From a virus: DNA of 36,276 nt. The notes under the pieces were generated by a model that had not been told where the DNA came from, made no database searches, and was given only the letters and a program-made list of their open reading frames with translations. The stretch spans positions 1 through 36,276 of the IMG/VR virus record IMGVR_UViG_3300023119_000065; one strand, 5' to 3'. Positions 1 to 36,276 of this stretch are shown piece by piece; the stretch's first letter is position 1, and every line of letters starts with the position of its first letter. The translations under genes and the position numbers were made by a program.

Positions 1-2
1 AG

Positions 3-59
3 CCTATTAGCGGCAAAGAAGCAAAACTTATTCATGCACTGTTGAAAGGACGTGGATAA
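3..59 (+). CDS. C-terminal end of an unknown protein (cut by window start)
   Basis: An open frame enters from the window edge and ends at TAA 57-59, giving 18 residues that end in a basic LLKGRG tail. The next gene starts at the base after this stop, which is the tight spacing seen elsewhere here and supports a real gene end. Too little is present to assign a family. Confidence 0.5.
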   Translation, partial: PISGKEAKLIHALLKGRG

Positions 60-209
60 ATGTATTATGTATATGATGAAAATAAGTCTATTGTAGCAGT
101 ATGCACTCATAAACGTGATGCTGACGGCTTGGCACACAGTGCAATCGCTGATAAAAAAACTTACTTTATCACAACAAAAGCCATTGACAAAGATTCAGAT
201 AAATCGTAA
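60..209 (+). CDS. Small hypothetical protein, 49 aa
   Basis: ATG at 60 abuts the stop of the preceding frame, and the frame runs to TAA at 207-209. The product begins MYYVYDENKSIVAVCTHKRD and looks like a small soluble protein of beta strand, short turn and Lys/Asp-rich tail; no family is recognised. The last codons overlap a sigma70-type promoter (TTGACA 184-189, TAATAT 207-212) that serves the next gene. The call rests on packing and reading-frame continuity. Confidence 0.5.
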   Translation: MYYVYDENKSIVAVCTHKRDADGLAHSAIADKKTYFITTKAIDKDSDKS

Positions 210-212
210 TAT
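184..212 (+). promoter_or_regulatory. Early sigma70-type promoter
   Basis: TTGACA (184-189), 17-bp spacer, TAATAT (207-212). The predicted start near 219 leaves a leader of about 20 nt carrying an AGAGG ribosome site before the ATG at 240. Confidence 0.65.
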
Positions 213-239
213 TACATTGTAACAGACACAGAGGATACC

Positions 240-938
240 ATGGCACGTAAATCATATGAAATTATGGAAGTACTAGCAACATCGATTGCAGTAGACGAGG
301 CTCAGGGCTTTATCAAAAGCGGCCATGGGTTTTACGATTATGAAAATAAATGCAATGTCTTTGATAACAAGACTGCTATCCGTTACATTATTAATGATGT
401 TAAAGAGGCAGAAGACATTGATGTTACAGTAACTAGCAAACATATGGAAAAGGCTGAAGAGCTTAAAACATATTTTGACAGTGTTATTGTTATGAAAAAG
501 CTCACTGGCAACTTTAATGGTTTTGAAGATACAGTGGGTAATATTCTTAATAAAACAGAAGTAGACAACTACGGCATTAGCGTACTGGCGAGTTTGCCTA
601 ACAGTATGCGTATTCAGAAACAGCGTGACGACATGGATGACTTTTATGAAGACATGCGACAGTCTAGCGAGTATGTTGGTAAAGTAGGTAGCCGTGGTGC
701 GTTCTCATTGTTTATTAAAGATGTGAAATATATCGCAAAATACGGCATCCATTTGGTAACGGCTGTTGAATCTGATCAGAACTTGATTAAGTTCTTCTGG
801 AGCAAGGATCCAGATATCAGTAATCTTATTGTAGGCAAAAGCATGCGTGTTACTGGTTTTGTAAAAGAGCAAAGCATCAGCAAGTTTAGCAACTGTAAAG
901 AAACTGTATTAAATCGTGTAAAAATAGAAAAAAAGTGA
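240..938 (+). CDS. OB-fold-like phage protein, possible nucleic-acid binding
   Basis: 232 aa. The N-terminal two thirds are mixed helix/strand with charged stretches and have no recognised family. The last ~90 residues (about 145-232) have the layout of the small OB-fold domain seen at the end of many phage DNA-metabolism proteins: a G-x-x-G-x-R turn (GKVGSRG), strands, an LIVGKSMRVTGFVKE segment, then KETVLNRVKI at the C-terminus. A role in binding single-stranded nucleic acid is inferred from that layout and from the neighbouring AAA+ ATPase and UvsW helicase. AGAGG lies 7 nt upstream of the ATG. The short frame on the opposite strand inside it is a shadow. Confidence 0.7.
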   Translation: MARKSYEIMEVLATSIAVDEAQGFIKSGHGFYDYENKCNVFDNKTAIRYIINDVKEAEDIDVTVTSKHMEKAEELKTYFDSVIVMKKLTGNFNGFEDTVGNILNKTEVDNYGISVLASLPNSMRIQKQRDDMDDFYEDMRQSSEYVGKVGSRGAFSLFIKDVKYIAKYGIHLVTAVESDQNLIKFFWSKDPDISNLIVGKSMRVTGFVKEQSISKFSNCKETVLNRVKIEKK

Positions 939-947
939 AAAAAAAGG

Positions 948-975
948 TTGACTTATCTTCTAGATGTGCTATCTT
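948..975 (+). promoter_or_regulatory. Early sigma70-type promoter
   Basis: TTGACT (948-953), 16-bp spacer, TATCTT (970-975) in the gap before the AAA+ gene. Expected start near 982, leaving a ~29-nt leader with an AGGAG ribosome site. Confidence 0.6.
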
Positions 976-1010
976 AATACTGTAGAGAGACAAAAACACA
1001 GGAGTGTAAA

Positions 1011-2012
1011 ATGGAGAAAGTACGTATTTTAAAAGGCCAATACGGAGCAACAGAGATCAAGAATACTGTTGTAAAACTTGAAAAAGGTTTTAAACTTGGC
1101 AAAAAAGGCGGCTTTATTACAGTATGCGGCAAGGACGTAGCCGGACTACCGGATCGCAAGATTCGAGTTAAAGTAGAAGATATTAATAGTTTTGAAACAG
1201 TATCTGAGGAGACACCAATTGGTGCACCAGGTAGTAAAGTAGAAACAGATGAACAGATTATTGCACGTTTACGTGAACGTTTTGAGATCCTGGACGATAT
1301 GACAAACGCAAGTATTGACGGTGTTGTACGTGGCATGGTAGTAACGGGCCCTCCAGGTGTAGGTAAAAGTTTCGGTGTTGAACGAGTATTAGATGAAGCG
1401 GCTGTTGCTGCAAAAATTACAAATGCTCCTCAACGTTACGGAATGGAAAAAGGTGCTGCATCAGCAATTGGTTTATATAAACTGTTGTTTGAGTATGCAG
1501 ACCGCGGTAGTGTACTGGTACTAGACGATTGTGACAGTGTGCTTTATGACGAAACATCACTTAACTTGCTCAAAGCAGCATTGGACAGTGGTAAGAAACG
1601 CAACATTAGCTGGAAGTCAGAAAGCCGTGTACTGAGTCATGAAGGTATTCCAGATCGTTTCGAGTTTAAAGGCAGTGTAATTTTTATTACTAACCTTAAA
1701 TTTGAAAAGGCACGTGGCAAGATTGCAGATCACTTGGATGCTATCCTTAGCCGCTGTCACTACTTGGACTTGACCATGGATACAATGCGTGAAAAGTTCT
1801 TGCGCTGTAAACAAATTGTAGCCGATGGCATGTTAGATGAATACGGTTTTGATAAAGCCGAGCAAAAGGAGTTGCTGGACTTTATTTACGAAAATAAGAA
1901 TCGACTACGTGAACTGAGCTTGCGTATGGTTACCAAAATTGCGGACCTTAAAAAGATGAATAAGGATCGTTGGAAAGCATATGCAGAATCAACATGTATG
2001 AAACGAATTTAA
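1011..2012 (+). CDS. AAA+ family ATPase
   Basis: 333 aa. An N-terminal region of ~105 residues precedes a standard AAA+ core: Walker A GPPGVGKS (113-120), Walker B VLVLDDCD (168-175), a sensor-1 Asn in IFITNLK (N228) and a likely arginine finger in ILSRCH (R248), then a helical lid. Such proteins act as ATP-driven remodelling rings. The substrate is not evident, although the flanking early DNA-metabolism genes suggest DNA or replication complexes. Similar ATPases are common in marine T4-like phages. A sigma70-type promoter and an AGGAG site precede the start, and a strong hairpin terminator follows, so this looks like a single-gene unit. Confidence 0.88.
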   Translation: MEKVRILKGQYGATEIKNTVVKLEKGFKLGKKGGFITVCGKDVAGLPDRKIRVKVEDINSFETVSEETPIGAPGSKVETDEQIIARLRERFEILDDMTNASIDGVVRGMVVTGPPGVGKSFGVERVLDEAAVAAKITNAPQRYGMEKGAASAIGLYKLLFEYADRGSVLVLDDCDSVLYDETSLNLLKAALDSGKKRNISWKSESRVLSHEGIPDRFEFKGSVIFITNLKFEKARGKIADHLDAILSRCHYLDLTMDTMREKFLRCKQIVADGMLDEYGFDKAEQKELLDFIYENKNRLRELSLRMVTKIADLKKMNKDRWKAYAESTCMKRI

Positions 2013-2065
2013 TTGGTTGGCGTCTCCTCTGTCTACGTCACTCTCACTCCTAGCTAACCAATTAA
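2009..2065 (+). other. Long-stem hairpin with CU-rich loop
   Basis: TTAATTGGTT (2009-2018) is perfectly complementary to AACCAATTAA (2056-2065). G2019-T2055 (wobble) and G2020-C2054 extend the stem to 12 bp. The 33-nt loop is strongly C/U-rich and contains CTCCT runs able to pair with Shine-Dalgarno sequences. It overlaps the last codons of the AAA+ gene and lies just before the terminator. Confidence 0.5.
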
Positions 2066-2067
2066 TA

Positions 2068-2097
2068 GGGGGGACTGGAAACAGTTCCCCCGCTTTA
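2068..2097 (+). terminator. Strong hairpin terminator with GAAA tetraloop
   Basis: GGGGGGACTG (2068-2077), loop GAAA (2078-2081), CAGTTCCCCC (2082-2091): ten pairs with one G-U, followed by a T-rich GCTTTATT. It ends the AAA+ transcript directly before the uvsW promoter. Confidence 0.75.
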
Positions 2098-2100
2098 TTC

Positions 2101-2129
2101 TTGACAATCTAAATGGAAATCATTATATT
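2101..2129 (+). promoter_or_regulatory. Early sigma70-type promoter placing +1 at the uvsW ATG
   Basis: TTGACA (2101-2106), 17-bp spacer, TATATT (2124-2129). The normal start point, 7 nt after the -10 hexamer, is 2136, the A of the uvsW ATG. No Shine-Dalgarno is present, so a leaderless mRNA is predicted. Confidence 0.75.
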
Positions 2130-2135
2130 ACTAGT

Positions 2136-3590
2136 ATGGCAAAAATTATTTTAAAAGATGAAGTAAATTGTAAAATAGAAGGTTTGGACCTGGATACTAG
2201 ACGCAAACTAGTAAACAAGTTCAGCTTTATGTTGCCTTATGCCTATCATGTGCCTGCATATAAACTGGGTCGTTGGGATGGCAAGGTCAATTACTTTAAC
2301 GTGGGTGGTAGTACATACATTAATCTATTGGAAGAAATACTTCCAATCCTGTTACAGGAAAACTATCAGGTTGATATAGAAGATTTACGCACACCAATTA
2401 ACTTGGATTTTCCACAGATTACAGCAGAACATTTTAGTGATAAACTATGGCCTGAAAAGCACCCAGCGGCAGGTGAGCCTGTTGTACTGCGTGACTATCA
2501 AGTAGAGATTATCAATCAGTTTTTAGCCAATCCACAATGTTTGCAAGAGATTGCAACTGGTGCTGGTAAGACACTGATTACAGCCGCACTAAGTAACCTT
2601 ATTGAGCCATATGGGCGCAGTATTGTAATCGTACCCAACAAGGACTTGGTTGTACAAACAGAAGCAGATTACATCAACTTGGGTTTGGATGTTGGTGTGT
2701 ATTTTGGTGACCGTAAAGAGTATGGCAAAACACATACTATTTGTACATGGCAAAGTTTAAACAGCATGGAGAAACAATTCCGTGATGGCAAGAGCGACTT
2801 GAGTATTGTGGACTTTGCACAAGATGTACAGTGTGTTATTGTTGACGAGGTACACCAAGCAAAAGCAGACGTCTTAAAGAAACTATTAACAGGAGCATTT
2901 GCTCGTGTTCCTATCCGTTGGGGACTAACTGGTACTATCCCCAAAGACGATGCAGACAAGATAGGACTAACAATTACACTGGGGCAGGTTGTAAACAAAC
3001 TAGCCGCAAGTGAGTTACAAGACATGGGTGTACTTGCACAGTGTGAAGTAAACGTGCTTCAGATGCAAGACACTGCGGAATACAGTAATTATCAAGAAGA
3101 GCTAAAGTACTTGACTACTGACAAACAACGACTGGACTACATGGCCAAGTTGGTTAAAGGGTTAGCAGTTGATGGAAATACTCTTGTATTGGTTGACAGA
3201 TTAAGCGCAGGGCACGGGCTAATGGAAAGATTGCCTGAGGAAACTGTGTTTATTAGCGGTGCTATGAAAAGTAAAGACCGCAAAGATGAATATGATGAAG
3301 TCAGCAGTGCTGATAATAAAATCATCATTGCAACTTATGGCGTGGCGGCTGTAGGCATTAACATTCCCAGAATTTTTAATCTTGTACTGGTAGAACCAGG
3401 CAAGAGCTTTGTGCGTGTTATCCAGAGTATTGGACGTGGCATACGTAAAGCAAAAGATAAAGACAGTGTGCAAATTTGGGATATTGCAAGCACTGCTAAA
3501 TTCAGTAAACGGCACCTGCGTGAGCGTAAGAAGTTCTATAAAGAGGCAGAATATCCGTATACTATAACTAAAGTAGATTATAGAAAATGA
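2136..3590 (+). CDS. uvsW: UvsW-like superfamily 2 DNA helicase
   Basis: 484 aa (T4 UvsW is about 500). The N-terminal domain carries the UvsW-type KLGRWDGKV segment (43-51). The helicase core has a Q-motif-like RDYQ (119-122), Walker A ATGAGKT (140-146), a DEVH box (237-240), LTGT (264-267), and in the second lobe a GVAAVGINIP segment and the QSIGRGIRK motif VI. UvsW unwinds branched DNA and R-loops and drives T4's switch to recombination-dependent replication. It is the first gene of an early operon whose next gene overlaps its stop (ATGA). The promoter at 2101-2129 predicts a leaderless transcript. Confidence 0.93.
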   Translation: MAKIILKDEVNCKIEGLDLDTRRKLVNKFSFMLPYAYHVPAYKLGRWDGKVNYFNVGGSTYINLLEEILPILLQENYQVDIEDLRTPINLDFPQITAEHFSDKLWPEKHPAAGEPVVLRDYQVEIINQFLANPQCLQEIATGAGKTLITAALSNLIEPYGRSIVIVPNKDLVVQTEADYINLGLDVGVYFGDRKEYGKTHTICTWQSLNSMEKQFRDGKSDLSIVDFAQDVQCVIVDEVHQAKADVLKKLLTGAFARVPIRWGLTGTIPKDDADKIGLTITLGQVVNKLAASELQDMGVLAQCEVNVLQMQDTAEYSNYQEELKYLTTDKQRLDYMAKLVKGLAVDGNTLVLVDRLSAGHGLMERLPEETVFISGAMKSKDRKDEYDEVSSADNKIIIATYGVAAVGINIPRIFNLVLVEPGKSFVRVIQSIGRGIRKAKDKDSVQIWDIASTAKFSKRHLRERKKFYKEAEYPYTITKVDYRK

Positions 3591-4087
3591 AAGTATTAAC
3601 AGTAGAAAACCAGACATATGAGCTAGACTTTGTTCCAGATGAAATAGATGATATACGTTACTGTGTACTAGATTACAGTAATAAGCATGATGCAGATTAC
3701 TTCTTTGTGCCACTAGTATTCTTGGAAATTTTTAATGCGCCAGCAGCAATCTTAAAAATAGGTGAAAACACAGTTAAGATGCCACTGGACTGGAGTTTAA
3801 TTATATGTGAGCCAGATGTAGGCGAACCAGAAGTAGTACCCATTACAGGACTAAATGATCGTGGCTTCCATGCATTTACATTTAATCCTATTACTGGGTT
3901 CTTGCCCAAGTTTCAGCCAGTGGAAATTACAAATGTGTATAATGATGTCAAGTGGCATTTTCCTAAATTAAAATATGGACACTTGTTGGCTGTTCCACTA
4001 AGTAATGAAGAAGGAGCACAGTGTGCATACTTTGTAAAAGAAACAAGTAAAGTACCTGATGTTCTTGACACATATCACTTATGGTAA
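3587..4087 (+). CDS. Conserved hypothetical protein downstream of uvsW
   Basis: 166 aa, mostly beta-strand, with a proline-rich, hydrophobic middle (VKMPLDWSLIICEPDVGEP) and a conserved-looking LNDRGFHAFTFNPITGF segment. Proteins of this kind occur beside replication genes in marine T4-like phages, but no biochemical role is known to me. The start codon overlaps the uvsW stop (ATGA at 3587-3590), which implies translational coupling. The frame on the opposite strand over the same DNA has no such support. Confidence 0.7.
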   Translation: MKVLTVENQTYELDFVPDEIDDIRYCVLDYSNKHDADYFFVPLVFLEIFNAPAAILKIGENTVKMPLDWSLIICEPDVGEPEVVPITGLNDRGFHAFTFNPITGFLPKFQPVEITNVYNDVKWHFPKLKYGHLLAVPLSNEEGAQCAYFVKETSKVPDVLDTYHLW

Positions 4088-4098
4088 TATTATAAATT

Positions 4099-4560
4099 AT
4101 GAGCAATAAACTAACAATTAAAGAAGAAATGCGAGCGATTGATCAGCGTGATATGGGCTGGTGGGATACGCTAACAGAAGAAGAACAAAAAAAGATCAGT
4201 CCCTGGGTACTGATGCGATATACCAGTGCATGTGATACTAATCATGATGAGATCCGTGATCACTATTTGACAATGACAAATGCACTGGTTAATGTACACT
4301 TTAATGTATTGAGACATCATCCACAACTACAACATCGACTATTGCAAATAGTGGGTATTGGTAAAACGCAGTATCATCCTTGGATAGCACCAGGAAAAAG
4401 ACAAAAAAAGAATAAAGTGGCAGAATGGTTGCTGGAATTATATCCTGGATTAAATGAAGATGAACTAGACATCTTATTGCAAAGTGATAAAAAAGAATTA
4501 AAAGCACTGGCTGAAGAAACAGGAATGACAGATAAACAAATCAAGGATCTGTTTAAGTAA
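4099..4560 (+). CDS. Conserved hypothetical protein with HPWI motif, early operon
   Basis: 153 aa and largely helical. The N-terminal half is acidic (MSNKLTIKEEMRAIDQRD). A YHPWIAPGKRQKKNK stretch sits near residues 93-107, and the C-terminal ~45 residues have the spacing of a small helical bundle (ELYPGLNEDELDILLQ, then TDKQIKDLFK). I do not recognise the family. Position and size would fit a small accessory subunit of the replication machinery such as a clamp-loader small subunit, but no signature supports that. No ribosome site is obvious. The next gene starts within its stop (TAATG). Confidence 0.65.
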   Translation: MSNKLTIKEEMRAIDQRDMGWWDTLTEEEQKKISPWVLMRYTSACDTNHDEIRDHYLTMTNALVNVHFNVLRHHPQLQHRLLQIVGIGKTQYHPWIAPGKRQKKNKVAEWLLELYPGLNEDELDILLQSDKKELKALAEETGMTDKQIKDLFK

Positions 4561-5219
4561 TGTACACATGTGAGTATTGCAAAAAGAGCTTCAAGCGTGA
4601 AAACAGTCTTGCAGTACACATGTGTGAGCCCAAGCGTAGAGCTCTTAGCCGTAACGAGAAGCATGTGGTAGCAGGCTATAATGCATATAACTATTGGTAT
4701 AAACTTGCCATGGGCAGTAAAAAAGACAAAACGTATGAGCAATTTAGCAGTAGTCAGTATTATAATGCATTTGTAAAGTTTGGTAGATATGTACTGGACA
4801 TTCGTGCAGTTAATCCAGAAAACTATATCAAGTGGCTAACACTAAACAAAACAAGACTGGAAGACTGGTGTAAAGACAGCAAGTATAACAAATACCTGGC
4901 AGAACACAGTAAAACAGAAACAGCAGATCGTGCACTGGAGCGTTTTATATTAACAGCGGACAGTTGGGCATCTGATAAAGGGCTACACTGGAGCGATTAC
5001 TTTGACAAAGCGCCAGCGCATGTTATTGTAAACCATATTGCAATGGGCAAAGTGAGTCCTTGGATAATATATAGTAGTGACAGAGCACAGGTATTTTTGG
5101 ATAGTATACCAAGTGAAATGTTACAGCAGATTGCAAACACACTGGACCCAGCATTTTGGGTACGTAAAACAAAACTATTTCCACAAGATGTAAAATTTAT
5201 AAATGAGACAATTGGATGA
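4560..5219 (+). CDS. N-terminal zinc-finger protein of unknown function
   Basis: 219 aa. The N-terminus is a C2H2-like finger in C2HC form: C4-x2-C7 (CEYCKKSF), then H20 and C22 (LAVHMCEP). The remaining ~190 residues are helical and aromatic-rich with no family I can name. Proteins pairing such a finger with a long helical domain occur in marine T4-like phages. A nucleic-acid-binding role is plausible because of the finger and the replication neighbours. It starts on the stop of the upstream gene and its own stop is overlapped by the next gene (ATGA, 5216-5219). Confidence 0.78.
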   Translation: MYTCEYCKKSFKRENSLAVHMCEPKRRALSRNEKHVVAGYNAYNYWYKLAMGSKKDKTYEQFSSSQYYNAFVKFGRYVLDIRAVNPENYIKWLTLNKTRLEDWCKDSKYNKYLAEHSKTETADRALERFILTADSWASDKGLHWSDYFDKAPAHVIVNHIAMGKVSPWIIYSSDRAQVFLDSIPSEMLQQIANTLDPAFWVRKTKLFPQDVKFINETIG

Positions 5220-5791
5220 TACCAGCAACAGATATTGATATTGACACTGCTGACCGTACAAAAGTATTAAAACTTTTCCCTAATGTACCAGCAATGATCC
5301 AACGTGATAAGAAGCGAGTAAAGCACAATACTGGTGTTTACTTTCATGACATGCCTAGTGATCCGTTTACTGGATTGGCAACTATTGATCATAAACTAGC
5401 AGAGCAACAGGGCTTTTTTAAAATTGATATACTTAATGTTGGGTTGTATAAAGACATTGAAAGTCCAGAGCATTTAGATAAACTTATGAACACTGAGCCC
5501 ATGTGGGAGTTGTTAACACACACTGAGTTTACAGACAATTTATTCCACGTAAGTGAACACAGTGAAGTGCTCAAGCGTATGCAGCCTAAAACAGTAGAGC
5601 AATTAGCAGCGGTATTAGCAATTATCCGACCTGCAAAAAGACATCTGCTTGGAAAGTCCTGGGATGTAGTAATGAAAGATGTATGGACTAAACCTGCAGA
5701 CGATGCATACTACTTTAAAAAAGCACATGCCATTGCCTATGCAGTTGCAGTAGTTGTACAGATGAATTTGTTATGTGAGTCTGTTGCATGA
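5216..5791 (+). CDS. Miniature DnaE-like (Pol III alpha palm) protein
   Basis: 191 aa. Short motifs match the catalytic region of bacterial replicative polymerase alpha subunit in the right order: a DxDxD cluster at 6-10 (DnaE PDFDVDF), KHNTGVYFHDM at 36-46 (KHAGGVVIAP), FFKIDILNVGL at 67-77 with D71 at the third catalytic Asp position (VKFDFLGL), LFHVSEHSEVLKRMQP at 109-124, AVLAIIRP at 132-139 (ALVALFRPGP) and KKAHAIAYA at 168-176 (NKSHSAAYA). DnaE is about 1,160 aa. Here the PHP, much of the fingers, the clamp-binding and the OB parts are absent. Activity is uncertain; it may be an adaptor, an inhibitor or a reduced enzyme. It overlaps both neighbours by ATGA. Confidence 0.72.
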   Translation: MIPATDIDIDTADRTKVLKLFPNVPAMIQRDKKRVKHNTGVYFHDMPSDPFTGLATIDHKLAEQQGFFKIDILNVGLYKDIESPEHLDKLMNTEPMWELLTHTEFTDNLFHVSEHSEVLKRMQPKTVEQLAAVLAIIRPAKRHLLGKSWDVVMKDVWTKPADDAYYFKKAHAIAYAVAVVVQMNLLCESVA

Positions 5792-6474
5792 GTTTTAGTA
5801 TAGACGAATTCCATGATAAAGGATTTGTTAAACTAACAGAATCCATGTCACACACTTGGTGTTTAAATTTTTTAAACTGGAGTCAGCTTCATATGGAAGC
5901 AGACCGTGGACATGATAATCTGGGTAATTATATTGCAAAGCCTAAAACACACATAAACTGGGCAAACTGGTGGAGTCAGGATTTAACCAATCTAGATTTT
6001 GTTGACGATGCTGTTAAATTTTACATGCCACACATCAGTAGACTACTGGACAATCCTGTATTGTATCACAGTGATTTAGTTGTAACTACAAACAGACACC
6101 AGGGTGTGCGTCCGCATATTGACACGCCATATAGATTTGAAAGTTTTAGTGAAGAAGAACGTTTACTTGGTGTACAGTGTTTGATTCCGCTTACCTCATT
6201 TACTAGGGAAAGTGGCGGCACTGCATTTGTTCCTGGTAGCCATCATACACAGTGGGATATTAAACGTTGCTATCGTGGCGAGTATAACGATTACTTTATA
6301 GCTCATAATGAACAACCTGAACTCAAGCCAGGTGAAATGCTAATGTGGCACCCAAGAGTGTTACACAGTGCAATGCCCAATACCAGTGTAGGTAATAGGA
6401 CAGCCGCTCTACTGTTATTTGTAGAGCGTGAATATTATGATGAAATTCGTGTTATAGATAATATCTTTAAGTAG
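5788..6474 (+). CDS. PhyH-like 2-oxoglutarate/Fe(II) dioxygenase
   Basis: 228 aa, a jelly-roll oxygenase of the phytanoyl-CoA dioxygenase type. Metal ligands are visible as RPHIDTPYRF (H110, D112) and the distal His in MWHPRVLHSAMPN (H193). R204 in GNRTAALLLF is placed to bind 2-oxoglutarate, and GGTAFVPGSHH (143-153) is the conserved turn. Such genes are frequent in marine T4-like phages; the substrate is unknown and could be a small metabolite, protein or modified base. It is last in the uvsW operon, overlaps the previous gene by ATGA, and meets the minus-strand gene tail to tail with an 8-bp overlap. Confidence 0.87.
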   Translation: MSFSIDEFHDKGFVKLTESMSHTWCLNFLNWSQLHMEADRGHDNLGNYIAKPKTHINWANWWSQDLTNLDFVDDAVKFYMPHISRLLDNPVLYHSDLVVTTNRHQGVRPHIDTPYRFESFSEEERLLGVQCLIPLTSFTRESGGTAFVPGSHHTQWDIKRCYRGEYNDYFIAHNEQPELKPGEMLMWHPRVLHSAMPNTSVGNRTAALLLFVEREYYDEIRVIDNIFK

Positions 6475-6847
6475 ATTTTCTTACTAATTGTACGTTTTTT
6501 CTTTTAACTCTTTTTTGCATAATATCTCTTAAACATACACTAGGCCCTTGCACAATTTCAAAATCCTTACTGGTAAATGATTGTAAGCAGTTTTGAAAGA
6601 CTTTAAATCTCCCTCCCATTACTATATTAATAGGAAGTTGTCTATTAGTTTCCCACCACCATTCATTACCTAATTCTAAGAATAGTTTTTTGTGTTCTGG
6701 ATCTTTAATTAATTCATATAGATACATGCTTATTACATTTGCATCTTGGTTTTGAATTATACCAACATACTCATTGTTTCCATATGTAGTTAAAGTTAAA
6801 AACGGAAAATTATCTAAAAGTAATTTATATTTTTCTGGTATCGCCAT
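6467..6847 (-). CDS. Conserved hypothetical protein, the only minus-strand gene
   Basis: 126 aa read from 6847 down to 6467. The product is well composed, with a hydrophobic start (EKYKLLLDNFPFLTLTTYG), an EYVGIIQNQDANVISMY segment, a striking NEWWWETNRQLPIN motif and a basic C-terminus (KRVKRKNVQLVRK). The same pattern is found in cyanophage proteins of unknown function, which is why I accept a gene on this strand. It is convergent with the PhyH gene and divergent from the virion gene at 6892, with only 44 bp between the start codons. Confidence 0.75.
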   Translation of the reverse strand: MAIPEKYKLLLDNFPFLTLTTYGNNEYVGIIQNQDANVISMYLYELIKDPEHKKLFLELGNEWWWETNRQLPINIVMGGRFKVFQNCLQSFTSKDFEIVQGPSVCLRDIMQKRVKRKNVQLVRKST

Positions 6848-6858
6848 AATATTACTTA

Positions 6859-6882
6859 TCTTCTAATAAATACAGTAGGAGA
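6859..6882 (+). promoter_or_regulatory. Late promoter box in a ribosome-site hairpin
   Basis: The T4-type late box AATAAATA is at 6865-6872. TCTTCTA (6859-6865) can pair with TAGGAGA (6876-6882), which contains the Shine-Dalgarno for the gene at 6892. Late RNA starting near 6878 would lack the 5' arm. Confidence 0.65.
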
Positions 6883-6891
6883 ACAAAAAAC

Positions 6892-8067
6892 ATGACACAA
6901 GGTACCGGATATATTTACAGTCAGCGTGGTGACGTAGTACTTGGCAAACGTACAGGCACTACAAGGAATCAACCAAGCAATTACAAGCCTTTTAAAATCT
7001 TAAAGGGTGTTGATACAGTTATCACATTTTTTATTCGTGATGTAAACGGATGCAAAATACAATTGCACGATAAAACAATCAAAGCAGTTGTAATGAAGCA
7101 TGACGGACATCACGTATTAGTACAAAAGAATTTACGTGTACAGGATGTCAAAAACGGTGTTGCAACACTACATCTTTCTCCAGGTGATATTGCAAACATG
7201 GGTGCTGGGTTTTATGATATCTTGTTAACTTGGCAAGATGAACTAAACCGTGTACATGCACTTCACAGTGACGCAAACTACCGTTATTGCTATGTTGCTG
7301 AAGTTGTAGACGATTGTGGTCCTATGCATATGGATGCACAGTCAGCATACAGTGACTATGCACTTGGTTTACAAGATCCAGACGATACAGTTTACCCACT
7401 GGGTATTACAAGTAGTTATTGGTCAATTACACTAACTGCAACACTCAGTGTAGATATTACCTTTAGTCTAATGGTAGGCGTTAACTTAAATGTAGCACTG
7501 GGACTTAGTTCTGGCTGTGGTGCAGTCTTTAATGTTAGTATAGGCGTATCATTTGTAATCAATGCTAACTTTGTATATGATATAACATTTGTTTCAGCAG
7601 GTGCAGGCTATCAAGTTGGTGATGTAATTCTTGTTACTGGTGATCAACTGGGTGGTGTGCGTGGTGTAAACGATTTGCGCATACAAGTTGACAGTGTTGA
7701 TTCAACTGGTGCAATCCAGACATACACTGTTACTGGTACACCTAATACAAGTGTATACACAATTGTAACAGAGCCTTTTGAAGGTCCAGCAAGCACCGTA
7801 GCAAACTGCGGCGGTATTAACACATTCAGTGTTACATATGCTGGTGGTGCTACTGGTACAGTACAGATGCAAGGTACACTGAGCCCTAATCCTACAAGCG
7901 ATGCAGATTGGTTTGATGTTCCGCAAGTTTGTGGATATAACAAAGAAATTAAAGTAGCAAACAAGACAGGTACAGAAGCATACCAAACAGATGGTATGTT
8001 TATGTTCGTTAGATTTAAATTCACTTTAACTGTTGGAAGGGTTGACAAAATACACTATAGACGTTAA
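6892..8067 (+). CDS. Virion structural protein (baseplate or fibre related)
   Basis: 391 aa. Residues ~30-140 resemble the beta-sandwich start of baseplate and receptor-binding proteins (PFKILKGVDTVITFFIRD, LSPGDIANMGAGFYDILLTW). A hydrophobic, Gly/Val/Ser-rich region follows. At 230-280 there is a module often repeated in marine phage structural proteins (SAGAGYQVGDVILVTG, LGGVRGVNDLRIQVDSV). The C-terminus ends in a strand pattern typical of virion proteins (FVRFKFTLTVGRVDKIHY). A late promoter box and a GGAG ribosome site precede it. Exact position in the particle is unknown. Its last codons contain the promoter of the primase gene. Confidence 0.75.
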   Translation: MTQGTGYIYSQRGDVVLGKRTGTTRNQPSNYKPFKILKGVDTVITFFIRDVNGCKIQLHDKTIKAVVMKHDGHHVLVQKNLRVQDVKNGVATLHLSPGDIANMGAGFYDILLTWQDELNRVHALHSDANYRYCYVAEVVDDCGPMHMDAQSAYSDYALGLQDPDDTVYPLGITSSYWSITLTATLSVDITFSLMVGVNLNVALGLSSGCGAVFNVSIGVSFVINANFVYDITFVSAGAGYQVGDVILVTGDQLGGVRGVNDLRIQVDSVDSTGAIQTYTVTGTPNTSVYTIVTEPFEGPASTVANCGGINTFSVTYAGGATGTVQMQGTLSPNPTSDADWFDVPQVCGYNKEIKVANKTGTEAYQTDGMFMFVRFKFTLTVGRVDKIHYRR

Positions 8068-8070
8068 TAT
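8042..8070 (+). promoter_or_regulatory. Early sigma70-type promoter placing +1 at the primase ATG
   Basis: TTGACA (8042-8047), 17-bp spacer, TAATAT (8065-8070), lying inside the end of the virion gene. The +1 expected 7 nt downstream is 8077, the A of the primase start codon; no ribosome site exists between. Confidence 0.7.
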
Positions 8071-8076
8071 GGTGTT

Positions 8077-9090
8077 ATGCATTTGGTCCTTGAGTTCACT
8101 AAAAATCTGATCCCCGTTAATTGGAAAACTACTGGCACAGGCTGGACCAGTGGTAATTGTCCTATGTGTGTACAGAATGGACAAAGCAGACCAGATACAA
8201 AAAAGCGTGGTGGTTTTTATTTTGAAGAAGACAAGTTCAGATACAACTGCTTTAACTGTGGCTATAGTACAGGCTGGAGTGAAGGCAAGCAACTCAGCGG
8301 GCGTTTAAAGCGTTTGTACGGTGTGTTTGGTGCAGATAGTAGTGAAATACATCGTTTGCAGATTGAACTTATGCGTGAGCGAGATACTGCTGAACTGCTT
8401 ATTAAAAAGAAAACGGAAGATAAAGAAGTTAAAATTGACTGGCCAGAAATACCACTGCCAGCTCAAACACAAGATTTACACACTGCTGAACTTAGTGAAA
8501 AAGAACTGCCCAAGTTTGTCAGTGCATGTGAGTTTTTAAGTGATAGAAGTTTACTGGATTATCCAGACTGGAAATACAGTACATTTAGTCATTTTAAAAG
8601 TCGTGTTATACTTCCGTTTTATTACAAAGGAAAAGTTGTAGGGTATACTGCACGTTGGGTTGGCGATGTGCCAAATAAAGAAACACCCAAGTACTATGTA
8701 CAACAACCTAAAAACTTTGTTTATGGATTAGATAACCAACATGCTGAAAACCGTTTTGTTATTGTGACAGAAGGACAGTTAGATGCGCTAAGTATTGGTG
8801 GAGTTGCTATTGGCAGTAATAGCATGAGTTTAGACCAATCTAAAATTATTGAAAAATTAGGCAAGCGTATTATACTATTGCCTGATGCAGATAAAGCCAG
8901 TATGCGTTTGGTTAGGCAGGCTATTAAACGTAACTGGATGGTTAGTTTTCCGCCCTGGGACGATGGGGTTAAAGATGCAAATGATGCAGTACAAGCATAT
9001 GGAAAACTGTTTACTATAAAAAGTATAATTAAGTTTGCAGTGGATAATAATACCAAGGCAGAAGTTATGGCAAAAGGTTACTGTAAATGA
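8077..9090 (+). CDS. 61: DNA primase, T4 gp61-like
   Basis: 337 aa (T4 gp61 is 342). The N-terminal zinc ribbon has C28-x2-C31 (NCPMC) and C58-x2-C61 (NCFNC). The TOPRIM catalytic domain follows, with E232 in IVTEGQLDALSIGG and D270-x-D272 in LLPDADKAS. It makes the RNA primers for lagging-strand synthesis and works with the gp41 helicase encoded two genes on. Its promoter lies in the upstream virion gene and predicts a leaderless mRNA. The next gene starts in its stop (ATGA at 9087-9090). Confidence 0.9.
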   Translation: MHLVLEFTKNLIPVNWKTTGTGWTSGNCPMCVQNGQSRPDTKKRGGFYFEEDKFRYNCFNCGYSTGWSEGKQLSGRLKRLYGVFGADSSEIHRLQIELMRERDTAELLIKKKTEDKEVKIDWPEIPLPAQTQDLHTAELSEKELPKFVSACEFLSDRSLLDYPDWKYSTFSHFKSRVILPFYYKGKVVGYTARWVGDVPNKETPKYYVQQPKNFVYGLDNQHAENRFVIVTEGQLDALSIGGVAIGSNSMSLDQSKIIEKLGKRIILLPDADKASMRLVRQAIKRNWMVSFPPWDDGVKDANDAVQAYGKLFTIKSIIKFAVDNNTKAEVMAKGYCK

Positions 9091-9374
9091 GAAGAAGTTA
9101 TACACCACGGTATGATGCACACGCCGCAAAAGAAGCATTATTTGAGGTAGAATATTTGAGGCACATATCAGCACATGCAGAAATAAAGAAACGTTTGGAA
9201 AATAAATTTGCTTGGGTACCAACAAAGATGAAAAGTGGCTCGATTGTTTGGCTAAAATCGTATATAATAGAATATACATATGTTGATTTAGCAACAACGG
9301 AACGCTTTTTAGGTGAAAAATATTACACAAATGATGAATATATAGAAGCAAAATTAAAAGGTGAAGTCATTTAA
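9087..9374 (+). CDS. Hypothetical protein between primase and helicase
   Basis: 95 aa, basic at the N-terminus (MRRSYTPRYDAHAAKEALF), with a WVPTKMKSGSIVWLK strand pair in the middle and a helical C-terminal third. No family recognised. It is coupled by overlapping codons to the primase gene upstream (ATGA) and the helicase gene downstream (TAATG), so it should be made with them and may take part in the primosome; a helicase-loading or regulatory role is only a guess from position. Confidence 0.65.
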   Translation: MRRSYTPRYDAHAAKEALFEVEYLRHISAHAEIKKRLENKFAWVPTKMKSGSIVWLKSYIIEYTYVDLATTERFLGEKYYTNDEYIEAKLKGEVI

Positions 9375-10765
9375 TGGCAGAAGATTATAACGAAGAATTA
9401 CAAAAACTGTATCTGGAGTTTTTGCAAGCGGATAGAGAATTGTTTGTTCGCTGCAACGCTATCTTAAATGCAGATTATTTTGATCGCAGTCTACGTAATG
9501 CAGTGCGGTTTATGCAAGAGCATGTTGAAAAATATGGCGACATGCCTACACTTGAACAGATGAAAGTCAAGGGTAATGTAGAGCTACAGGATTTGCGTGA
9601 CAACACACAAGCACATCAAGATTGGTTTTTAGATGAGTTTGAAAAGTTTTGTAGACACAAGGGTTTAGAAAAAGCAATCTTAGCAAGTACTGACAAACTG
9701 GAAAAAGGCGAGTTTGGCAGTGTTGAAAAGATGATTAAAGATGCTGTACAAATTGGACTTGCGAAAGACTTGGGTACAGACTACTGGAGTGATCCAGCAG
9801 CAAGACTACAAATTATTAAAGAGCAAAAAGGCGGTACTAGCACTGGTTGGACAACCTTTGACAAGTTTTTGTATGGCGGATTTAACCGTGGCGAACTAAA
9901 CATCTTTGCAGGTGGTAGTGGATCTGGTAAAAGTTTGTTTATGCAGAACATCGCACTAAACTGGGTACTGGCTGGTATGAACGTAGTTTATGTAAGTCTC
10001 GAGCTTAGTGAAGAGCTGTGTAGTATGCGTATGGACAGTATGCTAACAGGATATAGTACTCGCGACTTGTTTAAGAATATGGAAGATGTAGATCTTAAAC
10101 TGCGTATGACAAGTAAAAAAGCAGGTAAACTACAAGTTGTACAATTGCCAAATGGATGTAACGTAAATGACTTGAAAGCATATTTAAAAGAGTATCAGAT
10201 CCAACATGGTGTAACAGTTGATGCAATGTGCGTGGACTACTTGGACTTGATGTCTCCAGCAGGTAAAAAGATCAGTGCAAGCGACTTGTTTATTAAAGAC
10301 AAATATGTAAGTGAAGAACTACGCAACTTTGCAATTGAGCAGAATATTTTGTTTGTTACAGCATCGCAGTTGAACCGTGCTAGTGTTGATGAAGTAGAAT
10401 TTGATCACAGTCATATCAGTGGTGGTATTAGTAAGATTAACACTGCTGATAATGTTGTAGGTATCTTTACAAGTCGTGCAATGCGTGAACGTGGTAGAGC
10501 GCAAATACAGTTTATGAAAACACGTAGTAGTAGCGGTGTTGGCCAAAAACTAGACTTGGCATTTAATATTGAAAGTTTGCGTATTACTGATTTGGATGAT
10601 GATGAATTAGAGGATATGAATAGCGGAACTAGTGCCATTTATGACAAGCTCAAGAAACAAAGTGAATCCAGCCAAGCTGGAATTGTATCTCAGACAAACA
10701 GTGTGGTTGAGACGGCCGTCAATAACACTGATAAGCTACGAAGTATTCTTAAACGTGCAGAATAA
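9374..10765 (+). CDS. 41: Replicative DNA helicase, T4 gp41/DnaB-like
   Basis: 463 aa (T4 gp41 is 475). The N-terminal helical domain covers about 1-150. The RecA-type core has STGWTTFDKFLYGGFNRGE (156-174), Walker A GGSGSGKS (180-187), catalytic SLE (208-210), Walker B CVDYLDL near 284-290 and the DnaB-type LFVTASQLNR segment with sensor Gln. It unwinds DNA 5' to 3' ahead of the fork as a hexamer and binds the gp61 primase. The C-terminal ~60 residues are Ser/Asn-rich and probably flexible. It is the last gene of the primase operon; 210 bp without an assigned gene follow. Confidence 0.92.
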   Translation: MAEDYNEELQKLYLEFLQADRELFVRCNAILNADYFDRSLRNAVRFMQEHVEKYGDMPTLEQMKVKGNVELQDLRDNTQAHQDWFLDEFEKFCRHKGLEKAILASTDKLEKGEFGSVEKMIKDAVQIGLAKDLGTDYWSDPAARLQIIKEQKGGTSTGWTTFDKFLYGGFNRGELNIFAGGSGSGKSLFMQNIALNWVLAGMNVVYVSLELSEELCSMRMDSMLTGYSTRDLFKNMEDVDLKLRMTSKKAGKLQVVQLPNGCNVNDLKAYLKEYQIQHGVTVDAMCVDYLDLMSPAGKKISASDLFIKDKYVSEELRNFAIEQNILFVTASQLNRASVDEVEFDHSHISGGISKINTADNVVGIFTSRAMRERGRAQIQFMKTRSSSGVGQKLDLAFNIESLRITDLDDDELEDMNSGTSAIYDKLKKQSESSQAGIVSQTNSVVETAVNNTDKLRSILKRAE

Positions 10766-10833
10766 GATTTCTTCATCACTCTTTACTACAGGATTAAAAC
10801 ATGCTATATAGTAATTATTGTCTACACTTACAC

Positions 10834-10850
10834 AGTGCTCCTGTGTCAAC
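10834..10850 (+). other. Short hairpin in the gp41 downstream gap
   Basis: ACACAG (10830s), loop TGCTC, CTGTGT forms a 6-bp stem inside the 210-bp gap 10766-10975. No T-run follows directly; a T-rich stretch starts near 10891. It may be a weak terminator or processing site for the primase-helicase transcript. Apart from the late box at 10943 I see no gene in this gap; a 27-codon frame at 10801 is not convincing. Confidence 0.3.
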
Positions 10851-10942
10851 GTCACTTCTTATCCATCACAGGGTCTATCAATAATGTACAGTTTTTTATT
10901 TTTTGCAGTTTTATTCCCCTTCACTAATAATTATCTAAATTC

Positions 10943-10950
10943 GCTAAATA
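10943..10950 (+). promoter_or_regulatory. Late promoter box GCTAAATA
   Basis: CTAAATA-type late box, 26 bp before the start of the long late operon at 10976. A short CCCTT/AAGGG pairing (10917-10921 with 10961-10965) flanks it and would touch the ribosome site, but it is only 5 bp. Confidence 0.55.
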
Positions 10951-10975
10951 CTACTAACAAAAGGGTTGATATGCT

Positions 10976-11239
10976 ATGAAAAGACGTACTAGATCTATTC
11001 TTGAAGAGATCAACAGCATTGGCGACACTCATGATCGTAAATATATTGTTGAAAACACCGCTAGTAATGTCATTACCAGTGCAAGTAACTTGATTAAACT
11101 TATTACGGAAACGTATGATGAGCAAACCAGTCAGGACCTTGTCAAACGTTTAATTAACAGTATCAGAACCCAGGATGAAATGAAGTTTAAAAGAGGCATT
11201 AAAAAAGCGAATGAAAGTAAAGGACATTCTGGGAACTAA
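10976..11239 (+). CDS. Conserved late hypothetical protein, 87 aa
   Basis: A small helical protein that starts MKRRTRSILEEINSIGDTHD and has a basic, Gly/Ser-rich tail. Marine T4-like phages carry similar short proteins (R-R-T-R-S-I-L-E-E start, LINSIR-x-QD centre) in their late region; function unknown. The first ten residues end in I-L-E, which fits the (L/I)xE cleavage site of T4-type prohead protease and raises the possibility of an internal head protein. A late box and a weak AAGGG site precede it. Its 3' end overlaps the next gene by 29 bp. Confidence 0.68.
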   Translation: MKRRTRSILEEINSIGDTHDRKYIVENTASNVITSASNLIKLITETYDEQTSQDLVKRLINSIRTQDEMKFKRGIKKANESKGHSGN

Positions 11240-12122
11240 TCCCCTTAACAAAAAATATAGAGGACAACGCAAGCCACGTCATCGTGGCCGCGATCTTCGT
11301 GAAGGCGGAAGTGCACCAGGTGTAGGTCCAATTCATATTGACGAAATTAAACCTACACTAGAACCATTATCAAAAGATTTAGGTGTTGACTTATATAGCC
11401 AAGCACTAGGTAGTGTTGGCAAGAAGCAATTTAGTGGCGATATTGATGTTGCAATTGATATTCCGCCAGAGAAACTTGAAGAGTTTGGCGAAAAATTAAA
11501 AAATCATCCACTAATTTCTTACTATTCAAAAACAAGCGTGTTTATTACAAAAATTAAAATTCAAAATTATGATCCTGACCGTGAGATGATTGATCCACGT
11601 ACTGGCGAAAACCGTGGTGTTCCTGAAGGACGTACTGGGTTCGTTCAAGTAGACTTTATGCCTGGTAACCCTAAGTGGATGAAAACATATTACCACTCAC
11701 CACATGAAAAAGACAGCAAGTACAAAGGTACATTCCGTAACATTATGATTGCCAGCATTGCTGGTAGATTAAATGTAGTTGCAAGTGATGAGAAAACTGA
11801 AGATGGACGCCCAATGGAAATGGAACGTTGGATGTGGAGTTCAAATGGTTTAGTGCGTGTTAAACGTACACCTGTTCCTAAAAAGAATGGCGAAGGTTAT
11901 ACAAAGCAAAACAAAAACGAAGTAATTGATGGACCATTTTATGATGATGCAGAAATTGCCAAAAAACTAAAATTGGACAGTCCTGCGGATATGTACAGTT
12001 TTGAAACATTACTGGCCGCTGTTAAGAAAAATTACAGTAAAGAACTAGCGTCTGCAATTATTAATGATTTTAAAAACAACAAACAAGTAATAGACATGGG
12101 TATGCCAGATGAAATTTCGTGA
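11211..12122 (+). CDS. Nucleotidyltransferase-fold protein
   Basis: 303 aa. A basic N-terminal arm (KKYRGQRKPRHRGRDLR, 14-30) precedes a nucleotidyltransferase core of the pol-beta superfamily: ALGSVGKK (65-72) supplies the helix-turn Gly-Ser, SGDIDVAID (75-83) the D77-x-D79 pair, and FVQVDFMPG (144-152) the third acidic residue D148. Such enzymes add nucleotides to RNA, proteins or small molecules; nothing identifies the substrate. It overlaps both neighbours (29 bp and 14 bp). The downstream partner is a ligase-like nucleotidyltransferase, so the two may act in one nucleic-acid end-processing pathway. It is expressed late. Confidence 0.75.
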   Translation: MKVKDILGTNPLNKKYRGQRKPRHRGRDLREGGSAPGVGPIHIDEIKPTLEPLSKDLGVDLYSQALGSVGKKQFSGDIDVAIDIPPEKLEEFGEKLKNHPLISYYSKTSVFITKIKIQNYDPDREMIDPRTGENRGVPEGRTGFVQVDFMPGNPKWMKTYYHSPHEKDSKYKGTFRNIMIASIAGRLNVVASDEKTEDGRPMEMERWMWSSNGLVRVKRTPVPKKNGEGYTKQNKNEVIDGPFYDDAEIAKKLKLDSPADMYSFETLLAAVKKNYSKELASAIINDFKNNKQVIDMGMPDEIS

Positions 12123-13239
12123 GTTAATTACTGAAAACAAAAAGCCCATAATGGAAAAGGCTGAAGCACGTATCCAACACTTGGAGGATATGGTGTTGTT
12201 TAGTGGCAGTGCAGGTGCACGTAAGGCACTGGACACACTGGAAAACATTCAATCCAATCCCAAAGCAATCACTGTAAAGTGGGACGGCTCACCAGCAGTT
12301 ATTTTTGGTAGAGACGAACGTGGTGATTTTATTCTTACAGATAAAAGTGGCTTTGGTGCCAAGGGTTATGACGGTAAGGTAAAAAGTGCCAAAGCATTAC
12401 AAAATATGTTATTAAGCCGTGGTAAAGAAGCACCAGATGATAGCCGTAAAGCATTTGCAGCAAACATGGCCAACAGTTGGAGTGTTTTTGAAAGCAGTGT
12501 GCCAAAAGACTTCCGTGGTTATATGTGGGGCGATTTGCTTTACTATGATACACCACAAGTAGAAGATGGTGACTTTGTTTTTAAACCTAACCTAGTAGTA
12601 TATCGTGTAAAAGCAGATAGTGATATTGGTAAGCGTATTGCACGTAGTAAAGCTGGTGTTGTTATCCACATGTATCTTGATTTAGAAGGTAACAAGTCTA
12701 GAGCTGATGCAAATGCACTAAATGAAGGTGCACTACTTGTAATGCCTCCAGTTACAGCACAACAGCCGCCAGTAGTAGACAAAAATATTTTTGCTAAAGC
12801 AGAGTCGCTACTAAACAAAAGTGGCAACAGTATTGACAAACTATTGGATGACAATACACTAAGAGCACTTAAAATTACAGATTTAAAAAATGTTCTTTAT
12901 AGTTATGTTAACCACAAAGTAAAGACACGCAGCCTTGATAACTTGGCAAATGAATTTGTTGACTGGTTAACTGGTAGTAAAGTAAGTGGCGTTAAACAGG
13001 AACGTATTAAAGAACATATTAGTAGTGATCCAGTTGCATTCCAAAATTTGTTTGCACTTGTTACAAGTATCATGCAAGCAAAGAACGATGTAATTAAACA
13101 ATTAGACAGTCAAGAAGCAGATGTAGAAGCATATACAGACGGCGAGCGTGGCGGCGAAGGCTACGTTATTGGTACAGGCGATGCTAAACTAGTTAACCGT
13201 AGTGGTTTTAGTGCAGCAAACCTTAATAAAGTAAAGTAA
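12109..13239 (+). CDS. ATP-dependent ligase-like nucleotidyltransferase
   Basis: 376 aa. Motifs of the covalent nucleotidyltransferase (DNA/RNA ligase) superfamily are visible: motif I KWDG (K57 as the candidate adenylation Lys), a following Arg in IFGRDE (R68), VFESSV and MWGDLLYY near 126-145 in motif III positions, and at the C-terminus EGYVI (350-354, motif IV) and DAKLV (358-362, motif V). A long helical insertion separates motifs III and IV. It should bind ATP and form an enzyme-AMP; whether it joins DNA, RNA or something else is unknown. The N-terminus MKFRELITE resembles a T4 capsid-targeting leader ending in I-x-E, so it may be packed in the head. Confidence 0.74.
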   Translation: MKFRELITENKKPIMEKAEARIQHLEDMVLFSGSAGARKALDTLENIQSNPKAITVKWDGSPAVIFGRDERGDFILTDKSGFGAKGYDGKVKSAKALQNMLLSRGKEAPDDSRKAFAANMANSWSVFESSVPKDFRGYMWGDLLYYDTPQVEDGDFVFKPNLVVYRVKADSDIGKRIARSKAGVVIHMYLDLEGNKSRADANALNEGALLVMPPVTAQQPPVVDKNIFAKAESLLNKSGNSIDKLLDDNTLRALKITDLKNVLYSYVNHKVKTRSLDNLANEFVDWLTGSKVSGVKQERIKEHISSDPVAFQNLFALVTSIMQAKNDVIKQLDSQEADVEAYTDGERGGEGYVIGTGDAKLVNRSGFSAANLNKVK

Positions 13240-13250
13240 TAAATATCAAT

Positions 13251-14045
13251 ATGGACAAGAAATATACAGCAACGGAATGGGCAATGATGGAAGGTGGTCA
13301 CACTGTACCAGAATCTTCCAACAAGTTCAGCTTCGTTAAAGACTTAAATGAAAGTAGCCAATATCGTACTCGCCAAAATGTATATGGCGTTAGTGCTAGA
13401 GAACTTGCGGATCATGCATTTATTGATCTAATGACACTTTGGATACTTTATAATGAATTTGATTATGCACCAATCAGTATCAAGTATGCTGCAAAAACAA
13501 TGATGTACGGTGGCTTCCGTAATTATAGACAAAGCGGTACAGACTTGTATATGACACTGCACTTTATTACAAACAAAGACGCAGACGCTATCAAAGGCGG
13601 CGGTGCAGACAATACATTACTACAGCGTATTAATGTACCAGAAACAAGACTTAAAAACTATCTTAACCAAATGAAATACAATCAATTATCACAAGGTCAA
13701 GCAAGACAGTTTTTACAAGAAATGGAACGCAAGTTATATGTAACAAATAGTAGTTACCGTAGTGTAAGACGCTTGGCACAAGACTGGCCAAAACTAAATG
13801 AAACACAACGTGCACTAGTAGTTACACGTATACTTCAGTTTTATAGAACACACGCTAGAAGAAGTGAACTATTTGGATTCTTATCTGACCTAGCACGTAG
13901 TAAAAAATTAGAAATTAGAAACGCAAACAACGCAGAACAACCAAAAAGTAAAACAACAGCAACAATAGCAAAAGCAGCCGCACTAGGCGCAGCAGGCTAT
14001 GCTGGGTTCCAAATTGGTAGATCAATTGGTCGTAAATTAGTATAA
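13251..14045 (+). CDS. Late hypothetical protein with glycine-zipper C-terminus
   Basis: 264 aa. The N-terminal ~220 residues are helical with many Tyr, Arg and Gln (YRTRQNVYGVSARELADHAF) and resemble nothing I can name. The C-terminus is an Ala/Gly-rich segment (AALGAAGYAGFQIGRSIG) with GxxxG-like spacing, suggesting membrane insertion or tight helix packing. An AATAAATA box (13238-13245) lies only 6 bp before the ATG, so if used the late transcript would have almost no leader. There is no ribosome site. It lies in the late block between the ligase-like gene and another unknown. Confidence 0.65.
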   Translation: MDKKYTATEWAMMEGGHTVPESSNKFSFVKDLNESSQYRTRQNVYGVSARELADHAFIDLMTLWILYNEFDYAPISIKYAAKTMMYGGFRNYRQSGTDLYMTLHFITNKDADAIKGGGADNTLLQRINVPETRLKNYLNQMKYNQLSQGQARQFLQEMERKLYVTNSSYRSVRRLAQDWPKLNETQRALVVTRILQFYRTHARRSELFGFLSDLARSKKLEIRNANNAEQPKSKTTATIAKAAALGAAGYAGFQIGRSIGRKLV

Positions 14046-14051
14046 TAAAAA

Positions 14052-14477
14052 ATGACACAAGATGAAGATGGGTTGGTGTATTATACAGCATACACACTTG
14101 TTGATATCACTGACAGTAAAAACACAGATCCAAGAAGTCCTGACAAGTTAGGATATAATCAAGCACAAAACTTAAATGTATTGTTACAGTTGATTGGATT
14201 AAGAGCACAGCCTATTGTATTGGGCATCAGCAAGTATGAAGATCAGGATCTGGGCGATTATAAATTTAATCACACTGGCAAGCACACAGTTTGGAAATTG
14301 GTGTTTAAAACTGAGTATGCAAATGCTTGGGCAGCAAATGGAAACTTGACACATCATTTAGAGCAAGATTGTAATGGTGTAGCAGTTAGTACTGGCTTAA
14401 CAGAAACTGCTGATATGAAAAGCAAGACATTTGCACTAAATGACAATCTTTACTTTACCACTAGTGTAAAATTATAA
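14052..14477 (+). CDS. Conserved late hypothetical protein, 141 aa
   Basis: A mostly beta-strand protein beginning with YYTAYTLVDITDS (10-22), then QNLNVLLQLIGLRAQP (37-52), a GKHTVWKLVFKTEY strand (77-90) and a C-terminal TGLTETADMKSKTFALNDNLYFT. This pattern (TAYTLVDIT, LLQ-IGLRAQP, HTVW) recurs in marine T4-like phages as an uncharacterised, probably virion-associated protein. No Shine-Dalgarno is seen; the upstream sequence reads TATAAT and A-runs. The late promoter at 14507 follows its stop. Confidence 0.66.
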   Translation: MTQDEDGLVYYTAYTLVDITDSKNTDPRSPDKLGYNQAQNLNVLLQLIGLRAQPIVLGISKYEDQDLGDYKFNHTGKHTVWKLVFKTEYANAWAANGNLTHHLEQDCNGVAVSTGLTETADMKSKTFALNDNLYFTTSVKL

Positions 14478-14506
14478 AGTAGTCTTATTATCTACACGAT
14501 ATAGTA

Positions 14507-14514
14507 TATAAATA
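14507..14514 (+). promoter_or_regulatory. Canonical T4 late promoter TATAAATA
   Basis: Exact match to the T4 late consensus. The predicted start near 14520 gives a ~110-nt leader for the gene at 14632. Confidence 0.75.
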
Positions 14515-14520
14515 TTAACG

Positions 14521-14541
14521 TAGAAGGATTGATTCCTTTTA
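14521..14541 (+). other. 5' leader stem-loop
   Basis: TAGAAGGA and TCCTTTTA (14521-14528 and 14534-14541) form an 8-bp stem with one G-U around a TTGAT loop at the start of the predicted late leader. It may protect the RNA 5' end. The rest of the leader to 14631 shows no gene. Confidence 0.4.
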
Positions 14542-14631
14542 ATAGGCAACATTAACTAGGCACAAAACACAGGCTCAACACTCACTATTAACGCATCTCA
14601 CGATCGGAGATGGAAAAGTAGGTAACGAGAA

Positions 14632-14880
14632 ATGTCCGAACTGGAAAGAACAAACCTAGAAGCTCATGTTGATCTCTGTCAAGAGAGGTATAGAGTTTTG
14701 GAAGAAAAAGTAAACAGACTTTCTGATGGTCTAGATCGTCTAGCAGGCGATATGCGAGATATGAGAGAAGAAAATATCAAGCAGCATCAGAGTACAAATA
14801 AAATGCTTATCGTAACCGCTGGAACTGTTATCAGTGGGTTGCTTGGCACAATAGTGACAGTACTACTGGCACTATCCTAA
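14632..14880 (+). CDS. Coiled-coil protein with C-terminal membrane segment (holin/XhlA-like)
   Basis: 82 aa. Residues ~5-55 form a heptad-rich coiled coil (LCQERYRVLEEKVNRLSDGL, then DRLAGDMRDMREEN), and residues ~58-81 form one transmembrane helix (MLIVTAGTVISGLLGTIVTV). The layout matches XhlA-like phage membrane proteins, and similar 70-85-aa proteins occur in marine T4-like phages. A holin or lysis-accessory role is possible but unproven. It is transcribed from the consensus late promoter at 14507 with a long leader and is followed directly by a hairpin with a T-run. Confidence 0.72.
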   Translation: MSELERTNLEAHVDLCQERYRVLEEKVNRLSDGLDRLAGDMRDMREENIKQHQSTNKMLIVTAGTVISGLLGTIVTVLLALS

Positions 14881-14927
14881 CTCCTTGAAGAATTTATCAA
14901 TAAGATAAATATCGTTAAGGAGTTTTT
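14879..14927 (+). terminator. Combined terminator, late promoter and ribosome-site switch
   Basis: AACTCCTT (14879-14886) pairs with AAGGAGTT (14917-14924), and ATTTATC (14892-14898) pairs with GATAAAT (14904-14910) around loop AATAA. About 19 pairs form with one bulge and one mismatch, followed by TTTTT (14923-14927). The late box GATAAATA (14904-14911) is in the stem and the 3' arm is the AAGGAG ribosome site of the gene at 14930. Confidence 0.75.
14904..14911 (+). promoter_or_regulatory. Late promoter box GATAAATA
   Basis: Late box within the hairpin stem. A start near 14917 removes the 5' arm and leaves AAGGAG free for translation of the basic protein gene. Confidence 0.7.
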
Positions 14928-14929
14928 CT

Positions 14930-15208
14930 ATGCATTTAACAGAACTTTTTGAAAGCGCAGTAACCGAGGCTAAGATGGTCTGGGCTCGCAAAGGCAAACA
15001 AATTGCTCGTAAATTTCGTTGCACAGTTGGCAATCGTAAAGGTAGAGTAGTTAGTAACCCTAGTCAGTGTTTTGCGCCTGTTGATTTGAAAAAACGTTAC
15101 ACCTTAAAAAGAACAAAAGCTAGGCACGGTGCTAAAATGGCACGTAAAGCCAAGAGAACTAAAAAGTTTTCAGCAGCTAGTAGAATGGTAAGGCAGCTAA
15201 ACAAATGA
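14930..15208 (+). CDS. Small, very basic late protein (candidate internal head protein)
   Basis: 92 aa. After MHLTELFESAVTEAK, the rest is extremely rich in Lys and Arg (WARKGKQIARKFRC, DLKKRYTLKRTKARHGAKMA, RKAKRTKKF) with very few acidic residues. It should bind nucleic acid without sequence preference. The N-terminal L-F-E at residues 6-8 fits the (L/I)xE site of T4-type prohead protease, so it may be cleaved and packed with DNA. Relatives occur in other marine T4-like phages with unknown role. It has the AAGGAG site of the switch hairpin upstream, and the next gene overlaps its stop (ATGA). Confidence 0.75.
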   Translation: MHLTELFESAVTEAKMVWARKGKQIARKFRCTVGNRKGRVVSNPSQCFAPVDLKKRYTLKRTKARHGAKMARKAKRTKKFSAASRMVRQLNK

Positions 15209-15693
15209 GATTACTAGAAGGACTAGAAGAATACGGACATGAAATGCATCGTGCATTACAGGCAATGTTAAAAGAACTGTTTAACGTTGATGTAACAGAA
15301 GACGAAGCCCGTAAAATGACAGATAAACTTTCACTTAGTGATGTACTGCGTTTAGACACTGCTATTGAAAATCATAATGAAGAATCTATTGCTGATATTT
15401 TAGGCACAGATTTAATACAAATGGAATACAGTTTACCAGGACGTGCTGGTCTACAGAGTACAGCAAGTACACGCCCAACTAGTCAAAAGCGTCCAGGACA
15501 AACAAGATACACGCCAACATCAAAACCAGTTGCGGGCGGTAACAAAGTAGCAACAGGAGCGCCAGCACAGGCTGATCCTGATGATGAACAAAGAATGGCA
15601 AATACTGCTCAGTCATCTGCTAATGCACAATCTGCTGCTGCAAACTCAGCAGAGATTCAGCGTCTTAAAAAACTAATAGGACAACGCAGATGA
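15205..15693 (+). CDS. Late protein: helical N-terminus, low-complexity C-terminus
   Basis: 162 aa. Residues 1-85 are helical and acidic (MRLLEGLEEYGHEMHRALQA, VTEDEARKMTDKLSLSDVLR). From about residue 86 the chain is Thr/Pro/Ser/Gln-rich and probably unstructured, ending in an Ala/Asn helix and a basic LKKLIGQRR. No family recognised. The first nine residues end in L-E-E and resemble other putative head-leader peptides in this block. It is coupled to both neighbours by ATGA overlaps. Confidence 0.66.
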   Translation: MRLLEGLEEYGHEMHRALQAMLKELFNVDVTEDEARKMTDKLSLSDVLRLDTAIENHNEESIADILGTDLIQMEYSLPGRAGLQSTASTRPTSQKRPGQTRYTPTSKPVAGGNKVATGAPAQADPDDEQRMANTAQSSANAQSAAANSAEIQRLKKLIGQRR

Positions 15694-15908
15694 GAACAGT
15701 TTTAGTATCAGGTGGAATCGAAACATTTGTCACTGTCAGAGAAAGTAAATGGCTTGACACTCACAGTGATGATCGTGTATATAAAAAGGACTTGACTGAA
15801 AGAGAACAACTAATTGCGCAGCAATTGGTTAGAAAAGGTGTGTTAAATAGACACGTTAGAGAAGGCAAAACCTATTACACTAGAAACACTAACAAGGCAG
15901 TATCATGA
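15690..15908 (+). CDS. Small winged-helix-like late protein
   Basis: 72 aa. The sequence runs from a strand (RTVLVSGGIETFVTVRESK) through a helix pair (DLTEREQLIAQQLVRKGVLN) to a C-terminal hairpin (RHVREGKTYYTRN), a layout like a small winged helix. Similar short proteins with the SGIET start occur in marine T4-like phages, function unknown. It overlaps its neighbours by ATGA on both sides, so it belongs to the operon begun at 14930. Confidence 0.66.
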   Translation: MRTVLVSGGIETFVTVRESKWLDTHSDDRVYKKDLTEREQLIAQQLVRKGVLNRHVREGKTYYTRNTNKAVS

Positions 15909-16423
15909 CAGTAAATTACGAAGATGCAAAAGCAATGGAAGCAGTTTTACGCAAGTTGGAAGAAGCGACTAACAACAGCGTGAATAAAGTTTTAAATGAA
16001 GATAATAAAACTAGCAGCCGTGACGATGCAATCGTTGCACTGAACACCAGTAGAACAGAAGCTGGTGTAAATGTTGCAAATTACACCATTAAGCCAACTA
16101 AACTTACAATCGGTGGTATTAGAAAAAACTATTACGACATTGTAGAGAATGATACTGGAGAAGTATTGTACAAAGAACTAAGTCTGTTTGAAAGTGCAAT
16201 GAGTATCACAAAAAGATTAATGCTGGGTAAAAGACTACAAGACTGCGATACTATCGCCCAGATGGACGAAGCATATGACAGTCGTTTACTTGAAGCATAT
16301 AACTATAAAGAGAGAATCAAAATAGTTACAGAAAGTGTAAAGCGTGATGTATACGAAGCCAAGTATAGTAATGCAATGGCAAAAGTTAAAGACGCAAAGC
16401 AAAAAATAATTAGAACACTATAA
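15905..16423 (+). CDS. Late hypothetical protein, 172 aa
   Basis: Helical N-terminus (YEDAKAMEAVLRKLEEATNN), a central strand region with GGIRKNYYDIVENDTGEVLYKELSLFESAM, and a long basic helical C-terminus (AYNYKERIKIVTESVKRDVYEAKYSNAMAK, split here only by description). The centre looks like a small beta hairpin that links two helical parts. No family assigned; presumably a virion or assembly protein because of its late operon. It is the last gene driven from 14904, and the next late box overlaps its stop. Confidence 0.64.
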   Translation: MTVNYEDAKAMEAVLRKLEEATNNSVNKVLNEDNKTSSRDDAIVALNTSRTEAGVNVANYTIKPTKLTIGGIRKNYYDIVENDTGEVLYKELSLFESAMSITKRLMLGKRLQDCDTIAQMDEAYDSRLLEAYNYKERIKIVTESVKRDVYEAKYSNAMAKVKDAKQKIIRTL

Positions 16424-16426
16424 ATA
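16419..16426 (+). promoter_or_regulatory. Canonical T4 late promoter TATAAATA
   Basis: Exact late consensus overlapping the stop codon of the upstream gene, 23 bp before the ATG at 16449. Confidence 0.72.
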
Positions 16427-16448
16427 GTATAAAGAATTGGAGATCGAA

Positions 16449-17249
16449 ATGTTTTTAAATGATTTTGAAACAAAAGAAGTAAAGTTCGGTAAAATCCAGA
16501 AGTATCTTAAAGAGAACTATGGTTACGAACTTGACACAACTGGACTAGACCAGGAAAAAGTAAATGATATTATCAGCAGCACACAAGCTAAAATGGTTGC
16601 TGAATCAGATGCACGTGAATATACACGTTTGCACATGATTAGTGAAAGTTTAAAATTGTGGACACCTGCGCCAATCCAAACAGCACTAACAGACATGGTT
16701 GTAGAAAATGTTGACGAGGATACAGTTGAAACAGCTAAAGTTATCCTAGCAGCACAAGAAATGAACGACGAGCTACAGAAGATGATTGAGAGAGTTGCAG
16801 AGATGCAAGTACAAGATCTTATTCCGCTAGTTGATGCAATGAAAGCAGAAGTTGGTATGGCTGAAGCAGATGCATTTAACAGTGCAGTAGACAGCGCACT
16901 AGCAGGTCTACTAGACTCAGTTAAAGGTGCAAAAGAAAGTGTTGAAAATGCTATCCTGGCAGCACAAGGCCAAGCACCAGCAATGGACATGGAAGCACCA
17001 GCAGGCGACATGGGCGACATGGATATGGATGTTGACATGGGCGATATGGATGATGCACCAGCTGATGATCCATTTGATGGTGACGAAGCTGCCGCAGATG
17101 CAGAAGGCGAACCAGAAGGTCGTGAAATGAAAGAAGAAAGTATTGAGTCATTTGATGCAATGCTGGAAGAGCTTCAAGCAAAAGTTGTTGAAGGTAAAGT
17201 TTCACGTAAAGATTTAGAAGAAGCACTGGCACAGTTTAGAGCAAAATAA
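16449..17249 (+). CDS. Acidic helical late protein with Asp/Met repeat (scaffold-like?)
   Basis: 266 aa from ATG 16449. This start is chosen because GGAG (16439-16442) lies 6 nt upstream; an in-frame TTG at 16437 would overlap that site. The first ~175 residues are helical and acidic. Residues ~179-221 are a low-complexity tract of Asp, Met, Ala and Gly (MDMEAPAGDMGDMDMDV...), followed by a helical C-terminus (SFDAMLEELQAKVVEGK). High charge, helix content and late timing resemble a prohead core or scaffold protein, but it shows no clear match to T4 gp22. The next gene starts on its stop (TAATG). Confidence 0.68.
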   Translation: MFLNDFETKEVKFGKIQKYLKENYGYELDTTGLDQEKVNDIISSTQAKMVAESDAREYTRLHMISESLKLWTPAPIQTALTDMVVENVDEDTVETAKVILAAQEMNDELQKMIERVAEMQVQDLIPLVDAMKAEVGMAEADAFNSAVDSALAGLLDSVKGAKESVENAILAAQGQAPAMDMEAPAGDMGDMDMDVDMGDMDDAPADDPFDGDEAAADAEGEPEGREMKEESIESFDAMLEELQAKVVEGKVSRKDLEEALAQFRAK

Positions 17250-17581
17250 TGAGATTTAAGCAGTTAGTAGAAAGCAACTATACTAAAGAAATGGAAGATG
17301 AAATTACTAATCTTCTAGTTGCAGTAGCGGCTGAAGGTATTAACACAGTTGATACTGACCAGTTAATTCTCGATCTCCAAAATATGGGTTACAGTATTGA
17401 CAAAGCTACTATCTTAGACGTACTCAACAACATTGGTATGGTTGCTAATGCTAACAGCGAAACCATTAAACTTGCTATAAACAATTTAAGCCGTGCTATG
17501 GATGATAGAACGGCTGACAGTGAAGTTACACATGTCAAAAAAATGGCACAAAAACAAGCTAAAAAGGATCTAGGACTATGA
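17249..17581 (+). CDS. Late hypothetical protein with possible head-leader peptide
   Basis: 110 aa, all helical: MRFKQLVESNYTKEMEDEIT, then a VAAEGINTVDTDQLILDLQN repeat-like pair and a basic Lys-rich end (KKMAQKQAKKDLGL). The first eight residues match the pattern seen in several neighbours (Met, basic, hydrophobic, LxE) and in T4 internal proteins. No other function can be read. Coupled to the acidic protein gene upstream (TAATG) and the next gene downstream (ATGA). Confidence 0.66.
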   Translation: MRFKQLVESNYTKEMEDEITNLLVAVAAEGINTVDTDQLILDLQNMGYSIDKATILDVLNNIGMVANANSETIKLAINNLSRAMDDRTADSEVTHVKKMAQKQAKKDLGL

Positions 17582-17883
17582 CATATTATTTAAACGCAAC
17601 AGAAGCTCGTAGTCATGCTAGAAGCAATCTTACAATATTTGATGAAGTAAATGCTGTGATGAGAGCAATTATTGTAGCAAGTGATGCTGGCGATTATTCA
17701 ATTACAATTAATAACACAACACTTACTCAGAGTACAGATCACTTTGCTGCCTGGGTAGGCACGACTACTGATTACAAAAGAGATGACGAGATTAGTGAAG
17801 TAATTCGTTACTTTAGAGATCGTGGGTATAACATTACACAGCGTAATGATGGAACAACATTTAGTTGGGTGATTTACTGGTAA
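17578..17883 (+). CDS. Conserved late hypothetical protein, 101 aa
   Basis: Begins TYYLNATEARSHARSNLTIF, has a strand pair (DYSITINNTTLTQS) and ends in FRDRGYNITQRNDGTTFSWV. The combination of YYLN-x-TEAR start, short ITxN strands and a C-terminal GY-IT-x-R...F-W-I-W is shared by many marine T4-like phages as an uncharacterised late protein, so it is a real gene. No catalytic motif. It ends the late block; a host-type early promoter starts 8 bp after its stop. Confidence 0.7.
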   Translation: MTYYLNATEARSHARSNLTIFDEVNAVMRAIIVASDAGDYSITINNTTLTQSTDHFAAWVGTTTDYKRDDEISEVIRYFRDRGYNITQRNDGTTFSWVIYW

Positions 17884-17890
17884 TTTTTAC

Positions 17891-17919
17891 TAGACAAACG
17901 TTATCATTTCTGCTATACT
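17891..17919 (+). promoter_or_regulatory. Early sigma70-type promoter placing +1 at the nuclease ATG
   Basis: TAGACA (17891-17896), 17-bp spacer ending in TGC (extended -10), TATACT (17914-17919). The expected +1 at 17926 is the A of the ATG; only ACTTT lies between 17921 and 17925 and there is no ribosome site. Confidence 0.72.
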
Positions 17920-17925
17920 GACTTT

Positions 17926-18606
17926 ATGTTAACTTTAAATTCACCTTATCCTTATAAGGAACTTTCCCGTAAAATGGTAGATGGCAAAAGACTCTATGAT
18001 ACAGAGTCTGGCCCGTTGCCCAGTGTAACAACTATTTTAGATAAAACAAAACCACGTGAAAAACGTGAAGCTCTTGCCAATTGGAAAAAGCGTGTAGGTA
18101 CAGTGGAGGCTCAACGTATTACAACTGAAGCTGCCAATGTAGGTACCGTAATGCATAATATTTTGGAATACTGGGTCAAGAACGAAGCATATGATCCAGG
18201 TAACAATATGGTGCACCAACAAGCAAAACAAATGGCAGAAGTTGTAAAACAAAATGTAGAGCCAGATTTGAATGAAATCTGGGGTAGTGAAGTTGCATTA
18301 TACTATCCTGGTCTTTATGCTGGCACTACAGACTTGGTTGGTGTCTGGAAAGGCAAGCCAACAATTATGGACTTTAAGCAAACCAATAAGCCTAAAAAAC
18401 GTGAGTGGATTGAAGATTACTTCTTACAGGGCAGTGCTTATGGAATGGCACACAATGAACTATATGGAACTGAGATAGAAAATATTGCTATCTTTATGTG
18501 TAGTAGAAACTGTGAATGGCAACTATTTGAAGTAGAAGCTGATGAGTTTAAATTTTGGACTGAAAGATGGGCAGACCGTGTCAGTCAGTTTTACAGTCTG
18601 AGCTAA
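17926..18606 (+). CDS. PD-(D/E)XK family exonuclease (RecB/Cas4-like)
   Basis: 226 aa. The RecB-type nuclease motifs are in order: GTVMHNILE (73-81, motif I with H77), AGTTDLVGVW (132-141, metal-binding D136), IMDFKQTNK (147-155, D149 and K151 of the DxK motif) and LQGSAYGMA (167-175, Q-x3-Y). This fold degrades DNA ends, likely in recombination or host DNA breakdown. It is a single early gene set between late blocks. Its promoter predicts a leaderless mRNA. Related nucleases are widespread in cyanophages. Confidence 0.88.
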   Translation: MLTLNSPYPYKELSRKMVDGKRLYDTESGPLPSVTTILDKTKPREKREALANWKKRVGTVEAQRITTEAANVGTVMHNILEYWVKNEAYDPGNNMVHQQAKQMAEVVKQNVEPDLNEIWGSEVALYYPGLYAGTTDLVGVWKGKPTIMDFKQTNKPKKREWIEDYFLQGSAYGMAHNELYGTEIENIAIFMCSRNCEWQLFEVEADEFKFWTERWADRVSQFYSLS

Positions 18607-18609
18607 ATA
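18602..18609 (+). promoter_or_regulatory. Late promoter box GCTAAATA
   Basis: CTAAATA-type box overlapping the end of the nuclease gene, 22 bp before the fibre-like gene. TTTTAC (18589-18594) can pair weakly with GTAAGG (18616-18621), which overlaps the ribosome site. Confidence 0.58.
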
Positions 18610-18630
18610 CACACAGTAAGGAATTATTAA

Positions 18631-19314
18631 ATGGCAGAAACACGCATTAGTAGAATACAAGTTCGCAGAGGCGACATTGCAGATTTACCTATCTTACAAG
18701 AAGGTGAAATAGGTTATGCTTTAGACGAGCATCGTATGTTTATTGGCAACAGAGAACTAGCTGTTGGTACTGGTGATGGTACTACTGTTACCTTTAATAA
18801 CCCTTTTATTCATGATCTTCCACGTACAAGTGAAAGTGTTGCGGATGCAGTGCTTTATGTTGATGGTGTAGAAACAAATGCTGTCGTAACTGTTGACGAC
18901 ATTACATTTACAACACCGCCTGCACTAGGCGCAGATATTACACTAAAGGTTAATACAGAAATTGCAATGGTTAACCGTGTACTACGTCCTGGCAGCAAAA
19001 CACTTGGTGCAAGTCAAGCAACGGCTGCTGACAGTGGATTTGCTTTTGACGCAACAAGATATGACACTGCATTTGTAAATTACACAATCAATGCTGCTAC
19101 TAAATTTAGATCAGGTACTTTAAGAATTCTGGTTGACACTGTGAATAATAATGTTATAGTAGATGATCAGTATAGTAGAAGTCCTGCAATGCAGGATATT
19201 GATGTAACATTCAGTGGTGTCATTGATCTCTATAACAATGCACAACTTCAATACACTAACAACGAAACAGTAAACGTAACCCTTAAATATACTTTTGAAT
19301 TGTGGAAAATGTAA
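18631..19314 (+). CDS. Fibre-like virion protein
   Basis: 227 aa. The N-terminus (RISRIQVRRGDIADLPILQE, then GEIGYALDEHRMFIGNREL) is the repeat used at the head of many phage fibre and receptor-binding proteins (QxRRG...L-x-x-GEIGY...D-x-x-x-x-F-I-G). The remainder is beta-rich and repetitive, with GDGTTVTFNNPF and a terminal beta-sandwich ending TVNVTLKYTFELWKM. A late box and AAGGA ribosome site precede it. It probably decorates the tail or baseplate. Its end overlaps a possible upstream start of the next gene. Confidence 0.75.
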   Translation: MAETRISRIQVRRGDIADLPILQEGEIGYALDEHRMFIGNRELAVGTGDGTTVTFNNPFIHDLPRTSESVADAVLYVDGVETNAVVTVDDITFTTPPALGADITLKVNTEIAMVNRVLRPGSKTLGASQATAADSGFAFDATRYDTAFVNYTINAATKFRSGTLRILVDTVNNNVIVDDQYSRSPAMQDIDVTFSGVIDLYNNAQLQYTNNETVNVTLKYTFELWKM

Positions 19315-19328
19315 ATCAACTTAGGACA

Positions 19329-19784
19329 ATGTGGCTGGAACCTCCGCATAGTCGTCTTGCCCATTGGCGTGAATTTAGAAAAAGTTTAGATCCAGATAAT
19401 ATAGACAGTTTGTGTTATAGTATCTGTAAGTGGTGGAGTTTTGCTCCGCAACAAAATTTAAGTATTGATCCGTATGATCCTGTAACTTGGCCCAGTGTTT
19501 GGGAAATGTTACATCAGGGAGATTACTGTAAATACAGTACTGCCATTGGCATGGCATATACTGTTTTTTATGTGAATCAAAAAATTAAGAATAAAGTACT
19601 AAGAGTGCATGATTTGGAAAATCATGATATATACATGACAACACTTATTGACAATCGTATTCTCTTAAATTATAATTATGGAGAAGTTGCAACCTGGGAC
19701 AGTGTAAAAGCTAATCTTGATATTCAAGACTCCTGGGACTGTACGAGTGTTGTTGAAATGACAAAGCATAGAATAAGCATTTAG
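19329..19784 (+). CDS. Conserved hypothetical protein, WLEPPHSRLAHW type
   Basis: 151 aa from ATG 19329; a start at 19302 would add nine residues and overlap the fibre gene. The later ATG is preferred because the product then begins MWLEPPHSRLAHWREFRKSL, the conserved start of cyanophage homologues, and AGGA lies just upstream. A Trp/Pro-rich middle (DPYDPVTWPSVWEMLHQGDY) and a C-terminal strand region with DNRILLNYNYG follow. Function unknown; it sits between a late fibre gene and the nucleotide-reduction cluster. Confidence 0.68.
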   Translation: MWLEPPHSRLAHWREFRKSLDPDNIDSLCYSICKWWSFAPQQNLSIDPYDPVTWPSVWEMLHQGDYCKYSTAIGMAYTVFYVNQKIKNKVLRVHDLENHDIYMTTLIDNRILLNYNYGEVATWDSVKANLDIQDSWDCTSVVEMTKHRISI

Positions 19785-19799
19785 ATAGGTAAAGAGATA

Positions 19800-22100
19800 A
19801 TGACACCAGAAATTCAAGTAACAAAGCGAAACGGAGAGCGAGAACCTCTAGATATTGACAAATTACATAAAGTTGTATTTTTTGCATGTGAAGGAATTAG
19901 TGGAGTTAGCCCTAGTCAAGTTGAAATTAAAAGTCATATTCAGTTTTATAATGGCATTAACAGTAGTGACATTCAGGAAACCCTGATTAAAAGTGCTGCT
20001 GACTTGATTAGTGAAGAAACTCCTAACTACCAGTGGGTTGCAGGTAGACTAATTAACTATCATTTACGCAAGATGGTTTATGGACAATTTGATCCCTGGC
20101 ATATTAAAAAGTTAGTAGAAGTCAATACTGAAAAAGGTTTTTATGATCCTGAATTACTTGGTGCTTATTCTGATGACGAGTGGGAAACATTAAACAATCA
20201 CATTAGACATGATCGTGACAACAGTATTGCATATGTTGGCATGGAACAATTCCGTGGAAAGTATTTGGTACAAAACCGTGCAACTGGTGAAATTTTTGAA
20301 ACACCACAAATGGCTTATATGTTGATTGCTGCTACACTGTTTAGTGACTATCCTAAAGAAACACGTATGCGCTGGGTCAAAGATTATTATGATGCTGTCA
20401 GTACTTTTGAAATCAGTTTGCCAACGCCAGTAATGGCAGGTGTACGTACGCCACAGCGACAGTTTAGTAGTTGTGTGCTTATTGAAACTGGTGACAGTTT
20501 GGACAGTATCAATGCAACATCAAGTGCAGTTGTAAAATACGTATCACAAAAAGCAGGTATTGGTATTGGCGCAGGCAGTATCCGTGCTATTGGTTCGCCA
20601 ATCCGCAAGGGTGATGCTACACATACTGGTGTTATTCCTTTCTATAAAATGTTCCAAGCAGCCGTAAAATCATGTAGTCAGGGCGGTGTACGTGGTGGTG
20701 CTGCAACTCTTTACTATCCTATCTGGCATTACGAAATTGAAGATATGCTAGTGCTTAAAAATAACAAAGGTACAGAAGACAATCGTGTACGTCATTTGGA
20801 TTACGGTGTACAGTTTAACAAGTTAATGTACGAGCGCCTTCTCAGCGGCGGCGACATTACACTTTTCAGTCCTAGTGATGTACCTGGGTTGTATGATGCA
20901 TTCTTCCAGGATCAAGATGAATTTAAGCGTCTATATGAAACAGCAGAACGCAACACACGCCTACGTAAAAAGACAATTAAAGCAATTGACTTGTTTAGTG
21001 CATTTATTGAAGAACGCAAAAACACAGGCCGTGTGTATCTAATGAATGTGGATCATGCAAATGATCACAGTGCATTTGATAAATCAATGGCACCAATTCA
21101 TCAGAGTAACCTATGCTGTGAAATTAACCTGCCAACAAAACCATTACAACATGTATTTGATGAAGAAGGTGAAATTTCACTATGTACACTAAGTGCTATC
21201 AATTGGGGCATTATGCGCAGCCCTGCAGACTTTAAACGTCCTTGTGAACTTGCTGTACGAGGCTTAGACGCACTCCTAGACTATCAGAAATATCCAGTAT
21301 TGGCGGCTGAACTAAGCACTATGAAACGCCGTCCTATTGGTATTGGTATCATTAACTTTGCATATTGGCTTGCAAAAAATGATACTACGTATCAGGATCC
21401 AAACTTGGAACTTGTTGATGAATGGGCAGAAGCCTGGAGTTACTACCTAATCAAAGCAAGTGCTGATTTGGCTGCTGAACAAGGTGCATGCCCTGGCACA
21501 TCTGAAACACTATACGGAAAAGGTATTACACCTAACCAAACGTACAAGGGGGATGTTGACGAACTCGTGGCGCATACGGAGCGTTTGCCGTGGGACGAGT
21601 TAAGAACGCAGTTAAAAGAAACAGGGATTCGCAACAGTACGCTGATGGCTCTGATGCCTGCAGAGACTAGTGCCCAGATCAGTAACAGTACCAATGGTAT
21701 TGAGCCTCCACGTAGTTTTGTAAGTGTTAAACAAAGTAAACATGGCGTACTTAAACAGGTTGTGCCAGGCATTCACAAACTAAAAAGCAAATATGACCTA
21801 TTGTGGGATCAAAAGAGTCCTGAGGGTTATCTAAAAATTATGGCAGTATTGCAAAAATATATCGACCAGGGTATCAGTGTTAATACTACATACAATCCAA
21901 CCTTCTTTGATGATGAGAAGATTCCAATGAGTACAATGCTACAGCACCTTATTATGTTCTACAAGTATGGTGGCAAGCAATTGTATTATTTTAATACATT
22001 TGATGGACAAGGAGAACTTGACATCAATGCCGAAGATAAAGTAGAAGAATTAGCAGCAGGCGAAATGGATGATGATGCTTGCGATGCGTGTGTAATTTAA
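19800..22100 (+). CDS. nrdA: Class Ia ribonucleotide reductase large subunit
   Basis: 766 aa, full length. An ATP-cone regulatory domain (KRNGEREPLDIDKLHKVVF) is followed by the ten-stranded barrel. Key residues are visible: the first active-site Cys in RQFSSCVLIET, the N-L-C-x-E triad in SNLCCEINLPT, the partner Cys in SLCTLSAINWG and the conserved Tyr/Pro loop in NSTLMALMPAETSAQISN. The C-terminal tail DDACDACVI carries the redox pair that is re-reduced by glutaredoxin or thioredoxin. It converts ribonucleotides to deoxyribonucleotides for phage DNA synthesis. nrdB and glutaredoxin follow directly, forming a compact cluster. No clear promoter is seen before it. Confidence 0.96.
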   Translation: MTPEIQVTKRNGEREPLDIDKLHKVVFFACEGISGVSPSQVEIKSHIQFYNGINSSDIQETLIKSAADLISEETPNYQWVAGRLINYHLRKMVYGQFDPWHIKKLVEVNTEKGFYDPELLGAYSDDEWETLNNHIRHDRDNSIAYVGMEQFRGKYLVQNRATGEIFETPQMAYMLIAATLFSDYPKETRMRWVKDYYDAVSTFEISLPTPVMAGVRTPQRQFSSCVLIETGDSLDSINATSSAVVKYVSQKAGIGIGAGSIRAIGSPIRKGDATHTGVIPFYKMFQAAVKSCSQGGVRGGAATLYYPIWHYEIEDMLVLKNNKGTEDNRVRHLDYGVQFNKLMYERLLSGGDITLFSPSDVPGLYDAFFQDQDEFKRLYETAERNTRLRKKTIKAIDLFSAFIEERKNTGRVYLMNVDHANDHSAFDKSMAPIHQSNLCCEINLPTKPLQHVFDEEGEISLCTLSAINWGIMRSPADFKRPCELAVRGLDALLDYQKYPVLAAELSTMKRRPIGIGIINFAYWLAKNDTTYQDPNLELVDEWAEAWSYYLIKASADLAAEQGACPGTSETLYGKGITPNQTYKGDVDELVAHTERLPWDELRTQLKETGIRNSTLMALMPAETSAQISNSTNGIEPPRSFVSVKQSKHGVLKQVVPGIHKLKSKYDLLWDQKSPEGYLKIMAVLQKYIDQGISVNTTYNPTFFDDEKIPMSTMLQHLIMFYKYGGKQLYYFNTFDGQGELDINAEDKVEELAAGEMDDDACDACVI

Positions 22101-22114
22101 AACGGAGTGAACCA

Positions 22115-23245
22115 ATGAGTGTTTTTAATGCAGAAAAAAAGGGAAACCATACAGAAGCGTTGGCGTTTCTAGATCCTGAAGGTGGAGTAGCAATTCAACG
22201 CTATGACACCCTAAAATATAGAAAATTTGATCAACTTACAGACAAACAACTGGGCTTCTTTTGGCGTCCTGAGGAAGTTGACGTATATAAAGATGCAAAA
22301 GACTTTAAAGATTTGAATGAACATGAGCGTCATATCTTTACAAGTAATCTAAAACGTCAAATCCTACTAGACAGCGTACAAGGCCGTGCACCTGCAGAAA
22401 GTTTTGGCAGTTTAGTTAGTATTCCTGAGTTAGAAAACTGGATTATTACATGGACATTTAGTGAAACAATTCACAGCCGTAGTTATACACATATTATTCG
22501 CAACGTATACAATGATCCAAGTAAAATCTTTGATGAAATGCTAGATTTGAAAGAGATTGTTGATTGTGCTGATGACATCAGTAAGTATTATGATGACTTG
22601 ATTGAAAAAGCAAGCTATTATAACCTATTGGGAGAAGGTACACATACTGTAAATGGTAAAAAAGTAGAAGTAAGTTTATATGAACTTAAAAAAGCACTGT
22701 GGAAAACTATCATGAGTGTAAACATCTTGGAAGGTGTTCGTTTCTACGTATCATTTGCATGTAGTTGGGCGTTTGCTGAACTTAAAAAGATGGAAGGCAA
22801 CGCAAAAATTATTAAATTGATTTGTCGTGATGAAAACTTACACTTGGCAAGTACACAATACTTGTTAAAAATCCTTCCTAAAGACGATCCAGATTATGCT
22901 AAAATTGCAAAAGAAACTGAAGCAGAAATGGTACAGATGTTTGTAGATGCAGTAGATCAAGAAAAAGAATGGGCACATTATCTGTTTAAAGATGGTTCAA
23001 TGATTGGTTTGAATGAGCAACTATTGAGCGAGTTTGTTGAATGGATTGCAAACAAGCGTATGACAAGTGTTGGACTAACTAGCCCTTACAAAGTGCCACA
23101 AGCAAGCCCACTACCATGGACACAAAAATGGATTAGCGGTGCAGATGTGCAAGTAGCACCACAAGAAACAGAAATTTCCAGCTATGTAATTGGCGGCGTT
23201 AACAAAGATGTTAATGAAGATACATTTAAAGGTATGAGCCTATGA
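22115..23245 (+). CDS. nrdB: Class Ia ribonucleotide reductase small subunit
   Basis: 376 aa from ATG 22115, the same length as E. coli NrdB. The frame opens earlier at 22079, but that would overlap nrdA, and GGAG lies 8 nt before 22115. The diiron and radical site is intact: W50 in FFWRPEEV, E117 and H120 in FSETIHSRSYTHI, the radical Tyr at 124, and CRDENLHL later. It generates the tyrosyl radical used by NrdA. The next gene, glutaredoxin, overlaps its stop (ATGA). Serine codons are 23 AGY to 3 TCN. Confidence 0.96.
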   Translation: MSVFNAEKKGNHTEALAFLDPEGGVAIQRYDTLKYRKFDQLTDKQLGFFWRPEEVDVYKDAKDFKDLNEHERHIFTSNLKRQILLDSVQGRAPAESFGSLVSIPELENWIITWTFSETIHSRSYTHIIRNVYNDPSKIFDEMLDLKEIVDCADDISKYYDDLIEKASYYNLLGEGTHTVNGKKVEVSLYELKKALWKTIMSVNILEGVRFYVSFACSWAFAELKKMEGNAKIIKLICRDENLHLASTQYLLKILPKDDPDYAKIAKETEAEMVQMFVDAVDQEKEWAHYLFKDGSMIGLNEQLLSEFVEWIANKRMTSVGLTSPYKVPQASPLPWTQKWISGADVQVAPQETEISSYVIGGVNKDVNEDTFKGMSL

Positions 23246-23499
23246 GCAAAGTAGTAATATATACTAAAGACAATTGTCCTTATTGTGTACGTGCAAAGCG
23301 TACCTTTGAAAATTTAAATATTCAATATCAAGAGTTAAAAATTGGTGTTGATGTAACACGTGAGCAATTGCTCGAAGCATGTCCGAATGCACGTACAGCA
23401 CCACAGATTGTAATTGATAACACAGTTATTGGTGGTTACGAGCAATTGGCTGCTTATATTGAAAATACTGGCTGGAATGGAACAGGATACACACTATAA
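23242..23499 (+). CDS. grx: Glutaredoxin
   Basis: 85 aa. Thioredoxin fold with the glutaredoxin active site C12-P-Y-C15, the cis-Pro loop RTAPQIVIDN and the GGYEQL glutathione-binding turn. It should reduce the C-terminal cysteines of NrdA and so supply electrons for deoxynucleotide synthesis. Its gene overlaps nrdB by four bases, so it is made together with it. T4 carries an equivalent (nrdC) elsewhere on its genome. Confidence 0.93.
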   Translation: MSKVVIYTKDNCPYCVRAKRTFENLNIQYQELKIGVDVTREQLLEACPNARTAPQIVIDNTVIGGYEQLAAYIENTGWNGTGYTL

Positions 23500-23817
23500 A
23501 TGATTATTGATGTAAGAAAACAGGGCGACATTGTTGCCCTTAAATTAACAAGTGGTGAAGAAGTTGTTGGCAGTTTTCAAGAAGATGCCAACAACATCAT
23601 CAAATTACGTAAACCACTAGCAATGGCTATGACTCAACAGGGTCCAGCCCTTGCTCCTTATTTTGCTACTGGTGATATTATGGAAACACCAGAAGTGACA
23701 TTTAACAAAGACAATGTTGTAGCAATGATGAAAGTACACAAGCCTTTCGCAGATGCTTATACTGAAGCTACGACAGGATTGGCAACCGCAGCGCCAACAT
23801 CACAGTTACAATTCTAG
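23500..23817 (+). CDS. Sm/LSm-like small protein
   Basis: 105 aa. Residues ~10-45 (DIVALKLTSGEEVVGSFQED, IIKLRKPLAM) read as the strongly bent five-stranded Sm-like barrel start, with the L-x-SG-x-E-V-x-G-x-F/V signature. A helical and Ala/Thr-rich tail follows. LSm proteins bind RNA or form rings, and marine T4-like phages encode similar small proteins of unknown role. The gene starts on the base after the glutaredoxin stop. A late promoter follows its end. An RNA-binding role is inferred from fold likeness only. Confidence 0.66.
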   Translation: MIIDVRKQGDIVALKLTSGEEVVGSFQEDANNIIKLRKPLAMAMTQQGPALAPYFATGDIMETPEVTFNKDNVVAMMKVHKPFADAYTEATTGLATAAPTSQLQF

Positions 23818-23845
23818 CAGCATAAATAGTGCTAGCAGGAGTTGT
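23808..23845 (+). promoter_or_regulatory. Late promoter box within an inverted repeat
   Basis: The late box CATAAATA (23821-23828) lies in the loop of CTAGCA (23814-23819) and TGCTAG (23830-23835). ACAATT (23808-23813) can add six more pairs with AGTTGT (23840-23845) across a CAGG bulge, which touches the AGGAG ribosome site of the PAAR gene. Confidence 0.66.
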
Positions 23846-23849
23846 ATAA

Positions 23850-24152
23850 ATGAGTATACCAGTACATAGAAACGGCGACAGCAGAGCATGCGGTGCGTCT
23901 ACCATTGTGGCAGGACAATCAAATGTCTTTGTTAATAACAAGTTAGGCAGCGTAAAAGGTGATCCTAACTCACATGGTGGTGGGAAAGTTACTGCAAGCA
24001 ACAATGATGGAACTGTTTTTATTAATGGTATACCCGTAGTATTATTAGGAAGTAGTAGTACTCCTGATAGCCTTTGTCCTATTCCTGGCGGACCACACTG
24101 TGCACCAAAAGCAACAAGTGCTAGTCCAAATGTATTTGCATGTGGGGGTTAA
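23850..24152 (+). CDS. PAAR-domain tail spike tip protein
   Basis: 100 aa. It shows the PAAR pattern: an N-terminal VHRNGDSRACGAST, strands with GxxxVFVNNK, then a GDPNSHGGGKV metal-site region and FINGIPVVLLGSSS, with His and Cys placed for the bound metal (HGGG, CPIPGGPHC, CGG end). PAAR proteins sharpen the tip of the central spike (T4 gp5.4) and puncture the outer membrane. A late box with hairpin and AGGAG site precede it. The large fibre gene follows three bases after its stop. Confidence 0.86.
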   Translation: MSIPVHRNGDSRACGASTIVAGQSNVFVNNKLGSVKGDPNSHGGGKVTASNNDGTVFINGIPVVLLGSSSTPDSLCPIPGGPHCAPKATSASPNVFACGG

Positions 24153-24155
24153 TTC

Positions 24156-26492
24156 ATGAGTGATTTTCCAAATGGTTTAGCTGATGTAAATGAATATTTG
24201 AATACTAGACACCACTCTAGTACAAATATTGTTGGACAAGTTGGTGAAAATGCCAAAGTAGTCGTACAAAGTGAATTTGATTTTACACTTAAAGAAATCA
24301 TTTGTAATCTTTTGGCAGGTAGAGGATTTAAACTTCCTAATATTCAAGTTTGTGTTAGCGTAAACTTAAAGGCAATCCTTGGTGTTGCAGGACTTCAGAG
24401 TGAATTAAATGATGCACTTAATCAGTTAGATGCTGCATTTGACAAGTTCATGGATCACACTGGCATTGAACAAGTACTGGGTAGAGTTAATAATGCGCTT
24501 GCAGAAGTAACACAAATTGCAAACATGATTAACTTCTGTGCAGCACCAATTCAGCCTATTGCTATCCCAAATGTTCTTGAACAAACTATGGATAGTTTCC
24601 TGGGTGCTGGTAAAGACTTAGTTGATCGTATTGGTCAAATGGTACCGGACCAAGTTGGCGGATGTTTAAACTTTGACGGACAAGACTTCAATACTACACT
24701 GTTTACTGGTGGTATTATGGGTACTATTAGTAGTAATTGGGATGCAATTAGAACTGGAGCGTTTGCACAAAACGAACTAAATGCACTTATTGCAGAAATT
24801 AATAGTGTTTCTGCAGACATTAATAACTTAATTGACAGAGAAAACAGTGTAACAGGATCTGAAAGTTTAGGCGGCAGTGCTTTCCAGGACAGTGATATTG
24901 ACAGCACTGATAGTGATAATAGTACATATACAAATACAGACATGGGTGTGTTTTGGAATGCGGATGGTGCAGGCATTCAGGGCGCAACTCGTGTAGCAAG
25001 TGGTTTACAAGCAAGCTACAACAGATTCGCTGGGTACCCAGTTATTGGTTCAGATGGTACTGTTTACAACAATATCTTTGAACTATTCTTAGAACCAGGG
25101 TTGATAAGATTACTAGAAAAAGAAAGCGATCCAGCACCCACAATAGATGAGCAACAGCCAGTATACAATTATTGTGGAGAAGTTGTAGGTTATACTAGAG
25201 CAGTAACACAAGAAGAACAAACCACTAGCGATGGTGCGCTACCAACAGCACCTGACAGTCCTGGTTATAATTTTGGTGCTGGCACAAGTCCATATGGTAC
25301 AACAGCAGGCAGTGGCTCTACTAGTAGCACAATTAACATTAACAACATTGAAACTGATGGTAATACAATTTATTTTGCCAGCAGTGAAACAGTGATGCTT
25401 AATCTGGGTGTTGAAGTAGGCGATATTGTTGTACGTACAGACTTGCCAATAGCATATGCAAGACAAAGCACTGCAACTGGTACAATTAATGATTATGTGC
25501 CTATGAGTTTATTGGTAGGCAACTATCTTAAAAACCTGGATGCACTTACTACAAATGGTATTGTTATAAAGGACGGCACCGCTGCACATACAAGAACACT
25601 GGTTGGTGCACCAAATGAAATAGACATCACAAATGCAAATGGTGTATTAGGTGATATTACTGTTGGATTAGCAGACAATACAGTGATACCTGGAACAGGT
25701 GCTATTACAGTACCAAACGGAACAACCAGTCAGCGTCCTACTGCTGAAACTGGTAAAATGCGTTATAATACAACAACAAACAGACTGGAAGCATACATTG
25801 CTGGCACAGTCAACGCATGGCAAACACTAGCGACTGGTAGTACTAATACAGTTGTAGGTGCATTAAATGTAGGAACAGAAAACGGACTTTATACACAAAA
25901 CAACAATGGTGTATTGGAGTTTAAATCTATTGGGGCTGAAAAAGGCGTACAGATAGCAGTAAACAGTGACAGTCTAATGTTGAGCAGTAGTTTAGACATC
26001 ACTAATTTAGGAACTGGTACTGAGGTCTTTAAGCAAAAAGACGCTAACAACAACTTTGAGTTACGTACTATTACTGGCGGAACTGGTATTAGTGTATCGC
26101 TTGACAATGACAATATTGAAATTAAAAATAATACAATTGAGTTAGGCAGTGCAAACAGTAGTGGACCAGGGCAAACTGAAATACTATTTGATGGAAGCAG
26201 AATCGCACCAGCAAATAACACCAGTTGGTTCTTTGTAATTACTGTACTGGGCAGACGTACAAACGGTACTGGTACAATGAGTATTAGACAAGAGGGTATT
26301 GTTGAAAATAACAATGGTACACTCAGTATTGTTAGTAACGCTACAAATGAAACTGTGTACAGTAATAATGCTGGCAGTAATTGGAAATTAGATGTTGATA
26401 CTAGCGGTAATGTATTCCGTATACTTGTTACTGGCGAATCAGGTGCAGATATCTCCTGGGGCAGTAAAGTAGAACTAATTGAAGTATCATAA
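24156..26492 (+). CDS. Large tail/baseplate fibre protein
   Basis: 778 aa. The N-terminal ~280 residues are helical (ELNDALNQLDAAFDKFMDHT) and probably attach to the baseplate. The next region is Ser/Thr/Gly-rich. From about residue 400 the chain is repetitive beta with Asn, Gly and Thr (TININNIETDGNTIYFASSE). Residues ~520-550 carry the common fibre motif QRPTAETGKMRYNTTTNRLEA, and the C-terminus is a compact beta domain (GTGTMSIRQEGI ... GSKVELIEVS). It shares a late transcript with the PAAR gene, so it is likely a baseplate-linked fibre. No sign of a break. Confidence 0.8.
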   Translation: MSDFPNGLADVNEYLNTRHHSSTNIVGQVGENAKVVVQSEFDFTLKEIICNLLAGRGFKLPNIQVCVSVNLKAILGVAGLQSELNDALNQLDAAFDKFMDHTGIEQVLGRVNNALAEVTQIANMINFCAAPIQPIAIPNVLEQTMDSFLGAGKDLVDRIGQMVPDQVGGCLNFDGQDFNTTLFTGGIMGTISSNWDAIRTGAFAQNELNALIAEINSVSADINNLIDRENSVTGSESLGGSAFQDSDIDSTDSDNSTYTNTDMGVFWNADGAGIQGATRVASGLQASYNRFAGYPVIGSDGTVYNNIFELFLEPGLIRLLEKESDPAPTIDEQQPVYNYCGEVVGYTRAVTQEEQTTSDGALPTAPDSPGYNFGAGTSPYGTTAGSGSTSSTININNIETDGNTIYFASSETVMLNLGVEVGDIVVRTDLPIAYARQSTATGTINDYVPMSLLVGNYLKNLDALTTNGIVIKDGTAAHTRTLVGAPNEIDITNANGVLGDITVGLADNTVIPGTGAITVPNGTTSQRPTAETGKMRYNTTTNRLEAYIAGTVNAWQTLATGSTNTVVGALNVGTENGLYTQNNNGVLEFKSIGAEKGVQIAVNSDSLMLSSSLDITNLGTGTEVFKQKDANNNFELRTITGGTGISVSLDNDNIEIKNNTIELGSANSSGPGQTEILFDGSRIAPANNTSWFFVITVLGRRTNGTGTMSIRQEGIVENNNGTLSIVSNATNETVYSNNAGSNWKLDVDTSGNVFRILVTGESGADISWGSKVELIEVS

Positions 26493-26521
26493 CTTTTTAC
26501 CACAAATCTAAAAATTATTGG

Positions 26522-26550
26522 TTGACAGGCAAGCCATTTTACTTTATATT
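26522..26550 (+). promoter_or_regulatory. Early sigma70-type promoter
   Basis: TTGACA (26522-26527), 17-bp spacer, TATATT (26545-26550). Predicted +1 near 26557 leaves a leader of about 7 nt for the gene at 26564, with no ribosome site. The second half of the spacer matches that of the promoter at 27618. Confidence 0.72.
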
Positions 26551-26563
26551 CATACTATAAGTA

Positions 26564-26887
26564 ATGAACCAGTATGAGTTCGAGGACAAAATGAGAAGCA
26601 AAATATGTGAAGACGGCAAGCGCCGTATGATCGCAAAAGTAGAAGTGCCAGTGGATGGCAAGATGATTGCACTGTATGCAATGGGGCATCCTGATTTGCA
26701 GGAGTATGCTAATCCTATGCATGCACTGGAAGTATTGAATAAACGACAAATTTATAATCTTGCGAAAGAAACAATTCGCGAGTATGGTATACATGTGCCA
26801 CATGAAGTAGTTGAGGAACGTTGGAAGCCTCAGCATAGAGAAAAAGTTACAAAATTTGTTGTAGATATGTTTCCAGAGTGTGATTAA
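26564..26887 (+). CDS. Early hypothetical protein, 107 aa
   Basis: A charged helical and strand protein (MNQYEFEDKMRSKICEDGKR, KVEVPVDGKMIALYAMGHPD) with a C-terminal helix rich in Glu, Arg and Lys. No family recognised. It follows a strong host-type promoter and so should be expressed early. The predicted leader is only about 7 nt and carries no Shine-Dalgarno. The next gene begins on the last base of its stop (TAATG). Confidence 0.66.
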   Translation: MNQYEFEDKMRSKICEDGKRRMIAKVEVPVDGKMIALYAMGHPDLQEYANPMHALEVLNKRQIYNLAKETIREYGIHVPHEVVEERWKPQHREKVTKFVVDMFPECD

Positions 26888-27567
26888 TGATTTTGACAGA
26901 CCCCAGTTATTATTTTAATATTACAGATTCTAATGAATTGTTTGCAAGTGTGTATCAGGATACACAGCTAGCATCTGAGGTTATCCATTATTATCAAGAT
27001 CAGTTTGCTATGGCTAAGATAAAAGGAGTTAAATTTCCAAAAGGTAGCTATAGGAATAACTTAGAGCGATTAGTAAACAATAAAATTTCCTTTAAAGAAG
27101 ATAAAGACTTTGCATTTGATAGCAATGCACACAAATTTATAGGTATGGCAAAATACCTATTAGTTCAATATGAAGTTGACACAGTATTAGAAGATAACTG
27201 CACTGATCTAGAGTACGCTGACATTGTACATAATTTTAGTAACTTTGAAAATATGAGAAACAATGTTGCTAAACGACCAAGTACATTTACATCAGCTGAA
27301 CAGCAAAATGATACAATACTGCCTGACGCACGGACAGTAAATGTCAGAGAACTATATCAATATACAAAAAGCCAATCCATTTACTATATTTGTGATAGTA
27401 TACTAGGTCCAATTAAACTAACATTGCCTAGTAATAGTTCGTTTAGACACTATATGGATAGAAAAATCACAACTGGTATGGATATTCGTATTGGCTACGG
27501 CAAGGTACGTCCTAACATCAGTTATGATACTGGTATCTTTATTGCTGAATATTGGGAAGTTATCTAA
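26887..27567 (+). CDS. Early hypothetical protein, 226 aa
   Basis: Mixed helix and strand with many aromatic residues (TDPSYYFNITDSNELFASVY; later SQSIYYICDSILGPIKLTLP). The last part (TGMDIRIGYGKVRPNISYDT) reads as a beta sheet domain. No motif for catalysis or binding is visible and no family is recognised. It is coupled by TAATG to the upstream early gene. The 105-bp gap after it holds the next early promoter. Confidence 0.62.
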   Translation: MILTDPSYYFNITDSNELFASVYQDTQLASEVIHYYQDQFAMAKIKGVKFPKGSYRNNLERLVNNKISFKEDKDFAFDSNAHKFIGMAKYLLVQYEVDTVLEDNCTDLEYADIVHNFSNFENMRNNVAKRPSTFTSAEQQNDTILPDARTVNVRELYQYTKSQSIYYICDSILGPIKLTLPSNSSFRHYMDRKITTGMDIRIGYGKVRPNISYDTGIFIAEYWEVI

Positions 27568-27617
27568 ACTTTTTTATAACCCATTGAAATCTAAAGAAAC
27601 TTTTCTAAATGTTTTGG

Positions 27618-27646
27618 TTGACATCCAAGACGTTTTACTTTATATT
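27618..27646 (+). promoter_or_regulatory. Early sigma70-type promoter
   Basis: TTGACA (27618-27623), 17-bp spacer, TATATT (27641-27646). Predicted +1 near 27653 leaves a leader with AAGGAG for the gene at 27673. Confidence 0.75.
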
Positions 27647-27672
27647 ATATATGTAAGCAGAAGGAGATCAAT

Positions 27673-27882
27673 ATGTGGGCAGTTGAAGCACGTAACTACG
27701 GTGAAGAAAAAGATTACTTTTACATGTCAGGTTTGACACAAAAAGAAGCTCGTCGCCGTCATGCACAGATGTCAAACAGTGGCAAATGGGCTATGTGTCG
27801 TAGTTGGGATATGGTTGCTGAACTAGAGCAACAACAGGCTAATGAACGTATCCGTAACTTTAAAGGTCCACTAAGCGTATAA
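27673..27882 (+). CDS. Small early hypothetical protein, 69 aa
   Basis: A compact charged protein (MWAVEARNYGEEKDYFYMSG, then LTQKEARRRHAQMSNSGKWA) with a helical C-terminal half. No family recognised. It has a strong AAGGAG ribosome site behind a near-consensus host promoter, so expression should be high and early. The next small gene repeats the same AAGGAGATCA sequence before its start. Confidence 0.66.
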   Translation: MWAVEARNYGEEKDYFYMSGLTQKEARRRHAQMSNSGKWAMCRSWDMVAELEQQQANERIRNFKGPLSV

Positions 27883-27892
27883 GGAGATCAAA

Positions 27893-28057
27893 ATGGGATT
27901 TTTTATGTTTTTAATAATTGCGCTGATAGCATTTGCCGCAGTTATAAGCAACCCAAGTTGGGACAATCCAATAGTAAAATTTATTGCAGGATATATAGGC
28001 GGGCTTATATGTGCGTTTATATTACTTGCAATCTTTTTTAGAGCATTTGCACCATAA
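27893..28057 (+). CDS. Small two-helix membrane protein (holin candidate)
   Basis: 54 aa. Two hydrophobic segments (FFMFLIIALIAFAAVI, ~3-18, and IAGYIGGLICAFILLAIFF, ~31-49) are joined by a short polar loop (SNPSWDNPIVKF), and the end carries one Arg. AAGGAG lies upstream. It directly precedes the SleB-type cell-wall hydrolase gene, the usual place for a holin, so a lysis-pore role is likely but not proven. The coiled-coil membrane protein at 14632 is the alternative holin. Confidence 0.6.
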   Translation: MGFFMFLIIALIAFAAVISNPSWDNPIVKFIAGYIGGLICAFILLAIFFRAFAP

Positions 28058-28079
28058 TAAAAACAAACGAGGCAGGAAA

Positions 28080-28613
28080 ATGAAAAAGTTTGTAATAGAC
28101 ACACTGAGCAGTGTATATAATTTCGTTGCAGTAATTGCGCTAGTGCTGATAGCAGCACCAGTGTTTGCAGAAGAAACATTTGCAGGATATAGTGAAGAAC
28201 TATTTCCAGAAGAATACTGTATGGCACTTAACATTTACTACGAAGCACGTGGTAGCAGCATGGCAGATCAAATTGCTGTAAGCGATGTTGTATTAAATCG
28301 TGTACAAGACACCCGCTATCCTAATACAGTATGTGAAGTAGTCAAACAAGGACATCAAGATAGCAACGGCAATATGATTCGTAACCGTTGTCAGTTTAGT
28401 TGGTATTGTGATGGTAAAGCAGATCGTCCGCAGGATATTGATTCTTGGGTACGTGCACAAACACTTGCATGGCGTATTATGAAGTTCGAAGAGTTTCGTG
28501 GTATTACTGAAGGTGCTACACACTATCATGCACATTATGTAAACCCACGCTGGGCACGTGACATGACATTTATTGGAACCATTGGAGTACACAAGTTTTA
28601 TCGTTGGGATTAA
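28080..28613 (+). CDS. SleB/CwlJ-like cell-wall hydrolase (endolysin candidate)
   Basis: 177 aa from ATG 28080. The frame opens at 28011, but the later start gives a clean signal sequence and has AGGA upstream. Residues 1-30 are a secretion signal or signal anchor (hydrophobic FVAVIALVLIAAPVFA, then EE). The hydrolase_2 domain follows: NIYYEARGSS (51-60, catalytic E55), AVSDVVLNRVQD, CQFSWYCDGK (104-113) and GATHYHAHYV...GVHKFYRW at the end. It should cut peptidoglycan glycan strands. The membrane protein gene just upstream makes a holin-endolysin pair. Confidence 0.87.
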   Translation: MKKFVIDTLSSVYNFVAVIALVLIAAPVFAEETFAGYSEELFPEEYCMALNIYYEARGSSMADQIAVSDVVLNRVQDTRYPNTVCEVVKQGHQDSNGNMIRNRCQFSWYCDGKADRPQDIDSWVRAQTLAWRIMKFEEFRGITEGATHYHAHYVNPRWARDMTFIGTIGVHKFYRWD

Positions 28614-28626
28614 ATTACATTCTTTG

Positions 28627-28658
28627 CATAAATACTGTTAATAATAGGATAGTATTTA
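28627..28658 (+). promoter_or_regulatory. Late promoter box in an 8-bp inverted repeat
   Basis: Late box CATAAATA (28627-28634). TAAATACT (28629-28636) is perfectly complementary to AGTATTTA (28651-28658), which abuts the ATG at 28659, with the AGGA site in the loop. Transcripts started near 28640 would lack the 5' arm. Confidence 0.68.
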
Positions 28659-29345
28659 ATGCTAGTAGAAGAAATTGTAAACATTGGTGAGGGCGTAAAT
28701 GACCCTCACATTTTTAAAGCAGTATTCATGGCTGGTGGGCCAGGTAGTGGAAAGTCGTTTGTGGCTAGTAAACTATTGGGTCACACTGGCCTTCGCACAG
28801 TTAATAGTGATGACATTTATGAATACATGATGAAAAAACAGGATTTAGATCTAGATCCTGAAACTATTTTCTCTCCTCAAGGACAAGAAATTCGCAATAA
28901 AGCAAAATCAATCACAATGCGTAAACAAGAAAGTCACATTGATGGTAGACTTGGTCTTGTCATTGACGGTACTGGCAAGGATGTAGCAAAAGTTAAACGT
29001 GCAAGCGAAGCATTGCGTAAACTGGGTTACGAAACAATGATGATATTTGTTAACACCAGTTTGGATGTAGCACAAGAGCGCAATCAACAACGTGCTAGAA
29101 GTTTAGACCCAAAAGTTGTTGAGAAGATGTGGAATGATGTTCAACAAAACATCATGTCGTTCCAACAGCTATTTGGCAGTGGTAATTTTATTGTTGTAGA
29201 CAACAGTGGCGGTTTAGAAGATCAACAACGTGCGGCAAGTTTCCGTGAAGTTGAAAAAGATCTATATAGATTTTTAGAAACTCCTCCACGTATGCCACAG
29301 GCAAAACAATGGATAGATGATCAAACAAAGGATAGGGCAAGATAA
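28659..29345 (+). CDS. P-loop kinase (zeta-toxin/polynucleotide-kinase-like)
   Basis: 228 aa. After a short leader (MLVEEIVNIGEGVNDPHIFK), Walker A GGPGSGKS (26-33) is followed by NSDDIYEYM (49-57), an IDGTGKDVAKV segment (about 103-113) and RNQQRARSLD, which form the kinase core and lid. The C-terminal part is helical and ends in a polar tail. The fold phosphorylates nucleotides, nucleic-acid ends or small metabolites; the substrate is unknown. Similar kinases with the FSPQGQE segment are conserved in marine T4-like phages and expressed late, which hints at packaging in the particle. The next gene begins on its stop (TAATG). Confidence 0.83.
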   Translation: MLVEEIVNIGEGVNDPHIFKAVFMAGGPGSGKSFVASKLLGHTGLRTVNSDDIYEYMMKKQDLDLDPETIFSPQGQEIRNKAKSITMRKQESHIDGRLGLVIDGTGKDVAKVKRASEALRKLGYETMMIFVNTSLDVAQERNQQRARSLDPKVVEKMWNDVQQNIMSFQQLFGSGNFIVVDNSGGLEDQQRAASFREVEKDLYRFLETPPRMPQAKQWIDDQTKDRAR

Positions 29346-29593
29346 TGGCAGTATGGCAACCACCTGAAGAAGCGGCACCAGCGCCTACTTCAAAAGTAGA
29401 ATCTATTCAGGCGTGGATTGATTCTTATGAATTTGTTGATAATGCAACAGCTAGTCAGGACATTCTCAAAAACGTTGTTGGAGATTTACCTGACCACCAA
29501 TTTACATATGGCCCAACTGAAGGCGGCGGATATACACTGGAAATATCTGGTGATACAGTGACACAGACATTTGTTGTCAAAGCTGACGAATAA
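29345..29593 (+). CDS. Late hypothetical protein, 82 aa
   Basis: Acidic, with a Pro/Ala-rich start (WQPPEEAAPAPTSKVES), one helix (IQAWIDSYEFVDNA) and a C-terminal strand pair (YTLEISGDTVTQTFVVKADE). No family recognised. It is coupled to the kinase gene by TAATG and shares its late promoter. Confidence 0.62.
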   Translation: MAVWQPPEEAAPAPTSKVESIQAWIDSYEFVDNATASQDILKNVVGDLPDHQFTYGPTEGGGYTLEISGDTVTQTFVVKADE

Positions 29594-29604
29594 AGGCTAA
29601 CAAC

Positions 29605-29964
29605 ATGTACGAATATAAATGTAAACTCGAAAGGGTTATTGATGGAAATACTATTGACGCTGAAATAGATCTAGGATTTAATGTCTTAGTCAAACAGCGT
29701 ATAAAACTTTACGGAATAGCTACACCGTCGATACAAACCAACGATCCTACACAAAAGGAGCAAGGACTGATTGCCAAAACACGATTGATTGAAATACTAC
29801 CTAAATCATTTGTGGTCAAAACTGTGCTAAACAAGCGTGGTAAAATTGGAAGAGTTCTAGGCTTTGTATATATAGAACAGGAGGATGGTAGTCGTATCAG
29901 CGTGAATGATTTACTTGTTGAAGAAGGAACAGCCACAAGATACGATACCAATAGTAAAGAATGA
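29605..29964 (+). CDS. Staphylococcal-nuclease-fold protein lacking catalytic residues
   Basis: 119 aa. The SNase barrel is clear: VIDGNTIDAEIDLG (11-24), VKQRIKLYGIATPS (29-42), GLIAKTRLIEIL (54-65), KIGRVLGFVYI (80-90) and VNDLLVEEGTATRYD. The two arginines of the active site are present (R32, R83). The acidic ones are not: the Ca-binding Asp of DGDT is N15, the Asp of DTPE is A39, and the general-base Glu is S42. It is therefore probably a binding domain and not a nuclease. It overlaps the membrane protein gene downstream by ATGA. Confidence 0.82.
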   Translation: MYEYKCKLERVIDGNTIDAEIDLGFNVLVKQRIKLYGIATPSIQTNDPTQKEQGLIAKTRLIEILPKSFVVKTVLNKRGKIGRVLGFVYIEQEDGSRISVNDLLVEEGTATRYDTNSKE

Positions 29965-31964
29965 GAGTTTTTGGTTATTGGACATTGTTTATAGCACTGT
30001 GTATCAGTGCGGTTGCAGCATACTATAGTATTATTGGTTTGACTGCTATTTTTGCTGCGGCAGTTATCCCTATCATTATCATGGGTAGTGTATTAGAAGT
30101 AGCAAAGATTACAACGGCTGTTTGGTTACACCGTTACTGGAGTTTAAGCCCTTACTTGATGCGTATCTATCTTACAACTGCGGTTGTTGTATTGATGTTC
30201 ATTACCAGCATGGGTATTTTTGGGTTCCTATCAAAAGCACATATTGAACAAACTGCGGCAGCAGAAGAAGGTGTTGCACAGTTGGATCGTATTGATGCTG
30301 ACATTGCTAGATATAATGCTATCATTGCTCGTGCAGAAGAGCGCATTGTTAAAGCAGAAGAAAGCACAGGCACTCGTAATACTGATATACAAACACAGAT
30401 AGACAAAGAACAAGAGCGTATTGATACTGCCTATGATCGTGCACAACCAGCTATAGACGAACAACTTGCTATTATTGATGCACAAACTGTTAAACTAAAT
30501 GACAAAGTTGCTGTTTATGAACAGGAAATCAACAGCCTTGATCAAGAGCTAACACGTTTAAACAATCTTGTAGCACAGTTTAGAGAAGAACTATCAAATA
30601 CAAACGTAGCAAGTGTTGAAGAACAAGTACAACCTTATATAGATCAAATTGCACAACTTGATAATGATATTGCAAGACTGGACGAACAAGCAGCGGCATA
30701 CGAGGCTCGTATTGCTGAACTAGAACCAGATAACAGTGCAGTTGATACATTAAAAGCACAGATTGCAAATATTGAAGAGTCAATTGTTGTAACAACAAAT
30801 AAACTACAAAGTACAGAGCGTGACAAGATCCGTGAAGGACAGGCAGTAATTGGTGTTACTAGCGATGGTTTATTTGGCGGTAACACCCGCCGTGCATTAG
30901 AAGCATGGGTAACAGCACAACAAGACCGTATTGCAAGTCTACAAGCACAGGAAACAGACTTAAGAGCACAAGCACAACTAGTAGTAGATAACGAGCGCAA
31001 CCGCTTAACAGGACTAGTTACAAGTTTACGTGGTGAACAAACCGCCGCAGTACAAGACCGTAAACAAGCACTATTGGATACTATTGATACAATACGTGGA
31101 GATGCCGCTAATAGTTTAAAAACACAACAACAAGCAATCCAAGATAAAATTGATAATGTGTTAACAGTTGATATACCAACAAACAGACAAGCACGTAAGT
31201 CAGCTCAGGATAGCATCACAGCATTGCAAAACAGTGAAGATCCAAAAGTTAAAATTGCTAGAGAAGAAATTGCAAGAATTAGAGACAGTGTAAATGAGCA
31301 GATTGTACAAAGTAATAATTTAATTGCAGATTTAAGAAATAGTCTTACCGTTGGAGAAGACAGTGCTGCTAATAAAATTATTGAAGAACAACAAGAAAAA
31401 ATAGTACAAGCAAACAATTCTATTGACACACTCACTGAAAACAAGTATGCTTTACAAGCAGAGGCTAGAAAACTTGAAGCTGAAGTTGGACCTGTAAAGT
31501 ATATTGCAGAACTAGTATACGGAGAAGATACTAGCCGTAGTAGTTTAGAAGACGCTGTACGTTGGGTAATATTATTACTAGTTGCAGTGTTTGATCCACT
31601 AGCTGTTATACTTGTACTTGCAGGTGTAATGACTGTAAATAGATTTGGTAAACATAAAGAACCACCAAGTATTCCTGAACCGCCAGGGGAGGCGCCAAAA
31701 AAGCCTGAACCTGAAGTTGAACTTAAAAAAGAAGAACACCAGGAACTAAAAAAAGTAAAAAAGACAAAACGTAAAAATGCTAAACCAGTGGATATTCCTG
31801 CTGAAACTAACAGCACTACAGATACTATTGATAACACTAGTAGCAATGATAGTGTAACAGCGCCAGCAGCTAAACCAGCAAACTGGACACCAACACGCAA
31901 TAAAATGTTCTGGTTAGACGAACATAAAGAAACCGTAAAAACTGAACTTAAAAAAGAAGAGTAA
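29961..31964 (+). CDS. Large membrane protein with long coiled coil
   Basis: 667 aa. Three N-terminal hydrophobic segments (about 6-22, 24-44 and 69-90) precede ~420 residues of coiled coil (QLDRIDADIARYNAIIARAE, DQIAQLDNDIARLDEQAAAY). A peptidoglycan-binding-like insertion sits at 295-318 (AVIGVTSDGLFGGNTRRALE). Near 534-560 there is another hydrophobic segment (WVILLLVAVFDPLAVILVLA), then a Lys/Glu/Pro-rich tail. Marine T4-like phages have large proteins of this layout with unknown role. The layout suggests an inner-membrane protein whose coil reaches through the periplasm, or a virion protein used at entry. Shares the late kinase transcript. Confidence 0.78.
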   Translation: MRVFGYWTLFIALCISAVAAYYSIIGLTAIFAAAVIPIIIMGSVLEVAKITTAVWLHRYWSLSPYLMRIYLTTAVVVLMFITSMGIFGFLSKAHIEQTAAAEEGVAQLDRIDADIARYNAIIARAEERIVKAEESTGTRNTDIQTQIDKEQERIDTAYDRAQPAIDEQLAIIDAQTVKLNDKVAVYEQEINSLDQELTRLNNLVAQFREELSNTNVASVEEQVQPYIDQIAQLDNDIARLDEQAAAYEARIAELEPDNSAVDTLKAQIANIEESIVVTTNKLQSTERDKIREGQAVIGVTSDGLFGGNTRRALEAWVTAQQDRIASLQAQETDLRAQAQLVVDNERNRLTGLVTSLRGEQTAAVQDRKQALLDTIDTIRGDAANSLKTQQQAIQDKIDNVLTVDIPTNRQARKSAQDSITALQNSEDPKVKIAREEIARIRDSVNEQIVQSNNLIADLRNSLTVGEDSAANKIIEEQQEKIVQANNSIDTLTENKYALQAEARKLEAEVGPVKYIAELVYGEDTSRSSLEDAVRWVILLLVAVFDPLAVILVLAGVMTVNRFGKHKEPPSIPEPPGEAPKKPEPEVELKKEEHQELKKVKKTKRKNAKPVDIPAETNSTTDTIDNTSSNDSVTAPAAKPANWTPTRNKMFWLDEHKETVKTELKKEE

Positions 31965-32411
31965 ATGGATATAGATAACAGTGTATATACTGTAACACCG
32001 CCAAGTTTGTTTTTAAACGAAAACGGCCCAAGTGTGTTACTTGTTAACTTTAAAGAAGATAAAATTAAAGAAATTTGTCAGGGTTTTGAAAAACTCTTTA
32101 ATAACAATAGTATTACATTTTACTATAGTGAAAGTCCTATCAATGATAGCACTATTGCGTGGTTTAGGGCAGTAGTAAACATGGCAGATTACATCATTGT
32201 TAATGTCAGTGAATGTAATACTGAAGAAATGTATACCATTATGATGTCTAAACTCAAGATTGATACAAACATCTTTTGGTTTAATCATGACAATAAAAAT
32301 AAAGCATTAGTTAAATTAATTAACAGTTATGATCAAAAAATACTAAGTACAGTAGATCAGTTAATTAAGATTGCTGGTATGGAGTTAGGGTTCGAAGACT
32401 TTGATGCTTGA
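31965..32411 (+). CDS. Conserved hypothetical protein, possible Rossmann-like fold
   Basis: 148 aa. It begins MDIDNSVYTVTPPSLFLNEN, which matches a family of marine T4-like phage proteins, and then alternates strands and helices (PSVLLVNFKEDKIKE; ADYIIVNVSECNTEE; TNIFWFNHDN). This layout resembles a nucleoside deoxyribosyltransferase-type Rossmann fold, but no catalytic residues are certain. It starts on the base after the membrane protein stop and ends the operon; the next early promoter overlaps its last codons. Confidence 0.68.
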   Translation: MDIDNSVYTVTPPSLFLNENGPSVLLVNFKEDKIKEICQGFEKLFNNNSITFYYSESPINDSTIAWFRAVVNMADYIIVNVSECNTEEMYTIMMSKLKIDTNIFWFNHDNKNKALVKLINSYDQKILSTVDQLIKIAGMELGFEDFDA

Positions 32412-32436
32412 CTTCTATATTAACTTATGTTATATT
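32408..32436 (+). promoter_or_regulatory. Early extended -10 promoter for infC-rpsU
   Basis: TTGACT (32408-32413), 17-bp spacer ending in TGT (extended -10), TATATT (32431-32436). Predicted +1 near 32443 gives a ~29-nt leader. GGGAG (32453-32457) lies 14 nt before the ATG, unusually far. Confidence 0.75.
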
Positions 32437-32471
32437 AATAAAATACTTTAACGGGAGAAACAAAAAAGTAC

Positions 32472-33023
32472 ATGTCTAAGTTTAAAAATAATCGCCAGGC
32501 TACCGATAAGCCCAGTGTGGTTAATAATTATACTATTGTTAAAAGGTTTAACGAAGTAAGAGTTACTGGAGCAGACGGTTCAGCTCTAGGTGTTATGTCA
32601 AGTAACCGTGCACTAAACGAAGCACAAGATCAAGGGTTAGATTTGATCTTGGTTACAGAAAAAGCAACTCCTCCTGTTTGCAAAATTACAGACATGAACA
32701 AGTTTCTCTATGAACGAAAACGTAGAGAAAAAGAAGCTGCAAAAAAGCAGCGAGAAAATAAAATCGAACTGAAAGAAGTTCAGTTTAGACCCAATATTGA
32801 CACTCATGATTTCGAAACAAAATGCAGACATGTACAGCGTTTTGTTGACAGTGGTGCACTTGTAAAACTTATGGTTAGGTTTAGGGGTCGTGAAATGTCT
32901 AATACAAAAAGTGGTTATGAAATTATTAACACTGTATTAGAGACAGTTGAAGGGTTAACGTTTGATAGCAAGCCGCAGTTAAATGGAAACCGTCTTATAG
33001 CTATAGTGAAAATGGAAAAGTAA
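32472..33023 (+). CDS. infC: Translation initiation factor IF-3
   Basis: 183 aa (E. coli IF-3 is 180). Both domains are complete. The N domain has EVRVTGADGSALGVMSSNRA (28-47) and the IF-3 signature around PPVCKITDMNKFLYERKR (67-84), followed by the Lys-rich linker (REKEAAKKQ). The C domain has LKEVQFRPNIDTHDFETKC (100-118) and LMVRFRGREMS (133-143). IF-3 binds the 30S platform, keeps subunits apart and checks start codon and initiator tRNA. A phage copy could alter start-site choice on host ribosomes. It has its own strong promoter and the bS21 gene follows with no gap. The Shine-Dalgarno is badly spaced. Confidence 0.95.
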   Translation: MSKFKNNRQATDKPSVVNNYTIVKRFNEVRVTGADGSALGVMSSNRALNEAQDQGLDLILVTEKATPPVCKITDMNKFLYERKRREKEAAKKQRENKIELKEVQFRPNIDTHDFETKCRHVQRFVDSGALVKLMVRFRGREMSNTKSGYEIINTVLETVEGLTFDSKPQLNGNRLIAIVKMEK

Positions 33024-33248
33024 ATGAGTAAACACCCTAAAACAGGCGGCGGCATGTCAGTTGCGGTCGTAAACAATGATATTAGTAGAGCGATGCGTAA
33101 ACTTAAAAAGAAAGTCAACAACGAAGGCATTCTTAAAGAAGTACGTGATAGAAAGCATTTTGAAAAGCCCAGCCTAAAACGTAAAAAAGCGAAAGCCGCT
33201 GCACGTAAGCGTTGGCTTAAACAACAGGCAAAAAATAATCAAATTTAG
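33024..33248 (+). CDS. rpsU: Ribosomal protein bS21
   Basis: 74 aa. It matches bS21 across its length: VVNNDISRAMRKLKKKVNNE (15-34), GILKEVRDRKHFEKPSLKRK (35-54) and a C-terminal basic helix KKAKAAARKRWLKQQAK. In bacteria bS21 sits on the 30S platform next to the anti-Shine-Dalgarno end of 16S rRNA and helps select mRNAs. Phage bS21 genes are known from marine viruses. It begins on the base after the IF-3 stop, so both are made together from the early promoter at 32408. A short N-terminal extension (MSKHPKTGGGMS) precedes the conserved part. Confidence 0.95.
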   Translation: MSKHPKTGGGMSVAVVNNDISRAMRKLKKKVNNEGILKEVRDRKHFEKPSLKRKKAKAAARKRWLKQQAKNNQI

Positions 33249-33250
33249 AC

Positions 33251-33279
33251 TTGACAAATAGGTTGTCAAATACTAAATA
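33251..33279 (+). promoter_or_regulatory. Overlapping early-like and late promoter of hsp20
   Basis: TTGACA (33251-33256) is followed 17 bp later by TAAATA (33274-33279), which overlaps the late-type box CTAAATA (33273-33279). TTGACAA (33251-33257) and TTGTCAA (33263-33269) also form an inverted repeat that could be an operator or weak terminator of infC-rpsU. Confidence 0.5.
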
Positions 33280-33283
33280 TAAA

Positions 33284-33360
33284 TTGTGCAGCAAAGAGAA
33301 AATTGCTACACAAGGAGTGCCGTGAAGGGCTCCAATTACAATTCTTGCTTTTAGAAGGAG
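33284..33360 (+). promoter_or_regulatory. Structured hsp20 leader, ROSE-like RNA thermometer candidate
   Basis: Three hairpins can form in ~80 nt. First, TTGTG-c-AGCAA (33284-33294) with TTGCT-a-CACAA (33303-33313). Second, GGAG (33314-33317) with CTCC (33330-33333). Third, TTCTTGCT (33342-33349) with AGAAGGAG (33353-33360), the ribosome site. The last contains TTGCT opposite the Shine-Dalgarno with a mismatch and G-U pairs, the arrangement typical of ROSE elements on alphaproteobacterial small heat-shock genes. Confidence 0.5.
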
Positions 33361-33367
33361 AAACAAA

Positions 33368-33805
33368 ATGACAAGATTAACAACACTAGACCTACCTACG
33401 TTTACACGTTCAGCTATCGGATTTGATAGAATTTTTGATGAAATGGAACGTAGCTTTGCAAATAGTGCAAACACTGGAAATTATCCACCATACAATATTG
33501 TACAAATCAATGAGAACGAATACATGATTAGTATTGCAGTTGCAGGATTTGGTATGGGTAACCTAGACGTTACACAAGACGGTAACGAACTTGTTGTAGA
33601 GGGTAAGCAACCAGTAGGTAGTGACGAAACTAATTACCTACACAAAGGTATTGGTACTCGTAACTTTAAGCGTAAGTTTACACTAGCAGAACATGTTAAT
33701 GTAGAAAACGCAACACTTGATCTTGGTATGCTAAACGTACATCTAGTACGTGAAGTACCAGAAGAGCTTCAGCCAAAGCGTATCGCAATTACTGAAGTAA
33801 AATAA
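33368..33805 (+). CDS. hsp20: Small heat-shock protein (Hsp20/IbpA type)
   Basis: 145 aa. The N-terminal arm (TRSAIGFDRIFDEMERSFAN) resembles IbpA. The alpha-crystallin domain runs from YPPYNIVQINENEYMISIAV through FGMGNLDVTQDGNELVVEGK to the strand FKRKFTLAEHVNVENATLD, with the conserved GMLNVHLVRE loop and a short C-terminal tail with KRIAI. It holds unfolding proteins in oligomers without ATP. Hsp20 is a common gene of marine T4-like phages and may serve assembly of the capsid or protein quality control. It has a long structured leader with AGAAGGAG before the ATG. ClpS follows. Confidence 0.94.
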   Translation: MTRLTTLDLPTFTRSAIGFDRIFDEMERSFANSANTGNYPPYNIVQINENEYMISIAVAGFGMGNLDVTQDGNELVVEGKQPVGSDETNYLHKGIGTRNFKRKFTLAEHVNVENATLDLGMLNVHLVREVPEELQPKRIAITEVK

Positions 33806-33814
33806 TTTCCCAAC

Positions 33815-33834
33815 GGGCGGAGGCAACTCCGCCC
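33815..33834 (+). terminator. GC-rich hairpin with GCAA tetraloop after hsp20
   Basis: GGGCGGAG, loop GCAA, CTCCGCCC: eight perfect pairs with a stable GNRA loop, ten bases after the hsp20 stop. No T-run follows, so it may pause RNA polymerase or protect the hsp20 RNA 3' end instead of ending all transcription. Confidence 0.55.
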
Positions 33835-33851
33835 AATCAAAAGGTAATAAA

Positions 33852-34154
33852 ATGTCAGAAGTAGCAGTAGAAAAGAAAACATCAAATATGACAACGTATA
33901 AACCACCACGTAAATGGAAAGTAGTATTTTTAAATGACGATACTACTCCAATGGAATATGTTATTGAGGTATTAATGACTCAATACAAGCACAGTCTTGA
34001 AGGTGCTAAAGATGTTACACTGACTATTCACAACAGCGGACGGGGAACTGCTGGTGTATTTCCACATGAGATTGCGGAACAGAAAGCAGCTGAAACAATG
34101 GTGCATGCTAGAGCACACAACTATGCGCTGCAAACAGAAATTGAACAAGAGTAA
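33852..34154 (+). CDS. clpS: ClpS adaptor protein
   Basis: 100 aa. The ClpS fold is clear: WKVVFLNDDTTPMEYVIEVL (22-41) and LTIHNSGRGTAGVF (57-70). Residues that hold N-degrons in E. coli ClpS are all in place with a constant offset of six: N28, D29, D30, T32, M34 and H60. ClpS delivers N-end-rule substrates to ClpAP and blocks other ClpA substrates. A phage copy could redirect the host Clp protease. The N-terminal ~20 residues are flexible, as in bacterial ClpS. AAAGG lies before the start. The guaC gene follows after three bases. Confidence 0.92.
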   Translation: MSEVAVEKKTSNMTTYKPPRKWKVVFLNDDTTPMEYVIEVLMTQYKHSLEGAKDVTLTIHNSGRGTAGVFPHEIAEQKAAETMVHARAHNYALQTEIEQE

Positions 34155-34157
34155 CCC

Positions 34158-35279
34158 ATGAGAATTGAAAACGAAGTATTGTTAGACTACAGCGATGTTC
34201 TGATTAGACCAAAGCGTAGTACACTAAAGTCACGAAGCGAAGTTGACTTAAATCGCAGTTTCACTTTTAGAAACTATAAACCTGATACTGCAGAAAATAC
34301 TCATTACTATGGTACGCCTATTATGGCAAGTAACATGGATGGTGTTGGTACTATGGAAATGGCAGACAAACTAGCAGAAGGAGAAATCTTTACCTGTCTA
34401 GTTAAAACTTATACTGCTGAACAACTGATTGAATACTTTGATGGATTACATGAACGTCATAGTCATGTAGCAATGAGCATTGGTACAAGTGACAGTGATT
34501 TTAATAAACTTGTACAAGTGAAGACCGCAGTAAACAATAAACTAAAATATGTTTGTATTGATATTGCAAATGGTTACAGCGAGCATTTTGTAGATCATGT
34601 TCGTCGTGTTCGTGCTGAATTTGCAGACTTGGTAATCATTGCGGGTAATGTAGTTACCGCAGACCAAACACAGGAGTTGATTTTAAATGGAGCAGATATT
34701 GTTAAAGTGGGTATTGGGCCTGGTAGTGTATGCACTACTCGTATCCAGACTGGTGTTGGTTATCCTCAATTGTCCGCCGTTATCGAATGTGCGGATGCTG
34801 CACACGGCTTGGGTGGCCATATTATCGCTGATGGTGGCTGCACTTGTCCTGGCGACATTGCTAAAGCATTCGCAGCTGGTGCCGACTTTGTGATGCTGGG
34901 TGGTATGCTTGCCGGACATGATGAAGGCGGTGGCGAAGTTATTACTAAGATTTACGAAACTAATGAACTACACCCCAACCGTATTAATCGTGTAACAGAA
35001 CAAAAACACTTTGTACAGTTCTACGGTATGAGTAGTGACGCAGCAAACACAAAACACTTTGGTGGTCTTAAAGACTATCGTAGTAGTGAAGGACGTGAAG
35101 TTCTTGTTCCCTATCGTGGCGCAGTTGCTCGTACAATACAAAACATCTTAGGCGGTGTTCGTAGTACATGTACATACGTTGGTGCACCTACACTAAAGCA
35201 ACTTAGTAAGTGTACAACGTTTGTTCGTGTTAACAATCAGTTCAACCGTACATACGAGAGTACGACAACTAAAATGTGA
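34158..35279 (+). CDS. guaC: GMP reductase
   Basis: 373 aa (E. coli GuaC is 347). The IMPDH/GMPR barrel is close to GuaC in all motifs: [17 protein letters not shown] at the start, [11 protein letters not shown] (56-66), [12 protein letters not shown] (133-144), IIAGNVVTA (160-168), the catalytic loop [13 protein letters not shown] (183-195, C192), [11 protein letters not shown] and QFYGMSS. An insertion of about 20 residues near 262-284 explains the extra length. The enzyme converts GMP to IMP with NADPH, which can feed adenine nucleotide synthesis for AT-rich phage DNA. It is rare in phages. The stop overlaps the next late box. Confidence 0.94.
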
Positions 35280-35304
35280 TAAATATCCTTAGTACAGAGA
35301 GGAT
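35278..35304 (+). promoter_or_regulatory. Late promoter box with ribosome-site hairpin
   Basis: Late box GATAAATA (35278-35285). ATCCTT (35285-35290) can pair with GAGGAT (35299-35304, one G-U), which contains the Shine-Dalgarno of the gene at 35310. Start near 35291 removes the 5' arm. Confidence 0.62.
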
Positions 35305-35309
35305 TAACT

Positions 35310-35702
35310 ATGGCAATTTTAAGTAGCACTAACCCAAATAGACCGCAAAGAGGCAAAAGGTCTGTGAGATTATCAGGAGAAGCGTCTCCGCAAGAAATAC
35401 CGCTAAGTGCTGGCACAGTAGTATTGATTGCCAACGGCTCAGGAACAACCTTTACATTGGCTAATGGTCAAGAAGGACAGATGATGACCTTTGTGGCAAG
35501 TTCAAATGGTGCAGGCAACATAAACGATATTAGAGTAAACTGTAGAGCAAGATACGCATTTGACAGCGGCGGCACAAGAATCACAGGTTCCAGTAGCACA
35601 GCAGAATGGGCACCATTCAATGCTACACAAGAACATTCAATGGCATGGGCAGTATTCACAGAAGGCGAATGGTGTTGGAGTCAAGGCACTAACGAAGAAT
35701 AA
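35310..35702 (+). CDS. Late virion-type protein, 130 aa
   Basis: A beta-rich protein: SVRLSGEASPQEIPLSAGTV, then a TTFTLANGQEGQMMTFVASS segment (about 45-64) typical of small phage capsid or fibre decoration domains, and a TEGEWCWSQG end. Its SGEASPQEIPL...GTVVLI...F-x-L-A-x-G-x-x-G strand pattern resembles single-domain fibre heads. A late box and AGAGG precede it and the next virion gene follows after ten bases. Exact position in the particle unknown. Confidence 0.7.
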   Translation: MAILSSTNPNRPQRGKRSVRLSGEASPQEIPLSAGTVVLIANGSGTTFTLANGQEGQMMTFVASSNGAGNINDIRVNCRARYAFDSGGTRITGSSSTAEWAPFNATQEHSMAWAVFTEGEWCWSQGTNEE

Positions 35703-35712
35703 GGAATAAACA

Positions 35713-36276
35713 ATGGCAGACTTACAAAGTTTAAGAGGACAGAGAAACTTGTTTGGCGACAGCCGCTCACCATTCAACGGATGGGTATATGAAAGCCAAT
35801 ACAAAATGTTCGTGTGTGACCCGGACAGCGTTCCAGACAGCAGAGCAAAGTTTGACAGCGTTGGACACAGAATGATGAACGCAATCAATCCTAACTGGGT
35901 TGTGTATAGAAGCCACACAGGACAGATAATGATGTTGGTGGACGGCAACCGTTGGGACTCAGCCTCTATCAAGCAAACAATGGATGAGCAAGTGCATCAG
36001 GCCGCAGCAGAAGATACTGTTTGGACGGTCACAGACTCAGATGGTGCTTGGACATATAACGCACTTGACGGTGTTACACACGGCACAGACGGTGGCTTTC
36101 CTGTAATTGATATCAACTACAGTTATTGGCGTTCAGGGATAGTTGGCAGTGTGGTTTATGATGCTAACACAGAAGATGAACTCAATGAAACTATAACTTT
36201 TGACATCACCAACGCAAACCCCAACACCTTTACAGGCGGTTTGAACGGCAATGAACTGGCAATATGGAATGCGTGG
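35713..36276 (+). CDS. Virion structural protein, 3' end beyond window
   Basis: 188 codons from ATG 35713 to the window edge, still open. AAGGA lies before the start. It begins MADLQSLRGQRNLFGDSRSP and continues with Asp/Gly/Trp-rich beta sequence (GHRMMNAINPNWVVYRSHTG, DGGFPVIDINYSYWRSG) as in phage fibre or neck-appendage proteins. Its serine codons are about ten AGY to five TCN and it is somewhat richer in G+C than its neighbours, which may reflect a different history. No family recognised. Confidence 0.72.
   Translation, partial: MADLQSLRGQRNLFGDSRSPFNGWVYESQYKMFVCDPDSVPDSRAKFDSVGHRMMNAINPNWVVYRSHTGQIMMLVDGNRWDSASIKQTMDEQVHQAAAEDTVWTVTDSDGAWTYNALDGVTHGTDGGFPVIDINYSYWRSGIVGSVVYDANTEDELNETITFDITNANPNTFTGGLNGNELAIWNAW

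Follow-up and report, generated by a model that had tools for sequence, protein, structure and literature searches.

An IF-3 gene directly followed by a bS21 gene in a viral contig

The window analyzed here is a whole IMG/VR viral contig of 36,276 nucleotides. It carries an IF-3 gene (positions 32472 to 33023, plus strand) that encodes 183 amino acids from an ATG start and is followed on the same strand by a bS21 gene (33024 to 33248; 74 amino acids). IF-3 was assigned by Pfam, by PHROG 9787 (E value, 3.9e-46) and by a structure match. Both Pfam domains scored far above the curated cutoffs: the N-terminal domain (PF05198, IF3_N; residues 25 to 89, plus-strand positions 32544 to 32738) gave 83.1 bits against a cutoff of 26.9 (E value, 1.6e-23), and the C-terminal domain (PF00707, IF3_C; residues 98 to 180, plus-strand positions 32763 to 33011) gave 85.5 bits against 34.8 (E value, 2.4e-24). 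In an AlphaFold2 model, with a pLDDT of about 90 in both domains, a helix at residues 75 to 96 forms the linker of the two-domain fold. The best PDB matches of the model were IF-3s, including 30S-bound 5lmn_X (TM, 0.77/0.84; E value, 8e-18). A preliminary description of this DNA had proposed a full-length IF-3 with both domains, and the Pfam domains and the model agree with it. The bS21 protein matched Ribosomal_S21 (PF01165; 65.4 bits against a cutoff of 27; E value, 3.7e-18) and PHROG 21469 (E value, 2.5e-16). Both proteins already have phage families in PHROGs (9787 for IF-3 and 21469 for bS21), so neither is new by itself.

The TAA stop codon of IF-3 (33021 to 33023) abuts the bS21 ATG at 33024, giving a TAA/ATG junction (33021 to 33026, plus strand) with a gap of 0. 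The family matches and the junction sequence confirmed the earlier claim of a complete IF-3 followed by bS21 with no gap; the genes had also been called fused, but they are two separate, abutting cistrons. Among 50 measured IF-3/bS21 junctions, which include lineages found through bS21, the genes overlap in 37, abut in 2 and are separated by 2 to 32 nt in 11. The overlaps are of 4 nt (17 junctions), 8 nt (16 junctions), 11 nt (3 junctions) and 38 nt (1 junction). Several relatives have a GAGG-type sequence within the 3′ end of IF-3, ahead of the bS21 start, which fits the expectation for coupled cistrons. Because the same pair occurs on a second contig that is 99.88% identical over 13,805 nt (16 mismatches), it is not an artifact of chimeric joining in a single assembly. 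Between bS21 and Hsp20, a hairpin-like GGAGTGCC..GGGCTCC element (window positions 33314 to 33333) is common to the window and L043 (718); its fold z-scores were only −1.9 and −1.1. An Rfam search of the block returned nothing credible.

Promoter and translation signals ahead of IF-3

A sigma70-type promoter, TTGACT-N17-TATATT (32408 to 32436, plus strand; 10 of 12 matches), lies ahead of IF-3. In the window alone, promoters of this kind are at the chance level for the region (6 sites versus 5.7 expected in a shuffle test). Within the window's subclade, 8 of 9 loci have a promoter with the same 17-nt spacer 50 to 69 nt upstream of the IF-3 ATG, and in two of them all 12 positions match. Since both position and spacer are kept, the promoter is probably real, and the near-consensus promoter proposed earlier was supported by this comparison. 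A Shine-Dalgarno (SD)-like GGGAG (32453 to 32457, plus strand) sits 14 nt before the IF-3 ATG, an over-long spacing that recurs in a relative (L079).

The sister subclade lacks the promoter and has instead an SD-led mini-cistron of 9 to 15 codons that overlaps the start of IF-3 in a different frame. Of the 17 sister loci with 30 nt or more of space, 8 had such a mini-cistron, compared with a shuffle mean of 0.14 and a maximum of 2. Mini-open reading frames (ORFs) of this type (e.g., MITNQYAGTYEKV) occur in L081, L082, L086, L093, L095, L097, L099 and L108 and also in L084 and L096; they are likely translational couplers or leader peptides. Unlike these sister lineages, the window has no ATG-started upstream ORF before IF-3. 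At 33 other loci, the IF-3 start overlaps the stop codon of the upstream gene or lies within 30 nt of it. Judging from the mini-cistrons and the tight upstream stops, IF-3 synthesis in most lineages appears to depend on translational coupling, with bS21 in turn coupled to IF-3.

The pair is conserved across viral lineages

Viral contigs were collected by IF-3 alignment alone, blind to bS21, which yielded a set of at least 80 contigs that leans to relatives of the query. The bS21 gene lay directly 3′ of IF-3 on the same strand in at least 75 contigs (75 of 80 among the matches listed) and, with lineages defined at 90% IF-3 identity, in 45 of 50 lineages among the matches listed; the other five lineages have IF-3 without an adjoining bS21. 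No bS21 was found within 3 kb of IF-3 at any of 80 bacterial IF-3 loci, a set drawn from plasmid-collection records plus one profile search of genome contigs, in which SAR11 and other marine hosts are thinly represented. Fifty other bS21-bearing contigs have no IF-3, and most of them have the same gene block. IF-3 is likewise absent from the cultured bS21 phages PA5oct, HTVC008M, SCTP-2 and Mosig, so bS21 does not need IF-3 everywhere. Median dN/dS values of 0.089 for IF-3 (55 comparisons) and 0.143 for bS21 (57 comparisons) indicate that both genes are under purifying selection.

Clustering of neighboring genes gave a recurrent order of SNase, F1, F4, optional ClpX, IF-3, bS21, Hsp20, ClpS and GMP reductase. 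In the window, all on the plus strand, these are an SNase-like nuclease (F6; 29605 to 29964); F1, a 667-amino-acid predicted membrane/coiled-coil protein (29961 to 31964; 75 of 80 IF-3 contigs) with no confident family match; F4, a 148-amino-acid protein (31965 to 32411; 69 of 80); Hsp20 (33368 to 33805; PF00011; 72 of 80); the ClpS adaptor (33852 to 34154; PF02617; E value, 1.6e-24; 72 of 80); and a GMP reductase/IMPDH-family enzyme (34158 to 35279; PF00478, PHROG 9582; 59 of 80), all of these counts being among the matches listed. The F4 model (pLDDT, 89) had a best PDB match of modest scores (TM, 0.63; E value, 1.3e-3). Its predicted fold is nucleoside deoxyribosyltransferase/DNPH1/TIR-like, and candidate roles for F4 are those of a nucleotide- or NAD-related enzyme and of a counter-defense protein. 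In many contigs that do not have IF-3, F4 or ClpX leads straight into bS21. A Zeta-toxin-like kinase (28659 to 29345) and a cell-wall hydrolase (28011 to 28613) are conserved upstream of the block. Elsewhere among IF-3-positive phages, ARAGORN predicted tmRNA genes (tmRNA*) in L341 (15582 to 15997; tag ANANRAPEMALAA) and L350 (16141 to 16522; tag ANENFAPTGYALAA), and a 20-kb stretch of the L357 contig has 31 tRNA gene predictions.

Paired IF-3s form a phage-only clade with a variant C-domain signature

In a tree with 32 bacterial sequences, from which three very long rows had been removed, the paired IF-3s and that of L148, for which no bS21 was detected, formed one clade free of bacteria (97% ultrafast bootstrap, 89% SH-aLRT). 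Nesting of IF-3 within a host clade had been named in the preliminary description as evidence that would count against it, and the tree placed the paired IF-3s outside all sampled bacteria. Together with the frequency of pairing given above, this phage-only clade upholds the earlier view of a stable, phage-borne unit. The IF-3s of other huge phages fell outside the paired clade, among bacteria. Those of Atu_ph07, Phosso and L138 formed a group that was also outside it, with a common origin not rejected (AU p, 0.145), and CBB fell inside only on a very long branch. On an Hsp20-plus-ClpS tree of 90 loci, the presence of IF-3 required 2 changes, compared with 28.6 in shuffles, which argues that IF-3 was inherited along with the block. 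The bS21 sequence is too short for a bS21-only tree to settle the branching.

The surroundings of the pair are those of a phage. The window has a phage-type DNA helicase, a primase, a DnaB-like helicase, an exonuclease, NrdA and NrdB, and the replication genes around the pair are T4-like. Terminase was found in 10 of 15 long IF-3-positive contigs checked, and T4-type Gp23 and portal were found in 3 of the 15 (G054, G062 and G063), one of which (G063) holds L138, the unpaired type with an IF-3 outside the paired clade. In G058, a match to the terminase large subunit (20191 to 21693) is broken by one TGA and one TAA and represents a split gene, an intron or an assembly error.

Fifty paired phage IF-3s were compared residue by residue with 33 bacterial IF-3s. 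R168 of E. coli IF-3, a residue implicated in 30S binding, is replaced by N in 49 of the 50 phage proteins, which thus have no basic residue at this position; the R or K is shifted to position 169, where all 50 have one in place of E. coli Q169. In the window this clade signature reads G172-N173-R174 (32985 to 32993, plus strand). Bacterial IF-3s have R (22/33), K (7/33) or N (4/33) at position 168, so N168 is the mark of a variant and no bar to membership in the IF-3 family. The aromatic residue at E. coli position 70 (Y70) is mostly lost in the paired phage IF-3s. Y80 and K117 of the window protein correspond to E. coli Tyr75 and K110; position 75 is Y or F, and position 110 is K, in 50/50 paired phage IF-3s. 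Tyr75 contacts the platform and serves fidelity (PMC5037330).

Comparison with known systems

Phage bS21 of the same protein family is known from aquatic tailed phages (Mizuno 2019, PMC6375957; Chen 2022, PMC9723584), and many of the 900 phages of Chen et al. have Hsp20 and Clp genes near bS21, as the window block does. Earlier studies treated phage bS21 by itself or next to capsid genes of the opposite strand, whereas here it is the second cistron after IF-3. The opposite-strand layout is absent from the window, where bS21 shares its strand with F4, IF-3 and Hsp20 and the immediate neighbors of the pair have no structural family match. IF-3 is not mentioned in PMC9723584; what the present data add is IF-3 as a member and the order of the block. 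The early expression proposed in the preliminary description would rest on the sigma70-type promoter, and a different group of bS21 phages expresses bS21 late (PMC9723584). Work on pelagimyophages placed S21 in no gene cluster and concluded that no other viral factor is needed (PMC7029224).

Huge and jumbo phages (Al-Shayeb 2020, PMC7162821; Atu_ph07, Phosso, AP-J-162, CBB/GAP32) likewise have a complete IF-3, often adjoining ClpX or ClpS (PMC11242549). Where bS21 lies downstream of this IF-3, it does not adjoin it: the distance is about 1.4 kb in Atu_ph07, where the stretch spans the start of the circular record, 6.9 kb in Phosso and 1.3 kb in L138. No bS21 was found in CBB. PA5oct and Salicola SCTP-2 have a ClpX-bS21-(Hsp20)-ClpS order like that of the window block, and SCTP-2 also has an F1 homologue, but unlike the window these phages had no IF-3 in a genome-wide search. 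ClpX, ClpS, Hsp20, IF-3 and bS21 are mosaic neighbors across PA5oct, SCTP-2, Atu_ph07, Phosso, CBB and the viral loci, a recurring mosaic in different jumbo phages that reads as a proteostasis and translation cassette. The bacterial infC-rpmI-rplT operon also joins IF-3 to ribosomal protein genes, but there the partners are bL35 and bL20, as in E. coli, where rpmI-rplT follow infC. The window departs from that order, with IF-3 followed by bS21, Hsp20 and ClpS. E. coli infC starts with a noncanonical ATT, in contrast with the ATG of the phage gene.

Phage IF-3, phage bS21 and Hsp20/Clp genes near bS21 were thus already known singly. What is new is how these known kinds of protein are arranged, an order conserved widely across a large set of tailed phages, most of them uncultured. 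We found no report of an IF-3/bS21 unit in the open-licence literature searched; a precedent elsewhere is possible.

Leaderless-type starts and SD use

Four window promoters (2101 to 2136, 4065 to 4099, 8042 to 8077 and 17891 to 17926) have a −10 box that ends 6 to 7 nt before an ATG. The genes behind them, a helicase, an unknown gene, a primase and an exonuclease, are predicted to have leaderless mRNAs that lack an SD. With leaderless-type promoters defined by a gene start 6 to 8 nt after the −10 box, gene starts peaked at +7 (31 fell at +6 to +8, and 17 other positions inside 20 nt together had 26). There were no such promoters in 50 kb each of T4 and Cr30. The peak recurs in related bS21 phages whether or not they have IF-3, and leaderless-type promoters are equally frequent in the two groups, so the simplest idea, that IF-3 serves leaderless mRNAs, is not supported. 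Low SD use was also rejected as a reason for IF-3, since SD frequency is ordinary (30 to 44%, versus 47% in T4).

A possible initiation unit acting on the host 30S subunit

No such arrangement of IF-3 and bS21 turned up in the bacterial genomes that were examined, a contrast suggesting that the phages remodel the host small ribosomal subunit so as to start translation at phage-chosen sites. The reading that we favor, with moderate confidence, is that the pair is a phage-specific, vertically inherited initiation unit whose products shift the start choice of the host 30S subunit to phage messages. A single message with adjoining cistrons would yield both phage IF-3 and phage bS21, the latter mainly through translational coupling to IF-3, and both proteins would bind the host 30S subunit. 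Phage bS21 would occupy the exchangeable bS21 site beside the mRNA/anti-SD helix, and phage IF-3 would take up the platform and P-site positions. Together they would move the start-site acceptance of the host ribosome towards phage messages, many of which would have no well-placed SD (overlapping cistrons and some leaderless-type starts).

Published work makes this geometry plausible. The N-terminal domain of IF3 lies on the platform near uS11, and the SD:anti-SD helix is displaced when initiation factors are bound (PMC5037330); bS21 would collide with the SD helix if it were not moved (PMC4611024). From this literature, phage IF-3 and bS21 plausibly sit side by side where starts are chosen. 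Overexpression of IF3 suppresses re-initiation and blocks M13 (PMC2268962), and an excess of the factor represses starts of the leaderless and the SD-less re-initiation type (PMC2268962, PMC9031893). Given this inhibition of re-initiation by surplus IF-3, bS21 made by re-initiation behind IF-3 would be capped, and this cap would set the IF-3:bS21 ratio. We infer the joint action of the pair on the host 30S subunit and the direction of its effect; adjoining phage genes can be co-inherited and not act together.

Viral bS21 from HTVC008M enters E. coli ribosomes, whose activity is then about 5%, and the authors of that study raised the possibility that other factors, encoded by virus or host, are required (PMC6375957). 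A stricter version of the favored reading, which we think unlikely, is that phage IF-3 works only, or best, on 30S subunits carrying phage bS21. The clade-specific C-domain signature of IF-3 would then belong to an initiation complex of phage type that follows start-site rules of its own, and this would explain why ribosomes with viral bS21 alone are nearly inactive in vitro.

The two proteins could instead bring independent benefits, as dosage supplements in a shared coupled operon that leave start choice unaltered, providing more free 30S subunits and subunits fully loaded with bS21 in starved hosts. The operon sits in a proteostasis/translation block with Hsp20, ClpS and ClpX, and it is the whole block that is conserved; moreover, its parts occur separately, as ClpX-bS21-Hsp20-ClpS without IF-3 in PA5oct and as ClpX-IF-3 in Atu_ph07 and Phosso. 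The clade-wide changes at positions 168 and 169 and the loss of Y70 suggest altered rather than merely added function, however, and leave this explanation an improbable one that still deserves weight. Somewhat less probable again is host shut-off, in which bS21, possibly with excess IF-3, would poison bulk host initiation with no redirection, and phage messages would survive by abundance or strong SDs. The low activity of E. coli ribosomes with viral bS21 and the suppression of some initiation types by excess IF-3 (PMC2268962) fit such a poison, but the former was measured across species with no cognate IF-3 present, late translation is a necessity for a lytic T4-like phage, and both full domains and the functional positions of IF-3 are conserved. 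Recent acquisition from a host, or a contaminating bacterial fragment, is very improbable and already refuted for the samples tested: both families are bacterial and phage bS21 has repeatedly been acquired from hosts (PMC6375957), but the paired IF-3s are a phage-only clade, no bacterial infC among 80 loci adjoins bS21, T4-like replication genes surround the pair, and long IF-3-positive contigs carry terminase or, less often, Gp23 and portal (in one case with the unpaired type). By these sequence comparisons, the IF-3/bS21 pair is neither a one-off nor host contamination.

Phage ribosomal proteins were reported in 2019 with neither a partner nor a mechanism, and the authors suspected a missing factor. 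The IF-3/bS21 unit, conserved across dozens of lineages, is a concrete candidate for the partner of viral bS21, and with it the question of whether phages build specialized ribosomes becomes directly testable with two small proteins.
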